Below are positions 1-64,000 of a stretch of 64,000 nt of DNA, piece by piece (within the stretch, counting starts at the first letter, position 1; each line of letters begins with the position of its first letter). Position numbers and translations under genes: made by a program. The notes beneath the pieces were generated by a model. The model ran no database searches. It was not told the origin of the DNA and saw nothing but the letters and a program-made list of their open reading frames with translations. The stretch spans positions 510,540 to 574,539 of the forward strand of contig KV908352.1 of the NCBI GenBank assembly GCA_002005505.1. The letters run 5' to 3'. The DNA comes from Botryococcus braunii (Eukaryota > Chlorophyta > Trebouxiophyceae).

Positions 1-562
1 GGATAAATATGGGATGTGACTGGGATCCGTTTGGGATGACTCTAGCGGGATAGAATGTCCGTTATAAAGATTTTAAGGATCAAGGTGTAATCGAAATTTG
101 CAATCGCACCTTGATCCCATAGAAGTCATGGGGCTCGTCGTGAGAAGAAGCCGACAGATCCCAAGAAGTTCTTTTGCAACTGGAATCAAGGTGCGTTAAG
201 CATGGAATGGACATGAAGAGCCCCATACAACTTTCTGGATGTTCCCTGAGATTTATTGATGCGATTGATGTTGGAAAAATGAACACTAACATGCATACCT
301 TAGGTATCTGAGAGACATGTTGGGTCATGTCATAATAGCATGTTTGTGAGCCACTTCTTAGCAATTGAGGGCATAATAAGACTTATAATGCATATAAACA
401 ATAGTACAGTTGTACTGCACTGGGGTATACTTGTACTGTATGGCACTTATAGTTGGTTATAGGGGCCATGGTACAAAATCGGCCTGTTTTATGCCTAAAT
501 TCCAGTGGGGTATACTCAGCCCGGATCTCCTCGGTTGTGAGAATCCTGCTCGGCTGACCCTG
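1..562. other. left flank, part of older layer, no gene seen
   Basis: No ORF with recognisable similarity, RNA gene or terminal repeat is visible. The stretch ends at the GGACT target site used by element A1, so it was contiguous with 7333 onward before A1 inserted. It may be U3 sequence of the old LTR whose TATA box lies at 7563, but no TG start or matching second LTR is in view. Confidence 0.4.
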
Positions 563-567
563 GGACT

Positions 568-1135
568 TGTGAAAGGTTATGGGCAATCGGCTTCCCTGTA
601 CAAAGCAGACAGGTCGTCAATAGACGCCACACACAACTGTCGGACAAGACTAGCATCTGGTGATGCCCAGCATCTTTCACAACCAGTTCCGTTACATCAT
701 TATCTTGTACACAAGCACCGATCAAGCAATCACTAGATAAGGCTCTAGACGGCTACGTTCAAGTACATGCCTATACTCCCTGAAGTCACTGTCCCTTATC
801 TGTTTGAGTGACTACAGGGTACACTAAGCTTGTTCACTCTCACAATAGCAACAATGATACAACACACACTGCCGCACCGTACCTGTACAAAGCAGACAGG
901 TCGTCAATAGACGCCACACACAACTGTCGGACAAGACTAGCATCTGGTGATGCCCAGCATCTTTCACAACCAGTTGGTATTCACTCCGGTGGGGCAGCCT
1001 TAAGAGTTCATCCGACAAACGTGTGATCTAGATAGGATTGTACCTTATGTTCTCAATGGACCCATATCCTAATAGTGCACACATGAAGATCACTTAAAGC
1101 ACAAGGCATTCAATAATAATGTTCAGAACTCAACA
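568..1135 (-). repeat. A1 3' LTR
   Basis: 568-bp LTR, 3' LTR in element sense. It holds two near-identical 92-93 bp segments that begin at CTGTACAAAG or GTACAAAG and end at AACCAGTT on the plus strand. Relative to A2 it lacks about 41 bp inside each segment, and one unit of a direct repeat built on the motif taccttatgttc. Confidence 0.95.
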
Positions 1136-1147
1136 CTTCCCCTTGCC
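1136..1147 (-). other. A1 polypurine tract
   Basis: On the minus strand this reads GGCAAGGGGAAG directly before the LTR TG. This is the position and composition of the plus-strand primer of LTR elements. The same tract precedes the 3' LTRs of A2 and of the family C elements. Confidence 0.85.
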
Positions 1148-1155
1148 TGCATGCT

Positions 1156-3618
1156 TTAAGTGTATCTTCTCAAACCTAGTGAATCACGATGACCAACAAA
1201 CACGGGCTTGGCAAGTGGCTTGGTCATAATGTCAGCCACATTGCGTGCAGATTCCACATAGAGGATATCTACCTGCCCAAGTGCCATAGCTTCCCTAGCG
1301 TAGTGGAAGCTTACTGCAACGTGCTTTGTGAATTTGGAATACAGGGGGTTCCGTAAATTAGAAATGCATCCTTGGTTGTCACAGAAAATTTTGACCCTCC
1401 AAGGTGCAGCCCCTATCTCTTCCAAGAAGCCCCTTAGCCAGTTGGCTTCCTTCACAATATGGCCAGCTGCCATAAACTCAGCTTGCACAGTTGAGGTAGC
1501 AACTGAGCTCTGCTTCTTGCTTCCCCAAACCACGGCACTACCATAGACTGATAGAACATAGCCAGTGGTGGAATACCTGTGGTCCAGGTCCCCAGCATAG
1601 TCGGCATCAACATAGCCTTCTAGCTCAGGGCCCTTTCCACCCAGAGTAAGAGCTAACTCTCTGGTATCTCTCAAGTACTTCAGCACTCGAATGGCCTCAT
1701 TCCAGTGTGAGGTAGTGGGTGTCATTCTATACCTTGACAACACTCCAACAGCCTGAGAAATGTCAGGCCGGGTCGTATTGGCTATGTACAGTAACGATCC
1801 AATTAACTCGCAGTATCGATGACCAGGTGGCAGAGGGGTACCAGCCCCATGTGACATACCATCTGAGGACTCGGGTCTGCTGCTAGCCACGAAGTCCTTG
1901 GACATGGGGGTATCAACCCCACGTCCATCATCAGCAACGCCAAACTTCTCCACAAGAGCATCAATCTTGGGAGTGCAACTCATGGAAATAGTGCCCTGAA
2001 CTCTATTGCGTAGGACCTGACACCCCAGGAAATCATTCACCTCTCCCAAATCATGGATGGTGAAGTCCTTCTTCAATAACTCTTTCCCCCACTCAATCTC
2101 TGCAACCACTCTGGCAACTATGAGAAGATCATCGACATAAACAAGAATAAACGACAGATTACCATCAGGGGCCCTCCTGATGTATACCCCAGCGTCGCTC
2201 TTGCACACACTATACCCCATCACGCTCAACTTGTCGCTCAAGGTCTTGTGCCAAGCCCGTGGGGCTTGCTTAAGACCGTAGAGTGCCTTCCTGAGCTTGC
2301 ACACAACTCTCGTGTTGCCATTCTCAAATCCTGGTGGTTGGGTCACATAGACCTCTTCCTCCAACTCCCCATTGAGAAAAGCTGTCTTGATATCCACTTG
2401 GTGGATCTCAAGATTTTGTGTGGCAGCCACTGCCAGCACAGCTCTCCTAGCACCATAGCTGCTGGTAGGTGCAAAAACCTCACCAACATCTATACCAGGA
2501 ATCTGTCTGCAACCCTGGGCAACCAATCTTGCTTTAAACCGAGTGACATTCCCATGTGCATCGTTTTTTGTAGAAAAAATCCAATGAACAGGGATAACTT
2601 TCTGCCCATGGGGTCTTTCCACATACTGCATAACCTCATGGGTGTCTAAAGACTCCATCTCCTCTTGCATTGCCTGCTGCCAAAACTCCCACTGAGGTGA
2701 GCGCTGGGCTTCCCTCAAGTTTGAGGGCACGTGAACTTTTCCCAACCTGACAGAAGGTACACTCTGTACCTTATGCTGTGGTGCAGCAGGGCTGTCAGCC
2801 TTACTGATGCTGTTCCCTTCTCTCTCTCTCTCTCCCTGGTTGCCAGAATAAGGTACATTATGTACCTTATGCTGGGACTGGGCAGTACTGCCGGGATTAT
2901 CTGATTCCTTCTCAAGTCTCTCTCTCTCTCCTTGACTACTGGACTCATGTGCAGCACCCTTACATTCTCGCACCTTCCGCAATGCAGAGGGGAGCAGCAG
3001 CTCTCTCTCTCTCCTGGACTCACACTTGGGCACACTACCCAGACTTGCCTGAGCTGCGCCTACAATGTCAGCCTGCACACCATAAGCATGACTAGCCAGT
3101 GACTGGGATTGGGCACCAGCTTCCCCTACTGCTGGCATGTCTAACCCACTGCTCTCATCTCTTACATCTGCACCGAACATAGCCTCGACTGTCTCAACCT
3201 GCCCCTGCATATCAGGGAGACCAACCATGTTTGGCTCACTCACAATTGCCTGACCTGGGTCAGGGGCATGCAATGGGATGTCAGAATGCTCTCTCCTAGC
3301 CACGCGCTGTACATAACGCTGCTCCCTTGTAAGGGTGGTCCCTGGAGGAAGGGGAATTTGTGACTTCCCCTGCATTCGCAACCCCTCTTGTACCTTCTGC
3401 ATTTTTTCTACCTGGGATTGAGTTTCTACACCCCCCCTGGCCAGATTCTGCATATGCTCAAGCACCGACCACGAGTGCTGAGATGGTTCTGGGGTCCCAA
3501 CAGTAGAATCCAGGCTGGTGGGGTTTCCTTGGTCATGTGCTGCTGTAGTCCCGTCTCCAGACTGATCCCCAGCACAAAGTCCAGAGGTCCCAGGAGCCCC
3601 AGTGGAAAGCGTCTCCAC
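1156..3618 (-). CDS. A1 pol 3' part: reverse transcriptase and RNase H
   Basis: This frame encodes the linker after integrase, the copia-type reverse transcriptase and RNase H, and ends 21 bp before the LTR. The RT signature YVDDLL is near residue 494. RNase H follows at about residues 640-810 with VDADYAGD, an ATSTVQAEF segment and FCDNQG. The linker (residues 1-300) is rich in Arg/Glu runs encoded by a CT microsatellite and contains two HKV..VPY-type motifs. The 820-residue length counts from an in-frame Met and is not a natural start: in A2 the same reading frame is continuous with Gag-integrase. The frame break is a G6 run at 3702-3707 where A2 has G7. Confidence 0.93.
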   Translation of the reverse strand: METLSTGAPGTSGLCAGDQSGDGTTAAHDQGNPTSLDSTVGTPEPSQHSWSVLEHMQNLARGGVETQSQVEKMQKVQEGLRMQGKSQIPLPPGTTLTREQRYVQRVARREHSDIPLHAPDPGQAIVSEPNMVGLPDMQGQVETVEAMFGADVRDESSGLDMPAVGEAGAQSQSLASHAYGVQADIVGAAQASLGSVPKCESRRERELLLPSALRKVRECKGAAHESSSQGERERLEKESDNPGSTAQSQHKVHNVPYSGNQGEREREGNSISKADSPAAPQHKVQSVPSVRLGKVHVPSNLREAQRSPQWEFWQQAMQEEMESLDTHEVMQYVERPHGQKVIPVHWIFSTKNDAHGNVTRFKARLVAQGCRQIPGIDVGEVFAPTSSYGARRAVLAVAATQNLEIHQVDIKTAFLNGELEEEVYVTQPPGFENGNTRVVCKLRKALYGLKQAPRAWHKTLSDKLSVMGYSVCKSDAGVYIRRAPDGNLSFILVYVDDLLIVARVVAEIEWGKELLKKDFTIHDLGEVNDFLGCQVLRNRVQGTISMSCTPKIDALVEKFGVADDGRGVDTPMSKDFVASSRPESSDGMSHGAGTPLPPGHRYCELIGSLLYIANTTRPDISQAVGVLSRYRMTPTTSHWNEAIRVLKYLRDTRELALTLGGKGPELEGYVDADYAGDLDHRYSTTGYVLSVYGSAVVWGSKKQSSVATSTVQAEFMAAGHIVKEANWLRGFLEEIGAAPWRVKIFCDNQGCISNLRNPLYSKFTKHVAVSFHYAREAMALGQVDILYVESARNVADIMTKPLAKPVFVGHRDSLGLRRYT

Positions 3619-6368
3619 TCCATGGTCATCCTCCTCATCCCAGAACGTGGGTGGAGCAGCAGAGGGAATTGCTTGAGGCGTTGCCAGATTCTCACTGCCA
3701 AGGGGGGTGATATCCTAGAATCATAGACAGACCCAGGCTGGACCTTTGATAGACCCACTCTCTCAGCCCCCCTCAAGTGCTCGATAAAGCTGACGTCCCT
3801 ACTCTCCTTCCACACTCCATTCCCCACGTACACACGATACGCTTTAGACTGGGGACAATAACCAGTAAACATCCCAGGGATGGTCTTGGGCCCAAAAACA
3901 GACCTTTGGCCACTGGGAATGTGCACATGGGCTACACAGCCAAACGTGCGCAGCACAGACACATCAGGTTTGACACCAAAGAATAATTCCATGGGGGTCA
4001 GGGACCTGCCTGAAGTAGGACCCACATTGTAGAGGAGGGTAGCTGTCTCAAGCGCCTCCTTCCAAAGGGAGGGGTCTGCTGCAGCATGGACCAACAGAGT
4101 CCTTGTTCGCTCCTTCAGGGTCCTATTCATCCTCTCCGCCACCCCATTCTGCTGAGGCGTGTAGGGCGCTGAGGACTCCATCTTAGTGCCCTGCTGAGCA
4201 CAAAACTCTTTGAATTGCTGGTTCAGGAACTCTGAACCCCTGTCAGTCCTCACACACTTCACAACCGTGCCTCGTTGGGTCTGCCAAAAACGGAGCAGGT
4301 CTATCACAGCCTTTGGGATGCAATCCTTTGACTTCACAGGCAGGGAGGCAACTTGGTGTGAACTTTCATCCACTACAGTGACCCAATATCGTTCACCTGT
4401 GATGGCAGGAGGTGATATGGGACCCACAGTATCCACATGGACTCTATCGAGTGGGTGATGTGCAGGCCTGGAAGATACAGGGAAAGGAGGTCTGGAGTGT
4501 TTCCCTTGTATACACGATTCACAGTGCTTGGGGCACTCAGAGCAGGGAGCAAGGGAGATATTGATTCCTGTAACCAGATCTTCCTTGGAGAACCTCTGCA
4601 TGCTGCTGGCACCAGGATGACCTAACCTAGCATGCCACAGAGATCTCTCGCTACACACGTGTCCTTTCCTAAGATGAGATGCCTCAGCCATGTGATCAAT
4701 ATGTCTGCAGCCAACTTGCTGCCCTCTGACAGGACTAACAAACTCCAAAAAAAACAGACCTCGTGCGCGGGTGATATCTCCACACCACCCTTCAGGTCCC
4801 TTCATGGCTGTGTAACCACCTGCAGTGTCAGTCAGGAAAGATGCTCCATCCTGAATTGCACCAGTGACTGAAATGAGGTTGGTATGCGCAGAAGGAACAC
4901 ACTGCACATTGTGCAGCCAGAATACTTCGTGCCTTGCATTCACAAGGCATACAGACCCAGATGCAATGATTCCTCCCTTGGCGTCTGAGGTTGCCAAGTG
5001 CAGAGGAAGAGGCTGTCTATGCATAACTGGATTATGGAGCAATGAGAGATCATTGACTATATGCACAGAGGCACCACTATCTATTAACCAAGATGTGCTG
5101 CTAGCTCCATGCGAAGTTGGGGCAAGCACATTGAGAGAGATAAACATCGCCTCACCAGAAGGAGGGGGTGGAGGTGGTAAATGCCACCCCGGAAACGTGT
5201 GTTGACTTGTTGGATAGTTATATGCTGAAGGAGGTCCAGGGCTGGAAGCGGATGAAGGCGGGCCACCCCGGCCAGATCCATGGTCCCACCAGGCTTGAGG
5301 AGACGACTGTGGGCCTCCCTGGCCCCAGTAAGCTGCAGGCCCAACGCTTGCCGCTTGCATGTTTTGATGCAGAGCCTGCAGCTGCCTGAGCGGTCCGCAG
5401 TCAGTCATGAAGTGGCCCTTTGCCTTGCAGAAGTGGCATGTAAGCTCCTCTCTGGGCCTTCTTGCCCTGCCAGGTCCACGCCCCCTGCCACCAAAAGTAG
5501 TTGCAGAGGGGCCAGCGGGAGGCTGTTCGTTTGCTGGTAGTGCTGCTCCAACTCCCGGTACTGCTCCCACTCCTGGTGCAGCTCCAGCGCTTGATGACGC
5601 TCCAGCTACCCCCCCAGAGGGACCAGCCACTGCTGCAGCTGCCATGGCCTGAGGTGTTCCCTCTGCAGGTGGGTCCTTGTACCCACGGCTGGCTGCGGCG
5701 CGCAGGATTCTTTGAATCAGCTCCAATGGCGGCTTGTCGGTTGCCATAACCTCCAGGGACTCGAGCCTCAGCACAGGAGGGAGGCCCTTCACCATCAGCT
5801 CCCCAACATTGTGGTCCAAGAGGATGAACGCGTTGTTTCTGAGACTTGTAGCCAGATCCATCATTCTGTAGAGGTAGACCTTGAGTGTCTCCCCTGTCTT
5901 GATGCCCTGCTCCATTTCCTTGTACCACTCAAGGTTGATGTCTTGGTTGCTCCCTCCAGTGTGACTGTTCTTCACCCACGCGATGAAGTCGAACGCTGCT
6001 TTGTGGCATGAGATCTGAGAATGCCAGATGACTGGAACTGACTGGATCAGCCACTGCTTGATGGCTGAGTTCTCCACCGACCCTGGCATTGGCCTCTCCA
6101 AAGCCGCTCTGACCCCCTTGGTGTTTGCGCACGCCTCCAAATTTTCATACCAAAATTCAAAATTGCGCCCTCCATCATCAAGCATGACAGTCATCTTTGG
6201 ATTAGAGGTATTGGGGATGTAGGCTGCCTTGTCAATCTCCACCTTTGGTTCTGCAGTGGCTGATTGTGTCCCGGTCATAGACTGCCCTGGAGTGGCCCCA
6301 CTGACTTCTCCAGGTTGAGACATTGCTGTTTCACTGCTACTTTCCTTTTCTTTGCCCCTTTTTGTCAT
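3426..6368 (-). CDS. A1 gag-protease-integrase
   Basis: The ORF starts at ATG 6368, about 390 bp inside the primer site. Gag occupies roughly residues 1-330 and has a CCHC knuckle (CHFCKAKGHFMTDC, 311-324) after an Ala/Gly/Pro-rich stretch. The aspartic protease motif DSGA is near 430. Integrase has the HHCC finger (LWHARLGH near 577, then CESC near 616) and the D-D-35-E triad at about 646, 709 and 745 (TDRGSEF, NGVAER). After about residue 887 the frame is lost through the 1-bp deletion in the G run at 3702-3707, so the last 93 residues are out of frame. Otherwise it is almost identical to the A2 copy. Confidence 0.95.
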   Translation of the reverse strand: MTKRGKEKESSSETAMSQPGEVSGATPGQSMTGTQSATAEPKVEIDKAAYIPNTSNPKMTVMLDDGGRNFEFWYENLEACANTKGVRAALERPMPGSVENSAIKQWLIQSVPVIWHSQISCHKAAFDFIAWVKNSHTGGSNQDINLEWYKEMEQGIKTGETLKVYLYRMMDLATSLRNNAFILLDHNVGELMVKGLPPVLRLESLEVMATDKPPLELIQRILRAAASRGYKDPPAEGTPQAMAAAAVAGPSGGVAGASSSAGAAPGVGAVPGVGAALPANEQPPAGPSATTFGGRGRGPGRARRPREELTCHFCKAKGHFMTDCGPLRQLQALHQNMQAASVGPAAYWGQGGPQSSPQAWWDHGSGRGGPPSSASSPGPPSAYNYPTSQHTFPGWHLPPPPPPSGEAMFISLNVLAPTSHGASSTSWLIDSGASVHIVNDLSLLHNPVMHRQPLPLHLATSDAKGGIIASGSVCLVNARHEVFWLHNVQCVPSAHTNLISVTGAIQDGASFLTDTAGGYTAMKGPEGWCGDITRARGLFFLEFVSPVRGQQVGCRHIDHMAEASHLRKGHVCSERSLWHARLGHPGASSMQRFSKEDLVTGINISLAPCSECPKHCESCIQGKHSRPPFPVSSRPAHHPLDRVHVDTVGPISPPAITGERYWVTVVDESSHQVASLPVKSKDCIPKAVIDLLRFWQTQRGTVVKCVRTDRGSEFLNQQFKEFCAQQGTKMESSAPYTPQQNGVAERMNRTLKERTRTLLVHAAADPSLWKEALETATLLYNVGPTSGRSLTPMELFFGVKPDVSVLRTFGCVAHVHIPSGQRSVFGPKTIPGMFTGYCPQSKAYRVYVGNGVWKESRDVSFIEHLRGAERVGLSKVQPGSVYDSRISPPLAVRIWQRLKQFPLLLHPRSGMRRMTMEWRRFPLGLLGPLDFVLGISLETGLQQHMTKETPPAWILLLGPQNHLSTRGRCLSICRIWPGGV

Positions 6369-6743
6369 ACTATTGTCACTTCACCAGCCAAACTTACTCA
6401 TAAACTTCTGGAATGCAGCAATACCCTACAATTCCCTCCATGTCATGGAAATTTACCAGCCAGTCTTGCACAGTAGTAGCAGATATGTTCCCCTCAGAAG
6501 TTTGCGCCGGAGTCCGGCCCGACTCACTCAGTGCTTCTAGACAACGTCTATGAATGATAAAGCACAGCTAAAACTTCAATTATGAATTTCCCAGAAAGGT
6601 AAACTGTGAGTAAGATAATGGTCCTGGTACACTCGAGTTCCCTTGCGCCGCTGCGCCATGCTCGAGCTCCTTTGTTGACGCTTACGTCTGACCCATCCGT
6701 AGACGACCTTCACTCCTGCTTTTACTTGGCTCAGCTGGAAGGG

Positions 6744-6758
6744 CGTGGGCCCATAACC
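6744..6758 (-). other. A1 primer binding site (half initiator tRNA-Met)
   Basis: On the minus strand GGTTATGGGCCCACG directly follows the LTR CA end. The complement GTGGGCCCATAACC equals the anticodon arm of plant-type initiator tRNA-Met ending at nucleotide 39. Drosophila copia is known to prime with a 39-nt half of this tRNA. The match is to the tRNA interior rather than its CCA end, which supports the half-tRNA mechanism here. Confidence 0.85.
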
Positions 6759-7327
6759 TGTGAAAGGTTATGGGCAATCGGCTTTCCCTGTACAAAGCAG
6801 ACAGGTCGTCAATAGACGCCACACACAACTGTCGGACAAGACTAGCATCTGGTGATGCCCAGCATCTTTCACAACCAGTTCCGTTACATCATTATCTTGT
6901 ACACAAGCACCGATCAAGCAATCACTAGATAAGGCTCTAGACGGCTACGTTCAAGTACATGCCTATACTCCCTGAAGTCACTGTCCCTTATCTGTTTGAG
7001 TGACTACAGGGTACACTAAGCTTGTTCACTCTCACAATAGCAACAATGATACAACACACACTGCCGCACCGTACCTGTACAAAGCAGACAGGTCGTCAAT
7101 AGACGCCACACACAACTGTCGGACAAGACTAGCATCTGGTGATGCCCAGCATCTTTCACAACCAGTTGGTATTCACTCCGGTGGGGCAGCCTTAAGAGTT
7201 CATCCGACAAACGTGTGATCTAGATAGGATTGTACCTTATGTTCTCAATGGACCCATATCCTAATAGTGCACACATGAAGATCACTTAAAGCACAAGGCA
7301 TTCAATAATAATGTTCAGAACTCAACA
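6759..7327 (-). repeat. A1 5' LTR
   Basis: 569-bp LTR, 5' LTR in element sense. The internal duplicate segments lie at 6788-6880 and 7075-7167 on the plus strand. In element sense the first segment (7167 to 7075) ends at ACAG followed by GTACGG, a 5' splice-site-like sequence, and the second (6880 to 6788) ends at ACAG followed by GG. Confidence 0.95.
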
Positions 7328-7562
7328 GGACTTGATCCGTGATTTGCAACGGTCGTAAAATAAAGTTCGAGTCACTTAGATTCGAGACTATCATCGGCAT
7401 AGATCCGTACTGTTCATCGACGGCTACGTCGAATCATAAGGTACATTGAAATTCCAGTGCATGGTACTGATAGGAAGCAAACTTGATCGTGCCCGTGCGC
7501 CGTCAAGATCTGGAGTTGCAAACCTGTTAAGAGGCTAATTTATAAATAGTCTCCATTACTAG

Positions 7563-7570
7563 TATATATA
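7563..7570 (+). promoter_or_regulatory. TATA box
   Basis: TATATATA lies 30 bp upstream of the start of the duplicated segment at 7593. The spacing fits a pol II start site at the beginning of that segment. Confidence 0.6.
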
Positions 7571-7592
7571 GAGCAGTGCTCTAGTGATGCAG

Positions 7593-7708
7593 ATAGTTCT
7601 GAATGCTCCATCAGACTCCTGTGTATTTGCATTGTCGTGCTGAGTTCACGCCTGAAGCTTTCTTGAGAGCACAGCGTATCAACAACACTGAGAGAGTGTG
7701 TTGTACAG
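7593..7708 (+). repeat. leader segment X of element E
   Basis: 116-bp segment repeated at 7742-7858 with several substitutions. It ends CAG and is followed by GTGATT, so its right edge looks like a 5' splice site. The 33 bp between copies runs GT...ATAG into the second copy. Confidence 0.8.
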
Positions 7709-7741
7709 GTGATTGCAACAAGTCCTTAGGTATTTATTGTA

Positions 7742-7858
7742 ATAGTTCTGAATGCTCCATCAGACTCCTGTGTCATTTGCTTTGTCGTGCCGCGTTCACG
7801 CCTGAAGCTTTCTTAAGAGCATAGCTTATCAATAACACTGAGAGAGTGTGTTGTACAG
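7742..7858 (+). repeat. leader segment X' of element E
   Basis: Second copy of the segment at 7593-7708. It ends at the same CAG but is followed by GAGAATAATAC instead of GT. This layout matches the LTRs of families A, B and C. Confidence 0.8.
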
Positions 7859-7880
7859 GAGAATAATACAAATCTGAATA

Positions 7881-8293
7881 CCCGTACCGTCGCAAAAGAT
7901 TGACCCATATTTATATTTTGACCCCCCAAAAAACCCGATTTATTAATTAAAAATAAGAAATAATCCTAAAAATAATGGCACAAATGATAATAATTATTGA
8001 CCCCTCCCCCCCCCCCCCCCAAGACAGTTAAAAATACTATTAACATCCTCATATTCTAACCTACATCAGCACTGAATATCACTTCATTGGCCCAAACCTT
8101 CATCACCGAATCTTTTAATGATGTCAAAGTGTCTCGAGAACTCTCCTACACTTCGTAGGCGTTCGTACGCTGGAAAGAATTCCGGAAAATAATGTCGCAA
8201 AATATTGACCCTCCTCATCCGGCGGTTTATTCATAATTTTAATTTTGACCCCCCAAAAAACGTCGTGGGTCAATCTTTTGCGACGGTACGGTA
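7881..8293 (+). mobile_element. MITE-like unit, left arm of a large palindrome
   Basis: The unit has terminal inverted repeats containing CCGTACCGTCGCAAAAG followed by ATTGACCC, with TTTTGACCCCCCAAAAAA close behind each end. It carries no ORF. A C15 run lies at 8006-8020. An inverted, roughly 85-90% similar copy follows at 8312. Small size, TIRs and AT-rich content fit a non-autonomous DNA transposon; the superfamily cannot be told. Confidence 0.7.
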
Positions 8294-8311
8294 ATATATA
8301 GAATAATAATA

Positions 8312-8697
8312 TACCGTACCGTCGCAAAAGATTGACCCACGACGTTTTTGGGGGGTCAAAATTAAATTTATGAATAAATCGCCAAATAAGGGGGGTCAAT
8401 ATTTTGCGACATTATTTTCCGGAATTTTTCCAGCGTATGGACGCCTAGGAAAGTTCTCAAGACACTTTGACATCATTAAAAAATTCAGTGATAAAGGTTT
8501 GGGCCAATTAAGTGATATTCAGTGTTGATGTAGGTTAGGATATGAGGATATAAAGAATATTTTTAACTGTCTTGAAGGGGGGGGGTCAATAATTTGCGCC
8601 ATTATTTTTAGGATTATTTCTTATTTTTAATTAATAAATCGGGTTTTTTGGGGGGTCAAAATATAAATATGGGTCAATATTTTGCGACGGTACGGTA
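8312..8697 (-). mobile_element. MITE-like unit, right arm of the palindrome
   Basis: Reverse-oriented copy of 7881-8293 separated from it by 18 bp of AT-rich sequence, ending in GACGGTACGGTA. Together the arms could form a roughly 400-bp foldback. Short indels separate the two copies, so they are not a very recent duplication or an assembly mirror artefact. Confidence 0.7.
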
Positions 8698-8780
8698 TAT
8701 ATCATTATATATATTAATTAATATATTTTAATTAATATATTATAATAATTAAAAATTAATATATATCATTATATATATAA
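8698..8780. repeat. AT-rich simple sequence
   Basis: Almost pure A/T with repeated atatat and attaat blocks and a copy of tatatcattatatat at each side. No gene is seen. Confidence 0.8.
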
Positions 8781-8802
8781 TGATGATGCCCTTTCATCAG
8801 AA

Positions 8803-8816
8803 TGGTATCGGCGAAG
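8803..8816 (+). other. primer-binding-site-like motif of element E
   Basis: TGGTATCGGCGAAG begins 3 bp after a TCATCA that could be an LTR end. TGG is the complement of the tRNA CCA end and TGGTATC is typical of plant LTR elements. The TRIM at 39617-40244 has TGGTATCGGCGATC at the same position, which supports the call. Confidence 0.45.
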
Positions 8817-9156
8817 TTCGCTAATGGTATTATCGACGCACGAAGTAAAAGGATCTGTACGTGTGTAAGTGAAACCTCGCGGTTGCTTACACGATTATAA
8901 CACTCTTCAAAAGATACAGAGCACCTAAGCCTACCAGGGTTTATCTTTAAGCCGCTGGACAAAGGCATAAGGACTCTTGTCTTTACTTGGTGGGTACCTT
9001 TGGTAAGACTTCTCGGCAGTCTCAGTCCTTGTGACTGGAACAGTGGGAGAGAGGTTGGTCTATTGGTTGATGGAAGCTTTCCTTCGGGAAGGTTTGGGAG
9101 GTCACTGGAAGAGCTCTGTTGCTTAGAGATGCGTTTGTCTTCATTGTGTTGGTCCT

Positions 9157-10106
9157 ATGAGTGGCACGTTTACTCTGCCACCTTATGGCACAATTCACGA
9201 TTCGTATGATGTTCCTATTGAAGTTGAAGGTGGTCCTTCAACTAGCTACAACAATAATACTTATGAACAAGCTTATTCTGTTGAAAGCGACACAAGGGGG
9301 TACAGTACCAGTGCACGTGCAGGTGCCAACAGTGAGACGGAGGGCAGTGAGTCTGAGGAGCCCTCTAGGGGAGGTAAGCAATGAGTATCTATACGGGGGT
9401 TATGACCACTATGATTCTCTTGTTACTGATCCTGCTGGCCAACCTCTCAGATGAGCTAAACCCTCCTGTCAGCTCAGGCACCTTGCATTCTGGTGGTATG
9501 CTCCCCACGCATCCTTATGATCCTAGCAGTAATAGGAGAGCTGTTAGATTCAATTCAACACCAGTATCAAATGTACGTATGGGTGTGCGCAGACCTGTGC
9601 AGTCTGCATCTTCAGGCTCTAGGGCACCAGGCAGTGGTCCCTTGCAAGTTCCGATTACACAGTCGCCTGCAGTCAGTAGTCACCCTGCCAGTATTCCTAT
9701 GAGCACTAGTGTTATAAACACGTCAGTAGCAACACCTGCGAGTGCACAAACTGCAGTGGTCTATGTTCCACTGGCCACAGGAGGAATGATCCCCCTGACT
9801 CTTCCTGCCACTACTTTGAGTCAGATATCTAACCCTTCTTTGGTTCAATCAACTAGTGTAAAGGTGCCATCCTCACAAGGAGTGCCAACGACTTCCTCTG
9901 CGCCTTCAGCTGGAGGCCCTCCTATTGGTGGCTTTGCATACAGTGGTAGCAGTGGCCCTCCTGGGTGGGCCACCGTACAGTGGGGGTCCCCCTAGAGGAG
10001 CAAGCGGTCCATGGCATCCTCCACCGAACACATGCATGCACCCACAATATCCTATTTATCCTGGTGGTGGGAATGCACCTGGGGGCTTTGGTGGAGGTGG
10101 GTCTGG
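9157..10106 (+). pseudogene. gag-like gene fragment with candidate intron, cut by A3
   Basis: A coding-looking stretch starts at ATG 9157 (MSGTFTLPPYGT...) and runs into Ser/Pro/Thr-rich and then Gly/Pro-rich sequence ending GGFGGGGSG at the A3 insertion. The first frame stops at 9384, but joining 9373 to 9452 across GTAAGC...CTCAG (78 bp) keeps an open frame into DELNPPVSSG. The alternative is two frameshifts, since the skipped stretch also reads protein-like in another frame. A further 1-bp slip near 9965 changes frame. No known domain is recognised. Position after the LTR and primer site suggests the gag of element E; a host gene is the alternative. Confidence 0.45.
9374..9451 (+). other. 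candidate spliceosomal intron
   Basis: 78 bp with donor GAG|GTAAGC and acceptor CCTCTCAG. Removal avoids an in-frame TGA and links two open stretches in phase 1. Confidence 0.45.
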
Positions 10107-10467
10107 TGTTGAGTTGTGAACATTAATATTAAATGCCTTGTGCTTTAGGTGATCTTTACATGTACACTATTAGGATGTGGGTCCATTGAGAACATAAGGT
10201 ACCTTCAGACACGGTAGAATGTGGACATTTTCGAACATAAGGTACAATCAGATCTAGATCACACGTTTGTGTGAAAGGGACTATTAAAGCAGCGATCATC
10301 GCACATGCGAGCAACTAGAATGGAAAGATGCTGGGCACGTAAGGATGCTAGTCTTGTTCATTTAGTGCATGTGTCTAATAGCAGACAGTCGTCAAGGACT
10401 GTAGCTGGAGAGACACTTACGACCTGTCTGCTTGCGTACAGGTGATGCGAATGCCCATAACCTAACA
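10107..10467 (+). repeat. A3 5' LTR
   Basis: 361 bp from TGTTGAGTTG to CCTAACA. It contains the cataaggtac motifs of family A but only one recognisable leader segment, with the usual second copy reduced or lost. Length is about half that of the A2 LTR. Confidence 0.85.
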
Positions 10468-10482
10468 GGTTATGGGCCCACG
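10468..10482 (+). other. A3 primer binding site
   Basis: GGTTATGGGCCCACG directly follows the LTR CA end, the same half initiator tRNA-Met complement as in the other copia elements. Confidence 0.8.
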
Positions 10483-10632
10483 CCTTCCAGCTGGGCAGAA
10501 GGCGGACAGGAGTGGGTGTTTGTTTCTAACGCAACGGAAGTGAGAGTCAACAGACCGGGGGGGGGGGGCGACGGACTCCGTCAAGAAATTGCGGCAGTGA
10601 ACGCAGTCCACCAAGTGAATCATCTTCATTTC

Positions 10633-10633
<1 letters not shown>

Positions 10634-10666
<33 letters not shown>
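10634..10666 (+). repeat. poly(T) run in A3 leader
   Basis: About 33 consecutive T lie between the primer site and gag, preceded by a G10 run at 10557-10567. The length may be unstable or poorly resolved. Confidence 0.8.
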
Positions 10667-10667
<1 letters not shown>

Positions 10668-10759
10668 TATTTTGACTTCAAGTCATGGGAGGTGTCAATC
10701 GTTAAGTTCGATCGGGACTGTATTACGCAAGGGCTCGTTCGTATCGTGATGCTATTGGA

Positions 10760-12001
10760 ATGACAAAAACTAAGAAAGGAAAGACGAAGTCAGCAGTGAA
10801 CAATTCAGAAGAAGAGATGTCACAGCCGACAGGCGCAGGAACCCCAGCCCCTTCCCAATCTAGCCAGCAGTCAGGCTCTGCAGCAACCAGTTCTCAGGGC
10901 AATGCTAATGCTTATACTTGGAACAATTCCAACCCCAAGATGACAAAAATGCTGGATGAAGACAACAGTAATTCCACAGCATGGTATGCGGCCATCGAAA
11001 ATTGTGCAAATCAGAAAGGTGTCAGAGGTGCTATAGATATAGCACCTCTGGGGCCAATGCCTGGCTCAGTGGAGGATTCAGGTATGAAACATTTTTTGCA
11101 GCAGTCAGTTCCCAAGATTTGGGAGGATGAAGTTACAGATCGCCCGTCAGCGTATAACTTCATACAATGGATCAGATCTGACTGCACTGAGGGAAAGAAC
11201 TCAAGGACTTCAGCCACATGGGAGAAGACCTTGCAGCAGGGCATGAAGAAAAGAAAGACTGTTCGACAGTGGTGCCACCGCGTGATCAGTCTCTCAAATG
11301 CCCTGAAAAGGAACTGTGCCAATATAGAATACCACAGAATCTCAGATTACATGGTAAAGGGCCTCCCAGCAGCTCTTCAAGACGATGCCTGGGCCTACAC
11401 GACAGCTGAGCAGCCACCTCGCAATATGCTGAAAATAATTATGAATGCTCTGGACAACGTGGGATACGAAGACAAGCCGCTCGAGGAGTCAGTGCATCAT
11501 CCAGTGGTAGCTGCTGCCGCTGTACCAGCCCAAGGGGGGGTCCCTGGGCCTCAAGCAAGCGCTGGAGCAGCACTAGGAGCGGGAGCGATACCGGGAGCTG
11601 GAGCTGGAACCCCTGCGGTTGAACAGGCCTATGCTGGCCCTTTCAGCCCCAATGCAGGTGGCAGAGGGCGTGGAGCTGGCCGAGATAAAAGGCCTAAGGA
11701 GGAGCTGATCTGGCGCATCTGCAACGAACCCGGCCATTTCTGGCGTCAATGCAATCACCGAGAGGCATTCCATGCCATGCTGCAGCAGCGCAGAATGCAG
11801 GCCGCCATGGGACCTGCTGCTTTGTGGGGCCAGGGAGGGCCACAGCAGCCTTCACAAACTTGGTGGGAGCCGAGAGGGGGCCCGCAACCTTCAGACCGAG
11901 CGGCGCTGGAGCCTCATCAGTATATCGTTATCCCACGCATCAACATGCTTTCCCATGATGGCAGCTACCGCCTCCACCACCACCTTCTGCGGGTGCGGTG
12001 A
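10760..12001 (+). pseudogene. A3 gag, degenerate
   Basis: Open for 413 codons from ATG 10760 (MTKTKKGKTK...). It aligns along its length with family A Gag: an N-terminal Ser/Gln-rich tail, the NSNPKMTKMLDED segment, the helical capsid-like core and the Ala/Gly/Pro stretch. The zinc knuckle has lost its first cysteine (WRICNEPGHFWRQC, where CxxC is expected), so RNA binding is probably impaired. The frame is lost just before the protease. Confidence 0.85.
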
Positions 12002-13913
12002 TGTGTATCTCACTGAATGTGTTCACGCCTACATCACATGGTGCTATTAGCAGCTCATGGTTAGTAGATAGTGAGCTTCAGTCCACTTAGTAAATGATCT
12101 CTCGCTGTTGCACAATCCTGTAATGCATGCGCAGCCCCTTCCCCTCCATCTGGCCACTTCTGATGCGAAGGGACGAATAATTGCTTCTGGATCCGTGTGT
12201 CTGGTCAATGCCAGACAGGAAGTAACGTGGCTGCATAACGTACAGTGCGTGCCATCTGCTCACTCTAATCTGCTGTCAGTTACAGGCGCCATACAGGATG
12301 GGGCAACGTTCTTAACTGGTAACGCAGGAGGCTACACAGCCTTGAGAGGGCCGGATGGGTGGTCTCGGAGAATCTCCAGATCGAGTGGGCTGTTTTTCTT
12401 AGAGTTAGTAAGGCCTGTCAGGTGGCAGCAAGATGGTAGCAGACATATTGGACCCAATGCTGTAGTATCGCACTTTAGGAAAGGACACGCCTGTCAGGAT
12501 AGGCTTCTGTGGCATGCAAGATTGGGTCACCCAGGGGCCAACAGCATGGTAAGGTTCGACAAAGAAATCCTGGTCAAGGGAATTGATGTGTCTCTCGCTC
12601 CCTGTGCTGAGTGTCCCACCTAGTGCGAATCGTGTATTCAAGGCAAACATGTCAGACCACCTTCCCTGCATCATCCAGACCTGCAAAGAAGGTACCGGAC
12701 GGAGTTCACATAGACACTGTAGGGCCTATTGCTCCCTCAGCGCTGACGCAGAGCGATTTTGGGTCACTGTAGTAGATGAGAGTTCACACGTGGTTGCCTC
12801 CTTGATTGTTAAATCAAAGGATGTCATTCCCAAGGCACTGGTTGATCCGCTGAAGTACTGGCAGACCGACAGGGGAACCACAGTGAAATGCGTGAGGACT
12901 GACAGGGGGTCAGAATTCATGAATCAGCAATTGAAGGAGTTTTGTGTGCAGTAGGGCACTGAGTTGGAGACTTCTGCTCCCTATACCCCCCACCAGAACG
13001 GGCTGGCTGAGCGCATGAACAGAACGCTCAAGGACCCTGTTGGAGCACGCTGCACCAGATCCTTCCCTTTGGAAGGAGGCTGGAAACTGCCAACCTGCTC
13101 TCCAACGTGGGACCCACCACAGGCAAGCCTCTAACCCCTACTGAATTAATTTGGGGTTAAGCCTGATGTCTCTGTGCTGCGCACATTTGGATGTGTTGCA
13201 TATGTTCACATTCCCAATGGTCACCCTGGTCTGTGTTCGGACATGAGACCATACCTGGTATGTTTACCGGGTACTCACCCCAGTCAAAGGCCTATAGAGT
13301 GTATGTGGGTAAGGGCGTGTGGAAGTAGAGTCGAGATGTAAGGTTTATCGAGCATCTGAGAGGAGCAGAGAGAGTGGGTATGTCCGAGGTGCAGCGCGGG
13401 TCCCCCAGTGGCTCTCGGGGGCATCCTCACATGGCAGGGGAAGTGAGGCTAATCACCCAAGCCCATCCACATGCACTCCACTAAATTTCTGGGATGAAGA
13501 GGATGACCCGGTGGTGGAGAGCATGTATGATGGTCTGCCTGGTACCTCTGGCAGCTCCCTAGTGGACCACAGCAAGTCCAGTAGACCAGTCGGACCTGGA
13601 GTTGGAGTCCCCAGCAGTCAGGATGGTTCCCCTGCCACATCAGGGACCTCACAGCAGTCTTGGTCAGTGCTGGGACATCTCCAAAATGTAGCTAGAGGTG
13701 GTGCTGAATCGCAATAAATAAAAAAAAATAGACAAACTGCAAAGGGCACAGGAGGGGGTAAGGCTCCCGGGAAAGTCTCAACAACCAGTTCCCCAGGGAC
13801 CACCCTCACAACGCTTTGAACAGCGGCGGGCTAGAAGGGACTCAGTAGGGGTCCCCATGCATGACCTTGGATCAGGCCAAGTACGTGTAAGCGAGCTACC
13901 CATGGTAGGTCTC
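12002..13913 (+). pseudogene. A3 protease-integrase remnant
   Basis: Broken into several frames. One piece (12108-12623) covers protease to the first part of the integrase finger (LWHARLGH); it stops at TAG just before CESC. The next (12583-12954) includes FWVTVVDESSH and TDRGSEF, then TAG. Further pieces follow the integrase core and linker up to 13913. The protease active site reads DSELQ rather than DSGAS. No function is expected. Confidence 0.85.
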
Positions 13914-14247
13914 TGTTGAGTTCTGAACATTTCTAGTGAATGCCTTGTGCTTTAAGTGATCTTCATGTGTGCTCTATTAGGATATGGGTCCATTGAGAAC
14001 ATTAGGTACCTTAAGACACGGTAGATTGTGGACGCTGTCGAACATAAGGTACACTCTGATCTAGATTACACGTTTGTCGAGTGAACTCTTAAGGCTGCCC
14101 CACCGTTGTGAATGCCAACTGGTTGTGAAAGATACTGGGCATTTCAGATGCTAGTCTTGTCCAAGAGTTGTGCATGATACTCAGCAGACAGACGTACGGA
14201 CTGCAGCTGGAGTAACTTAGTATACTGACGACCTGTCTGCCTCGTAC
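13914..14247 (+). repeat. A4 5' LTR, left part
   Basis: From TGTTGAGTTC to ...CCTCGTAC, interrupted by B1 with TSD CGTAC (14243-14247 and 21499-21503). It includes the upstream leader segment that starts AACTGGTTGTG. Confidence 0.92.
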
Positions 14248-14618
14248 TGTTGGAATTTGTGTACTGTCAGGACAATCCAAGGATGACAAATTTTAACCTG
14301 AATAAATTAGCTGTATAGTTGACAATGTGTTCAACTCAAAGGAAACTCTTTGATAGACAGCCAGTGGCCTTTATGGCCACAAGTAGTAATGGATAAAGTA
14401 TCTAAGAACATGGTAGAGAAGGACTTTCCTGTTGTTTGTGGCTATGAAAAATGAGTTTATCCTAATTGTTAATAACGTGATAAACTCAATTGGGATAAGG
14501 GCCAATTTCCAAGGCTCTGAACCTCAACTCTGATACGAATTCATGAAAAAGGGCCAGAACAGCGCAAGTCAACGCGCTGGTCTGATAATACTAGGAGCGA
14601 CTGACCGAAGTCTCAAGC

Positions 14619-15048
14619 AGTCAATCCGTTGTGTTTGTGAAACGTCTTTGTTGTCTCAAACACTGACTCTCAGCCTGATCTCAATTAACTCTCATCTGTG
14701 TTGGCATCGTGGATGCATTGTGTCAGATCAAGAGGAGATCAGACTGGTGAGGCGCACGTTTGTCGCTTACGTTATTCTAGCAGCCATAAGTGCTGCTTTA
14801 TTGAATTTAACTAAGAAAGTATTCTTGGTAATGTGCAGGCCTGTTAAACTGCTTCCATCATACAATGTTGTTGATGTTCAAAGTATTCACTTACTTGGTA
14901 AGCAGTTTACGCTGCACGTTGGTTTGCAGACAAGTAACCGCATTTGAATTACCAGCAAGATACTGATTGTGTAACATGCACAGGATGACACATGCATATG
15001 TATCATCGTCTGTGATTTATAATATTAAATACAAACTGGATCTTGCAG
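14619..15048 (+). repeat. B1 leader segment X with two introns
   Basis: Exon-like blocks 14619-14746 (128 bp), 14839-14897 (59 bp) and 14984-15048 (65 bp) are all repeated without gaps at 15090-15341. The two gaps are 14747-14838 (GTGAGG...GTGCAG, 92 bp) and 14898-14983 (GTAAGC...GCACAG, 86 bp). The segment ends TTGCAG and is followed by GTAATC, another donor-like site. Confidence 0.9.
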
Positions 15049-15089
15049 GTAATCGTTAGATAGACCAGTGTCGTATACTACCCGGTGTA

Positions 15090-15341
15090 AGTCAATCCGT
15101 TGTATTTGTGAAACGTCTTTGTTGTCTCAAACACTGACTCTCAGCCTGATCTCAATTAACTCTCATCTGTGTTGGCATCGTGGATGCATTGTGTCAGATC
15201 AAGAGGAGATCAGACTGGCCTGTTAAACTGCTTCCATCATACAATGTTGTTGATGTTGAAAGTATTCACTTACTTGGATGACACATGCATATGTATCATC
15301 GTCTGTGATTTATAATATTAAATACAAACTGGATCTTGCAG
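15090..15341 (+). repeat. B1 leader segment X', spliced form
   Basis: 252 bp equal to the three exon-like blocks of 14619-15048 joined at GACTG|GCCTG (15217/15218) and TACTTG|GATGAC (15276/15277). It differs from the first copy by two substitutions in the exon-like blocks. It is preceded by a spacer running GTAATC...GTGTAAG and followed by GATCCACA, the LTR end. Confidence 0.92.
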
Positions 15342-15351
15342 GATCCACAAT

Positions 15352-15366
15352 GGTTATGGGCCCACG
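15352..15366 (+). other. B1 primer binding site
   Basis: GGTTATGGGCCCACG lies 2 bp after the LTR end. It is the same half initiator tRNA-Met complement as in families A and C, despite unrelated LTRs. Confidence 0.82.
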
Positions 15367-15369
15367 CCC

Positions 15370-15990
15370 ATGGAGCGACGACCATCTCTGTTGACGGACG
15401 ACGAACTTAATCTGCTCCGCGAAGGGCACTTCCACTGTGATCTATGCAATAAGTGGGTGTCAGGAAAGGTTCCCATTGAAAACGTGAATCGTGCTATTGA
15501 ACGTGGAATTGTTGTGTTCGAAGACTTTTGCCGAGAAGGTATTGAGCAAGAACGTCACTATCAAGCAAAGTTTAATCATCACAAGATTAAGCTAGTTCAA
15601 TCACTTGAAAACTCGAAGTATCCATTTCCTAAGGGTTCGCGTCGAACCTTTTCTCTTGACACTTGGGAAGCTAGACTGATCGATAGAGAAGTTTACTCTC
15701 AAAGGCTTCAAGAACAATATACCACATTAGCTAGATACGAGATCCCGTTGGACTTCTCACATCACTGTTTATTGATTGAGTATGCTACCCTCCTTGCATT
15801 GAGTAAAGGAGCAGGTGTATCGTTGAGTCCTTGGCTTGCACGAGACGAATCACCCTACGAAACTCTGAAAGACAAGCTTGCTGAGACGAACGCCTCAATT
15901 GTGAATGATTTAGAAGACGGTACAGAGCAAAGGTGCAGGTGTTACATTCCCAGGCATGGCAACATTGGCTACGAACCCTACCCCAGGTAA
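15370..15990 (+). CDS. B1 extra ORF upstream of gag (ORF0), unknown function
   Basis: A 206-codon ORF whose ATG lies 3 bp after the primer site, leaving almost no other leader. It overlaps the gag start by 35 bp in a different frame. The product is charged, mostly helical-looking and has no signal peptide or membrane segment. A CDLC pair near residue 25, a later CREG, and HHCLLIEYATLLALSKG near residue 130 are the notable points. I do not recognise a family. An ORF in the same place occurs in family C (37325-37849) but no convincing similarity is seen by eye. It may be an N-terminal Gag module, an RNA-binding accessory protein, or a leader ORF affecting gag translation. Confidence 0.7.
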   Translation: MERRPSLLTDDELNLLREGHFHCDLCNKWVSGKVPIENVNRAIERGIVVFEDFCREGIEQERHYQAKFNHHKIKLVQSLENSKYPFPKGSRRTFSLDTWEARLIDREVYSQRLQEQYTTLARYEIPLDFSHHCLLIEYATLLALSKGAGVSLSPWLARDESPYETLKDKLAETNASIVNDLEDGTEQRCRCYIPRHGNIGYEPYPR

Positions 15991-17467
15991 TCCATCGAAT
16001 CCACAAGTAAATCAACCCTCAGCTGGTAATACTAGTCAGTCTGCCCAGTCAGGTAATAGCATAGATCAGACAAACCCTGTTTATACCAATCTAAAACTGG
16101 TTCAGGCGTTAGACCTGGATTGTGAAAACGATTTTAGATGGCATAAAGATGTTCTGAATGTTGCTAATAGCAAACGTATTAAGATGTGTCTAGACGAAGA
16201 GCATCCTAATACAGCAGGAGACTCTCTTGCTATGAGTCTTCTAACTGAGAAAATTCCTGACGTTTGGGTGGACAGGGCATTGGACATGCCAAACGCAAAG
16301 CAGGCCTATGACTGGCTGCTGCGCAAGTTCACTGGTGGCCACAATGAGGAGTTAATGAGGAAATGGTCCAAGGTCTTGGACTATGGGCGTATCGATGAGG
16401 GTCAGGAGTACCATTCATATGTTGATAGGAAGTTCAGGATTGCAAGAGGTCTACAAGCCAATAATCACCCATGCTCTGATGGTAGGCTAAAAATGGGGAT
16501 TGTAGAGGGTTTGCCCAAGCATTTTGACCATGCCAAATCAAATCTCTACACCTCCTGCCTTGGTGAGGATGAGGACAAGGTCACACTCAATATTCAGGCA
16601 TGTTCAAGGTTGCTTGGAATTGATGAATTTAAGGCCCCCTCACCATCAGTCAATCTTATCAATCCAGTCAGAGGTCCCCCTCGTCCCAGGAACGCTCCAA
16701 GATCCAGGCCACCGGGGATGCCAGAAGATCTGCCTGACAACTTCAGGGGCTGCTCGCACTGCTTGGAAGATGGACATACCAGAAACGTGTGTCCAAAACT
16801 TATGGCTGAGAAAGAAAAAAGGGCTGCCCTCATTTCAGCACGCAAGAATCAAGCCAATCCAGTTGGAGGTATTGCATTGGGGGACTCTTCTGACTCAGGT
16901 AATCCATTCTCTAGATGGGTGGTAGACTCAGGAGCCGCAACAAACATATGCAATGATGTTAGACTAATGCAAAACATTCACTGGTATACACAGCCAAAGG
17001 GTCTAAATTTGGCAACTGGTGAACATGTTGCACAACGCAAGGCATGTGGTTCTGTGTGCTTAGTAGATGAAATGGGGAACATGTGTAAACTTAAAAATGT
17101 AGAATATGTACCTACTGCAACTGAAAATTTGTTGTCGGTCTCTAGTGCAGTTACAGATGGCATCATATTTACAAACAATTCACATGGAGAGATTATCAGT
17201 ATGTACAGTAATGCCTCAAAATTCATCTCTGAAGTCAGAAAAGAAAGAGGACTGTACTTTGTTTACTGCTTGTGCTGCAAAATTCAGCTCTCACATAGTG
17301 TTGGATATGCTCACAAATGCTCTGAATATGATTTGTGGCATCAACGCTTGGGACATCCAGGAAGTAAAAACCTGGAACGACTGCAGACTGAGGATATGGT
17401 GAAGGGAATAGCTACATCTCTGTCTCCTTGCTTACATGGTCATTCACTGTGTGATATGTGTGTGTGA
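15956..17467 (+). CDS. B1 gag-protease-integrase N-terminal part
   Basis: Starts at ATG 15956 inside the end of ORF0. Gag spans about residues 1-300 and has a complete CCHC knuckle (CSHCLEDGHTRNVC, 266-279). The protease motif VVDSGAAT is at 322-329. The integrase finger begins with LWHQRLGHPG and reaches CDMC before a TGA. The stop results from a 2-bp excess in a TG run at 17456-17465: the next frame continues with the expected VMGKQ. Before that slip this would have been one gag-pol frame. Confidence 0.93.
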   Translation: MATLATNPTPGNPSNPQVNQPSAGNTSQSAQSGNSIDQTNPVYTNLKLVQALDLDCENDFRWHKDVLNVANSKRIKMCLDEEHPNTAGDSLAMSLLTEKIPDVWVDRALDMPNAKQAYDWLLRKFTGGHNEELMRKWSKVLDYGRIDEGQEYHSYVDRKFRIARGLQANNHPCSDGRLKMGIVEGLPKHFDHAKSNLYTSCLGEDEDKVTLNIQACSRLLGIDEFKAPSPSVNLINPVRGPPRPRNAPRSRPPGMPEDLPDNFRGCSHCLEDGHTRNVCPKLMAEKEKRAALISARKNQANPVGGIALGDSSDSGNPFSRWVVDSGAATNICNDVRLMQNIHWYTQPKGLNLATGEHVAQRKACGSVCLVDEMGNMCKLKNVEYVPTATENLLSVSSAVTDGIIFTNNSHGEIISMYSNASKFISEVRKERGLYFVYCLCCKIQLSHSVGYAHKCSEYDLWHQRLGHPGSKNLERLQTEDMVKGIATSLSPCLHGHSLCDMCV

Positions 17468-20358
17468 TGGGCAAGCAGACTAAAGAGAGCTACCAAAGAT
17501 CCCCAGTATCAGCAACTGAACGTCTTCAGCTGTTGCACTTGGATGTAATTGGTGAGCTACCAATTCCAGGAGCTGAGGGTGAACGCTACATGCTCACAGT
17601 ACTAGACGATTACTCTAGAGCTGGTGAATCCGTAGCATTGACTTCCAAGTCCCAGGTGGGTGGTGCTGTTAAGTCAATCATCCTGTACTTGGAAAATCAG
17701 ACTAATCACAATGTTAAGGTGGTTAGGTCTGATAGGGGAAGTGAGTTTGTAAATGCTGACTTGCTTGACTTTTTTCAGTCTAAAGGGATCAGACATGAAA
17801 CGTCTGCTCCTTATACCCCTCAACAAAATGGAAGAGCAGAACGTTTTAACAGATCCTTGAAGGAGAAAGTTATAATGCTTCTTTTGCAGGCAAAAGCTCC
17901 ACAGAGCATGTGGGCGGATGCACTTCCAACAGCTGTTAGGTTGTTAAATCTCAGAGCAGTAAAGGGGAAGACAGCCACTCCCTATGAACTGCTGTGTGGG
18001 AGGAAACCATCAGTGCACTACTTAAGAGTGTGGGGATGCTTGGCGTTTATCAAAATACCAGATAAGGATCTGTCAGCCTTTTCGGCTAGATCTGAGGCTG
18101 GGATGTTTGTGGGATATGAGCCTGCATCAAAGGCCTACAGAGTTAAGGTGGGGAACAAGGTAAAGGTGTCAAAGAACGTCAAATTCTTTGAAGACAAATT
18201 AGGAATTCATGCTCTCACTCCCAGTAATTCTCTCACTGCTGAATTCTCCCAGGAGATAAATTTTGATCAAGTTCCATGCACTGATGATGGGGATGATTGG
18301 GATTTTGTACCGGTAGACCTCACTGGTGCATTGGAATTAAACAGGGAAGCTGGAAGGGGTATTGCCACAACTCTCCCAGCTAACATGGAAGTCATGCACA
18401 GGATGAATGATATCCTGAGAGGCTTGGGAACAGCGGAAGAGAGTGGTCCGAGTGGGTTATCTGGGCCAGGAGCTCCAGGGGAAGGAGTAGTGGGCACTGG
18501 GAACATGCAAAATCCAGTGTCACATGCACCAGACAGTTCAGGTGAAGAATCAGATAATCAACCTCCTGCTGAAACCAGTGACTCATTTGAGGAAATGCAA
18601 GGTGGTGCCAGGAATGGTGGAGGTAGATACGAACTGAGGCAAACGTTGGCAGAACCAGACAGGTATGTTCCGGGTACATACCACATTGGGGAAGCGCCAG
18701 TCACATATGCATCAGAAATAATCCCTCCAAATCAAAATGGTGCACAAGAGCAAGTGAAATTATCATCCAAGAATATCAAGGTTCCAGAGGACTGGTGGGA
18801 GGCTAAAAAATCCCCACAGTGGCCATACTGGTTTGAAGCCATGAATGAAGAGATGGATTCTATAGACTCTCATGAAACGTTTGAATATTGTGAGAGACCC
18901 TCTGATGCCAAAATTATTCCTTTAAAATGGGTCTATGCTCTAAAGACTGACAGTTTTGGTGATATTGTCAGATTTAAGGCGAGACTGGTGGCACAAGGTT
19001 GCAAGCAAAGGCCAGGTGTTGACTACTTTGAAACCTTCGCTCCAGTAAGTACACACACATCTAGGAGGGTGCTGTTAAATCTGACTACGTCAAATGGGTG
19101 GAAAGTTCACCAAGTTGATGTGAAAACAGCATTCCTAAATGGAACACTGGATGAGGAAGTGTATGTAGCCCAACCTCCCTGTTTCTTTAATGGCGATTCT
19201 AATGTTGTGTGCAAGCTACTAAGATCTTTGTATGGTCTGAAGCAAGCACCACGTGCATGGCACAAGTGTCTGGTTGAAGAGCTTGGAAAATTTGGGTTTA
19301 TAGCCTGTCAAAGTGATCCAGCGCTCTTCATCAACAAGGAGTCATTCAAGTCATACGTATACTTGTTGGTATATGTGGATGATTTGCTGATTGTGAGTGA
19401 GGATGTGGAATGTATTCAGTGTGTTAAGCAACAGCTGACTAGTATATTCTCAATTCACGATCTTGGTGAGATAAAGTCATTTTTGGGCTGTGAAATCAAG
19501 ATAAATGAATCCTCACATACTCTGAAAATGACCAATGTCCTGAAAATTGAGAAATTGGTGGAAGAGTATGGGCTGCCTGATCAGGGGAAGGAGGTTGATA
19601 CACCCATGTCAGGTTCCTTCTTGCCTACCCAAATGCCTGAACCTCCTAAAGGGATGACTGGAGAGCAGATTGGATCAGGAATTCCCTTACCAGAAGGTCA
19701 CAGGTATTTAGAATTAATTGGTTCACTACAGTATTTGTCAACAACTACAAGGCCTGATATTTCTCAAGCTGTGGGGATGTTGAGCAGATTTAGAGGACAG
19801 CCAACAACATCCCATTGGAATGGAGCAATTAGAGTACTGAGGTACCTCAACTGCACCAAATACATGGGAATTAAGTATACTGGATCAAATAAAAATGAAC
19901 TGGTATGCTTTGTGGATGCAGATTTTGCAGGTGATCTGGACAGTAGAAAATCCACAACTGGGTTTGTGTTTCTATTGAACGGGTCTGCTGTATCCTGGTC
20001 AAATAAGAGGCAAACTTCCATAGCAACATCCACTGTGGAGTCTGAATACATTGCTGTGAGTGCAGCAGTGAAAGAAGCCATGTGGGTGGGAAGTATGCTC
20101 TGTGAGTTGGGAGAAGAGATCACATGTGTAACCATGTATTGTGATAATCAGGGGTGTGTGTCAAACCTGAGAAATCACATGGTCTCTAAACACACTAAAC
20201 ACATCAGTGTGAGTTACCATCATGCACGAGAGAAGGTGGTCTGGGGTCAGATTGATCCTACATATGTGCCAACTACTGAAAATGTAGCTGACATGTTCAC
20301 AAAGCCACTAGCATCTACTGTGTTTGAAAGGCATCGTAACATGTTGGGAATGCAGTAA
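17458..20358 (+). CDS. B1 integrase core, reverse transcriptase, RNase H
   Basis: 966 codons, continuing the polyprotein after the TG slip; the first Met is not a natural start. The integrase triad is D29, D92 (RSDRGSEF) and E128 (NGRAERFN), with the usual 35-residue spacing between the last two. RT has KTAFLNG, LYGLKQAPRAWH and YVDDLLI near residue 639. RNase H follows with CFVDADFAGD, TSTVESEY and YCDNQG. It ends 38 bp before the 3' LTR, and all catalytic residues seem present. Codon use is more A/T-rich than in family A. Confidence 0.95.
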   Translation: MCVMGKQTKESYQRSPVSATERLQLLHLDVIGELPIPGAEGERYMLTVLDDYSRAGESVALTSKSQVGGAVKSIILYLENQTNHNVKVVRSDRGSEFVNADLLDFFQSKGIRHETSAPYTPQQNGRAERFNRSLKEKVIMLLLQAKAPQSMWADALPTAVRLLNLRAVKGKTATPYELLCGRKPSVHYLRVWGCLAFIKIPDKDLSAFSARSEAGMFVGYEPASKAYRVKVGNKVKVSKNVKFFEDKLGIHALTPSNSLTAEFSQEINFDQVPCTDDGDDWDFVPVDLTGALELNREAGRGIATTLPANMEVMHRMNDILRGLGTAEESGPSGLSGPGAPGEGVVGTGNMQNPVSHAPDSSGEESDNQPPAETSDSFEEMQGGARNGGGRYELRQTLAEPDRYVPGTYHIGEAPVTYASEIIPPNQNGAQEQVKLSSKNIKVPEDWWEAKKSPQWPYWFEAMNEEMDSIDSHETFEYCERPSDAKIIPLKWVYALKTDSFGDIVRFKARLVAQGCKQRPGVDYFETFAPVSTHTSRRVLLNLTTSNGWKVHQVDVKTAFLNGTLDEEVYVAQPPCFFNGDSNVVCKLLRSLYGLKQAPRAWHKCLVEELGKFGFIACQSDPALFINKESFKSYVYLLVYVDDLLIVSEDVECIQCVKQQLTSIFSIHDLGEIKSFLGCEIKINESSHTLKMTNVLKIEKLVEEYGLPDQGKEVDTPMSGSFLPTQMPEPPKGMTGEQIGSGIPLPEGHRYLELIGSLQYLSTTTRPDISQAVGMLSRFRGQPTTSHWNGAIRVLRYLNCTKYMGIKYTGSNKNELVCFVDADFAGDLDSRKSTTGFVFLLNGSAVSWSNKRQTSIATSTVESEYIAVSAAVKEAMWVGSMLCELGEEITCVTMYCDNQGCVSNLRNHMVSKHTKHISVSYHHAREKVVWGQIDPTYVPTTENVADMFTKPLASTVFERHRNMLGMQ

Positions 20359-20383
20359 CTGATTGTTGGCATGTCCTGAAATT

Positions 20384-20395
20384 ACAAGGGGAAGA
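20384..20395 (+). other. B1 polypurine tract
   Basis: ACAAGGGGAAGA directly before the 3' LTR (one T intervenes). Confidence 0.8.
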
Positions 20396-20396
20396 T

Positions 20397-21498
20397 TGTT
20401 GGAATTTGTGTACTGTCAGGACAATCCAAGGATGACAAATTTTAACCTGAATAAATTAGCTGTATAGTTGACAATGTGTTCAACTCAAAGGAAACTCTTT
20501 GATAAACAGCCAGTGGCCTTTATGGCCACAAGTAGTAATGGATAAAGTATCTAAGAACATGGTAGAGAAGGACTTTCCTGTTGTTTGTGGCTATGAAAAA
20601 TGAGTTTATCCTAATTGTTAATAACGTGATAAACTCAATTGGGATAAGGGCCAATTTCCAAGGCTCTGAACCTCAACTCTGATACGAATTCATGAAAAAG
20701 GGCCAGAACAGCGCAAGTCAACGCGCTGGTCTGATAATACTAGGAGCGACTGACCGAAGTCTCAAGCAGTCAATCCGTTGTGTTTGTGAAACGTCTTTGT
20801 TGTCTCAAACACTGACTCTCAGCCTGATCTCAATTAACTCTCATCTGTGTTGGCATCGTGGATGCATTGTGTCAGATTAAGAGGAGATCAGACTGGTGAG
20901 GCGCACGTTTGTCGCTTACGTTATTCTAGCAGCCATAAGTGCTGCTTTATTGAATTTAACTAAGAAAGTATTCTTGGTAATGTGCAGGCCTGTTAAACTG
21001 CTTCCATCATACAATGTTGTTGATGTTGAAAGTATTCACTTACTTGGTAAGCAGTTTACGCTGCACGTTGGTTTGCAGACAAGTAACCGCATTTGAATTA
21101 CCAGCAAGATACTGATTGTGTAACATGCACAGGATGACACATGCATATGTATCATCGTCTGTGATTTATAATATTAAATACAAACTGGATCTTGCAGGTA
21201 ATCGTTAGATAGACCAGTGTCGTATACTACCCGGTGTAAGTCAATCCGTTGTGTTTGTGAAACGTCTTTGTTGTCTCAAACACTGACTCTCAGCCTGATC
21301 TCAATTAACTCTCATCTGTGTTGGCATCGTGGATGCATTGTGTCAGATCAAGAGGAGATCAGACTGGCCTGTTAAACTGCTTCCATCATACAATGTTGTT
21401 GATGTTGAAAGTATTCACTTACTTGGATGACACATGCATATGTATCATCGTCTGTGATTTATAATATTAAATACAAACTGGATCTTGCAGGATCCACA
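20397..21498 (+). repeat. B1 3' LTR
   Basis: 1102 bp, same length as the 5' LTR, and it carries both the intron-containing and the spliced leader segments. A few substitutions separate the two LTRs, for example AGATCAAG versus AGATTAAG. Confidence 0.95.
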
Positions 21499-21503
21499 CG
21501 TAC

Positions 21504-21860
21504 AGGTGCGGTGCGGCAGTGTGTGTTGTGTCATTGTTGCTATTGTGAGAGTGAACAACCTTAGTGTACCCTGTAGTCACTTAAACAGACAAGGGAAAGT
21601 GACTGTAGGGAGTATAGGCATGTACTTGAACGTAGCCGCCTAGAGCCTTATCTAGTAATTGCTTGATCGATGCTTGAGTGCAATACAATGATGTAACGGA
21701 ACTGGTTGTAAAAGATACTGGGCATTTCAAATGCTAGTCTTGTCCAACAGTTGTGCATGATACTCAGCAGACAGACGTACGGACTGCAGCTGGAGTAACT
21801 TCGTATACTGACGACCTGTCTGCCTCGTACAAGATACGCCAATGCCCATAACCTTTTGCA
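21504..21860 (+). repeat. A4 5' LTR, right part
   Basis: Continues the LTR cut by B1, from AGGTGCGG to TTTTGCA. It contains the downstream leader segment (GGAACTGGTTG... to CTCGTACAAG). Joined with 13914-14247 it gives 691 bp, equal to the A2 LTRs. Confidence 0.9.
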
Positions 21861-21875
21861 GGTTATGGGCCCACG
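21861..21875 (+). other. A4 primer binding site
   Basis: GGTTATGGGCCCACG directly after the LTR end. The leader that follows (cccttccagctgagcc) also matches that of A1 and A2. Confidence 0.82.
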
Positions 21876-22262
21876 CCCTTCCAGCTGAGCCAAGGGCAGA
21901 CAGGAGTGCATGTCATCATCGGATGCAACTGTACTGGGTTTTCCACGGACTGGCCCGACGGCAAGAAGAGAAAAAAAAGGAACAACTGGATATTCACTCA
22001 GAAGGCCTACCTACAGAGTCTTCAATCTCTTGGGAAGTTTTTATCGTGAAATGACCTGAGTTTATCACACGTCGTCGTTATCGTGAGACCGTCAGTAGGT
22101 CCGGGTGGTCAGGCGATTGAATTGCTGAAGAATATCTTGCATATTAAGCTACACAAGGTTACATGCTAGACCTCGAAAGGGTGGAATACTTGGAAGTGCC
22201 GTGGTGTACGCCGGAAGGTTATGCTTAAGTCAGCTGTGTCAGGCTGAACGCTGTGAGAGGAA

Positions 22263-23217
22263 GTGAAGTGTATGACCAGACCTCAAACTCGTTCTCAAAG
22301 CAGGGTTTCTGGAAGTAATCCCAGCAGTACAGAGACTATGGCAACACTAGCAGGAGGCAGCACAGCCTCCTCAGGAGCTGGACAGTCAGGACAGACCACT
22401 GGAGGCACTGCAGCCAGCTCGTATGCATACACAATGAACTCCTCCAATCCCAAATGTCTACGCAGCTGAAGGCTGATCGCACTAATTTCAGGGCCTGGCG
22501 TGAAGAGCTGGAGTCCTGCGCAATGCAAAAAGGAGCTATGGGAGCGTTGGAGACAGCCATGCCTAAGACTGCAGAGAACGCAGCAGTAAAATATTTCATT
22601 TTGCAGTCTGTCCCACCCATGTGGCAGGACGAAGTCAAACAGCGGGAGAGCGCTTTTGACTTCATTCAGTGGATGGCAGACCGCTGCACTGAAGGGAAGG
22701 ACAGGGAAATAAACGAGAAGTGGATCAAGGGGCTCAAACAAGGCATGGTGAAGGGAGAGACAGTGCAAGAATGGTGCCACCGAGTCATCAGTATTGCCGC
22801 CTCCCTGGAGGCCAATAACCATCGGCTGGGCGACCGCCAGATCTGCAGGTATATGTATAAGGGGCTACCTGCAGTCTTGCAGAACGACGCTTGGGCAATT
22901 ACCTCCGCCAAGTCAGACCCCTACAACATGCTGGAGACGATCCTCACTGCCATTGAGAACTTGGAGCACCAGGATATCCCGTTGGCAGAGTCAGTGCAAG
23001 TCACAGCATCAGCTGCAGCAATTGTGGCAGCAGCAGCAGCAGCCGTGCCAGCTCAGGGTGGAATCCCTGGGCCTCCTCAAGGCGCTGGAGCTGCACCGGG
23101 CGCTGGAGCAGCACCAGGAGTGGGAGCTGGAGCACCTGCTTATGGTCAGGCCCCCTATGGCCCTTCTTCTCACAACGCTGGAGGCAGGGGGCGAGGGTCT
23201 GGACGTCGCAGGAGGCC
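22263..23217 (+). pseudogene. A4 gag, first part
   Basis: A first piece starts at 22271-22331 (MTRPQTRSQSR... and MATLAGGS...) and reads to NSSNPK, where a 1-bp loss near 22455 shifts into the frame of 22454-23217. That frame carries the capsid-like core (FRAWREELESC, WCHRVISIA, MYKGLPAVLQ) and the Ala/Gly/Pro-rich region up to GRGSGRRRRP. There C1 is inserted with TSD AGGCC, and the sequence resumes at 38643. Confidence 0.85.
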
Positions 23218-23940
23218 TGTAAACTTATGAGCTTGGCGCATCCTGTACGACCCGGCACGAGGGTGTTTAGTCCGGCGGCACTCTTGTTGTGTGTTGAGAA
23301 ACAAGCAGTGACGACTGTGTGAGACGACTTGACTGGCAACAGTTAAGAGACAAACATCCGAAGTGCTTTTGTAGTCCCAATCAAGTCTTACAATGCTTAT
23401 TCTTCTCTCTCATCACTCAATAATTCAAACTACTCCGTCTACGTAACTACCGGTAGTCTGTATTACCAGTGTCCGATGAGCTAAAACATTAGCACTCTCT
23501 TAATACACATTATCTAGACCTTTTCCTAATCCATTGTTCTTGTGGATTCAGAACTACAACCTCAGTTTACCTGTATGACCCGGCACGAGGGTGTTTAGTC
23601 CGGCGGCACTCTTGTTGTGTGTTGAGAAACAAGCAGTGACGACTGTGTGAGACGACTTGACTTGCAACAGTTAAGAGACAAACACCCGAAGTGCTTTTGT
23701 AGTCCCAATCAAGTGACTCGCCCTTTCGTGCCAGCGACATTTATCCTTCCTAGCAAACCGCGTCTGATTACCTCATTCTCTCTAATCGAATGAAATTGGT
23801 CTAGATTGGTCCCGGCAGAACTTCTAGGTTCTGCCACCTATTACTCATTCTAGGATTGTTCCCGCCACCTGATCAGAGCTGATCTGGCCACTATTACTCT
23901 CCTGAGGGAAAGGCACATGTCTCTCTTCTAAAATATAACA
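23218..23940 (-). repeat. C1 3' LTR
   Basis: 723 bp, TGTAAACTTATG...AAATATAACA on the plus strand. Two 144-bp leader segments lie at 23243-23386 and 23571-23714. In element sense the first ends CATACAG followed by GTAAAC, the 184-bp spacer ends TTGTAAG, and the second ends CGTACAG followed by GATG. The TATA-like site of other family C LTRs reads TAAATG here. Confidence 0.93.
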
Positions 23941-23952
23941 CTTCCCCTTGCC
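23941..23952 (-). other. C1 polypurine tract
   Basis: GGCAAGGGGAAG on the minus strand, directly before the LTR. Confidence 0.8.
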
Positions 23953-23958
23953 TTTTCC

Positions 23959-24800
23959 TCATAAAAACTTGGCCAGACCTAGCGAATCACGATGTCCTTG
24001 AAATACCTGTCTAGTCAGAGGCTTAGTAAAGATGTCTGCCACATTTCTGGCACATGGGACATATCTCACATCAACTTGTCCCAATGCAATGGCTTCCCGG
24101 GCAAAATGAAAGCTAATTGCGATGTGCTTGGTGTGTTTAGAAAGCACTGGATTTCTGAGGTGGTTAATACACCTCTGGTTATCACAGTGAATCTTAACAA
24201 TCCATGGAGAAGCTCCAATTTCCTCCAGGAAGCCTTTCACCCAATTTGCCTCTTTGACAGCTGCACTGGCTGCCATGAACTCAGCTTCTACAGTGGAAGT
24301 GGCCACAGCTGACTGCTTCTTGCTTCCCCAAACAACAGCACCGCCAAATACCCTGATGACATAACCTGTAGTAGAGAACCGATGATCCTGATCTCCTCCA
24401 TAATCTGCATCTACAAACCCTTCTAATTCCGTGTCCTTCCCTCCAAGGACCAGAACCAGATCTCTCGTTCCCTTTAAATACTTCAGCACCCGAATGGCTT
24501 CATTCCAGTGAGCTATGGTGGGATTAATTCTATAACGAGAGAGTACCCCCACTGCCTGTGCTATGTCAGGCCTAGTGGTATTGGCTATGTACAACAATGA
24601 CCCCAATAGCTCACAGTACATGTGACCAGGAGGCAACAGGCTCCCAGCACCAATATTGTCACTGTTGTCCTTACACATAGGCCACTGTGTGAGTGGTCAC
24701 AAAATCTTTGGTCATCGGGGTGTCAGGTCCCAAGGACTCCAGATCTAGCCCAAACTTCTCCACCAGTGCATCAATCTTAGGGATGCAGCTTAATGATATC
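23959..24800 (-). pseudogene. C1 RNase H part of pol
   Basis: The open stretch 23959-24678 covers the end of RT and the RNase H domain (GFVDADYGGD, ATSTVEAEFMAAS, HCDNQRC). Upstream a small insertion near 24685-24700 shifts the frame, and at 24800 the C2 element is inserted; RT resumes at 32859. CDNQRC differs from the usual CDNQGC. Confidence 0.9.
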
Positions 24801-25524
24801 TGTAAAATTTATGAGCTTGGCGTTTCCTGTATGACCCGGCACGAGGGTGTTTAGTCCGGCGGCACTCTTGTTGTGTGTCGAGAAACAAGCAGTGACGTCT
24901 GTGTGAGACGACTTGACTGGCAACAGTTAAGAGACAAACACCCGAAGTGCTTTTAAAGTCCCAATCAAGTCTTACAATGCTTATTGTTCTCTCTCATCAC
25001 TCAGTAATTCAAACTACTCCATCTACGTAACTACCGATAGTCTGTATTACCAGTGTCCGATGAGCTAAAACATTAGCACTCTCCTAATACACATTATCTA
25101 TACCTCTTCCTAATCCATTGTTCTTGTGGATTCAATGCTACAACATCGGTTTACCTGTATGACCCGGCACGAGAGTGTTTAGTCCGGCGGCACTCTTGTT
25201 GTGTGTCGAGAAACAAGCAGTGATGTCTGTGTGAGACGACTTGACTGGCAACAGTTAAGAGACAAACACCCGAAGTGCTTTTGTAGTCCCAATCAAGTGA
25301 CTCGCCCTTTCGTGCCAGCGACATATATCCTTCCTAGCAATCCGCGTCTGATTACCTCATTCTCTCGAAACGAACGAAATTGGTCTAGATTGGTCCCGGC
25401 AGAACTACTAAGTTCTGCCACCTATTACTCATTCTAGGATTGTTCCCGCCACCTGATCAGAGCTGAACTGGCCACTATTACTCTCCTGAGGGAAAGGCAC
25501 ATGTCTCTCTTCTAAAATATAACA
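24801..25524 (-). repeat. C2 3' LTR
   Basis: 724 bp beginning TGTAAAATTTATG and ending TATAACA, followed by the polypurine tract complement CTTCCCCTTGCC. It carries the two leader segments of family C. Confidence 0.93.
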
Positions 25525-25542
25525 CTTCCCCTTGCCTTTTCC

Positions 25543-27568
25543 TCATAAAAACTTGGCCAGACCCAGCGAATCACGATGTCCTTGAAATACCTGTCTAGTC
25601 AGAGGCTTAGTAAAGATGTCTGCCACATTTCTGGCACATGGGACATATCTCACATCAACTTGTCCCAATGCAATGGCTTCCCGGGCAAAATGAAAGCAAA
25701 TTGCGATGTGCTTGGTGTGCTTAGAAAACACTGGATTTCTGAGGTGGCTAATACCCCCCTGATATCACAGTGAATCTTAACGATCCATGGAGAAACTCCA
25801 ATTTCCTCCAGGAAGCCTTTCACCCAATTTGCCTCTTTGACAGCTGCACTGGCTGCCATAAACTCAGCTTCTACAGTGGAAGTGGCCACAGCTGACTGCT
25901 TCTTGCTTCCCCAAACAACAGCACCGCCAAATACCCTGATGACATAACCTGTAGTAGAGAACCGATGATCCTGATCTCCTCCATAATCTGCATCTACAAA
26001 CCCTTCTAATTCCGTGTCCTTCCCTCCAAGGACCAGAACCAGATCTCTCGTTCCCTTTAAATAGTTCAGCACCCGAATGGCTTCATTCCAGTGAGCTGTC
26101 GTGGGATTAATTCTATAACGAGAGAGTACCCCCACTGCCTGTGCTATGTCAGGCCTAGTGGTATTGGCTATGTACAACAGTGACCCCACTAGCTCACAGT
26201 ACCTGTGACCAGGAGGCAGCAGGCTCCCTGCACCAATACTCTCACTGTTGTCCTTACACATAGGCCTCTGAGTGGCCACAAAATCTTTGGTCATTGGGGT
26301 GTCAGGTCCCAAGGACTCCAGATCTAGCCCAAACTTCTCCACCAGTGCATCAATCTTAGGGATGAAGCTTAATGAAATCAGCCCTTTATCCCTATCTCTC
26401 ACTACTTGGCAGCCCAAAACATCTTTCACCTCTCCCAAATCATGAATGGTGAATTCTTGCTTGAGCACCCCTTCACTCTCTCAATCTCTCCCATGCCCTT
26501 TGAGACTATCAGCAAATCATCTACATAAATTAACACAAAGGACTTTCCTCCCTCTACAGAGCACTTCACATAGACACCTGCATCACTCTTGCAAACCTCA
26601 TAGCCCATGGTATGAAGCTTCTCATTGAGAGTATTATGCCAGGCTCTAGGTGCTTGCTTCAGACCATACAAGGCCTTCTTCAAGCGGCAGACAATATTGC
26701 CATCACCATTCTCAAACCCAGGGGCTTGTGTTACATACACCTCTTCTTCTAATTCCCCATTTAGGAAGGCTGTCTTGACATCCACCTGGTGGATCTCATA
26801 ACCCTCCTTGGCAGCCACTGCAAGTAGTGCCCTTCTCGATCCGTAACTGCTGGTTGGAGCAAATACTTCCATAACATCCACTCCAGGGATTTGCCTACAT
26901 CCCTGAGCAACCAGCCTGGCCTTGAATCTGATTACATTACCGTGAGCATCCATTTTCACTGAAAATATCCAGTGAACTGGAATCACCTTATGTCCACGGG
27001 GTCTGGGAACATACTCCATCACCTCATGAGCATCTAATGAATCCTGCTCCTCCTGCATAGCAGCCTTCCAGTATTCCCACTGAGGGGACTGCTGTGCTTC
27101 TCTCAAACTAGAGGGTACACTAATCTTGCTAAAACGCACCCCAGTGTGTTTCCCCTTTTCTCCCTGCTTCTCATCAGTGCCACTCTCATTCTCTCCAGGA
27201 CTCACTACTCTTCCACTGACATTCGCCGCACTGCAGACTGGTGCAGATTGTACTGTCTCTGAACTTCCTTTTTGATCTCTCTCCCTCTTTGACTCGCAGC
27301 GTGCCTTTTCAAGCTTACTGCTTCGCACACTTACATCATCCTCCCAGACACAGGTACCTCTTGGAAAGCTCTTATAATCAGGGGTCTCTGCAGAGTGTCC
27401 AAGCTTCCAATTCACCTCCTCTGTCACACCCTGACATATCTGATGAGCATCAGCCTCACCAGATCTCTCACAGACATGGCTGGCACCGTGATTTTTGAGT
27501 GTGCACTTCCCCTGTTGCAGACGTGCCAGATTCTCTCTCTCTCTCTCCTTCGTCCTCCTGCCAAACAT
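25543..27568 (-). pseudogene. C2 reverse transcriptase and RNase H
   Basis: Three open pieces (25543-25731, 25650-26468, 26426-27568) together give linker, RT (YVDDLLIVSKG) and RNase H (VDADYGGD, STVEAEF). Frame breaks lie at about 26462 (base loss after CTTGAGCA) and about 25760 (deletion before the DNQG motif). All family C copies share the same domain order and an Arg/Glu-rich linker. Confidence 0.9.
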
Positions 27569-28446
27569 GAGCGCTGGGGCGCTGGCCCAGTCGCACTCTC
27601 ACAAACAAAGCCCTCAGACGTATGGCTGGCACCACATTGCTCCCTGTCTGGGGTCTGAGATGGGCAATTCACACTCTGCACACAGCTCACATTGCTAACA
27701 TTGCTCTCAGGCATAGAACAAGGTCCCACCCGGGCAACTCAGCTCACTTGGACCAGTGTCAGTCTGTTCAGAGACTGCCCCCCTCTCGTCACTCACATGA
27801 CTAGCAGGTCTCTCATGATTCTGACCCATGTCCTGCACTTCCCCTGGTCCCTGTGACAAGGTGTCACGTTCAGTCAGCCCCTCTCGCTCACTGCTCTTCC
27901 CCTTTTCCTGTGCCAGCAGGATTTTACGTGCAGTGCTTCGTTTTTCGTATCGTTGCGATTGAGTCTGTTCAGCCGGCGGCTGATCTGCACTGTCCGGTGG
28001 TGCGTCTCGGAAGAACTGCTGTGCTCTTTCAGCATGTGCCTATGCTGTCCACAGTCCTGGCTCCCTCTAGCCATGTTGTGAAGGGTCTCCATCATCCCGG
28101 ACCGGTCCAGGTTCAGCAGTTGCGACTCTCCGGCAGGTCCAGTTGAACGTCGGCTGGTTGTCGTTTCTGAAGGGGGCTTCCCCTGACAGGCAGGCTTTGT
28201 TGTAGCCTCGTCAGAGGGTTCTGGGAAGGCGCTGTCAGGTCTGTTGCTGGAGCTGGGTGTGCTGGCAGCCTCTTTCCTGATGCTGGCCTTGAGGTTGTCT
28301 GTGAGACGCTCACTGGACTGCAGTTGGAGCTGTAGGTCTTCCTGGTATGAAAAGTTCTGAGCTTGCCCAGGGATAGTGTTTACTCCCACTCGAGAGGCTC
28401 CTCGAATGTGTTCCACAAATTCCACGTCTCTGCTTTCTCTCCAAAC
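27569..28446 (-). pseudogene. C2 integrase C-terminal region and linker
   Basis: The open piece 27874-28425 continues the integrase C-terminal part (EFVEHIRGASRVGVN) into a Ser/Pro/Thr-rich tail. The remainder up to 27568 reads the linker in other frames, with repeated Cys/Ser-rich blocks that also occur in C1 and C3. The solo family A LTR lies directly upstream. Confidence 0.8.
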
Positions 28447-29142
28447 TGTAAAAGGTTATGGGCAATCGGCTTTCCCTGTACAAAGCAGACAGGTCGTCAA
28501 TAGACGAAGTTACTCCAGCTACACTCCGTACGACTGTCTGCTGAGTGTCACACACAACTGTCGGACAAGACTAGCATCTGGTAATGCCCAGCATCTTTCA
28601 CAACCAGTTCCGTTACATCATTATCTTGTACACAAGCACCGATCAAGCAATCACTAGATAAGGCTCTAGACGGCTACGTTCAAGTACATGCCTATACTCC
28701 CTGAAGTCACTGTCCCTTGTCTGTTTGAGTGACTACAGGGTACACTAAGCTTGTTCACTCTCACAATAGCAACAATGATACAACACACACTGCCGCACCG
28801 TACCTGTACAAAGCAGACAGGTCGTCAATAGACGAAGGTACTCCAGCTACAGTCCGTACGACTGTCTCTGCTGAGTGTCACACACAACTGTTGGACAAGA
28901 CTAGCATCTGGTGATGCCCAGCATCTTTCACAACCAGTTGGTATTCACTCCGGTGGGGCAGCCTTAAGAGTTCATCCGACAAACGTGTGACCTAGATAGG
29001 ATTGTACCTTATGTTCGAAAACGTCCAGAATCTGCCGTGTCTCAAGGTACCTTATGCTCTCAATGGACCCATATCCTAATAGTGCACACACGAAGATCAC
29101 TTAAAGCACAAGGCATTCAATAATAATGTTCAGAACTCAACA
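28447..29142 (-). repeat. A5: solo LTR of family A
   Basis: 696 bp with complete TG...CA ends and an exact 5-bp duplication CAAAC (28442-28446, 29143-29147). No internal region is left, so it arose by LTR-LTR recombination. Both leader segments are present and contain the roughly 42-bp block missing in A1. Confidence 0.95.
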
Positions 29143-29147
29143 CAAAC

Positions 29148-30614
29148 TCCCCCTCGCAGGTAGATCCGGAAAGCCTTGGACACTGGAGAGTATCCAGTAA
29201 ACATGCCAGGCACTGCTTTGGGTGAGAACACCCCCCTCTGATGGTCTGGGACATGCACAAAGGCCAAACATCCCCACGTGCGTAAGAGTGAGGCATCAGG
29301 TTTATAGCCCATACAAGTTTCAAAGGGGGTAAGTGGCCTGCCTGTGCTGGGTCCCATGTTTAGGAGGGTGCATGGTGTTTCCAGGGCTTCTTTCCACATC
29401 ACAGGGCTGGCAGCAGCAAAATTGAGGAGGGTTCTGGTTCGCTCCTTCAAAGTCCTGTTGGCTCGCTCTGCAATCCCATTCTGCTGCGGTGTGTATGGGG
29501 CAGACATCTCCAATTTAGTGCCCTGAGAAGCACAAAACTCCTTGAATCTGGCGTTGACAAATTCAGTTCCACGATCGTAGCGAACACATTTTACTGTGAC
29601 CCCTCTTTCAGTTTGCTAGAACAGTATAAGGTCTCTGACAGCTGCGCCAATGACAACCTTTGATTTGACTGGCAACACTGCTTTCCATCCAGATGCCTCG
29701 TCAGCCACAGTCACCCAAAAACGTTCTCCAGTGATTGCAGCTGGAGAGATAGGGCCCACAGTATCAATATGAATTCTGTCCAATGGGTTTACTGCAGGTC
29801 TGGAACTTTCTCCGAAGGGAGGGCGAGCATGCTTTCCCTCTATACAGGCTTCACAATATTTCGGACAATTTTCACATGGTACCAGGGATGTGTCAATGCC
29901 AGTGACCAGCTGTTCATTACTCAGGTGCAGCATCCATGATTCTCCCGGATGTCCCATTCTGCTATGCCACAGAAAACGTCTGGCACAGTCATGCTTTGGG
30001 TTTTCCTTGCCTTTGTTCTTCACTGCAGCTGTCACTGGAGGAGGGCTTCTAACTGAGGCAACGGGGAGACACTCATGGATGTAGTAGAGTCCATTTTCTG
30101 ATCTGACAGGCATTCTCCATCCATTAGGGCCTGAGACTTTTGTAAATGCACCCACACCGTCTGTGGTGAAGCAGGCCCCATCACGAAGAGCAGCAGCAGA
30201 CACAGACAGGATGTTGGTCGTGGCAGAGAGAACACACTGAACATGATGCAGCCACAGTGGGATGCATTGTTGGGTCAACAGACATACTGATCCTGTGGCA
30301 ATAATTCCTCCTGTAGCATCTGAGGTAGCCAGCTGTAAAGGGATGGGTGTGGCATGTACTGTGGGAGCATGCAGCAATGACGGGTTGTTGACAAGATGTA
30401 CAGACGCCCCACTGTCTACTAACCAAGACTGTTTGGATTTTCTCCCGGTACTTGCATCCAGTACATTGTAGGACACCACATATGACATACCTTCTGGTGG
30501 AGGAGAAGGTGGGTCTGGAGGTGGATGCAGCAGTGGGAAGCTCCTGCTCCAGGGAATGCATGCTGGACTGCTGGAGGAGGCTGAGGTCCTCCAGGGAGCT
30601 GTCCTTGAGGCCAC
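29148..30614 (-). pseudogene. C2 protease and integrase
   Basis: Open 29616-30614 and 29130-29513. Contains the protease motif WLVDSGASVH, the finger LWHSRMGHPGE ... CEAC and the first catalytic Asp (IDTVGP). TAG replaces the Trp codon of LILFWQTERG at about 29617. The last Glu lies in NGIAERAN. Joined to 28446 across the solo LTR. Confidence 0.88.
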
Positions 30615-31511
30615 ATGCCCGCCAGCTGCTGTACTGCTGCTACCACGTTCCTCTGAATCTCAGCGTCCCTCTGTCGCTTGCGGCAGTCTCGCCAGAAGTG
30701 TCCCTTTTTGTGGCAGTAGTTGCAGGTGCCACGTATCTCCCCCTTTGACTCTGTGTCACCAGGCTGCCTGGCTGGGTCACCACACATGCAGCAGGGGCGG
30801 GGACTGTAGCAACTGGAGCAGGCTGTGCCATCATGACCAATGTTGGATGTTCTCCATCGTCGTTGTAACCCATTGCCTCTGCTGTGGTGGAGATGAGATC
30901 TGCCAGTTGGTCCAGCGGATGGGCGACAGCCGTGGGCAGCAGTCCTGGCGTGTTTGCAGCAGCAGGCAGACCTTGCACAATCTGAGTTGCCACATGTCTA
31001 TCCAGCAGGTCATGGCCATTGTTTTTCAGGCAGCTCTTGAGATTTATCATTCGATTCACATACTGAGATATAGTTTCCTCTGTCTCATGCCTCTAGACAT
31101 CTCCTTTAGCCAATCTGCATTGGCCTGAACATTGCCTCCTCCCGTGAAGTTCTTGCAAATATGGACATATGCATCATACGCAGAGGGTTTGCTAGACACT
31201 TCTCCCAGCCAGTCTTCTGGGACTGATTCGTACAGCAAGAGCAAGGCAGCAGCATTATGGATAGTACCAGGCATGGCTTCCTGAACAGCAGGCAATGAGC
31301 CTTTAGAATCATTCGCTGCAAGGAAAGCATTATTCCACACTTGGAAATTCTGACCTTTGGCCTGGAGTTTAACGTAAATTAACCTGGGTGGCGATGACCT
31401 TGGGCAGGCTGTCTCCTTCTCCTCTGGATGTGCTGTGGGTACAGGGTTCTCTGGTAGGTGTAGATGTAGACTCTTCGCTGGCTGACTTCGATGCTTCAGA
31501 GGTACTTGCAC
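30615..31511 (-). pseudogene. C2 gag
   Basis: Pieces 31056-31511, 30640-31059 and 30419-30787 correspond to consecutive parts of the C1 Gag: KGQNFQVWNNAF, WLKEMSRGM, VATQIVQGLPAA, and the knuckle CNYCHKKGHFWRDC. At least two frameshifts (about 31085 and 30780) break it. Confidence 0.85.
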
Positions 31512-31538
31512 CCTCCTTCTTCATTCTGATGGGATTGT

Positions 31539-32062
31539 TCAGTTGTCGCTCCTCTCTGACAGTCGGGAGTCTCCGTCTTCGTCCTCACTGTCTGTCTCCG
31601 TGAGCCAATCTTCTTCGCAGTGATTATCGCTGTTGGTTGTCAGATACTCGAGGAAGTCGCCGTCTATGCAGGCTAGAGCAGACTCCACTGCTGCGTAGGC
31701 AGCTTTCTCCGTCCAGTAGGCTTCCTGGGTAGGGCCGCCCGTCAGTTGCAAACACCTTTCGAATTTGGCTCTGGTTATAAACCCGGGCTCTCCGTTGATG
31801 ATTGATAGCCCCCACGCTGTGACTTTGTAGGCTGGATAAACAGGAAATCGCTCCTGGAACCACCTCGGGGGTGTGAGTGCGCCTTGGCCGTGGTCCCGTA
31901 GAAGTAGTCTTTCACGATGAACGCTCGCTCTTCAATTGTCCGTGGTCCTCTCTCTCCTCCAGCCTTTCTTCGCTCGTTATAAGATGGAGGGGGAGGTGGT
32001 GGTAGTCTGATGGGTATAGGCGTGCCCGTGCCCATTCGTCCAGTTTGTCTTGTTCGTCCCAT
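31539..32062 (-). pseudogene. C2 ORF0, degenerate
   Basis: From ATG 32062 it reads MGRTRQTGRMGTG, a Pro run, YNERRKAGGE and RTIEERAFIVKDY, clearly the counterpart of the C1 ORF0. Frameshifts at about 31930 and 31830 break the rest; the acidic C-terminus TDSEDEDGDS is still readable. Differences from C1 in the readable parts are mostly conservative, which suggests the ORF was under protein-level selection. Confidence 0.75.
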
Positions 32063-32113
32063 CGTAGAGTACGCCTCTCGAGTCATACATCTTACATGCC
32101 CAGCACAAGAGTT

Positions 32114-32128
32114 CGTGGGCCCATAAGC
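32114..32128 (-). other. C2 primer binding site
   Basis: GCTTATGGGCCCACG on the minus strand, one substitution from the GGTTATGGGCCCACG of other copies. Confidence 0.75.
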
Positions 32129-32853
32129 TGTAAAACTTATGAGCTTGGCGTTTCCTGTTTGACCCGGCACGAGGGTGTTTAGTCCGGCGGCACTTCTTGT
32201 TGTGTGTCGAGAAACAAGCAGTGACGTCTGTATGAGACGACTTGACTGGCAACAGTTAAGAGACAAACACCCGAAGTGCTTTTAAAGACCCAATCAAGTC
32301 TTACAATGCTTATTGTTCTCTCTCATCACTCAGTAATTCAAACTACTCCATCTACGTAACTACCGATAGTCTGTACTACCAGTGTCCGATGAGCTAAAAC
32401 ATTAGCACTCTCCTAATACACATTATCTAGACCTCTTCCTAATCCATTGTTCTTGTGGATTCAATGCTACAACATCGGTTTACCTGTATGACCCGGCACG
32501 AGGGTGTTTAGTCCGGCGGCACTCTTGTTGTGTGTCGAGAAACAAGCAGTGACGTCTGTGTGAGACGACTTGACTGGCAACACTTAAGAGACAAACACCC
32601 GAAGTGCTTTTAAAGTCCCAATCAAGTGACTCGCCCTTTCGTGCCAGCGACATATATCCTTCCTAGCAAACCGCGTCTGATTACCTCATTCTCTCGAAAC
32701 GAACGAAATTGGTCTAGATTGGTCCCGGCAGAACTACTAAGTTCTGCCACCCATTACTCATTCTAGGATTGTTCCCGCCACCTGATCAGAGCTGAACTGG
32801 CCACTATTACTCTCCTGAGGGAAAGGCACATGTCTCTCTTCTAAAACATAATA
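32129..32853 (-). repeat. C2 5' LTR
   Basis: 725 bp from TGTAAAACTTATG to ACATAATA, with a mutated terminal CA. TATA sequence (acatatatcc on plus) is kept. Confidence 0.9.
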
Positions 32854-32858
32854 AAATC

Positions 32859-34440
32859 AGCCCTTTATCCCTATCTCTCACTACTTGGCAGCCCAAAAAA
32901 TCTTTCACCTCTCCCAAATCATGAATGGTGAATTCTTGCTTGAGCAGCCCCTTCACTCTCTCAATCTCTCCCATGCCCTTTGAGACAATCAGCAAATCAT
33001 CTACATAAATGAACACAAATGACTTCCCTCCATCTGAAGAGCACTTCACATAGACACCTGCATCACTCTTGCAAACCTCATAGCCCATGGTATGAAGCTT
33101 CTCATTGAGAGTCTTATGCCAGGCTCTAGGTGCTTGCTTCAGACCATACAAGGCCTTCTTCAAGCGGCAGACAATATTGCCATCTCCATTCTCAAACCTA
33201 GGAGCTTGTGTTACATACACCTCTTCTTCTAATTCCCCATTTAGGAAGGCTGTCTTGACATCCACCTGGTGGATCTCATAACCCTCCTTGGCAGCCACTG
33301 CAAGGAGTGCCCTTCTCGATCCGTAACTGCTGGTTGGAGCAAATACTTCCATAACATCCACTCCAGGAATTTGCCTACATCCCTGAGCAACCAGCCTGGC
33401 CTTGAATCTGATTACATTACCGTGAGCATCCATTTTCACTGAAAATATCCAGTGAACTGGAATCACCTTATGTCCACGGGGTCTGGGAACATACTCCATC
33501 ACCTCATGAGCATCTAATGAATCCTGCTCCTCCTGCATAGCAGCCTTCCAGTATTCCCACTGAGGGGACTGCTGTGCTTCTCTCAAACTAGAGGGCACAC
33601 TAATCTTGCTAAAACGCACCCCAGTGTGCTTTCCCTTTTCTTCCTGCTTCTCATCAGTGCCACTCTCATTCTCTCCACGACTCACTACTCTTCCACTGAC
33701 ATTCGCCGCACTGCAGACTGGTGCAGTTTGTGCTGTCTCTGGACTTCCTCTCTGATCTCTCTCCCTCTTCGACTAGCAGCGTGCCTTTTCAAGCTTACTG
33801 CTTCGCACACTCACATCATCCTCCCAGACACAGGTACCTCTTGGAAAGCTCTTATAATCAGGGGTCTCTGCACAGTGTCCAAGCTTCCAATTCACCTCCT
33901 CTGTCACACCCTGACATGTCTGATGAGCATCAGCCTCACCAGATCTCTCACAGACATGGTTGGCACAGTGACTTGTGAGAGTGCACTTCCCCTGTTGCAG
34001 ACGTGCCAGATTCTCTCTCTCTCTCTCTCTCTCTTTCGTCCTCCTGCCAAACATGAGCGCTGGGGCGCTGGCCCAGCCGCACTCTCGCAAACAAAGCCCT
34101 CAGACGTATGGCTGGCACCACATTGTTCCCTGTCTGGGGTCTGAGATGGGCAATTCACACTCTGCGCACAGCTCACATTGCTAACATTGCTCTCAGGCAC
34201 AGAACAGGTCCCACCCGGGCAACTCAGCTCACTTGGACCAGTGTCAGTCTGTTCAGAGACTGTCCCCCTCTCATCACTCACATGAATAGCAAGTCTCTCA
34301 TGATTCGGACCCATGTCCTGCACTTCCCCTGGTCCCTGTGACAAGCTGTCACGTTCAGTCAGCCCCTCTCGCTCACAGCTCTCTCCCTTTTCCTGTGCCA
34401 GCAGGGTTTCACGTGCAGTACTTCGTTTCTCGTATCGTTG
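32859..34440 (-). pseudogene. C1 linker and reverse transcriptase
   Basis: Open to 33685 (RT with VHWIFSVKMDAHG, KTAFLNGELEEEVYVTQ, LYGLKQAPRAWH and IYVDDLLIVSKG); reads out at the junction with C2. Upstream, 33773-34090 and 33904-34344 are linker pieces with Cys-containing blocks (NVSCAQSVNCPSQTPD) and Arg/Glu runs from a CT microsatellite. RT resumes at 24800 beyond C2. Confidence 0.88.
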
Positions 34441-34443
34441 TGA

Positions 34444-35802
34444 CTAAGTCTGTCCAGCCGGCGGCTGGTGTGCACTGTCCGGTGGTGTGTCTCGGAAGGA
34501 CTGCTGTGCTCGTTCCAGCACGAGCCGATGCGGTCCACAGTCCTGGCTCCCTCTAGCCATGTTGCGAAGTGTCCCCATTATCCCGGACCGGTCCAGGTTC
34601 AGCAGTTGCGACTCTTCGGAGGGTCCAGTTGAGCGTCCGCTGTTTGTCTCCTCTGGAGTGGAATTCCCCTGACGGGCAGGCTCGGTTGTAGCCTCGTCCG
34701 GGGGTTCTGGGAAGGCACTGTCAGGTCTGTTGCTGGAGCGGGGTGGGCTGACAGCTTCCTTCCTGATGCCTGCCTGGAGGGTGTCTGTGAGAGGCTCACG
34801 GGTCTGCAGTTGGAATTGGAGGTCTGCTTGGTACGAAAAATTCTGTGCTTGCCCAGGGATAGTGTTTACTCCCACTCGAGAGGCTCCCCGAATGTGTTCC
34901 ACAAATTCCACATCTCTGCTTTCTCTCCAGACTCCCCCTCCCAGGTAGATATGGAAAGCTTTGGACACTAGGGAGTAGCCAGTAAACATGCCAGGCACTG
35001 CCTTGGGTGCGAACACCCCCCTCTGATGGTCTGGAACATGGACAAAGGCCAAACATCCCCAAGTACGTAAGAGGGTGACATCCGGTTTATATCCCATAAA
35101 CGTTTCAAAAGGAGTGAGAGGCCTGCCTGTGCTGGGTCCCATATTCAAGAGGGTGCCTGCTATTTCAAAGGCTTCTTTCCACATGACAGGGCTTGCAGCA
35201 GCAAAATTGAGCAGGGTTCTGGTTCTCTCCTTCAAGGTCATGTTGGCTCGCTCTGCTATTCCATTCTGCTGCGGAGTGTATGGAGCAGACATCTCCAGCT
35301 TAGTGCCCTGAGAAGCACAAAACTCCTTGAATCTCGCATTAACAAATTCAGTGCCTCTGTCACACCGGATGCATTTTACAGTGACCCCTCTTTCTGTCTG
35401 CCAGAACATAATAAGGTCTCTGACAACGGCTCCAATGACATCCTTAGATTTCACTGGCAGGACAGCCTTCCATCCAGATGCCTCGTCTGCCACTGTCACC
35501 CAGAAACGTTCTCCTGTGATTGCAGCTGGAGAGATGGGACCCACAGTGTCAATATGAATTATGTCAAGAGGATTTGCTGCAGGTCTCGAACTTTCTCCAA
35601 AGGGTGGACGAGTGTGCTTCCCCTCGATACAAGCTTCACAATACTTTGGACAATTCTCACATGGTGACAGGGAAGTGTCAATGCCTGTGACCAGCTATTC
35701 ATTGCTCAGGCGCTGCATCCAGGGTTCTCCCGGGTGTCCCATTCTGCTATGCCACAGAAAGCGTCTGGCACAGTCATGCTTTAAGGTTTTCTTGGATTTA
35801 TT
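34444..35802 (-). pseudogene. C1 integrase
   Basis: Open 34444-35544 from the first catalytic Asp region (MGPISPAAITGERFWV) through CDRGTEF and NGIAERANMT to the Ser/Pro-rich C-terminal tail. The finger region 35545-35802 (LWHSRMGHPGE ... CEAC) carries two stop codons, one at the protease-integrase boundary and one after RLSNE. TAG at 34446 ends the piece before the linker. Confidence 0.88.
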
Positions 35803-37308
35803 CTACACTGCAGTTGCCACTAGGGATGGGTTTTGTGCTGAGGCAACAGGGAGGCAGTCATGTATGTAATAAAGTCCATTCTCTGCTCTGATGGGCATTC
35901 TCCATCCATTCGGACCAAGGACTGCTGTAAATGCACCCATGCTGTCTGTGGCAAAGCAGGCACCATCACGAAGAGCAGCAGAAACAGACAGGATGTTTGT
36001 CGTAGCAGAGGGAACGCACTGAACATGATGCAGCCACAGTGGGATGCACTGCTGGGTTAACAGACAGACTGATCCTGTAGCAATAATTCCTCCTATGGCA
36101 TCAGACGTGGCCAGCTGCAGAGGGATGGGAGCAGCATGCACTGTAGGAGCATGCAGTAGTGACAAGTTATTCTTAAGATGCACATACGCTCCACTGTCTA
36201 CAAGCCAAGACTGTTTGGATCTTCTCCCATTGCTTGGTTTCAGGACATTATAGGATACCACGTATGGCATACCTTCTGGTGGAGGAGAGGGTGGCCCAGG
36301 AGGTGGATGCAGCAGTGGGAAAACTCCAGCTGCAGGGAATGCATGCTGAACTGGAGGGGGCTGGAGTCCTCCAGGGAGCTGCCCTTGAGGCCACATACCA
36401 GCCAATTGCTGTACCGCTGCCACCACATTCGTCTGTGTCTCCGCGTCCCTCTGTCTCTTGCGGCAGTCTCGCCGGAAATGCCCCTTTTTGTGACAGTAAT
36501 TGCAAGTCCCACGTACCTCCACCCTGGCCTCTGTGTCCGCTGGTTGTCTGGTCTGAGTCACCACACATGCAGCTGGGGCAGGGACACCAGTAACTGGGGT
36601 TGGCTGTGCCATCATGACCACTGCAGGCTGGTCTTCATCATCATTGTAGCCCATTGCCTCAGCTGTGGTGGAGATGAGGTCTGCCAGTTGATCCAGTGGG
36701 TGAGCAACGGCTGTAGGTAGTAGCCCTGGCGAGTTGGCAGCTGCTGGCAGTCCCTGCACTATCTGTGTGGCCACATGTCCATCCAGTAGGTCATGTCCAT
36801 TGCGCTTCAGGCAGCCTTTCAGGTTGATTATCCGATTTACGTACTGGGAAATTGTTTCACCTTGCTTCATGCCGCGTGACATTTCTTTCAACCAATCAGC
36901 ATTGGCCTGGATATTATACCCACCCACAAACTTCTTGCAGAGATACACATATGCATCATAAGCTGACGGTTTACTGGACAACTCTCCCAGCCAGTCTTCT
37001 GGAACTGATTCATACAACAACAATAAGGCAGCAGCATTATGAGTGGTACCAGGCATGGCTTGCTGGATAGCAGGCAGTGAGCCTTTTGCATCATTTGCAG
37101 CAGTGAATGCATTGTCCCACACCACGAAGTTCTGACCCTTGCGCAGCAGTTTAATATGAACCTTGACTTGTGTTGCAATAACCTTGGGGAGGGTGTCTCC
37201 TTCTCCCTTTGAGGTGCTGGGAGTGCATGGTTCCCGGGTTGGAGTCGATGTAGATTCTTCATCAACTGACTTCTGTTCTTCACTGATGCTGGCGCCCTTC
37301 TTCTTCAT
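35803..37308 (-). CDS. C1 gag-protease
   Basis: The first ATG is at 37308 (MKKKGASISEE), 17 bp after the ORF0 stop codon region; the frame is open 27 bp further upstream without an ATG. Gag core includes KGQNFVVWDNAF, WLKEMSRGMKQGETISQYVNR and a complete CCHC knuckle CNYCHKKGHFRRDC, which is followed by a Pro/Gln-rich stretch. Protease reads WLVDSGAYVH. The frame stops at 35803, where a stop replaces the connection to the integrase finger. The Gag is unlike that of families A and B outside these motifs. Confidence 0.88.
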   Translation of the reverse strand: MKKKGASISEEQKSVDEESTSTPTREPCTPSTSKGEGDTLPKVIATQVKVHIKLLRKGQNFVVWDNAFTAANDAKGSLPAIQQAMPGTTHNAAALLLLYESVPEDWLGELSSKPSAYDAYVYLCKKFVGGYNIQANADWLKEMSRGMKQGETISQYVNRIINLKGCLKRNGHDLLDGHVATQIVQGLPAAANSPGLLPTAVAHPLDQLADLISTTAEAMGYNDDEDQPAVVMMAQPTPVTGVPAPAACVVTQTRQPADTEARVEVRGTCNYCHKKGHFRRDCRKRQRDAETQTNVVAAVQQLAGMWPQGQLPGGLQPPPVQHAFPAAGVFPLLHPPPGPPSPPPEGMPYVVSYNVLKPSNGRRSKQSWLVDSGAYVHLKNNLSLLHAPTVHAAPIPLQLATSDAIGGIIATGSVCLLTQQCIPLWLHHVQCVPSATTNILSVSAALRDGACFATDSMGAFTAVLGPNGWRMPIRAENGLYYIHDCLPVASAQNPSLVATAV

Positions 37309-37324
37309 GCTGTTCGGTTGCTGA

Positions 37325-37849
37325 TCAGCTGTCACTGCGTTCTGATATCTTGGAGTCTCCGTCCTCGTCCTCGCTGTCTGACTCCGTAAGCCAATCTTCT
37401 AGGCTGTATCCCTTCTGGCTGCCCACAAGCGAGTCAAGAAAATCCTCGTCCAATGATGCTAGTGCAGACTCCACAGCTGAGTACGCTGCTCTCTCCGCCC
37501 AGAATTCCTCCTTGTCGGTGCCCCCAATCTGCTGTAGATATCGTTCAAACAGTGATCGTGTGTCAAAGCCTGGATCTCCGTTAATGAATGAGCACTCCCA
37601 CTCGGTGACTTTGTAGGCTGGGTATATGGGGAAACGCAGCTTGAACCACTGGGGAGGAGTAAGACTGCCCTGTCCGTATGCGCGGCTGACAAAATCCTTT
37701 ATGATGAAAGCTCGTTCTTCAGCCGTCCTTGGTCCTGTTTCACCACCAGCCTTTCTTCTTTCGTTATACGTAGGTGGTGGAGGTGGGGGCCGTCGCACAG
37801 GTCCTGCATAGCCAGTTGACATTCTTCCGGTCTTCCTCGTTCGCGCCAT
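37325..37849 (-). CDS. C1 extra ORF upstream of gag (ORF0), unknown function
   Basis: 174 codons from ATG 37849, about 50 bp inside the primer site, ending just before gag. The N-terminus is basic (MARTRKTGRM) and is followed by a six-Pro run, YNERRKAGGE and a folded-looking centre (WFKLRFPIYPAY, FERYLQQIGG, EEFWAERAAYSAVESALASLDEDF). The C-terminus is acidic (ESDSEDEDGDS). No membrane segment or signal peptide. C2 has a recognisable homologue. No family is recognised. Placement equals that of the B1 ORF0 at 15370-15990; shared function is inference. Confidence 0.72.
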   Translation of the reverse strand: MARTRKTGRMSTGYAGPVRRPPPPPPTYNERRKAGGETGPRTAEERAFIIKDFVSRAYGQGSLTPPQWFKLRFPIYPAYKVTEWECSFINGDPGFDTRSLFERYLQQIGGTDKEEFWAERAAYSAVESALASLDEDFLDSLVGSQKGYSLEDWLTESDSEDEDGDSKISERSDS

Positions 37850-37900
37850 AGCTGATTAAGACAATCGAGTCATACATCTTACTTGCCCAGCTTACGAGTT

Positions 37901-37915
37901 CGTGGGCCCATAACC
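37901..37915 (-). other. C1 primer binding site
   Basis: GGTTATGGGCCCACG on the minus strand directly next to the LTR. Confidence 0.82.
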
Positions 37916-38637
37916 TGTAAACTTATGAGCTTGGCGTATCCTGTATGACCCGGCACGAGGGTGTTTAGTCCGGCGGCACTCTTGTTGTGTGTTGAGAAAC
38001 AAGCAGTGACGACTGTGTGAGACGACTTGACTGGCAACAGTTAAGAGACAAACACCCGAAGTGCTTTTGTAGTCCCAATCAAGTCTTACAATGCTTATTG
38101 TTCTCTCTCATCACTCAGTAATTCAAACTACTCCATCTACGTAACTACCGATAGTCTGTATTACCAGTGTCCGATGAGCTAAAACATTAGCACTCCTTGA
38201 TACACATTATCTAGACCTCTTCATAATCCATTGTTCTTGTGGATTCAGAACTACAACATCAGTTTACCTGTATGACCCCGCACGAGGGTGTTTAGTCCGG
38301 CGGCACTCTTGTTGTGTGTTGAGAAACAAGCAGTGACGACTGTGTGAGACGACTTGACTGGCAACAGTTAAGAGACAAACACTCGATGTGCTTTTGTAGT
38401 CCCAATCAAGTGACTCGCCCTTTCGTGCCAGCGACATATATCCTTCCTAGCAAACCGTGTCTGATTACCTCATTCTCTCTAATCGAATGAAATTGGTCTA
38501 GATTGGTCCCGGCAGAACTTCTAGGTTCTGCCACCTATTACTCATTCTAGGATTGTTCCCGCCACCTGATCAGAGCTGATCTGGTTACTATTGCTCTCCT
38601 GAGGGAAAGGCACATGTCTCTCTTCTAAAATATAACA
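37916..38637 (-). repeat. C1 5' LTR
   Basis: 722 bp, TGTAAACTTATG...AAATATAACA on the plus strand, followed by the second AGGCC. Confidence 0.93.
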
Positions 38638-38642
38638 AGGCC

Positions 38643-39616
38643 AAAGGAGGAACTGGCGTGTCGCTTCCGCAACAGGACGGGACATTTCTGGAGGGAGTGC
38701 CTGGAACTGAAGAGGCTGTAAGCTCTACATGGCACAATGCAAGCTGCATGTGCGGGCCCAGCTGCGTGGTGGGGCCCTGGAGCTCCTCAGCAACAAGCCA
38801 GCTGGTGGGATGCTGGCCAATCCAGAGGAGGCCCTCCCGTGTCAACCTCACATGCTGCTGGATCTGTGTCCACTATCTTCCCATTCTTCCCAGGCTGGCA
38901 TCTCCCACCACCACCTCCTCCAGGTGCTGGTGAGCCTATGTTCGTTTCGTTGAATGTGCTTACCCCTCTATCTCATGGGGCTTGCAGTGCCTCGTGGCTG
39001 ATAGATAGTGGTGCATCGGTGCACGTTGTAAATGATCTGTCGTTACTACACAACCCAGTCATGCATGCCCAACCCCTCCCTCTTCACTTGGCCACTTCTG
39101 ACGCCAAAGGAGGGATAGTTGCAACTGGGTCTGTGTGTCTGGTCAATGCCAGACAAGAGGTGTTTTGGCTGCATAATGTGCAGTGTGTGCCCACTGCACA
39201 CACTAATCTGATTTCTGTCACAGGAGCCATTCAGGATGGAGCATCATTCCTCACTAACAGTGCAGGTGGGTACACGACCATGAAAGGCCCAGCAGGCTGG
39301 TCTGGTAAGATAGCCAGAGAGCGAGGGCTGTTTTTTTTAGAATGGGTGTATCCAGTCAAGAGCCAGCATGCTACGCAGCCCCAGTCCAGTCCTCATGCTG
39401 CCTCGTATCATGTTAGGAAAGGACACGTGTGTAAAAATAGACTGCTGTGGCATGCAAGGTTGGGTCATCCTGGTGTTACGAGTATGACAAGGTTGGACAA
39501 CGAAGATCTGGTAACTGGGATCCATGTGTCCCTTGCTCCATGCTCAGAGTGTCCTCCCCAGTGTGAGTCATGCATACAACGGAAGCATTCTCGCCCCCCC
39601 TTTCCAGCTTCATCTA
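38643..39616 (+). pseudogene. A4 gag knuckle, protease and integrase finger
   Basis: Resumes after C1 with AKEELACRF...GHFWREC; the first cysteine pair reads CRFRN, so the knuckle is damaged. A TAA follows near 38720. The open piece from 38737 contains the protease WLIDSGASVHVVND and the finger LWHARLGHPG ... CESC. The TRIM at 39617 splits integrase after RPPFPASS. Confidence 0.88.
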
Positions 39617-39776
39617 TGTTGTGCCGGGGGATCGAACCCTCGACCGACTCGACCCAGAGTCGCGGCTCTAACCGATCGGCTAAAAGTACCAAGGTACTTG
39701 TACGAATAATCTCCCGCTTATGTATCCGAGCCGGACCGGGGACAAGAGATCCCGATCCGCTCCGCTCCGCACTACA
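39617..39776 (-). repeat. TRIM 3' LTR with A- and B-box-like motifs
   Basis: On the minus strand it contains TAGCCGATCGG, then 33 bp, then GGTTCGATCCC. These match tRNA A and B boxes at normal spacing, and the B box matches GGTTCGANNCC exactly. The sequence between can form a GACTC/GAGTC stem, but no acceptor stem is present, so it is tRNA-derived rather than a tRNA gene. Confidence 0.75.
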
Positions 39777-40070
39777 TCTCCCCCCACCTAAGAACCGAGC
39801 GTCCTCGCTCGTACTTCATTCTTAGGTCCACCTACAGCAGCCCGCCTGGCCGCCCGGGAAAGAGATATACCGCGCATACGTCCCGCGATTATCGCCACCG
39901 ATCACCGAATCCCCCCTTCGCACCGTGCCTGATCACGTGGCCACTCCCGTGGGGCCTCGAACACGTGCACCAAGCACCTACGAACGTTATGGGCTCATCT
40001 CATACTCGCGCTCATACCCGAGGCGATTTACCATGAAAAATGGCCCATCAACCAGATCGCCGATACCATA

Positions 40071-40244
40071 TGTTGTGCCGGGGGATCGAACCCTCGACCG
40101 ACTCGACCCAGAGTCGCGGCTCTAACCGATCGGCTAAAAGTACCAAGGTAGTACCTTGAAGGTACTTGTACGAATAATCTCCCGCTTATGTATCCGAGCC
40201 GGACCGGGGACAAGAGATCCCGATCCGCTCCGCTCCGCACTACA
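40071..40244 (-). repeat. TRIM 5' LTR
   Basis: 174-bp copy of the terminal repeat with the same A- and B-box-like motifs. Confidence 0.9.
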
Positions 40245-40249
40245 ATCTA

Positions 40250-41317
40250 GACCTGTAGAGAGTGTGTTAGATCGAGTGCACGTGGATACTGTGGGGCCCA
40301 TTTCACCAGCTGTCATCACGGGAGAGCGGTTTTGGGTTACTGTGGTTGATGAAAAATCCCATCTGATAGCCTCCTTGGCTGTGAAGTCGAAAGAAGTCAT
40401 TCCCAAGGCCCTCATTGAGCTCTTGAAGTACTGGCAGACATTTCATGAGAAAGTGGTGAAGTGTGTGAGATCTGATAGAGGGACAGAATTTCTGCATCAG
40501 CAGTTCAAAGAATTTTGTGCTCAGCAGGGCACTAAAATGGAGACCTCAGCTCCATCCACGCCTCAGCAAAATCGACTTGCTGAGCGCATGAATCGGACTC
40601 TGAAGGAGCGCACAAGGACCCTGTTGGTGCACGCTGCAGCAGACCCTTCCTTGTGGAAGGAGGCACTGGAGTCTGCCACCCTGCTTTACAACGTGGGACC
40701 CACCACAGGCAGGCCTCTGACCCCTAATGAGATGCTCTATGGGGTAAAGCCTGATGTTGCTTCCTTGCGCACATGGGGCTGTGTGGCACATGTTCACATT
40801 CCCCCAGGTCAGCGGTCTGTATTTGGACCAAAGACCATTCCAGGCATGTTCACTGGGTATTGCCCACAGTCTAAGGCCTCTAGAGTGTACGTAGGCAATG
40901 GTGTATGGAAAGAGAGCAGGGACGTTACATTCCTTGAGCATCTGAGAGGGGGGAAGAGAGTGGGTATGTCTAAGGTGCAACCTGGATCCCCTCAATGGCG
41001 CTCAAGAGCGTCCTCGCATGGCAGGGGAGGCAATTCCAATGTCCCTAGCTCACCAACAGCCATTCCCGTGAATTTTTGGGAAACAGAGGATGACCCAGTG
41101 GTGGAGTGCAAGCCCACTGGATCTCCTGCTACCACTGCCAGCTCTCCAGAGGACCACAGCAGGCTGAGGAGCTCAGTCGGACCTGTGGCTGGAGCCCCCA
41201 GCAACCATGATGGTTCCCCTGCCACCTCAGGGACCTCACATCAGTCCTGGTCAGTGCTGGGACATCTTCAAAATTTAGCTCGGGGGGGTGCTGAAGCGCA
41301 ATCGCAACTGGACAAAC
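40250..41317 (+). pseudogene. A4 integrase core and start of linker
   Basis: Open without stops from the TRIM to the A2 insertion. It carries the catalytic Asp residues in VHVDTVGP and SDRGTEF and the Glu in LAERMNRT; the preceding PQQNG reads PQQNR. The C-terminal part (ESRDVTFLEHLRG) and the Ser/Pro linker follow. A2 cuts it after QLDKL. Confidence 0.9.
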
Positions 41318-42009
41318 TGTGAAAGGTTATGGGCAATCGGCTTTCCCTGTACAAAGCAGACAGGTCGTCAATAGACGTAGTTACTCCATCTACAGTCCGT
41401 ACGACTGTCTGCTGAGTGCCACACACAACTGTCGGACAAGACTAGCATCTGGTGATGCCCAGCATCTTTCACAACCAGTTCCGTTACATCATTATCTTGT
41501 ACACAAGCACCGATCAAGCAATCACTAGATAAGGCTCTAGACGGCTACGTTCAAGTACATGCCTATACTCCCTGAAGTCACTGTCCCTTATCTGTTTGAG
41601 TGACTACAGGGTACACTAAGCTTGTTCACTCTCACAATTGCAACAATGATACAACACACACTGCCGCACCGTACCTGTACAAAGCAGACAGGTCGTCAAT
41701 AGACGAAGTTACTCCAGCTACAGTCCGTACAACTGTCTGCTGAGTGCCACACACAACTGTCGGACAAGACTAGCATCTGGTGATGCCCAGCATCTTTCAC
41801 AACCAGTTGGTATTCACTCCGGTGGGGCAGCCTTAAGAGTTCATCCGACAAACGTGTGATCTAGATAGGATTGTACCTTATGTTCGAAAACGTCCAGAAT
41901 CTGCCGTGTCTCAGTACCTTATGTTCTCAATGGACCCATATCCTAATAGTGCACACATGAAGATCACTTAAAGCACAAGGCATTCAATAATAATGTTCAG
42001 AACTCAACA
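41318..42009 (-). repeat. A2 3' LTR
   Basis: 692 bp, differing from the right LTR by a 2-bp indel (CTCAGTACC versus CTCAAGGTACC) and a few substitutions. Both leader segments retain the roughly 42-bp block absent from A1. Confidence 0.95.
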
Positions 42010-42029
42010 CTTCCCCTTGCCTGCATGCT

Positions 42030-42983
42030 TTAAGTGTATCTTCTCAAACCTAGTGAATCACGATGACCAACAAACACCGGCTTGGCAAGTGGCTTGGTCA
42101 TAATGTCAGCCACATTGCGAGCAGATTCCACATAGAGGATATCTACCTGCCCAAGTGCCATAGCTTCCCTAGCGTAGTGGAAGCTTACTGCAACGTGCTT
42201 TGTGAATTTGGAATACAGGGGGTTCCGTAAATTAGAAATGCATCCTTGGTTGTCACAGAAAATTTTGACCCTCCAAGGTGCAGCCCCTATCTCTTCCAAG
42301 AAGCCCCTTAGCCAGTTGGCTTCCTTCACAATATGGCCAGCTGCCATAAACTCAGCTTGCACAGTTGAGGTAGCAACTGAGCTCTGCTTCTTGCTTCCCC
42401 AAACCACGGCACTACCATAGACTGATAGAACATAGCCAATGGTGGAATACCTGTGGTCCAGGTCCCCAGCATAGTCGGCATCAACATAGCCTTCTAGCTC
42501 AGGGCCCTTTCCACCCAGAGTAAGAGCTAACTCTCTGGTATCTCTCAAGTACTTCAGCACTCGACTGGCCTCATTCCAGTGTGAGGTAGTGGGTGTCATT
42601 CTATACCTTGACAACACTCCAACAGCCTGAGAAATGTCAGGCCGGGTCGTATTGGCTATGTACAGTAACGATCCAATTAACTCGCAGTATCGATGACCAG
42701 GTGGCAGAGGGGTACCAGCCCCATGTGACATACCATCTGAGGACTCGGGTCTGCTGCTAGCCACGAAGTCCTTGGACATGGGGGTATCAACCCCACGTCC
42801 ATCATCAGCAACGCCAAACTTCTCCACAAGAGCATCAATCTTGGGAGTGCAACTCATGGAGATAGTGCCCTGAACTCTATTGCGTAGGACCTGACACCCC
42901 AGGAAATCATTCACCTCTCCCAAATCATGGATGGTGAAGTCCTTCTTCAATAACTCTTTCCCCCACTCAATCTCTGCAACCAC
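42030..42983 (-). CDS. A2 pol 3' part: end of RT and RNase H
   Basis: Continues pol immediately after a 2-bp insertion (TATATG versus TATG in A1, about 42996) that ends the preceding frame right after YVDDLLI. It contains HDLGEVNDFLGCQV, the RT-RNase H connection and the RNase H motifs VDADYAGD and FCDNQG. The first Met is internal, not a start. Confidence 0.93.
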   Translation of the reverse strand: MVAEIEWGKELLKKDFTIHDLGEVNDFLGCQVLRNRVQGTISMSCTPKIDALVEKFGVADDGRGVDTPMSKDFVASSRPESSDGMSHGAGTPLPPGHRYCELIGSLLYIANTTRPDISQAVGVLSRYRMTPTTSHWNEASRVLKYLRDTRELALTLGGKGPELEGYVDADYAGDLDHRYSTIGYVLSVYGSAVVWGSKKQSSVATSTVQAEFMAAGHIVKEANWLRGFLEEIGAAPWRVKIFCDNQGCISNLRNPLYSKFTKHVAVSFHYAREAMALGQVDILYVESARNVADIMTKPLAKPVFVGHRDSLGLRRYT

Positions 42984-42991
42984 TCTGGCAA

Positions 42992-43843
42992 CTATATGAG
43001 AAGATCATCGACATAAACAAGAATAAACGACAGATTACCATCAGGGGCCCTCCTGATGTATACCCCAGCGTCGCTCTTGCACACACTATACCCCATCACG
43101 CTCAACTTGTCGCTCAAGGTCTTGTGCCAAGCCCGTGGGGCTTGCTTAAGACCGTAGAGTGCCTTCCTGAGCTTGCACACAACTCTCGTGTTGCCATTCT
43201 CAAATCCTGGTGGTTGGGTCACATAGACCTCTTCCTCCAACTCCCCATTGAGAAAAGCTGTCTTGATATCCACTTGGTGGATCTCAAGATTTTGTGTGGC
43301 AGCCACTGCCAGCACAGCTCTCCTCGCACCATAGCTGCTGGTAGGTGCAAAAACCTCACCAACATCTATACCAGGAATCTGTCTGCAACCCTGGGCAACC
43401 AATCTTGCTTTAAACCGAGTGACATTCCCATGTGCATCGTTTTTTGTAGAAAAAATCCAATGAACAGGGATAACTTTCTGCCCATGGGGTCTTTCCACAT
43501 ACTGCATAACCTCATGGGTGTCTAAAGACTCCATCTCCTCTTGCATTGCCTGCTGCCAGAACTCCCACTGAGGTGAGCGCTGGGCTTCCCTCAAGTTTGA
43601 GGGCACGTGAACTTTTCCCAACCTGACAGAAGGTACACTCTGTACCTTATGCTGTGGTGCAGCAGGGCTGTCAGCCTTACTGGTGCTGTTCCCTTCTCTC
43701 TCTCTCTCTCCCTGGTTGCCAGAATAAGGTACATTATGTACCTTATGCTGGGACTGGGCAGTACTGCCGGGATTATCTGATTCCTTCTCAAGTCTCTCTC
43801 TCTCTCCTTGACTACTGGACTCATGTGCCTTACATTCTCGCAC
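42992..43843 (-). CDS. A2 pol middle part: linker and RT
   Basis: Open 283 codons, from the Arg/Glu-rich linker to YVDDLLI, bounded by a frameshift at each end. The upstream break is a small duplication of cttacattctcgcacc (about 43829-43870) that A1 lacks. Confidence 0.93.
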   Translation of the reverse strand: MRECKAHESSSQGERERLEKESDNPGSTAQSQHKVHNVPYSGNQGEREREGNSTSKADSPAAPQHKVQSVPSVRLGKVHVPSNLREAQRSPQWEFWQQAMQEEMESLDTHEVMQYVERPHGQKVIPVHWIFSTKNDAHGNVTRFKARLVAQGCRQIPGIDVGEVFAPTSSYGARRAVLAVAATQNLEIHQVDIKTAFLNGELEEEVYVTQPPGFENGNTRVVCKLRKALYGLKQAPRAWHKTLSDKLSVMGYSVCKSDAGVYIRRAPDGNLSFILVYVDDLLI

Positions 43844-46800
43844 CTTACATTACCCTTACATTCTCGCACCTTCCGCAATGCAGAGGGGAGCAGCAGCTCT
43901 CTCTCTCTCCTGGACTCACACTTGGGCACACTACCCAGACTTGCCTGAGCTGCGCCTACAATGTCAGCCTGCACACCATAAGCATGACTAGCCAGTGACT
44001 GGGATTGGGCACCAGCTTCCCCTACTGCTGGCATGTCTAACCCACTGCTCTCATCTCTTACATCTGCACCGAACATAGCCTCGACTGTCTCAACCTGCCC
44101 CTGCATATCAGGGAGACCAACCATGTTTGGCTCACTCACAATTGCCTGACCTGGGTCATGGGCATGCAATGGGATGTCAGAATGCTCTCTCCTAGCCACG
44201 CGCTGTAGATAACGCTGCTCCCTTGTAAGGGTGGTCCCTGGAGGAAGGGGAATTTGTGACTTCCCCTGCATTCGCAACCCCTCTTGTACCTTCTGCATTT
44301 TTTCTACCTGGGATTGAGTTTCTACACCCCCCCTGGCCAGATTCTGCATATGCTCAAGCACCGACCACGAGTGCTGAGATGGTTCTGGGGTCCCAACAGT
44401 AGAATCCAGGCTGGTGGGGGTTCCTTGGTCATGTGCTGCTATGGTCCCGTCTCCAGACTGATCCCCAGCACAAAGTCCAGAGGTCCCAGGAGCCCCAGTG
44501 GAAAGCGTCTCCACTCCATGGTCATCCTCCTCATCCCAGAACGTGGGTGGGGCAGCAGAGGGAATTGCTTGAGGCGTTGCCAGATTCTCACTGCCAAGGG
44601 GGGGTGATATCCTAGAATCATAGACAGACCCAGGCTGGACCTTTGATAGACCCACTCTCTCAGGCCCCCTCAAGTGCTCGATAAAGCTGACGTCCCTACT
44701 CTCCTTCCACACTCCATTCCCCACGTACACACGATACGCTTTAGACTGGGGACAATAACCAGTAAACATCCCAGGGATGGTCTTGGACCCAAAAACAGAC
44801 CTTTGGCCACTGGGAATGTGCACATGGGCTACACAGCCAAACGTGCGCAGCACAGACACATCAGGTTTGACACCAAAGAATAATTCCATGGGGGTCAGGG
44901 ACCTGCCTGAAGTAGGACCCACATTGTAGAGGAGGGTAGCTGTCTCAAGCGCCTCCTTCCAAAGGGAAGGGTCTGCTGCAGCATGGACCAACAGAGTCCT
45001 TGTTCGCTCCTTCAGGGTCCTATTCATCCTCTCCGCCACCCCATTCTGCTGAGGCGTGTAGGGCGCTGAGGACTCCATCTTAGTGCCCTGCTGAGCACAA
45101 AACTCTTTGAATTGCTGGTTCAAGAACTCTGAACCCCTGTCAGTCCTCACACACTTCACAACCGTGCCTCGTTGGGTCTGCCAAAAACGGAGCAGGTCTA
45201 TCACAGCCTTTGGGATGCAATCCTTTGACTTCACAGGCAGGGAGGCAACTTGGTGTGAACTTTCATCCACTACAGTGACCCAATATCGTTCACCTGTGAT
45301 GGCAGGAGGTGATATGGGACCCACAGTATCCACATGGACTCTATCGAGTGGGTTATGTGCAGGCCTGGAAGATACAGGGAAAGGAGGTCTGGAGTGTTTC
45401 CCTTGTATACACGATTCACAGTGCTTGGGGCACTCAGGGCAGGGAGCAAGGGAGATATTGAGTCCTGTAACCAGATCTTCCTTAGAGAACCTCTGCATGC
45501 TGCTGGCACCAGGATGACCTAACCTAGCATGCCACAGAGATCTCTCGCTACACACGTGTCCTTTCCTAAGATGAGACGCCTCAGCCATGTGATCAATATG
45601 TCTGCAGCCAACTTGCTGCCCTCTGACAGGACTAACAAACTCCAAAAAAAACAGACCTCGTGCGCGGGTGATATCTCCACACCACCCTTCAGGTCCCTTC
45701 ATGGCTGTGTAACCACCTGCAGTGTCAGTCAGGAAAGATGCTCCATCCTGAATTGCACCAGTGACTGAAATGAGGTTGGTATGCGCAGAAGGAACACACT
45801 GCACATTGTGCAGCCAGAATACTTCGTGCCTTGCATTCACAAGGCATACAGACCCAGATGCAATGATTCCTCCCTTGGCGTCTGAGGTTGCCAAGTGCAG
45901 AGGAAGAGGCTGTCCATGCATAACTGGATTATGGAGCAATGAGAGATCATTGACTATATGCACAGAGGCACCACTATCTATTAACCAAGATGTGCTGCTA
46001 GCTCCATGCGAAGTTGGGGCAAGCACATTGAGAGAGATAAACATCGCCTCACCAGAAGGAGGGGGTGGAGGTGGTAAATGCCACCCCGGAAACGTGTGTT
46101 GACTTGTTGGATAGTTATATGCTGAAGGTGGTCCAGGGCTGGAAGCGGATGAAGGCGGGCCACCCCGGCCAGATCCATGGTCCCACCAGGCTTGAGGAGA
46201 CGACTGTGGGCCTCCCTGGCCCCAGTAAGCTGCAGGCCCAACGCTTGCCGCTTGCATGTTTTGATGCAGAGCCTGCAGCTGCCTGAGCGGTCCGCAGTCA
46301 GTCATGAAGTGGCCCTTTGCCTTGCAGAAGTGGCATGTAAGCTCCTCTCTGGGCCTTCTTGCCCTGCCAGGTCCACGCCCCCTGCCACCAAAAGTAGTTG
46401 CAGAGGGGCCAGCGGGAGGCTGTTCGTTTGCTGGTAGTGCTGCTCCAACTCCCGGTACTGCTCCCACTCCTGGTGCAGCTCCAGCGCTTGATGACGCTCC
46501 AGCTACCCCCCCAGAGGGACCAGCCACTGCTGCAGCTGCCATGGCCTGAGGTGTTCCCTCTGCAGGTGGGTCCTTGTACCCACGGCTGGCTGCGGCGCGC
46601 AGGATTCTTTGAATCAGCTCCAATGGCGGCTTGTCGGTTGCCATAACCTCCAGGGACTCGAGCCTCAGCACAGGAGGGAGGCCCTTCACCATCAGCTCCC
46701 CAACATTGTGGTCCAAGAGGATGAACGCGTTGTTTCTGAGACTTGTAGCCAGATCCATCATTCTGTAGAGGTAGACCTTGAGTGTCTCCCCTGTCTTGAT

Positions 46801-47265
46801 GCCCTGCTCCATTTCCTTGTACCACTCAAGGTTGATGTCTTGGTTGCTCCCTCCAGTGTGACTGTTCTTCACCCACGTGATGAAGTCGAACGCTGCTTTG
46901 TGGCATGAGATCTGAGAATGCCAGATGACTGGAACTGACTGGATCAGCCACTGCTTGATGGCTGAGTTCTCCACCGACCCTGGCATTGGCCTCTCCAAAG
47001 CCGCTCTGACCCCCTTGGTGTTTGCGCACGCCTCCAAAGCTTCATACCAAAATTCAAAATTGCGCCCTCCATCATCAAGCATGACAGTCATCTTTGGATT
47101 AGAGGTATTGGGGATGTAGGCTGCCTTGTCAATCTCCACCTTTTGTTCTGCAGTGGCCGATTGTGTCCCGGTCATAGACTGCCCTGGAGTGGCCCCACTG
47201 ACTTCTCCAGGTTGAGACATTGCTGTTTCACTGCTACTTTCCTTTTCTTTGCCCCTTTTTGTCAT
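43591..47265 (-). CDS. A2 gag-protease-integrase-linker
   Basis: 1224 codons from ATG 47265, the longest intact polyprotein frame in the window. Gag 1-330 with knuckle CHFCKAKGHFMTDC (311-324), protease DSGAS (430-434), integrase finger H579/H584/C616/C619 and triad D646, D709, E745. It reads through the position where A1 is frameshifted (G7 at 44597-44603). The last about 80 residues are out of frame after the duplication near 43850. Confidence 0.95.
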   Translation of the reverse strand: MTKRGKEKESSSETAMSQPGEVSGATPGQSMTGTQSATAEQKVEIDKAAYIPNTSNPKMTVMLDDGGRNFEFWYEALEACANTKGVRAALERPMPGSVENSAIKQWLIQSVPVIWHSQISCHKAAFDFITWVKNSHTGGSNQDINLEWYKEMEQGIKTGETLKVYLYRMMDLATSLRNNAFILLDHNVGELMVKGLPPVLRLESLEVMATDKPPLELIQRILRAAASRGYKDPPAEGTPQAMAAAAVAGPSGGVAGASSSAGAAPGVGAVPGVGAALPANEQPPAGPSATTFGGRGRGPGRARRPREELTCHFCKAKGHFMTDCGPLRQLQALHQNMQAASVGPAAYWGQGGPQSSPQAWWDHGSGRGGPPSSASSPGPPSAYNYPTSQHTFPGWHLPPPPPPSGEAMFISLNVLAPTSHGASSTSWLIDSGASVHIVNDLSLLHNPVMHGQPLPLHLATSDAKGGIIASGSVCLVNARHEVFWLHNVQCVPSAHTNLISVTGAIQDGASFLTDTAGGYTAMKGPEGWCGDITRARGLFFLEFVSPVRGQQVGCRHIDHMAEASHLRKGHVCSERSLWHARLGHPGASSMQRFSKEDLVTGLNISLAPCPECPKHCESCIQGKHSRPPFPVSSRPAHNPLDRVHVDTVGPISPPAITGERYWVTVVDESSHQVASLPVKSKDCIPKAVIDLLRFWQTQRGTVVKCVRTDRGSEFLNQQFKEFCAQQGTKMESSAPYTPQQNGVAERMNRTLKERTRTLLVHAAADPSLWKEALETATLLYNVGPTSGRSLTPMELFFGVKPDVSVLRTFGCVAHVHIPSGQRSVFGSKTIPGMFTGYCPQSKAYRVYVGNGVWKESRDVSFIEHLRGPERVGLSKVQPGSVYDSRISPPLGSENLATPQAIPSAAPPTFWDEEDDHGVETLSTGAPGTSGLCAGDQSGDGTIAAHDQGTPTSLDSTVGTPEPSQHSWSVLEHMQNLARGGVETQSQVEKMQKVQEGLRMQGKSQIPLPPGTTLTREQRYLQRVARREHSDIPLHAHDPGQAIVSEPNMVGLPDMQGQVETVEAMFGADVRDESSGLDMPAVGEAGAQSQSLASHAYGVQADIVGAAQASLGSVPKCESRRERELLLPSALRKVRECKGNVRCENVRHMSPVVKERERDLRRNQIIPAVLPSPSIRYIMYLILATREREREKGTAPVRLTALLHHSIRYRVYLLSGWEKFTCPQT

Positions 47266-47640
47266 ACTATTGTCACTTCACCAGCCAAACTTACTCATAA
47301 ACTTCTGGAATGCAGCAATACCCTACAATTCCCTCCATGTCATGGAAATTTACCAGCCAGTCTTGCACAGTAGTAGCAGATATGTTCCCCTCAGAAGTTT
47401 GCGCCGGAGTCCGGCCCGACTCACTCAGTGCTTCTAGACAACGTCTATGAATGATAAAGCACAGCTAAAACTTCAATTATGAATTTCCCAGAAAGGTAAA
47501 CTGTGAGTAAGATAATGGTCCTGGTACACTCGAGTTCCCTTGCGCCGCTGCGCCATGCTCGAGCTCCTTTGTTGACGCTTACGTCTGACCCATCCGTAGA
47601 CGACCTTCACTCCTGCTTTTACTTGGCTCAGCTGGAAGGG

Positions 47641-47655
47641 CGTGGGCCCATAACC
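47641..47655 (-). other. A2 primer binding site
   Basis: GGTTATGGGCCCACG on the minus strand, adjacent to the right LTR. Confidence 0.85.
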
Positions 47656-48349
47656 TGTGAAAGGTTATGGGCAATCGGCTTTCCCTGTACAAAGCAGACA
47701 GGTCGTCAATAGACGAAGTTACTCCAGCTACAGTCCGTACGACTGTCTGCTGAGTGCCACACACAACTGTCGGACAAGACTAGCATCTGGTGATGCCCAG
47801 CATCTTTCACAACCAGTTCCGTTACATCATTATCTTGTACACAAGCACCGATCAAGCAATCACTAGATAAGGCTCTAGACGGCTACGTTCAAGTACATGC
47901 CTATACTCCCTGAAGTCACTGTCCCTTATCTGTTTGAGTGACTACAGGGTACACTAAGCTTGTTCACTCTCACAATAGCAACAATGATACAACACACACT
48001 GCCGCACCGTACCTGTACAAAGCAGACAGGTCGTCAATAGACGAAGTTACTCCAGCTACAGTCCGTACGACTGTCTGCTGAGTGCCACACACAACTGTCG
48101 GACAAGACTAGCATCTGGTGATGCCCAGCATCCTTCACAACCAGTTGGTATTCACTCCGGTGGGGCAGCCTTAAGAGTTCATCCGACAAACGTGTGATCT
48201 AGATAGGATTGTACCTTATGTTCGAAAACGTCCAGAATCTGCCGTGTCTCAAGGTACCTTATGTTCTCAATGGACCCATATCCTAATAGTGCACACATGA
48301 AGATCACTTAAAGCACAAGGCATTCAATAATAATGTTCAGAACTCAACA
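47656..48349 (-). repeat. A2 5' LTR
   Basis: 694 bp. It carries the two leader segments with donor-like GTACGG after the first (element sense) and GGAAAG after the second. Confidence 0.95.
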
Positions 48350-48354
48350 CAAAC

Positions 48355-50606
48355 TGCAGAAGATGCAGGAGGGGGTCAGGTTCCAGGGGAAGTCTCAACA
48401 TAGACTTCCCCCAGGAACCACTCTCACAAGGGATCAGCGCTATGAACAGCGCCAGGCTAGGAGGGACTCAGTAGGGGTCCCCATGCATGACCCTGGCTCA
48501 GGCCAGGTACTTGTAAGTGAGCCACCCTTGGTAGGTCTCCCTGATTTGCAGAGGTAGGTTGAGATAGGGGAGGCTATGCTTGGAGAAGATGTTAGCGAGG
48601 AGAGTAGTGGGCTAGAAGTGCCAGCAGCAGGGGAAGCATGTAACCAATTTGAGCTGGGAGCCAATCATCCTTATGGGGTGCAGTCTGACACAATAGGCGC
48701 AGCTCAGGAAAGTCAAAGTAGTGTACCTAGGTGTGAGTCCAGGAGAGAGAGAGAGCTGCTGCTTCCACCTGCATTGAGAAAGGTGAGAGATTGTAACGGT
48801 GGAGCGCATGAGTCTGGCAGTCCAAGAGAGCGAGAGAGAGAGAGTTGGGGAGGGTTATGGCAGTTCTGGCTGTACTGCCGGATCTCAACATAAGGTACAA
48901 AATGTACCTTATTTTGGGAACCAGGATCAGAGGGATATAAAAGACAACAGTCCCAGGAGTGCTGACAGTACTGCAGAGTCTCAGCATAAGGTACAGAATG
49001 TACCTTATGTCAAGCTGGGAAAGGTTCACGTGCCATCTAATCTGAGGGAAGCCCAATGCTCCCCTCAGTGGGATTTTTGGCAACAAGCAATGAGGGAAGA
49101 TATGGATTCCCTTGATACACATGAGGTTCTAGAATATGTGGACAGGCCACATGGACAGAAAGTTATTCCTGTCCATTGGATCTTCTCCACTAAAAATGAT
49201 GCACATGGGAATGTTACTCGCTTTAAAGCGAGATTGGTTGCCCAGGGGTGTAGACAGATCCCTGGGATAGATGTTGGGGAGGATTTGCACCCACCAGCAG
49301 CTATGGGGCAAGGAGGGCTGTACTGGAAGTAGCTGCCACACAGAATCTTGAGATCCACCAAGTCGATATCAAGACTGCCTTTCTTAATGGGGAATTGGAG
49401 GAGGAAGTATTTGTGACTCAGCCTCCAGGTTTTGAGAATGGCAATACGAGAGTAGTGTGCAAACTTAGGAAGGCACTATATGGTCTTAAGCAAGCCCCTA
49501 GGGCATGGCATAAGACCTTGAATGTCAAGCTGAGTGTCATGGGGTATAGTGTTTGCGAGAGTGATGCAGGGGTGTACATCAGGAGGGCCCCTGATGGCAA
49601 CCTGTCATTCATTCTGGCCTATGTAGACGACCTCCTCATTGTTGCTCGAGTGATCTCAGAGATGGAGTGGGGAAAGGAACTTCTAAAGAAGGACTTTACC
49701 ATTCATGATCTAGGAGAGGTACATGATATTCTGGGATGCCAGGTTCTTAGAAATTTGTGATGAGGGTACTATTTCTATGAGCTGCACTCCCAAGATTGAT
49801 GCTCTTGTGGAGACGTTTGGCGTGGGTAATGATGGGCGTGTGGTTGATACGCCCATGTCCAAGGACTTCGTGGCTAGCAGCAGACCCGAGTCCTCAGATG
49901 GTATGTCACATGGGGCAAGTACCCCTCTGCCACCTGGTCATCGATATTGCGAGTTGATTGGGTCGCTGTTATATATTGCCAATACAACACGGCCTGACAT
50001 TTCACAGGCTGTTGGGGTGTTGTCAAGGTATAGAATGACACCCACTACTTCACACTGGAATGAGGCCATCCGAGTGCTGAAGTATTTGAGAGATACCAGA
50101 GAATTAGCTCTTATTCTGGGTGGAAAGGGGCCTGAGCTAGAAGGCTATGTTGATGCCGACTATGCTGGGGACCTGGACCACAGGTACTCCACCACTGGCT
50201 ATGTTCTATCTGTCTATGGTAGTGCCGTGGTTTGGGGAAGCAAGAAGCAGAGCTCAGTTGCTACCTCAACTGTGCAAGCCGAGTTTACCGGCCATATTGT
50301 GAAGGAAGCCAACTGGCTTAGGGGCTTCCTGGAAGAGATAGGGGCACCTTGGAGGGTCAAAATTTTCTGTGACAACCAAGGATGCATTTCCAATTTACGG
50401 AACCCCCTTTATTCCAAATTCACAAAGCATGTTGCAGTAAGCGTCCACTATGCCAGGGAAGCTATGGCACTTGGGCAGGTAGATATCCTCTATGTGGAAT
50501 CTGCTCGAAATGTGGCTGACATTATGACCAAACTTGCAAGCCACTTGCTAAGCCCGTGTTTGTTGGTCATCGTGATTCACTAGGTTTGAGAAGATACACA
50601 TAAAGC
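48355..50606 (+). pseudogene. A4 linker, RT and RNase H
   Basis: Continues after A2 with QKMQEGVRFQGK. The frame breaks several times: TAG after LPDLQR, a deletion near 49285 (IDVGEDLHPP where VFAPTSSYG is expected), and another near 49745. RT motifs are LYGLKQAPRAWH and YVDDLLIVAR; RNase H has VDADYAGDLD and FCDNQG, with a short deletion at AEFTGHIV. Two perfect inverted repeats lie in the linker at 48890-48912 and 48985-49009. Confidence 0.9.
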
Positions 50607-50623
50607 ATGCAGGCAAGGGGATG

Positions 50624-51050
50624 TGTTGAGTTCTGAACATTATTATTGAATGCCTTGAACTTAAAGTGATCTTTAGGTGTGCACTATTGGGACATGGGTC
50701 CATTGAGAACATAAGGTACCTTGAGACACGTTAGGTTGTGGACGCTTTCGAACATAAGGTACAATCTGATCTAGATTACGCGTTAGGGTGAAAGGACTAT
50801 TAGAGCTGCGATTACCGCATAGTCGACACGAGATACACCGCATTGTACACCGCATGCGCATACACCGCATATGCGCACGGCGATTATTAGATATTAGGTT
50901 GTGGACGCTTTCGAACATAAGGTACAATCTGATCTAGATTACGCGTTAGGGTGAAAGGACTATTAGAGCTGCGATTACCGCATAGTCAACACGAGATACA
51001 CCGCATTGTACATCGCATGCGCATACACCGCATAGTCGACACGAGATACG
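50624..51050 (+). repeat. A4 3' LTR remnant with internal duplication
   Basis: Starts TGTTGAGTTC after GGCAAGGGGATG (polypurine tract). A roughly 163-bp unit beginning TTAGGTTGTGGACGC is present twice (50731-50893 and from 50894) and includes repeats of the type acaccgcat. The leader segments are missing. It passes without a CA end into C3. Confidence 0.8.
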
Positions 51051-51052
51051 CC

Positions 51053-53605
51053 GCCAATACAGACTGGCTAAAGGAGATGTCTAGAGGCATGAGACAGGGG
51101 GAAACAATATCTCAGTATGTAAACAGGATGATCAATCTCAAGAGTTGCCTGAAAAACAATGGTCATGATCTGCTGGACGGACATGTGGCAACTCAGATTG
51201 TGCAAGGACTGCCTACTGCTGCAAACACGCAAGGACTGCTGCCCACTGCCCATGCCCATCCCTTGGACCAACTGGCAGACCTCATTTCCACTACAGCAGA
51301 AGCAATCGGATATAACGATGATGAAGACCAGCTTGCAAGGGTCATGATGGCCCAGCCTGCCCCAGCTGCAACGATCCCTGCCCTTGCTGCCTGTGTGGTG
51401 AACCAGCCCAGGCAGCCTGCTGACACCGATCCTAAGACTGAGGTACGTGGGACGTGCAACTACTGTCACAAGAAGGGACATTTCTGGAGAGACTGTCGCA
51501 AGAGGCAAAGGGACGCGGAAACGCAGAGAAACGTTGTGGCAGCAGTCCAGCAATTAGCAGCCATGTGGCCCCAAGGACAGCTTCCTGGAGGACCTCAGCA
51601 TCCTCCAGCAGTCCAGCATGCGTTCCCTGGAGCTGGAGGTTTTCCCCTGCTGCACCCACCTCTAGGCCCACCTTCACCTCCATCAGAAGGTATGCCATAC
51701 GTGGTGTCCTGCAATGTATTAGATTCCTCCAACAACAAGCTGTCCAAACAGTCGTGGTTGGTTGACAGTGGAGCCTCAGTCCATCTGGTCAACACTATGT
51801 CATTGCTGCATGCTCCCACAGTACATGCCACACCCATTCCACTACAGCTTGCCACGTCTGATGCTACAGGAGGAATTGTTGCTACAGGATCAGTATGCCT
51901 CTTGACCCCACAGGGAATTCCTCTGTGGCTGCACCATGTTCAGTGTGTCCCGTCTGCCACAACAAATATCCTGTCAATGTCTGCTGCCCTTTGGGACGGA
52001 GCTTGCTTTACCACAGACAGTGTGGGTGCATTCACTGCAGTGTCTGGTCCGAATGGGTGGAGAATGTCAGTCAGATCACAAAACGGTCTGTATTATATAC
52101 ATGATTGCTTCCCTGTTATCACGAATAAGAACCTCTCCCCAGTCACAGCTGCAGTGAAGAACAAGTGCAAGAAAATTCCAAAACATGACTGCGCCAGAAG
52201 ATTTTTGTGGCACAGCAGGATGGGACACCCAGGAGAACCATGGATGATACGTCTGAGCAATGAACAACTGGTCACTGGAATTGACACATCCCTGTCCCCA
52301 TGTGAAAGTTGCCCCAAGTATTGTGAAGCCTGCATCGAGGGGAAGCATGCTCGTCCCCCCTTTGGAGAAAGTTCCAGACCAGCAGTGAACCCTCTTGACA
52401 GAGTCCATATTGACACAGTTGGGCCTATTTCCCCTGCTACCATCACTGGAGAAAGGTTTTGGGTGACTGTAGCTGATAAGGCATCTGGCTGGAAGGCAAT
52501 CCTGCCAGTTAAATCAAAGGACATCATCGGATCAGTGGTCAGGGACCTTATATTATTTTGGCAGACTGAAAGAGGAGTTACTGTCAAGTGTATTCGATGC
52601 GATCGGAGTACTGAATTTATCAACTCCACATTCAAGGAGTTCTGTGCCTCTCAGGGAACTAAATTGCAGATGTCCGCCCCATACACCCCGCAGCAGAACG
52701 GGATAGCAGAGCGAGCCAACAGGACCCTGAAGGAGCGCACCGGAACCCTCCTCAATTTTGCTGGAGCCAGCCCTGTGATGTGGAAAGAAGCCCTGGAGAC
52801 AGCCTGCATCCTCCTGAATATGGGACCCAGCACAGGTAGGCCTCTTACTCCCTTTGAAATGTTTATGGGCTATAAACCAGATGTCTCCCTCTTGCGCACA
52901 TGGGGATGCCTGGCATTTGTCCACGTTCCTGATCAGCAGAGGGGAGTGTTCTCCCCCAAAGCAGTCCCGGGCATGTTCACAGGATTCTCACCTGTGTCCA
53001 AAGCATATCGAATCTACCTGGGAGGAGGGGTCTGGCGAGAAAGCAGAGATGTGGAGTTTGTGGAAAATATCCGAGGGGCTTCTCGGGTGGGAGTGAATGC
53101 AACCTCTGGGCAACCACAGAACTTCACGTACCCTGAAGGGTTAACTCTCCAGCAGCAGAGCAGTGAAGAGTCTGCAGACACTTTTCAGACTAGCATCAAG
53201 AATGGAGGAATCAGCACTCCAAGTTCCAGCAGCAGGCCTGACAGCGCCTTCCCCGAACCCTCTGAGAAGGCTGCAACCGAGCCTGGCTGTCAGGGGAAGT
53301 GCTTCCCAGGGGAGGCCACCACCAAGTGTTCCACTGGGCCATCAGGAGAACCACACTCGTTGGATCTGAACCAATCTGGAATAGTGGAGTCACTTCGTAA
53401 CCTGGCGAGAGGAAGCAATGACTGTGGAATGCACCAACCTCTCTTGGAACGGGCACAGAAGTCCCTTCGATACAACCAACCCGACAGCGAAGTCAAGCCG
53501 CCGGACGGTCTGACTCGCTTGCAACGATATGAACAACGAACTGCTACTCGTGAACTCCTGCTGGCACAGGAGATGGGAGAGAGCTGTGAGCGAGAGGTCA
53601 ATTGA
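51053..53605 (+). pseudogene. C3 gag (partial), protease and integrase
   Basis: Open throughout; gag similarity begins at ANTDWLKEMSRG. It contains a complete knuckle CNYCHKKGHFWRDC, protease WLVDSGASVH, finger LWHSRMGHPGE ... CEAC, and a triad in IDTVGP, RCDRSTEF (usually DRGTEF) and GIAERANRT. The Ser/Pro tail ends at a stop after ESCEREVN where a 1-bp loss shifts the frame compared with C1. This is the best-preserved family C integrase in the window. Confidence 0.92.
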
Positions 53606-54213
53606 ACGTGACAGAGAGTCACAGGGACCAAGGGAAGTGCAGGACATGGGTCAGGATCATGAGAGACCTGCAATGCATGTGTGTGATGAGAGGGGGACAG
53701 TCTCTGAACAGGCTGACACTGGTCCGAGTGAGCTGAGTTGCCTGGGTGGGACCTGTACTGTACCTGAGAGCAATGTTAGCAATGTGAGCTGTGCACTGAG
53801 TGTGAATTGCCCATCTCAGACCCCAGACATGGAACAATGTGGTGCCAGCCACACACCCGAGGGCACTGGTTTGTGAGAGTGCAGCTGGGCCAGCGCCCCA
53901 GCGCTCATGTTTGGTGGGAGGACGAAAAAGAGAGGGAGAGGCTCTGGCACGCCTGCAAGAGGGGAAGTGCACACACACGACACCCTGTGCCAGCCAAGTT
54001 TGTGAGAGATCTGGTGAGGCTGATACTCACCAGACATGTCAGAGTGTGACAGAGGAGGTGAATCGGAAGCTTGGACACTGTGCAGAAACTCCAATTTATA
54101 AGAGCTTTCCGAGAGGTACCTGTGTTTGGGAGGATGATGTAAGTGTGCGAAGCAGTTAGCTTGAAAAGGCAAACTGCGAGTCGAAGAGAGAGAGAGATCA
54201 GAGAGGAAATCCA
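53606..54213 (+). pseudogene. C3 linker between integrase and RT
   Basis: Several frames read the family C linker: a block with GPREVQDMGQDHERP and NVSNVSCALSVNCPSQ, then Arg/Glu-rich and Cys-containing stretches. A TGA at 53874 and TAG at 54157 break it. Confidence 0.75.
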
Positions 54214-55932
54214 GTGGCAGCCCAGACTGCCCCTATATGCAGTGCGGCGAATGTCAGTGGAAGAGTAGTGAGTACTGGAGAGAATGAGAGTGGCACTGAT
54301 GAGAAGCAGGGAGAAAAGGGGAAGCACACTGGGGTGCGTTTTAGCAAGATTACTGTGCCCTCTAGCTTGAGAGAAGCACAGCAGTCCCCACAGTGGGAAT
54401 ACTGGAAGGCTGCTATGCAGGAGGAGCAAGACTCGTTGGATGCTCATGAGGTGATGGAATATGTTCCTAGGCCTCGTGGACATAAGGTGATTCCAGTTCA
54501 CTGGATATTTTCAGTGAAAATGGATGTCCATGGTAATGTAATCAGATTCAAGGCCAGGCTAGTTGGTCAGGGATGTAGGCTAATCCCTGGAGTAGATATC
54601 ATGGAAGTATTTGCTCCAACCAGCAGTTACGGATCGAGACGGGCACTACTTGCTGTGGGTGCCAAGGAGGGTTTTGAGATCCATCAAGTGGATGTCAAGA
54701 CTTCTTTCCTAAATGGTGAGTTAGAAGAAGAGGTGTATGTTACACAAGCACCTGGATTTGAAAATGGAGATGGCAACATTGTCTGCCGCTTGAAGAAGGC
54801 TTTGTATGGCCTGAAGCAAGCACCCAGAGCCTGGCATAGGACTCTTAATGAGAAGCTTCGTACCATGGGGTATGAGGTCTGCAAGAGTGATGCAGGTGTC
54901 TATGTGAAGTGCTTTGTGGATGGAGGGAAGTCCTTTGTGTTAATATATGTGGATGATTTGCTGATTGTGTCAAAGGGCATGGGAGAGATTGAGAGAGTGA
55001 AGGGGCTGCTCAAGCAAGAATTCACCATTCATGATCTGGGAGAGGTGAAAGATTTCTTGGGCTGCCAAGTAGTGAGAGATAGGGATAAAGGGCTTATCTC
55101 CTTGAGCTGCATCCCCAAGATTGATGCACTGGTAGAGAAATTTGGGCTGGATCTGGAGTCCTTGGGGCCTGACACCCCAATGACCAAAGATTTTGTGGCC
55201 ACTCATAGGCCTATGTGTAAAGACAACAGTGACAGTATTGGTGCCGGGAGCCTGTTGCTTCCTGGCCACCGATATTGTGAGCTGGTGGGGTCACTGTTGT
55301 ACATTGCAAATACCACTAGGCCTGATATAGCACAGGCAGTGGGGGTACTCTCTCGCTATAGAATAAATCCCACTACAGCACACTGGAATGAAGCCATTCG
55401 GGTGCTGAAGTATTTAAAGGGAACGAGAGACCTGGTCCTAATCCTGGGAGGGAAGGATATAGAATTGGAGGGGTTCGTAGATGCAGATTATGGAGGAGAC
55501 CAGGATCATCGGTTCTCCACTACAGGCTACGTCATCCGAGTGTATGGTGGAGCTGTAGTTTGGGGAAGCAAGAAGCAGTCAGCAGTAGCCACTTCTACTG
55601 TAGAAGCTGAGTTTATCGAAGCAAGCGCAGCTGTCAAGGTGGCAAATTGGGTGAAAGGCTTCCTGGAGGAAATTGGAGTTTCTCCATGGATCGTTAAGAT
55701 TCACTGTGATAACCAGGGGTGCATTAACCACCTCAGAAATCCAGTGTTTTCTAAACACACCAAGCACATTGCAATTAGCTTTCATTTTGCCCGGGAAGCT
55801 ATTGCACTGGGGCAAGTTGATGTGAGGTATGTCCCCTCAGCCAGAAATGTGGCAGACATCTTTACTAAGCCTCTGACTAGGCAGGTATTTCAAGGACACC
55901 GTGAATCGCTAGGCTTGGCCAAAGTTTTGTGA
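54214..55932 (+). CDS. C3 reverse transcriptase and RNase H
   Basis: 572 codons, uninterrupted from the end of the linker to the polyprotein stop, 18 bp before the 3' LTR. RT motifs are VHWIFSVKMDVHG, QVDVKTSFLNGE, LYGLKQAPRAWH and YVDDLLI at about 245. RNase H contains FVDADYGGD, ATSTVEAEFIEA and HCDNQGC, then HTKHIAISFHFARE. All catalytic residues appear present. The first Met is internal to the polyprotein. Confidence 0.93.
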   Translation: MAAQTAPICSAANVSGRVVSTGENESGTDEKQGEKGKHTGVRFSKITVPSSLREAQQSPQWEYWKAAMQEEQDSLDAHEVMEYVPRPRGHKVIPVHWIFSVKMDVHGNVIRFKARLVGQGCRLIPGVDIMEVFAPTSSYGSRRALLAVGAKEGFEIHQVDVKTSFLNGELEEEVYVTQAPGFENGDGNIVCRLKKALYGLKQAPRAWHRTLNEKLRTMGYEVCKSDAGVYVKCFVDGGKSFVLIYVDDLLIVSKGMGEIERVKGLLKQEFTIHDLGEVKDFLGCQVVRDRDKGLISLSCIPKIDALVEKFGLDLESLGPDTPMTKDFVATHRPMCKDNSDSIGAGSLLLPGHRYCELVGSLLYIANTTRPDIAQAVGVLSRYRINPTTAHWNEAIRVLKYLKGTRDLVLILGGKDIELEGFVDADYGGDQDHRFSTTGYVIRVYGGAVVWGSKKQSAVATSTVEAEFIEASAAVKVANWVKGFLEEIGVSPWIVKIHCDNQGCINHLRNPVFSKHTKHIAISFHFAREAIALGQVDVRYVPSARNVADIFTKPLTRQVFQGHRESLGLAKVL

Positions 55933-55938
55933 GGAAAA

Positions 55939-55950
55939 GGCAAGGGGAAG
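55939..55950 (+). other. C3 polypurine tract
   Basis: GGCAAGGGGAAG directly before the LTR TG. Confidence 0.8.
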
Positions 55951-56676
55951 TGTTATATTTGGAAGAGAGACATGTGCCTTTCCCTCAGGAGAGTAATAGT
56001 GGCCAGACCAGCTCAGATCAACGGGCGGGAACAATCCGTAGAATGAGTAATAGGTGGCAGAACCTAGAAGTTCTGCCAGGACCAATCTAGACTGATTTCA
56101 CTTAGATTAGAGAGAATGAGGTAATCTGACACGTTTTGCTAGAAGGATATATGTCGCCGGCTCGCAAGGTTGAGGCACTTGATTGGGACTATAAAGGCAC
56201 TCCGGGTGCTTATCAGTAACAGTTGCCTATCAAGTGATCACACACACAGTCGGCCCTGCTTGTTATACACGCACAACAAGAGAGCCGCACAGCTAAGCAC
56301 CCTTCGTGCCCGGGTCATACAGGTAACTTGATGTTGGAGCACTGGATGCTCATGAACGATTAGTTAGGAAGAGGTCTAGATAGTGTGATTAGAAGATGCT
56401 AATGTTTTGACTCATCAAACAATAGTAAGACAGGCTATCGGTCGATACGTCGAGTGAGTAGCTTGAATTCATGAGTGATGAGAGAAAGCAATAAGCAATG
56501 TAATGACTTGATTGGGACTATAAAGGCACTCCGGGTGCTTATCAGTAACAGTTGCCTATCAAGTGATCACACACACAGTCGGCCCTGCTTGTTATACACG
56601 CACAACAAGAGAGCCGCAGAGCTAAGCACCCTTCGTGCCGGGGTCATACAGGAAACGCCAAGCACAGAAGTTTACA
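55951..56676 (+). repeat. C3 3' LTR
   Basis: 726 bp from TGTTATATTTGG to AAGTTTACA. Leader segment X is 56177-56322 and X' is 56506-56651, 146 bp each. X ends CATACAG and is followed by GTAACT; X' ends CATACAG and is followed by GAAACG. Confidence 0.93.
56148..56153 (+). promoter_or_regulatory. TATA box of family C LTR
   Basis: TATATG starts 29 bp upstream of leader segment X (56177). The same site is seen in most family C LTRs, so X probably starts at the transcription start. Confidence 0.6.
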
Positions 56677-56964
56677 GTTTTGCGTGGCCGCCGGCAAAAG
56701 AAATGACCTTGCTCGATAACATGTTATGCGGGAGGAGGCTACATTCGTTTTGTGGTACGGAGGGGGTATCCGTCTTGGCCCGAGGGAGATCCGCGAAGGG
56801 TTGTTTCCTGGGGCCCCTTGAATCTAGTGTTGGCATTTCTACAGAACGTACTTTCTACAGGTTTGGGCTGGGTTGATGTAATTCTTTCTCCGTTTACAAG
56901 AGTGGAGTAAAAAAGACCAGCCCAATGTTCAGGGACCCAAACCCCCAATGTTTCAAGCTATGAG
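56677..56964. other. no gene seen
   Basis: Sequence right of C3. An open stretch here has no recognisable product. Base composition shifts towards the GC-rich LINE-like fragment that follows. Confidence 0.4.
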
Positions 56965-58066
56965 TCACACTCGGCGAGCGGCCAGCTGGCGACCCACAGC
57001 CGCCGCAATGATGAAACTGACCCGACGAATGACAAAATATCCCTCCACATCTTCTTGAGCAATGATGGCTTGGTTCAAAAGCCCCTGGAGCCTCTGCAAC
57101 AAGGCCAGCGCATCAGCATGCAACCCTCCCAATGTTTCAAAAGCGAAGGCTTGGAAAGCCACAGGCGGCTGCTGACGCGACAACAAGACAGCATAGCGGG
57201 TCTGCTTGTCTTGGGCAGCGCGCGCGGCGGCCCCACCCGGCACGAAGTGCAGCAAGTTGGCAGCTGTGAGTGGGGAAGAGCCAACGATGTCGATTTAAAG
57301 GTCACGCCCCTCCTCCCACGCATGGAGGCGGAGGTCTGCGCGACGGCGCTCCTGGCCAGGGACAGGGGTGGGAAAGGCGGGTTCCCGGGTGACCCGCTGA
57401 CGAGCTGAGGTAAGGACAGCGTCCAGGCCGTTACGAACGGAGTAATGTCGGCCGACAATGGCAACATCCCCCCCTGAGGTGCAGTGGACCGCGTGGTCGC
57501 CCCAGACATCCAACTCCCTCAAGCAGCACGGGCATTGGGAGCCAGGGTGGAAAATGGGGATCAAGAGCTGGTATGGAAGGCGGCAGCGGAACGACTCTGG
57601 GGGCATGGTTTGCTGCAAATGGGGAACTGGGAGAGCCAGCAGCCAATCAGACGCTCCCGGCTGTGTAAGAGATTGGAGCACAGCACAGTCGCGATCCGAG
57701 CGAGCAGGGTCATCAAGAACCTCCCGGTATGCGCGGTGAGACAAGGGTTTGGACAGCCGGGCTTGAACTTTGCTGCGGACAAAATCCGGATCCTCGAAGA
57801 GCGCCGCATCGAAATCAGGAACAAGGGCGCAGTAGTCAGCCTTGGCAGCTAGGGCAGCGGGACAAGAGGGGCAGTGGATGTCCCCAGAAGGCGGTCCTGG
57901 AGGGGGGCTGTCTGCGTGACGGAGGCGAGATAGGCACAAGGCAGAAGGGAAGTGGCCTTAGTGACCCCTAGACCCCCCTGGGCAATAGGCAAGCCAGCCA
58001 AGGTTTGCTGCAAAGGGCCAAAACCACCACCACCAGCTGTGACAATGGATTGGAGGACCTGGGTTC
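56965..58066 (-). pseudogene. LINE-like ORF2, C-terminal fragment
   Basis: On the minus strand the reading starts in GGGGFGPLQQTL and LPIAQGGLGV, typical of the region after RT in non-LTR elements. It changes frame near 57900, then runs 57939-57295 with a zinc-binding-like CPCCLRELDVWGDHAVHC and RRADLRL. A TAA at about 57294 interrupts, and the same frame resumes to FETLGGLHADALALLQRL and stops at 56965. The fragment is more GC-rich than its surroundings. N-terminal endonuclease and RT core are absent. Assignment rests on motif order only. Confidence 0.7.
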
Positions 58067-58087
58067 TTTCTTTCTTTCTTTCTTTCT
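58066..58087 (+). repeat. (CTTT)n microsatellite
   Basis: About five to six CTTT units that border the upstream (N-terminal) end of the LINE-like fragment. Confidence 0.85.
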
Positions 58088-59315
58088 ACAGATCTACGGA
58101 ACGTAGCAAAAATCCGTAGGTAAAGGTTTCTCGTTAGAATTTGCTATGGAGTGCAGTACATATTCCTGTGAGGTACAAGTTTTGTGTGTAACGCAGGCTT
58201 GAATTTGTACAGATACTACTGCATTTCACTACAGATTTGGTAGATTTAAGAAGATTAAAATGAAAATTCGAATGTCCGCACATTGTCCCAAATGACACTA
58301 GAGAACCTTTCAGACATTTTTCGGCCCACACCCATAATATATGGAATAACGTTCCGTATATCCGTAGTGAATCCGTAGCCATTGCACGGACTTCCGTAGA
58401 AGTTGCCTACGCTACGAAGAAAACCCTGAATCGAAATCCGGAATCGATTTACCTCCCCATTTGCAGCGGTTCCCCCCTTTACATCAGCACGTTTGTCGGA
58501 CCTCCGACTCGGAAGTTCCGACTTGGACGTTCCAAAGGTCCTAGGTACTAGAACTGCTAGCCACGGCTAGATCCTGGAACTCGAAAGCGTACATATGTTA
58601 CGTATAAGCAGCTTTCTCGCGATACCTGAGCCATAGATAAGTCGTAGTTCCCCCGACCTTAGCTCGTATTTTGTGTGCCTTTGCGCGGGCCATCCGCAGT
58701 GCCAACACATCCAGCAAGACAACCCCGCGTCTCTCACGTGATACAACAAGAACGAGGTAAAAGCAGTCAAATATAATTCCTGTATTCGAGTGTTTGCGTG
58801 TGAGGCTTGCTGATTAGTTAATTGACTCGTTGTTGATGGTCAACGGCCGTGCCGTCAACACCTTCAACGCGCTGCTCCCGAATTTCACCGTCTTTGATAA
58901 TGTTACTGCTTTGAGTTGCCGCTCCTGTCGTGACCAGCCAAATCGTTGCAATGTGTGGTTGCAGCGGAGCGAGTTTAAGTGTCAACAACATTCAAGTCTC
59001 CTTTAACGACTGAGTTTACTCAATGAAAAATTAATGTTAAAATTGCCATGTGCCATTGATACGATTCCGATGCATTAAGCAGAGTTTGTTGGCCTTCACA
59101 CATCCTCGTACCCCCGCACGACATATGTTGCATCTGCAGTGGCTTTCGACCCTGTATCGCCCATGCAACATGGCTCCTTTCATTCCATAGTTCCGATTCT
59201 TTGACAAACATCATGATCTTTGAGTGATGGTTGTCTAAAAAATGCACAGGTCGACTTTGTGGTGTTGAAGTGAGCACGCTTTTCTTCAAGGCCGCGGACC
59301 CTCGCATCCTATCAA
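58088..59315. other. intergenic, no gene seen
   Basis: No ORF with coding character. The motif TCCGTAG or its complement recurs in 58090-58410, and GGAAGTTCCGAC-like short inverted blocks lie at 58500-58580. Function unknown. Confidence 0.4.
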
Positions 59316-59627
59316 ATGGACGAAACTTATTTCGAACTGGTCGATGGACCAGAGCAAGGGATGATCGATGACCCAGACCAATGGATGATCGATGAGCCAG
59401 ACCAAGGGATGCTCGATGACCCAGACCAAGGGATGCTGGATGACCCACACCAAGGGATGCTCGATGACCCAAACCCTAATCCCTTGCAAGGGATATTCAT
59501 GGCATTCCGCGGTGGGGGACGGCCCTTAAACAGGGACGCCGAAGACATGAAGAAACGCCTCGGATGGATTCTGACACTTAATATCCTTACGCTGGGAATA
59601 GTCCTATATATTGCTCGGCGGTGCTGA
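59316..59627 (+). CDS. small hypothetical protein with 8-residue repeats and C-terminal membrane segment
   Basis: 103 codons. An acidic start (MDETYFELVDGPEQG) leads into about four in-frame copies of an 8-residue unit of type DDPDQGML, encoded by a 24-bp tandem repeat. Then comes a short Gly/Arg stretch and a C-terminal hydrophobic segment (about residues 82-99, WILTLNILTLGIVLYIA) followed by RRC. This would be a tail-anchored membrane protein with an acidic cytosolic repeat. Absence of frame breaks in the repeat and the clean membrane segment support coding, but one short ORF without recognised relatives could be chance. It could also be an exon of a larger gene. Confidence 0.45.
   Translation: MDETYFELVDGPEQGMIDDPDQWMIDEPDQGMLDDPDQGMLDDPHQGMLDDPNPNPLQGIFMAFRGGGRPLNRDAEDMKKRLGWILTLNILTLGIVLYIARRC
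59359..59487 (+). repeat. 24-bp tandem repeat
   Basis: About five units of gatgacccagaccaaggg plus six more bases, each starting GATGA; period divisible by three. Confidence 0.85.
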
Positions 59628-59639
59628 TCCATGCTGATG

Positions 59640-60559
59640 ACCATGCTCTCTGGAGGTTCCCTTGCTGCATAGCAATCGTTGAGGCATGACCTCCAAAAAC
59701 TGTTTGTATCAAACCGTTGTACGTAGGAGCATAACGTGACGACGTGGATTTAAACGTGACAACGTGAAAATGTGAATATATTTTACAAAAATCTTTCAAG
59801 TGTTTCTAGTTTTGAATATTCAAAAACATTAGTTCAGATTTGTATTATTACAGCAAGTCGGCATTGATCCATGATCCATGACACTAGAACTACATACGGT
59901 ACTGTTCGGGGACATGCCTTAGCTTTGAACGTTCAGTTGTGCATGCACAACTGAGTAGTGCGCGCATGCGCACTACATATATGTCCGTATACGCATATCT
60001 GTCGCTTCTACAGATTTACTAGTATCCAGCCCAGTGCAAAAAATGCTGAACATTGAACGCATCCGGAACTTCTGCAGAAGGGGATGATGGACAGACGTTC
60101 TTGTGTAGACACCTCCAGCGAAAGCTTTGTTGATCTCGTCAGGTTGATGTGAAGCATGTAACGCACAATCCTGCAGGTTTCCTCGTAACTCTTGTCGATA
60201 GGTTCTGTCTGTGACAAGTGGGGATTCTACACTTTACGTAAACCCTTTCCATGTGCTATAGTAGTCTTAAAAGGTCTACTCGAGCTAGCTCAGCTGGCTC
60301 CCACTGTACCGCTTATCGGAGTCTCCAGAGTCTATGGACAGACACAAGATGCCATGTTATGACAGTTTTGGGTGAGCACCATTATTTCCAAAAGTTATTG
60401 CCGAGTCCACTCCTGTACACCACGAACTATCGATATCGCAAGTGGCAGGTGCACGTCACAATCTTCCACGCTCGGTTTCTCGGTTTGCCTGGCTAATCTA
60501 CCATAGTCTTACAAAGAAAGTGACGAGTTGGGAGTATGCATTTCCAATTTATCGTGCCG
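59640..60559. other. intergenic, no gene seen
   Basis: No recognisable gene or repeat family. A GCGCGCATGCGCAC-like alternating block at 59958-59972 is the only compositional feature. Confidence 0.4.
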
Positions 60560-60638
60560 TGATGACGGAAAGGGGTTGAATCTGGGCAATCCAGATTGCT
60601 CAAATTCCACCCCATTCCGGAAAGGGGATCCGTCATCA
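60560..60638. repeat. short imperfect foldback
   Basis: TGATGACGGA and TCCGTCATCA form the ends of a 79-bp hairpin with further pairing (GGGG/CCCC, AATCTGG/CCAGATT). It might be a relic of a small inverted-repeat element. Confidence 0.6.
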
Positions 60639-60801
60639 GATCTGAAGGGTGGAGATCGTTAATTGATTCAAGATTGTAACATCTGTAACACCCAACTTAA
60701 GAAGCCCGTCGCCACTTATAGAGGCCAAATACAAACCATGCATGCGATTAAAGATAGATATCTACATATCGGCATACAACAAAAAGAAAGCAAACAAACC
60801 C

Positions 60802-60817
60802 GGGGGGGGGGGGGGGG
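60802..60817 (+). repeat. G16 homopolymer
   Basis: Sixteen G after CCC; length may vary. Confidence 0.8.
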
Positions 60818-60962
60818 ATTCCCCCGTCACGGAGGTGGCATCTCAAAAACAATCCCTCGCCAATGGCGAATTTTTAAAACTTTCCAGGAGATTAGGGGTG
60901 GTGGTGTGTGCTTGTGGGCAAGGGTGCCTGCATGTGCTGTTATTTGTGGGTTCGTTGCATAC

Positions 60963-60978
60963 GTGTGTGTGTGTGTGT

Positions 60979-61060
<82 letters not shown>
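60963..61060 (+). repeat. (GT)n microsatellite
   Basis: About 49 GT units with one GG interruption. It passes directly into GA repeats. Confidence 0.95.
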
Positions 61061-61345
<285 letters not shown>

Positions 61346-61354
61346 AGAGCGAGG

Positions 61355-61386
61355 TTTTTAGGGTTTAACCCTAAACCCTGAAACCC
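61355..61386. repeat. short inverted telomere-like repeats
   Basis: TTTTTAGGGTTT meets AACCCTAAACCCTGAAACCC, so plant-type TTTAGGG units are arranged head to head. Too short for a telomere; an interstitial insertion or repair scar fits. Confidence 0.7.
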
Positions 61387-61890
61387 GAAGCCTATCAACT
61401 GTGCTCATTCATGCACATGCACGAATCCACTTGATTCCAATAGTTTTCACTTGATTGCTACGGGTTGCCCAGGAAGTCCTTGTTTTCAGTATCTTGCCTG
61501 CCCCCATGCCTACGGTGCCATGGGCGCATAGAGCTCGTATGACCAGACTGCCTGGTGTAATATGAAATGCGGGCCTCGCGACAAGATGTATGCAGCCCCA
61601 GGTGCCCCACCCACATCAACAGCCCTCCCCTTACGTTGGTGGGGTCATTCGTGTCATTCGTTCAACGTAGAACTCTACGCTGACGCAATGGACACAACCG
61701 ATGCTGTGATCTCCGTGCGCACACGTACAGAATTAATTGGAACACAATGTTGGTACACATGCTTACATGCCTGAATACAGTGCAAGTAGCTGATCAACTT
61801 TAAGGTAGCTCCTAGAAAGACTCAAATACTGCGTCAAGCTTGACAAGGAGTGGTATCAAGAAATGGGGAGAAATATTTAGACTTGTTAGA
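61387..61890. other. intergenic, no gene seen
   Basis: Nothing recognisable on either strand. Confidence 0.4.
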
Positions 61891-61938
61891 TAACTCATCT
61901 GATTCCCTACCTTATTAGGCAGGGAATCAGATGAGTTA
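61891..61938. repeat. perfect 18-bp inverted repeat
   Basis: TAACTCATCTGATTCCCT and its exact complement are separated by 12 bp, themselves partly self-complementary. Could be a terminator-like hairpin, a small RNA precursor or a foldback relic. Confidence 0.8.
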
Positions 61939-62079
61939 ATATAACACATGCAATCTCTGTCATCTGGCCTGGAGAAATGTATAACAAGTCCTCACTTTAC
62001 AGGGAGGATTTATTAGATGTTATGGGCATTGGGCGACACCTGGATCCCTTGCCGTAAGGTGGACCTTGTCCCTTGCCTT

Positions 62080-62906
62080 AGTCCGTGTCCGCAGCTTGTT
62101 GACGCTCGCTTCCGTTGCGTCAGATGAAGACATTCACTCCTGTCTGCCTCCTGCCCAGCTGGAAGGTGTGGGCCCATAACTTATTAGATCCTATGGGCAT
62201 TCGACGACACATGTCACACAGCAGGTAGGTCGTGAAAAATGTTGACTCCCAGCTACAGCTTTACAGTCCATAGACGATTGAATGCTAGCATTAAAACATT
62301 AACAGTGACATTAAAAAGCGCTTTTTAATGTCACAACTCATGGACATGCCCAAGCACCTTTAGTGCCCTGTGAAATCTTCCATTCCAGTTCGTTACATGA
62401 TGGTCTGACAGTGTGCATTAAGTTCAACATCCACAGATACCCTCCTGATGGCTGAGAACGAGAACCTTCCTACACTCAATCAAGCCTCCGTCCCTTCGCT
62501 GTTTGGGAGGCTTGATTGTACACTAAGATGGTTCACTCAATTTAAGCAACCACACATGTACCAATTACACGCCACGTGCTACCTCGTCACACCTGTAACA
62601 CAGCAGACAGGTCGTGAAAAATGTCGCCTCCCAGCTACAGTCCGTAGACGACTGCCTGCTGTTTAACGGCACAAGTCATGGACATGCACTAGCACCTTTA
62701 GTGCCCTGTGAACTTTTCCATTCCAGTTGCCAAACTTTTCTGAAGATAGCAGCCTAAAGAGTTCATTAACAAATTCTATATCATTATGTATCTTATGTTC
62801 GATGATGAGCTCGTACACACTAGTACCTTATGTTCGTCCTACCTTGTACACCAGAAGATCACCTAACGCACAAGGCACCATATTAGTATGTTCACACAAG
62901 TCAACA
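62080..62906 (-). repeat. eroded family A-like LTR with leader
   Basis: On the minus strand the LTR spans 62906 to 62181 and starts TGTTGACTTGTG; the other end has lost its CA. GTTATGGGCCCAC (62168-62180) follows as the primer site, and 62080-62167 resembles the A1 leader (cactcctg, cccagctggaagg). Two leader segments are still visible (about 62215-62400 and 62593-62737). The upstream one ends GTTACAG followed by GTGTGA. A small LTR-edge fragment also lies at about 62003-62040. Confidence 0.75.
62305..62334. repeat. perfect 30-bp palindrome
   Basis: GTGACATTAAAAAGC followed directly by its exact complement, inside the eroded LTR. Confidence 0.9.
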
Positions 62907-63089
62907 GGATTTGTTAAAAGTCAAAAGCTCTCCAGGTGCGGCTCGTTAAGGTCATTGTCTACGAAGACACCTGTATTACAGTGACAGACAAATGTGCATA
63001 CATGAACAACCCAAACATATAGACTGTTACGTATTGAGTGGAGGCTGCCGTAACTGTCAACGGTACGTTTGCATGCAGAGAGTCATATC
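62907..63089. other. no gene seen
   Basis: Unassigned sequence between the eroded LTR and the duplicated segment. It may hold the U5 end of the element to the right, but no CA end with a primer site is visible. Confidence 0.4.
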
Positions 63090-63338
63090 CTGTGAACACC
63101 ACCTTTCAATGTCAATAACTATCTAGATCAGTGCTCGCACTGCCATCTAGATCTGCCGACTGCTCTCTTCCAAGGCGCCCTTTGCCCTCAGCAGTCACAG
63201 GACTTTCACGGCCACTCCCTACCGTACTCTACTAGCCAGTGTGTACCTCTCAACACACAAGTAGCATTCACTGTTCGCAAACAGCAACAAGCAAGCTTTC
63301 CAGTTCCAGTATTGTTATGTGCAAGTTATCCTTTTAAC
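63090..63338 (-). repeat. spliced copy (X') of the segment at 63438-64000
   Basis: About 249 bp made of blocks 63307-63338, 63227-63306, 63157-63226 and 63090-63156 (minus-strand order). They match the exon-like blocks to the right with few differences. In minus-strand sense it ends TTCACAG followed by GATATG. Confidence 0.88.
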
Positions 63339-63437
63339 CTGAAACCATACAATACTGAGCAGTCACATAAAAGCTTGGAGCTCGAGCACGATGTATTCCA
63401 CATCCATTCGACTCTTACAATGGTTAGATATATTTAC
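63339..63437 (-). other. candidate intron between the two copies
   Basis: On the minus strand it starts GTAAATATATC after TTCACAG and ends GGTTTCAG before GTTAAAAGG. Confidence 0.55.
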
Positions 63438-64000
63438 CTGTGAACACCACCTTTCAACGTCAATAACTATCTAGATCCAGTGCTCGCACTGCCATCTAGA
63501 TCTGCCTGCAACCCGGGCGTTACGTCTTACTGGCGTGTTCATCAATGTTCATTAAATATATCTAAACCACTGTCAAACAACTCACTGACTATCATCATGC
63601 GTGCACGTACTCACTGCTCTCTTCCAAGGCGCCCTTTGCCCTCAGCAGTCACAGGAGTTTCACGGCCACTCCCTACCGTACTGCACATAACATGTGAAGC
63701 CATCAGGTTTCTAACTCAAACATTTATCCAAAACAGCAGAGGCTTGCTTGCATTGCGTGACAGCACTCACCGCTACTAGCCAGTGTGTACCTCTCAACAC
63801 ACAAGTAGCATTCACTGTTCGCAAACAGCAACAAGCAAGCTTTCCAGTTCCTTTTCATCATACACATGTAATACGTCAAGATCAAAGCTGAATCAGTATA
63901 CATGTGTATAAACCCTGCGATCGCAGCCAAACAGCTGCGACCGTTACTATCTGCCGCAGATCGCAAACTTACCAGTATTGTTATGTGCAAGTTATCCTTT
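63438..64000 (-). repeat. intron-containing copy (X), cut by window edge
   Basis: Minus-strand exon-like blocks are 63973 and beyond, 63771-63850, 63611-63680 and 63438-63505. They are separated by 63851-63972 (GTAAGT...GAAAAG), 63681-63770 (GTGAGT...GTGCAG) and 63506-63610 (GTACGT or GTGAGT...TTGCAG). All three gaps are absent from 63090-63338. It is probably an LTR or leader of a further element, but no coding part is in view. Confidence 0.82.

Follow-up and report, generated by a model that had tools for sequence, protein, structure and literature searches.

LTRs that hold an intron-bearing and a spliced copy of one leader suggest splice-dependent retrotransposition in Botryococcus braunii

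The B1 element of Botryococcus braunii contains a predicted RNA leader twice in each of its LTRs, once with introns and once with the same exons joined. It lies in a 64,000-nucleotide stretch of DNA, which was analyzed as a whole and is referred to as the window. Each LTR comprises exon 1, intron 1, exon 2, intron 2 and exon 3, then a 41-bp linker, and then exons 1, 2 and 3 without interruption. Because the same arrangement is found at many further places in the genome, the duplicated leader is not a product of chance. B1 is probably part of an extensive group of Ty1/copia elements whose RNA leader would be spliced and whose first strand transfer would depend on that splicing.

The B1 element and the layout of its LTRs

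B1 is a Ty1/copia element located at positions 14248-21498 of the window, with LTRs at 14248-15349 and 20397-21498. Its features are as follows.

14243..14247 (left) and 21499-21503 (right), + strand: target-site duplication CGTAC
14248..15349, + strand: 5' LTR, 1102 bp, TGTTGG...CCACA, 99.64% identical to the 3' LTR
14248..14618, + strand: U3-like part, 5' of the predicted transcription start, as judged from the start of the repeated leader
14619..14746, + strand: exon 1 of copy 1, delimited by block comparison; predicted RNA start at 14619
14747..14838, + strand: intron 1, 92 bp, GTGAGG...GTGCAG
14839..14897, + strand: exon 2 of copy 1
14898..14983, + strand: intron 2, 86 bp, GTAAGC...GCACAG
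14984..15048, + strand: exon 3 of copy 1, with the end CTTGCAG
15049..15341, + strand: intron 3, 293 bp, GTAATC...CTTGCAG, which holds the linker and the entire copy 2
15049..15089, + strand: linker
15086..15090, + strand: TGTAA, predicted poly(A) signal; predicted cleavage at about 15103 (21252 in the 3' LTR)
15090..15341, + strand: copy 2, joined exons 1-2-3, of which the first ~13 bases are the predicted R
15342..15349, + strand: LTR tail GATCCACA
15352..15365, + strand: primer-binding site GGTTATGGGCCCAC, complement of the tRNA-Met(CAT) anticodon arm
15370..15990, + strand: ORF of 206 aa without a Pfam match
15956..17467, + strand: ORF of 503 aa with Pol_BBD and gag_pre-integrs
17458..20358, + strand: ORF of 966 aa with integrase core, then RVT_2 (copia order)
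20386..20395, + strand: AAGGGGAAGA, a tract rich in purines ahead of the 3' LTR, likely the PPT
20397..21498, + strand: 3' LTR, arranged as the 5' LTR, offset +6149

The two LTRs differ at 4 of 1102 positions and both carry the duplicated leader, as the initial annotation had stated. Their TG...CA ends and the short duplication CGTAC fit Ty1/copia, and the 966-aa ORF contains rve at residues 21-121 and RVT_2 at 473-717, which places integrase ahead of reverse transcriptase. All 14 nucleotides of the primer-binding site GGTTATGGGCCCAC are complementary to the anticodon arm encoded by a pair of tRNA-Met(CAT) genes in the same genome, which we take to be the initiator form. Because the site complements this arm of a host tRNA, the B1 primer is probably a tRNA half.

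Relatives of the B1 pol are metagenomic, the best at 71% identity; named relatives occur in Volvox africanus (43%) and Gonium pectorale (40%), in each case over 54% of the query. A metagenome protein cluster of 69 members (P0001) is 71% identical to the B1 pol, and its sequences suggest a host relative that carries a related element. No relatives of the primer-site pattern or of pol were detected in viral_contigs, nor of pol in genome_contigs, and an Rfam scan of window positions 14000-22000 gave no match. B1 is flanked on both sides by sequence that matches the LTR of another family, and this stretch resembles an LTR of the window's family A. Elsewhere, the window includes a self-complementary stretch of about 820 bp (7878-8698, 87%) that forms a large inverted repeat, and a degenerate tandem array at 61061-61360 with copies mostly 8 bases apart.

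Three blocks of 128, 59 and 65 bp in the upstream leader (14619-14746, 14839-14897 and 14984-15048) are repeated, joined, at 15090-15217, 15218-15276 and 15277-15341. Block identity is 99%, 98% and 100% over 129, 61 and 67 nucleotides, the blocks being slightly longer in this comparison because bases at the junctions are shared. The 92-bp and 86-bp gaps are absent downstream with no base gained or lost, which bears out the earlier description of the repeat.

Two features add to that description. The third block of copy 1 is followed by a third donor, CAG|GTAATC, with its acceptor where copy 2 terminates: the block ends in CTTGCAG in both copies, and the next bases are GTAATC (15049) in copy 1 and GATCCACA in copy 2. 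The donor at 15049 and the acceptor at 15341 thus delimit a predicted third intron that holds the linker and all of copy 2. Removal of introns 1 to 3 from the leader yields the plan of copy 2, 250 of whose 252 letters equal those of the exons in copy 1. The second feature is a TGTAA that closes the linker and shares its final base with the start of copy 2. Together, the third intron and this TGTAA suggest a route by which the introns survive retrotransposition.

Recurrence of the arrangement in the genome

A pattern for the primer site matched 569 places in the 176-Mb genome with at most 3 mismatches, and a pattern for the spliced exon 1/exon 2 junction matched 82; the control count was 0 for both. 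Sets of 60, 20 and 12 loci were inspected, besides 40 returned with block and pattern searches, all in one genome. A duplicated leader is present in 63 of 69 primer-site loci that were picked from the 100 best-matching of the 569, and for two of the 63 (L027 and L032) the entry describes a nested or neighboring LTR. The rest of the 69 are three intronless single-leader loci (L016, L022 and L031), one partial locus (L121) and two with no duplicated leader (L098 and L124).

The window supplied 10 of the 125 LTR entries in the resulting census, and other loci in the genome the remaining 115; all have a usable duplication. Two places are entered twice (L028 is the place of L003, and L032 that of L033), and the entries L027, L070 and L089 describe a neighboring or nested LTR of a one-exon family. 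B1's own two LTRs are left out, as are L041, L055 and L121, which are too short or weak. Single-link clustering at 80% identity over half the length yields 12 families, and 7 groups without an inter-group match at E<=1e-10 over 50 nucleotides, although by eye some of these groups still resemble one another where exon 3 ends.

The plan is common to groups between which blastn finds no similarity, and its exons number one, two, three or four. L093, L094 and L096 have LTRs with no blastn match to the B1 blocks; these LTRs follow the plan too, with three exons in L093 and L096 and two in L094. L123 has four exons, whereas L127 has one, as do the other LTR families of the window. Where a family has one exon, a duplicated leader by itself is no proof of splicing. 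In the window's families A (at about 0.6, 6.8, 28.5, 41.4 and 47.7 kb) and E (about 23.2, 24.8, 32.1, 37.9 and 56.2 kb), a leader of one exon likewise occurs twice. In the one-exon family of L127 (C260:3940) and L128, a palindrome spans the LTR end and the primer site; its sequence in L127 is CCCATAACCTTTCAAAGGTTATGGG.

Splice sites and the TGTAA are conserved across the census. Internal gaps begin with GT and end with AG in 191 of 199 cases at a tolerance of 3 bases. A last intron, with GT past the last block and AG closing copy 2, is present in 108 of 125 entries at the same tolerance (17 lack it) and in 113 under a wider tolerance that admits shifts of up to 12-14 bases; its donors include CAG|GTAATC, CAG|GTAAGA, CAG|GTGAGA, CAG|GTACGG and CAG|GTAACT. 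The final base of the TGTAA lies between -6 and +1 relative to the copy 2 start in 111 entries, and 14 entries lack the TGTAA. When the same test was moved by about 30-60 bases, 14 displacements gave means of 8.6 internal gaps, 3.6 last introns and 0.5 TGTAA, with maxima of 55, 9 and 3. As expected of a splice-dependent cycle, copy 2 corresponds to the upstream leader after splicing, including a last intron that spans copy 2.

These counts bear on the idea that an intronless leader was duplicated in tandem and that introns were later inserted into the upstream copy, which would likewise leave GT-AG gaps in one copy only. However, such a history requires repeated intron gain at exon borders, always in copy 1, as well as homogenization of the exons. 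It does not explain why the last block carries a donor and the end of copy 2 an acceptor in 108 entries, and LTRs in which both copies are intronless and the linker is present number none among the 125. We regard this history as hardly credible.

The initial annotation had named, as evidence against itself, other LTRs whose downstream copy keeps traces of introns or whose gaps shift in position. The block maps show no final copy 2 that holds an intron. The interruptions of copy 2 in these maps are a 32-bp stretch in L068 and insertions in L027, L072, L073 and L111. The extra 32 bases of L068 lie between exons 2 and 3 of copy 2, at about 1404-1435 of its + strand. Alternative splicing was considered for L027, L072 and L073 and set aside, as these cases read as nested LTRs of a one-exon family; in L029, the candidate is a point change in the intron-2 acceptor.

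Variant LTRs were collected by their ends. The B-type LTR end occurs at 113 places (control, 1) and the boundary between exon 3 and GTAATC at 112 (control, 0), and 100 of each were listed. Of these 100 ends, 84 lie 250-340 bp downstream of a listed boundary, the most common spacing being 293 bp. Nine of the other 16 have the intronless order U3-exon 1-2-3 (two on C35, two on C322, and L022, L089, L136, L138 and L140). L137 retains introns 1 and 2 and is missing the linker and copy 2, L047 and L084 are standard LTRs despite an unlisted boundary, L071 is truncated, L027 is nested and L139 is a fragment; C468 was left out. Two LTRs, L008 and L080 (diverged subfamily), have an extra intron-bearing unit and still end in a spliced copy. 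The intronless and triple LTRs fit a splice-dependent model, and they also fit plain recombination between exon-1 repeats. Being equally products of such recombination, they were rejected as direct proof of splicing.

Some of these variants belong to defined elements. Two elements with intronless LTRs, at C35:96200-103782 (L016 and L041) and on C322 (L031 and L052), each have an LTR pair that is identical over 633 bp; 2 differences separate the elements, which occupy different sites and share the target duplication GCCAC. An element on C261 (L003 and L008; target duplication AAAAG) combines a standard 5' LTR with a 3' LTR that has the extra intron-bearing unit. L003 and L008 therefore differ in structure, yet a comparison of their U3 and introns gave 0 differences in 549.

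Intron 1 also contains a hairpin around CATAAGT (window 14780-14796) that recurs across diverged families, with changes on both sides of the stem (CAGC/GCTG in B1 versus CGGC/GCCG in L093). Since the motif is missing from 60 of 108 sequences scanned, we base no claim on this hairpin.

Lockstep evolution of the two copies

The two copies of the leader evolve in lockstep. Over 87 three-exon LTR entries, the exon distance between copy 1 and copy 2 of the same LTR has a median of 0.0040, a mean of 0.0120 and a maximum of 0.1446, and the median between LTRs is 0.138. The mean exon distance between LTRs is 0.156 at intron differences of 0.2-0.3 and, near saturation and on rough alignments, about 0.48 at 0.3-0.6. 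Distances from copy 1 to copy 1, from copy 2 to copy 2 and from one to the other are close to equal. In 83 of the 87 entries an LTR's own copy 1 is closer than the copy 2 of any distant LTR, the exceptions being L078, L080, L091 and L100. No clade made up purely of copy 1 or purely of copy 2 exceeds 3 leaves. In only 49 of 87 entries do the two copies of one LTR share a clade with no more than 6 leaves, presumably because many LTRs are nearly identical.

According to the initial annotation, the downstream copy had passed through spliced RNA, and a misplaced first-strand transfer would account for its place in an LTR that is then inherited through replication. The first part stands: the data support the derivation of copy 2 from spliced RNA, most simply through a putative strand transfer to the 3' end of the RNA. 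A one-time misplacement with passive inheritance from then on is not supported. If spliced strong-stop DNA had, on a single occasion, been misdirected to an unspliced 3' LTR, and the double LTR had since been inherited as plain DNA, a single family and exact splice junctions would be accounted for. However, copies 1 and 2 should then fall into two distinct clades, with a distance between them no smaller than that between families, whereas the medians are 0.4% within LTRs and 13.8% between them, and the plan also occurs with one, two and four exons. One accident is therefore very improbable. Because the plan is shared by dissimilar groups with one to four exons, and because the copies appear to be homogenized at replication, the arrangement looks like a recurring part of the replication cycle.

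Insertions with both LTRs indicate when the copies become alike. From 16 candidate pairs of 5' and 3' LTRs, 11 were kept for matching target duplications, as judged from the flanks (L017/L043, L059/L060, L019/L077, L085/L086 and L011/L067 were dropped); in the pairs L037/L056 and L021/L045, 12-13 kb lie between the two members. For the 11 pairs kept, U3 plus introns differ between the 5' and 3' LTRs at 18 of 6031 sites, and copy 1 differs from copy 2 within LTRs at 21 of 5538. The similarity of these two values means that the copies were near-identical at insertion and drifted later. The divergence between copies also increases with an age proxy (Spearman 0.49, 86 entries). Near-identity at insertion followed by drift suggests that homogenization is tied to replication, and it seems not to occur in resting DNA.

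Gene conversion or recombination at the DNA level could also keep the copies alike, in which case splicing would have made the first copy only. The triple LTRs (L008 and L080) and the intronless LTRs are the expected products of recombination at exon 1 and speak for such exchange. However, the growth of copy divergence with the age proxy and its closeness to the divergence of 5' and 3' LTRs leave room for little homogenization after insertion. Conversion tracts that cross introns should also put introns into copy 2, or strip them from copy 1 with the linker kept, and judging from block lengths no copy 1 of the latter kind occurs in the 125 entries. This explanation is thus quite improbable. 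The lockstep evolution implies a spliced template, and because no spliced copy 1 with a linker is found, the introns at the 3' end of the RNA appear to be unspliced.

Predicted replication cycle and known systems

In the available text of two reports, UGUAA is the chlorophyte poly(A) signal, with a peak about -17 from the cleavage site (PMC1868727), and Chlamydomonas signals lie on average 14 nucleotides upstream of cleavage (PMC3439250). Applied to B1, this spacing predicts an RNA end at about 21252 in the 3' LTR, which is ~13 bases inside copy 2. These first ~13 bases (AGTCAATCCGTTG) are also the first bases of exon 1, where the RNA is predicted to start, and they are a usable candidate for a short R in strand transfer. 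A TATA-like sequence near -30, looked for upstream of the predicted start, is weak.

In the proposed cycle, transcription would begin in the 5' LTR, at the first exon of copy 1. Introns 1, 2 and 3 would be removed, to give exons 1-2-3 followed by the LTR tail and the primer site. Removal of intron 3 would take out the linker, the poly(A) signal within it and copy 2, and in this way would also rid the 5' leader of a poly(A) signal. The 3' end of the RNA would retain introns 1 and 2 and be cleaved about 12 bases past the TGTAA, ending in the first ~13 bases of copy 2, which equal the 5' end of the RNA and would serve as R. The minus strong-stop DNA, copied from the spliced leader, would then pair with this short R and be extended through the linker, exon 3, intron 2 and onward to U3. 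The intron-bearing copy 1 of the new LTR would thus come from the old 3' LTR, and its copy 2 from copy 1 of the old 5' LTR after splicing, so that the LTR would be the fixed point of the cycle. If intron 3 remained unspliced and transfer occurred to copy 2, one unit would be added (compare L008 and L080).

Another possibility is that the element replicates mostly from unspliced RNA, by ordinary transfer within a long R of ~480 nucleotides, from the start to the poly(A) site, with occasional spliced templates that refresh copy 2. The standard LTR would also be regenerated if unspliced strong-stop DNA were transferred to copy 1, and the triple LTRs are expected when this DNA lands on copy 2. However, the copies are near-identical in the 11 datable insertions, which implies that the spliced route is used often, and we consider a mostly unspliced route unlikely. 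On balance, we lean toward a mode of retrotransposition that is old and depends on splicing. Its short R would require a spliced leader, spliced RNA would be the replicative genome, and the LTR would store both forms of the leader, with the spliced one rewritten in every cycle. The leader introns, from one to four with the last one counted, would have changed between families while the cycle was kept.

Half-tRNA-primed Ty1/copia elements include copia of Drosophila and Osser of Volvox. B1 resembles them in its INT-RT order, TG...CA LTRs, 5-bp target duplication and primer site for the anticodon arm of tRNA-Met(CAT). We know of no half-tRNA-primed copia element with introns in its LTR or with a second, spliced leader there. 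MMTV and similar retroviruses have a very short R, with strand transfer over ~10-15 bases. Their R is one contiguous stretch, whereas the predicted start and poly(A) site of B1 are ~480 bp apart, and its short R exists because the start of the leader is repeated. A conventional U3-R-U5 arrangement has a contiguous R and a replicated RNA that is unspliced between the start and the poly(A) site; in the LTRs compared here, the lockstep evolution of the copies implies a spliced template.

BARE1 of barley splices a 104-nucleotide intron, and its spliced RNA can express only Gag; in the available text, its authors state that elements must avoid reverse transcription of spliced RNA (PMC3735527). Both BARE1 and B1 are copia elements with spliced RNA, which in B1 is predicted, but the RNA that is reverse transcribed appears to be the spliced one in B1. 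In split-intron retroviral vectors (Ismail et al. 2000, as described in the available text of PMC3182074), a splice donor in the LTR is moved by reverse transcription. These vectors are engineered and, in that description, have one LTR donor and one downstream acceptor, and no second spliced copy is mentioned. A further candidate for an engineered parallel was rejected, as its intron is located in the 5' UTR of the vector and not in the LTR (PMC5542766, in the text available). The introns of EVADE and Ogre are named for subgenomic RNAs, with none within an LTR in the portion of PMC12786077 available. Titles and the beginnings of abstracts among the best-ranked matches in mainly open-access literature revealed no LTR with the structure of B1.

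The introns of LTRs with this plan have persisted through deep divergence. Passage through RNA is expected to lose introns. In B1, the DNA records the spliced RNA beside its unspliced source, and the record appears to be renewed at each transposition. Each new insertion would report how the leader of its parent was spliced, which amounts to a natural assay. The arrangement opens three matters to test: splicing as a required step of replication, the splicing of a sequence at the 5' end of an RNA when the same sequence is kept at the 3' end, and the means by which an element bypasses a poly(A) signal that its 5' LTR contains, here within an intron. Spliced RNA is regarded as a dead end for LTR elements in the available text of PMC3735527; if the reading favored here holds, RNA splicing would instead be a working step of the replication of the element.
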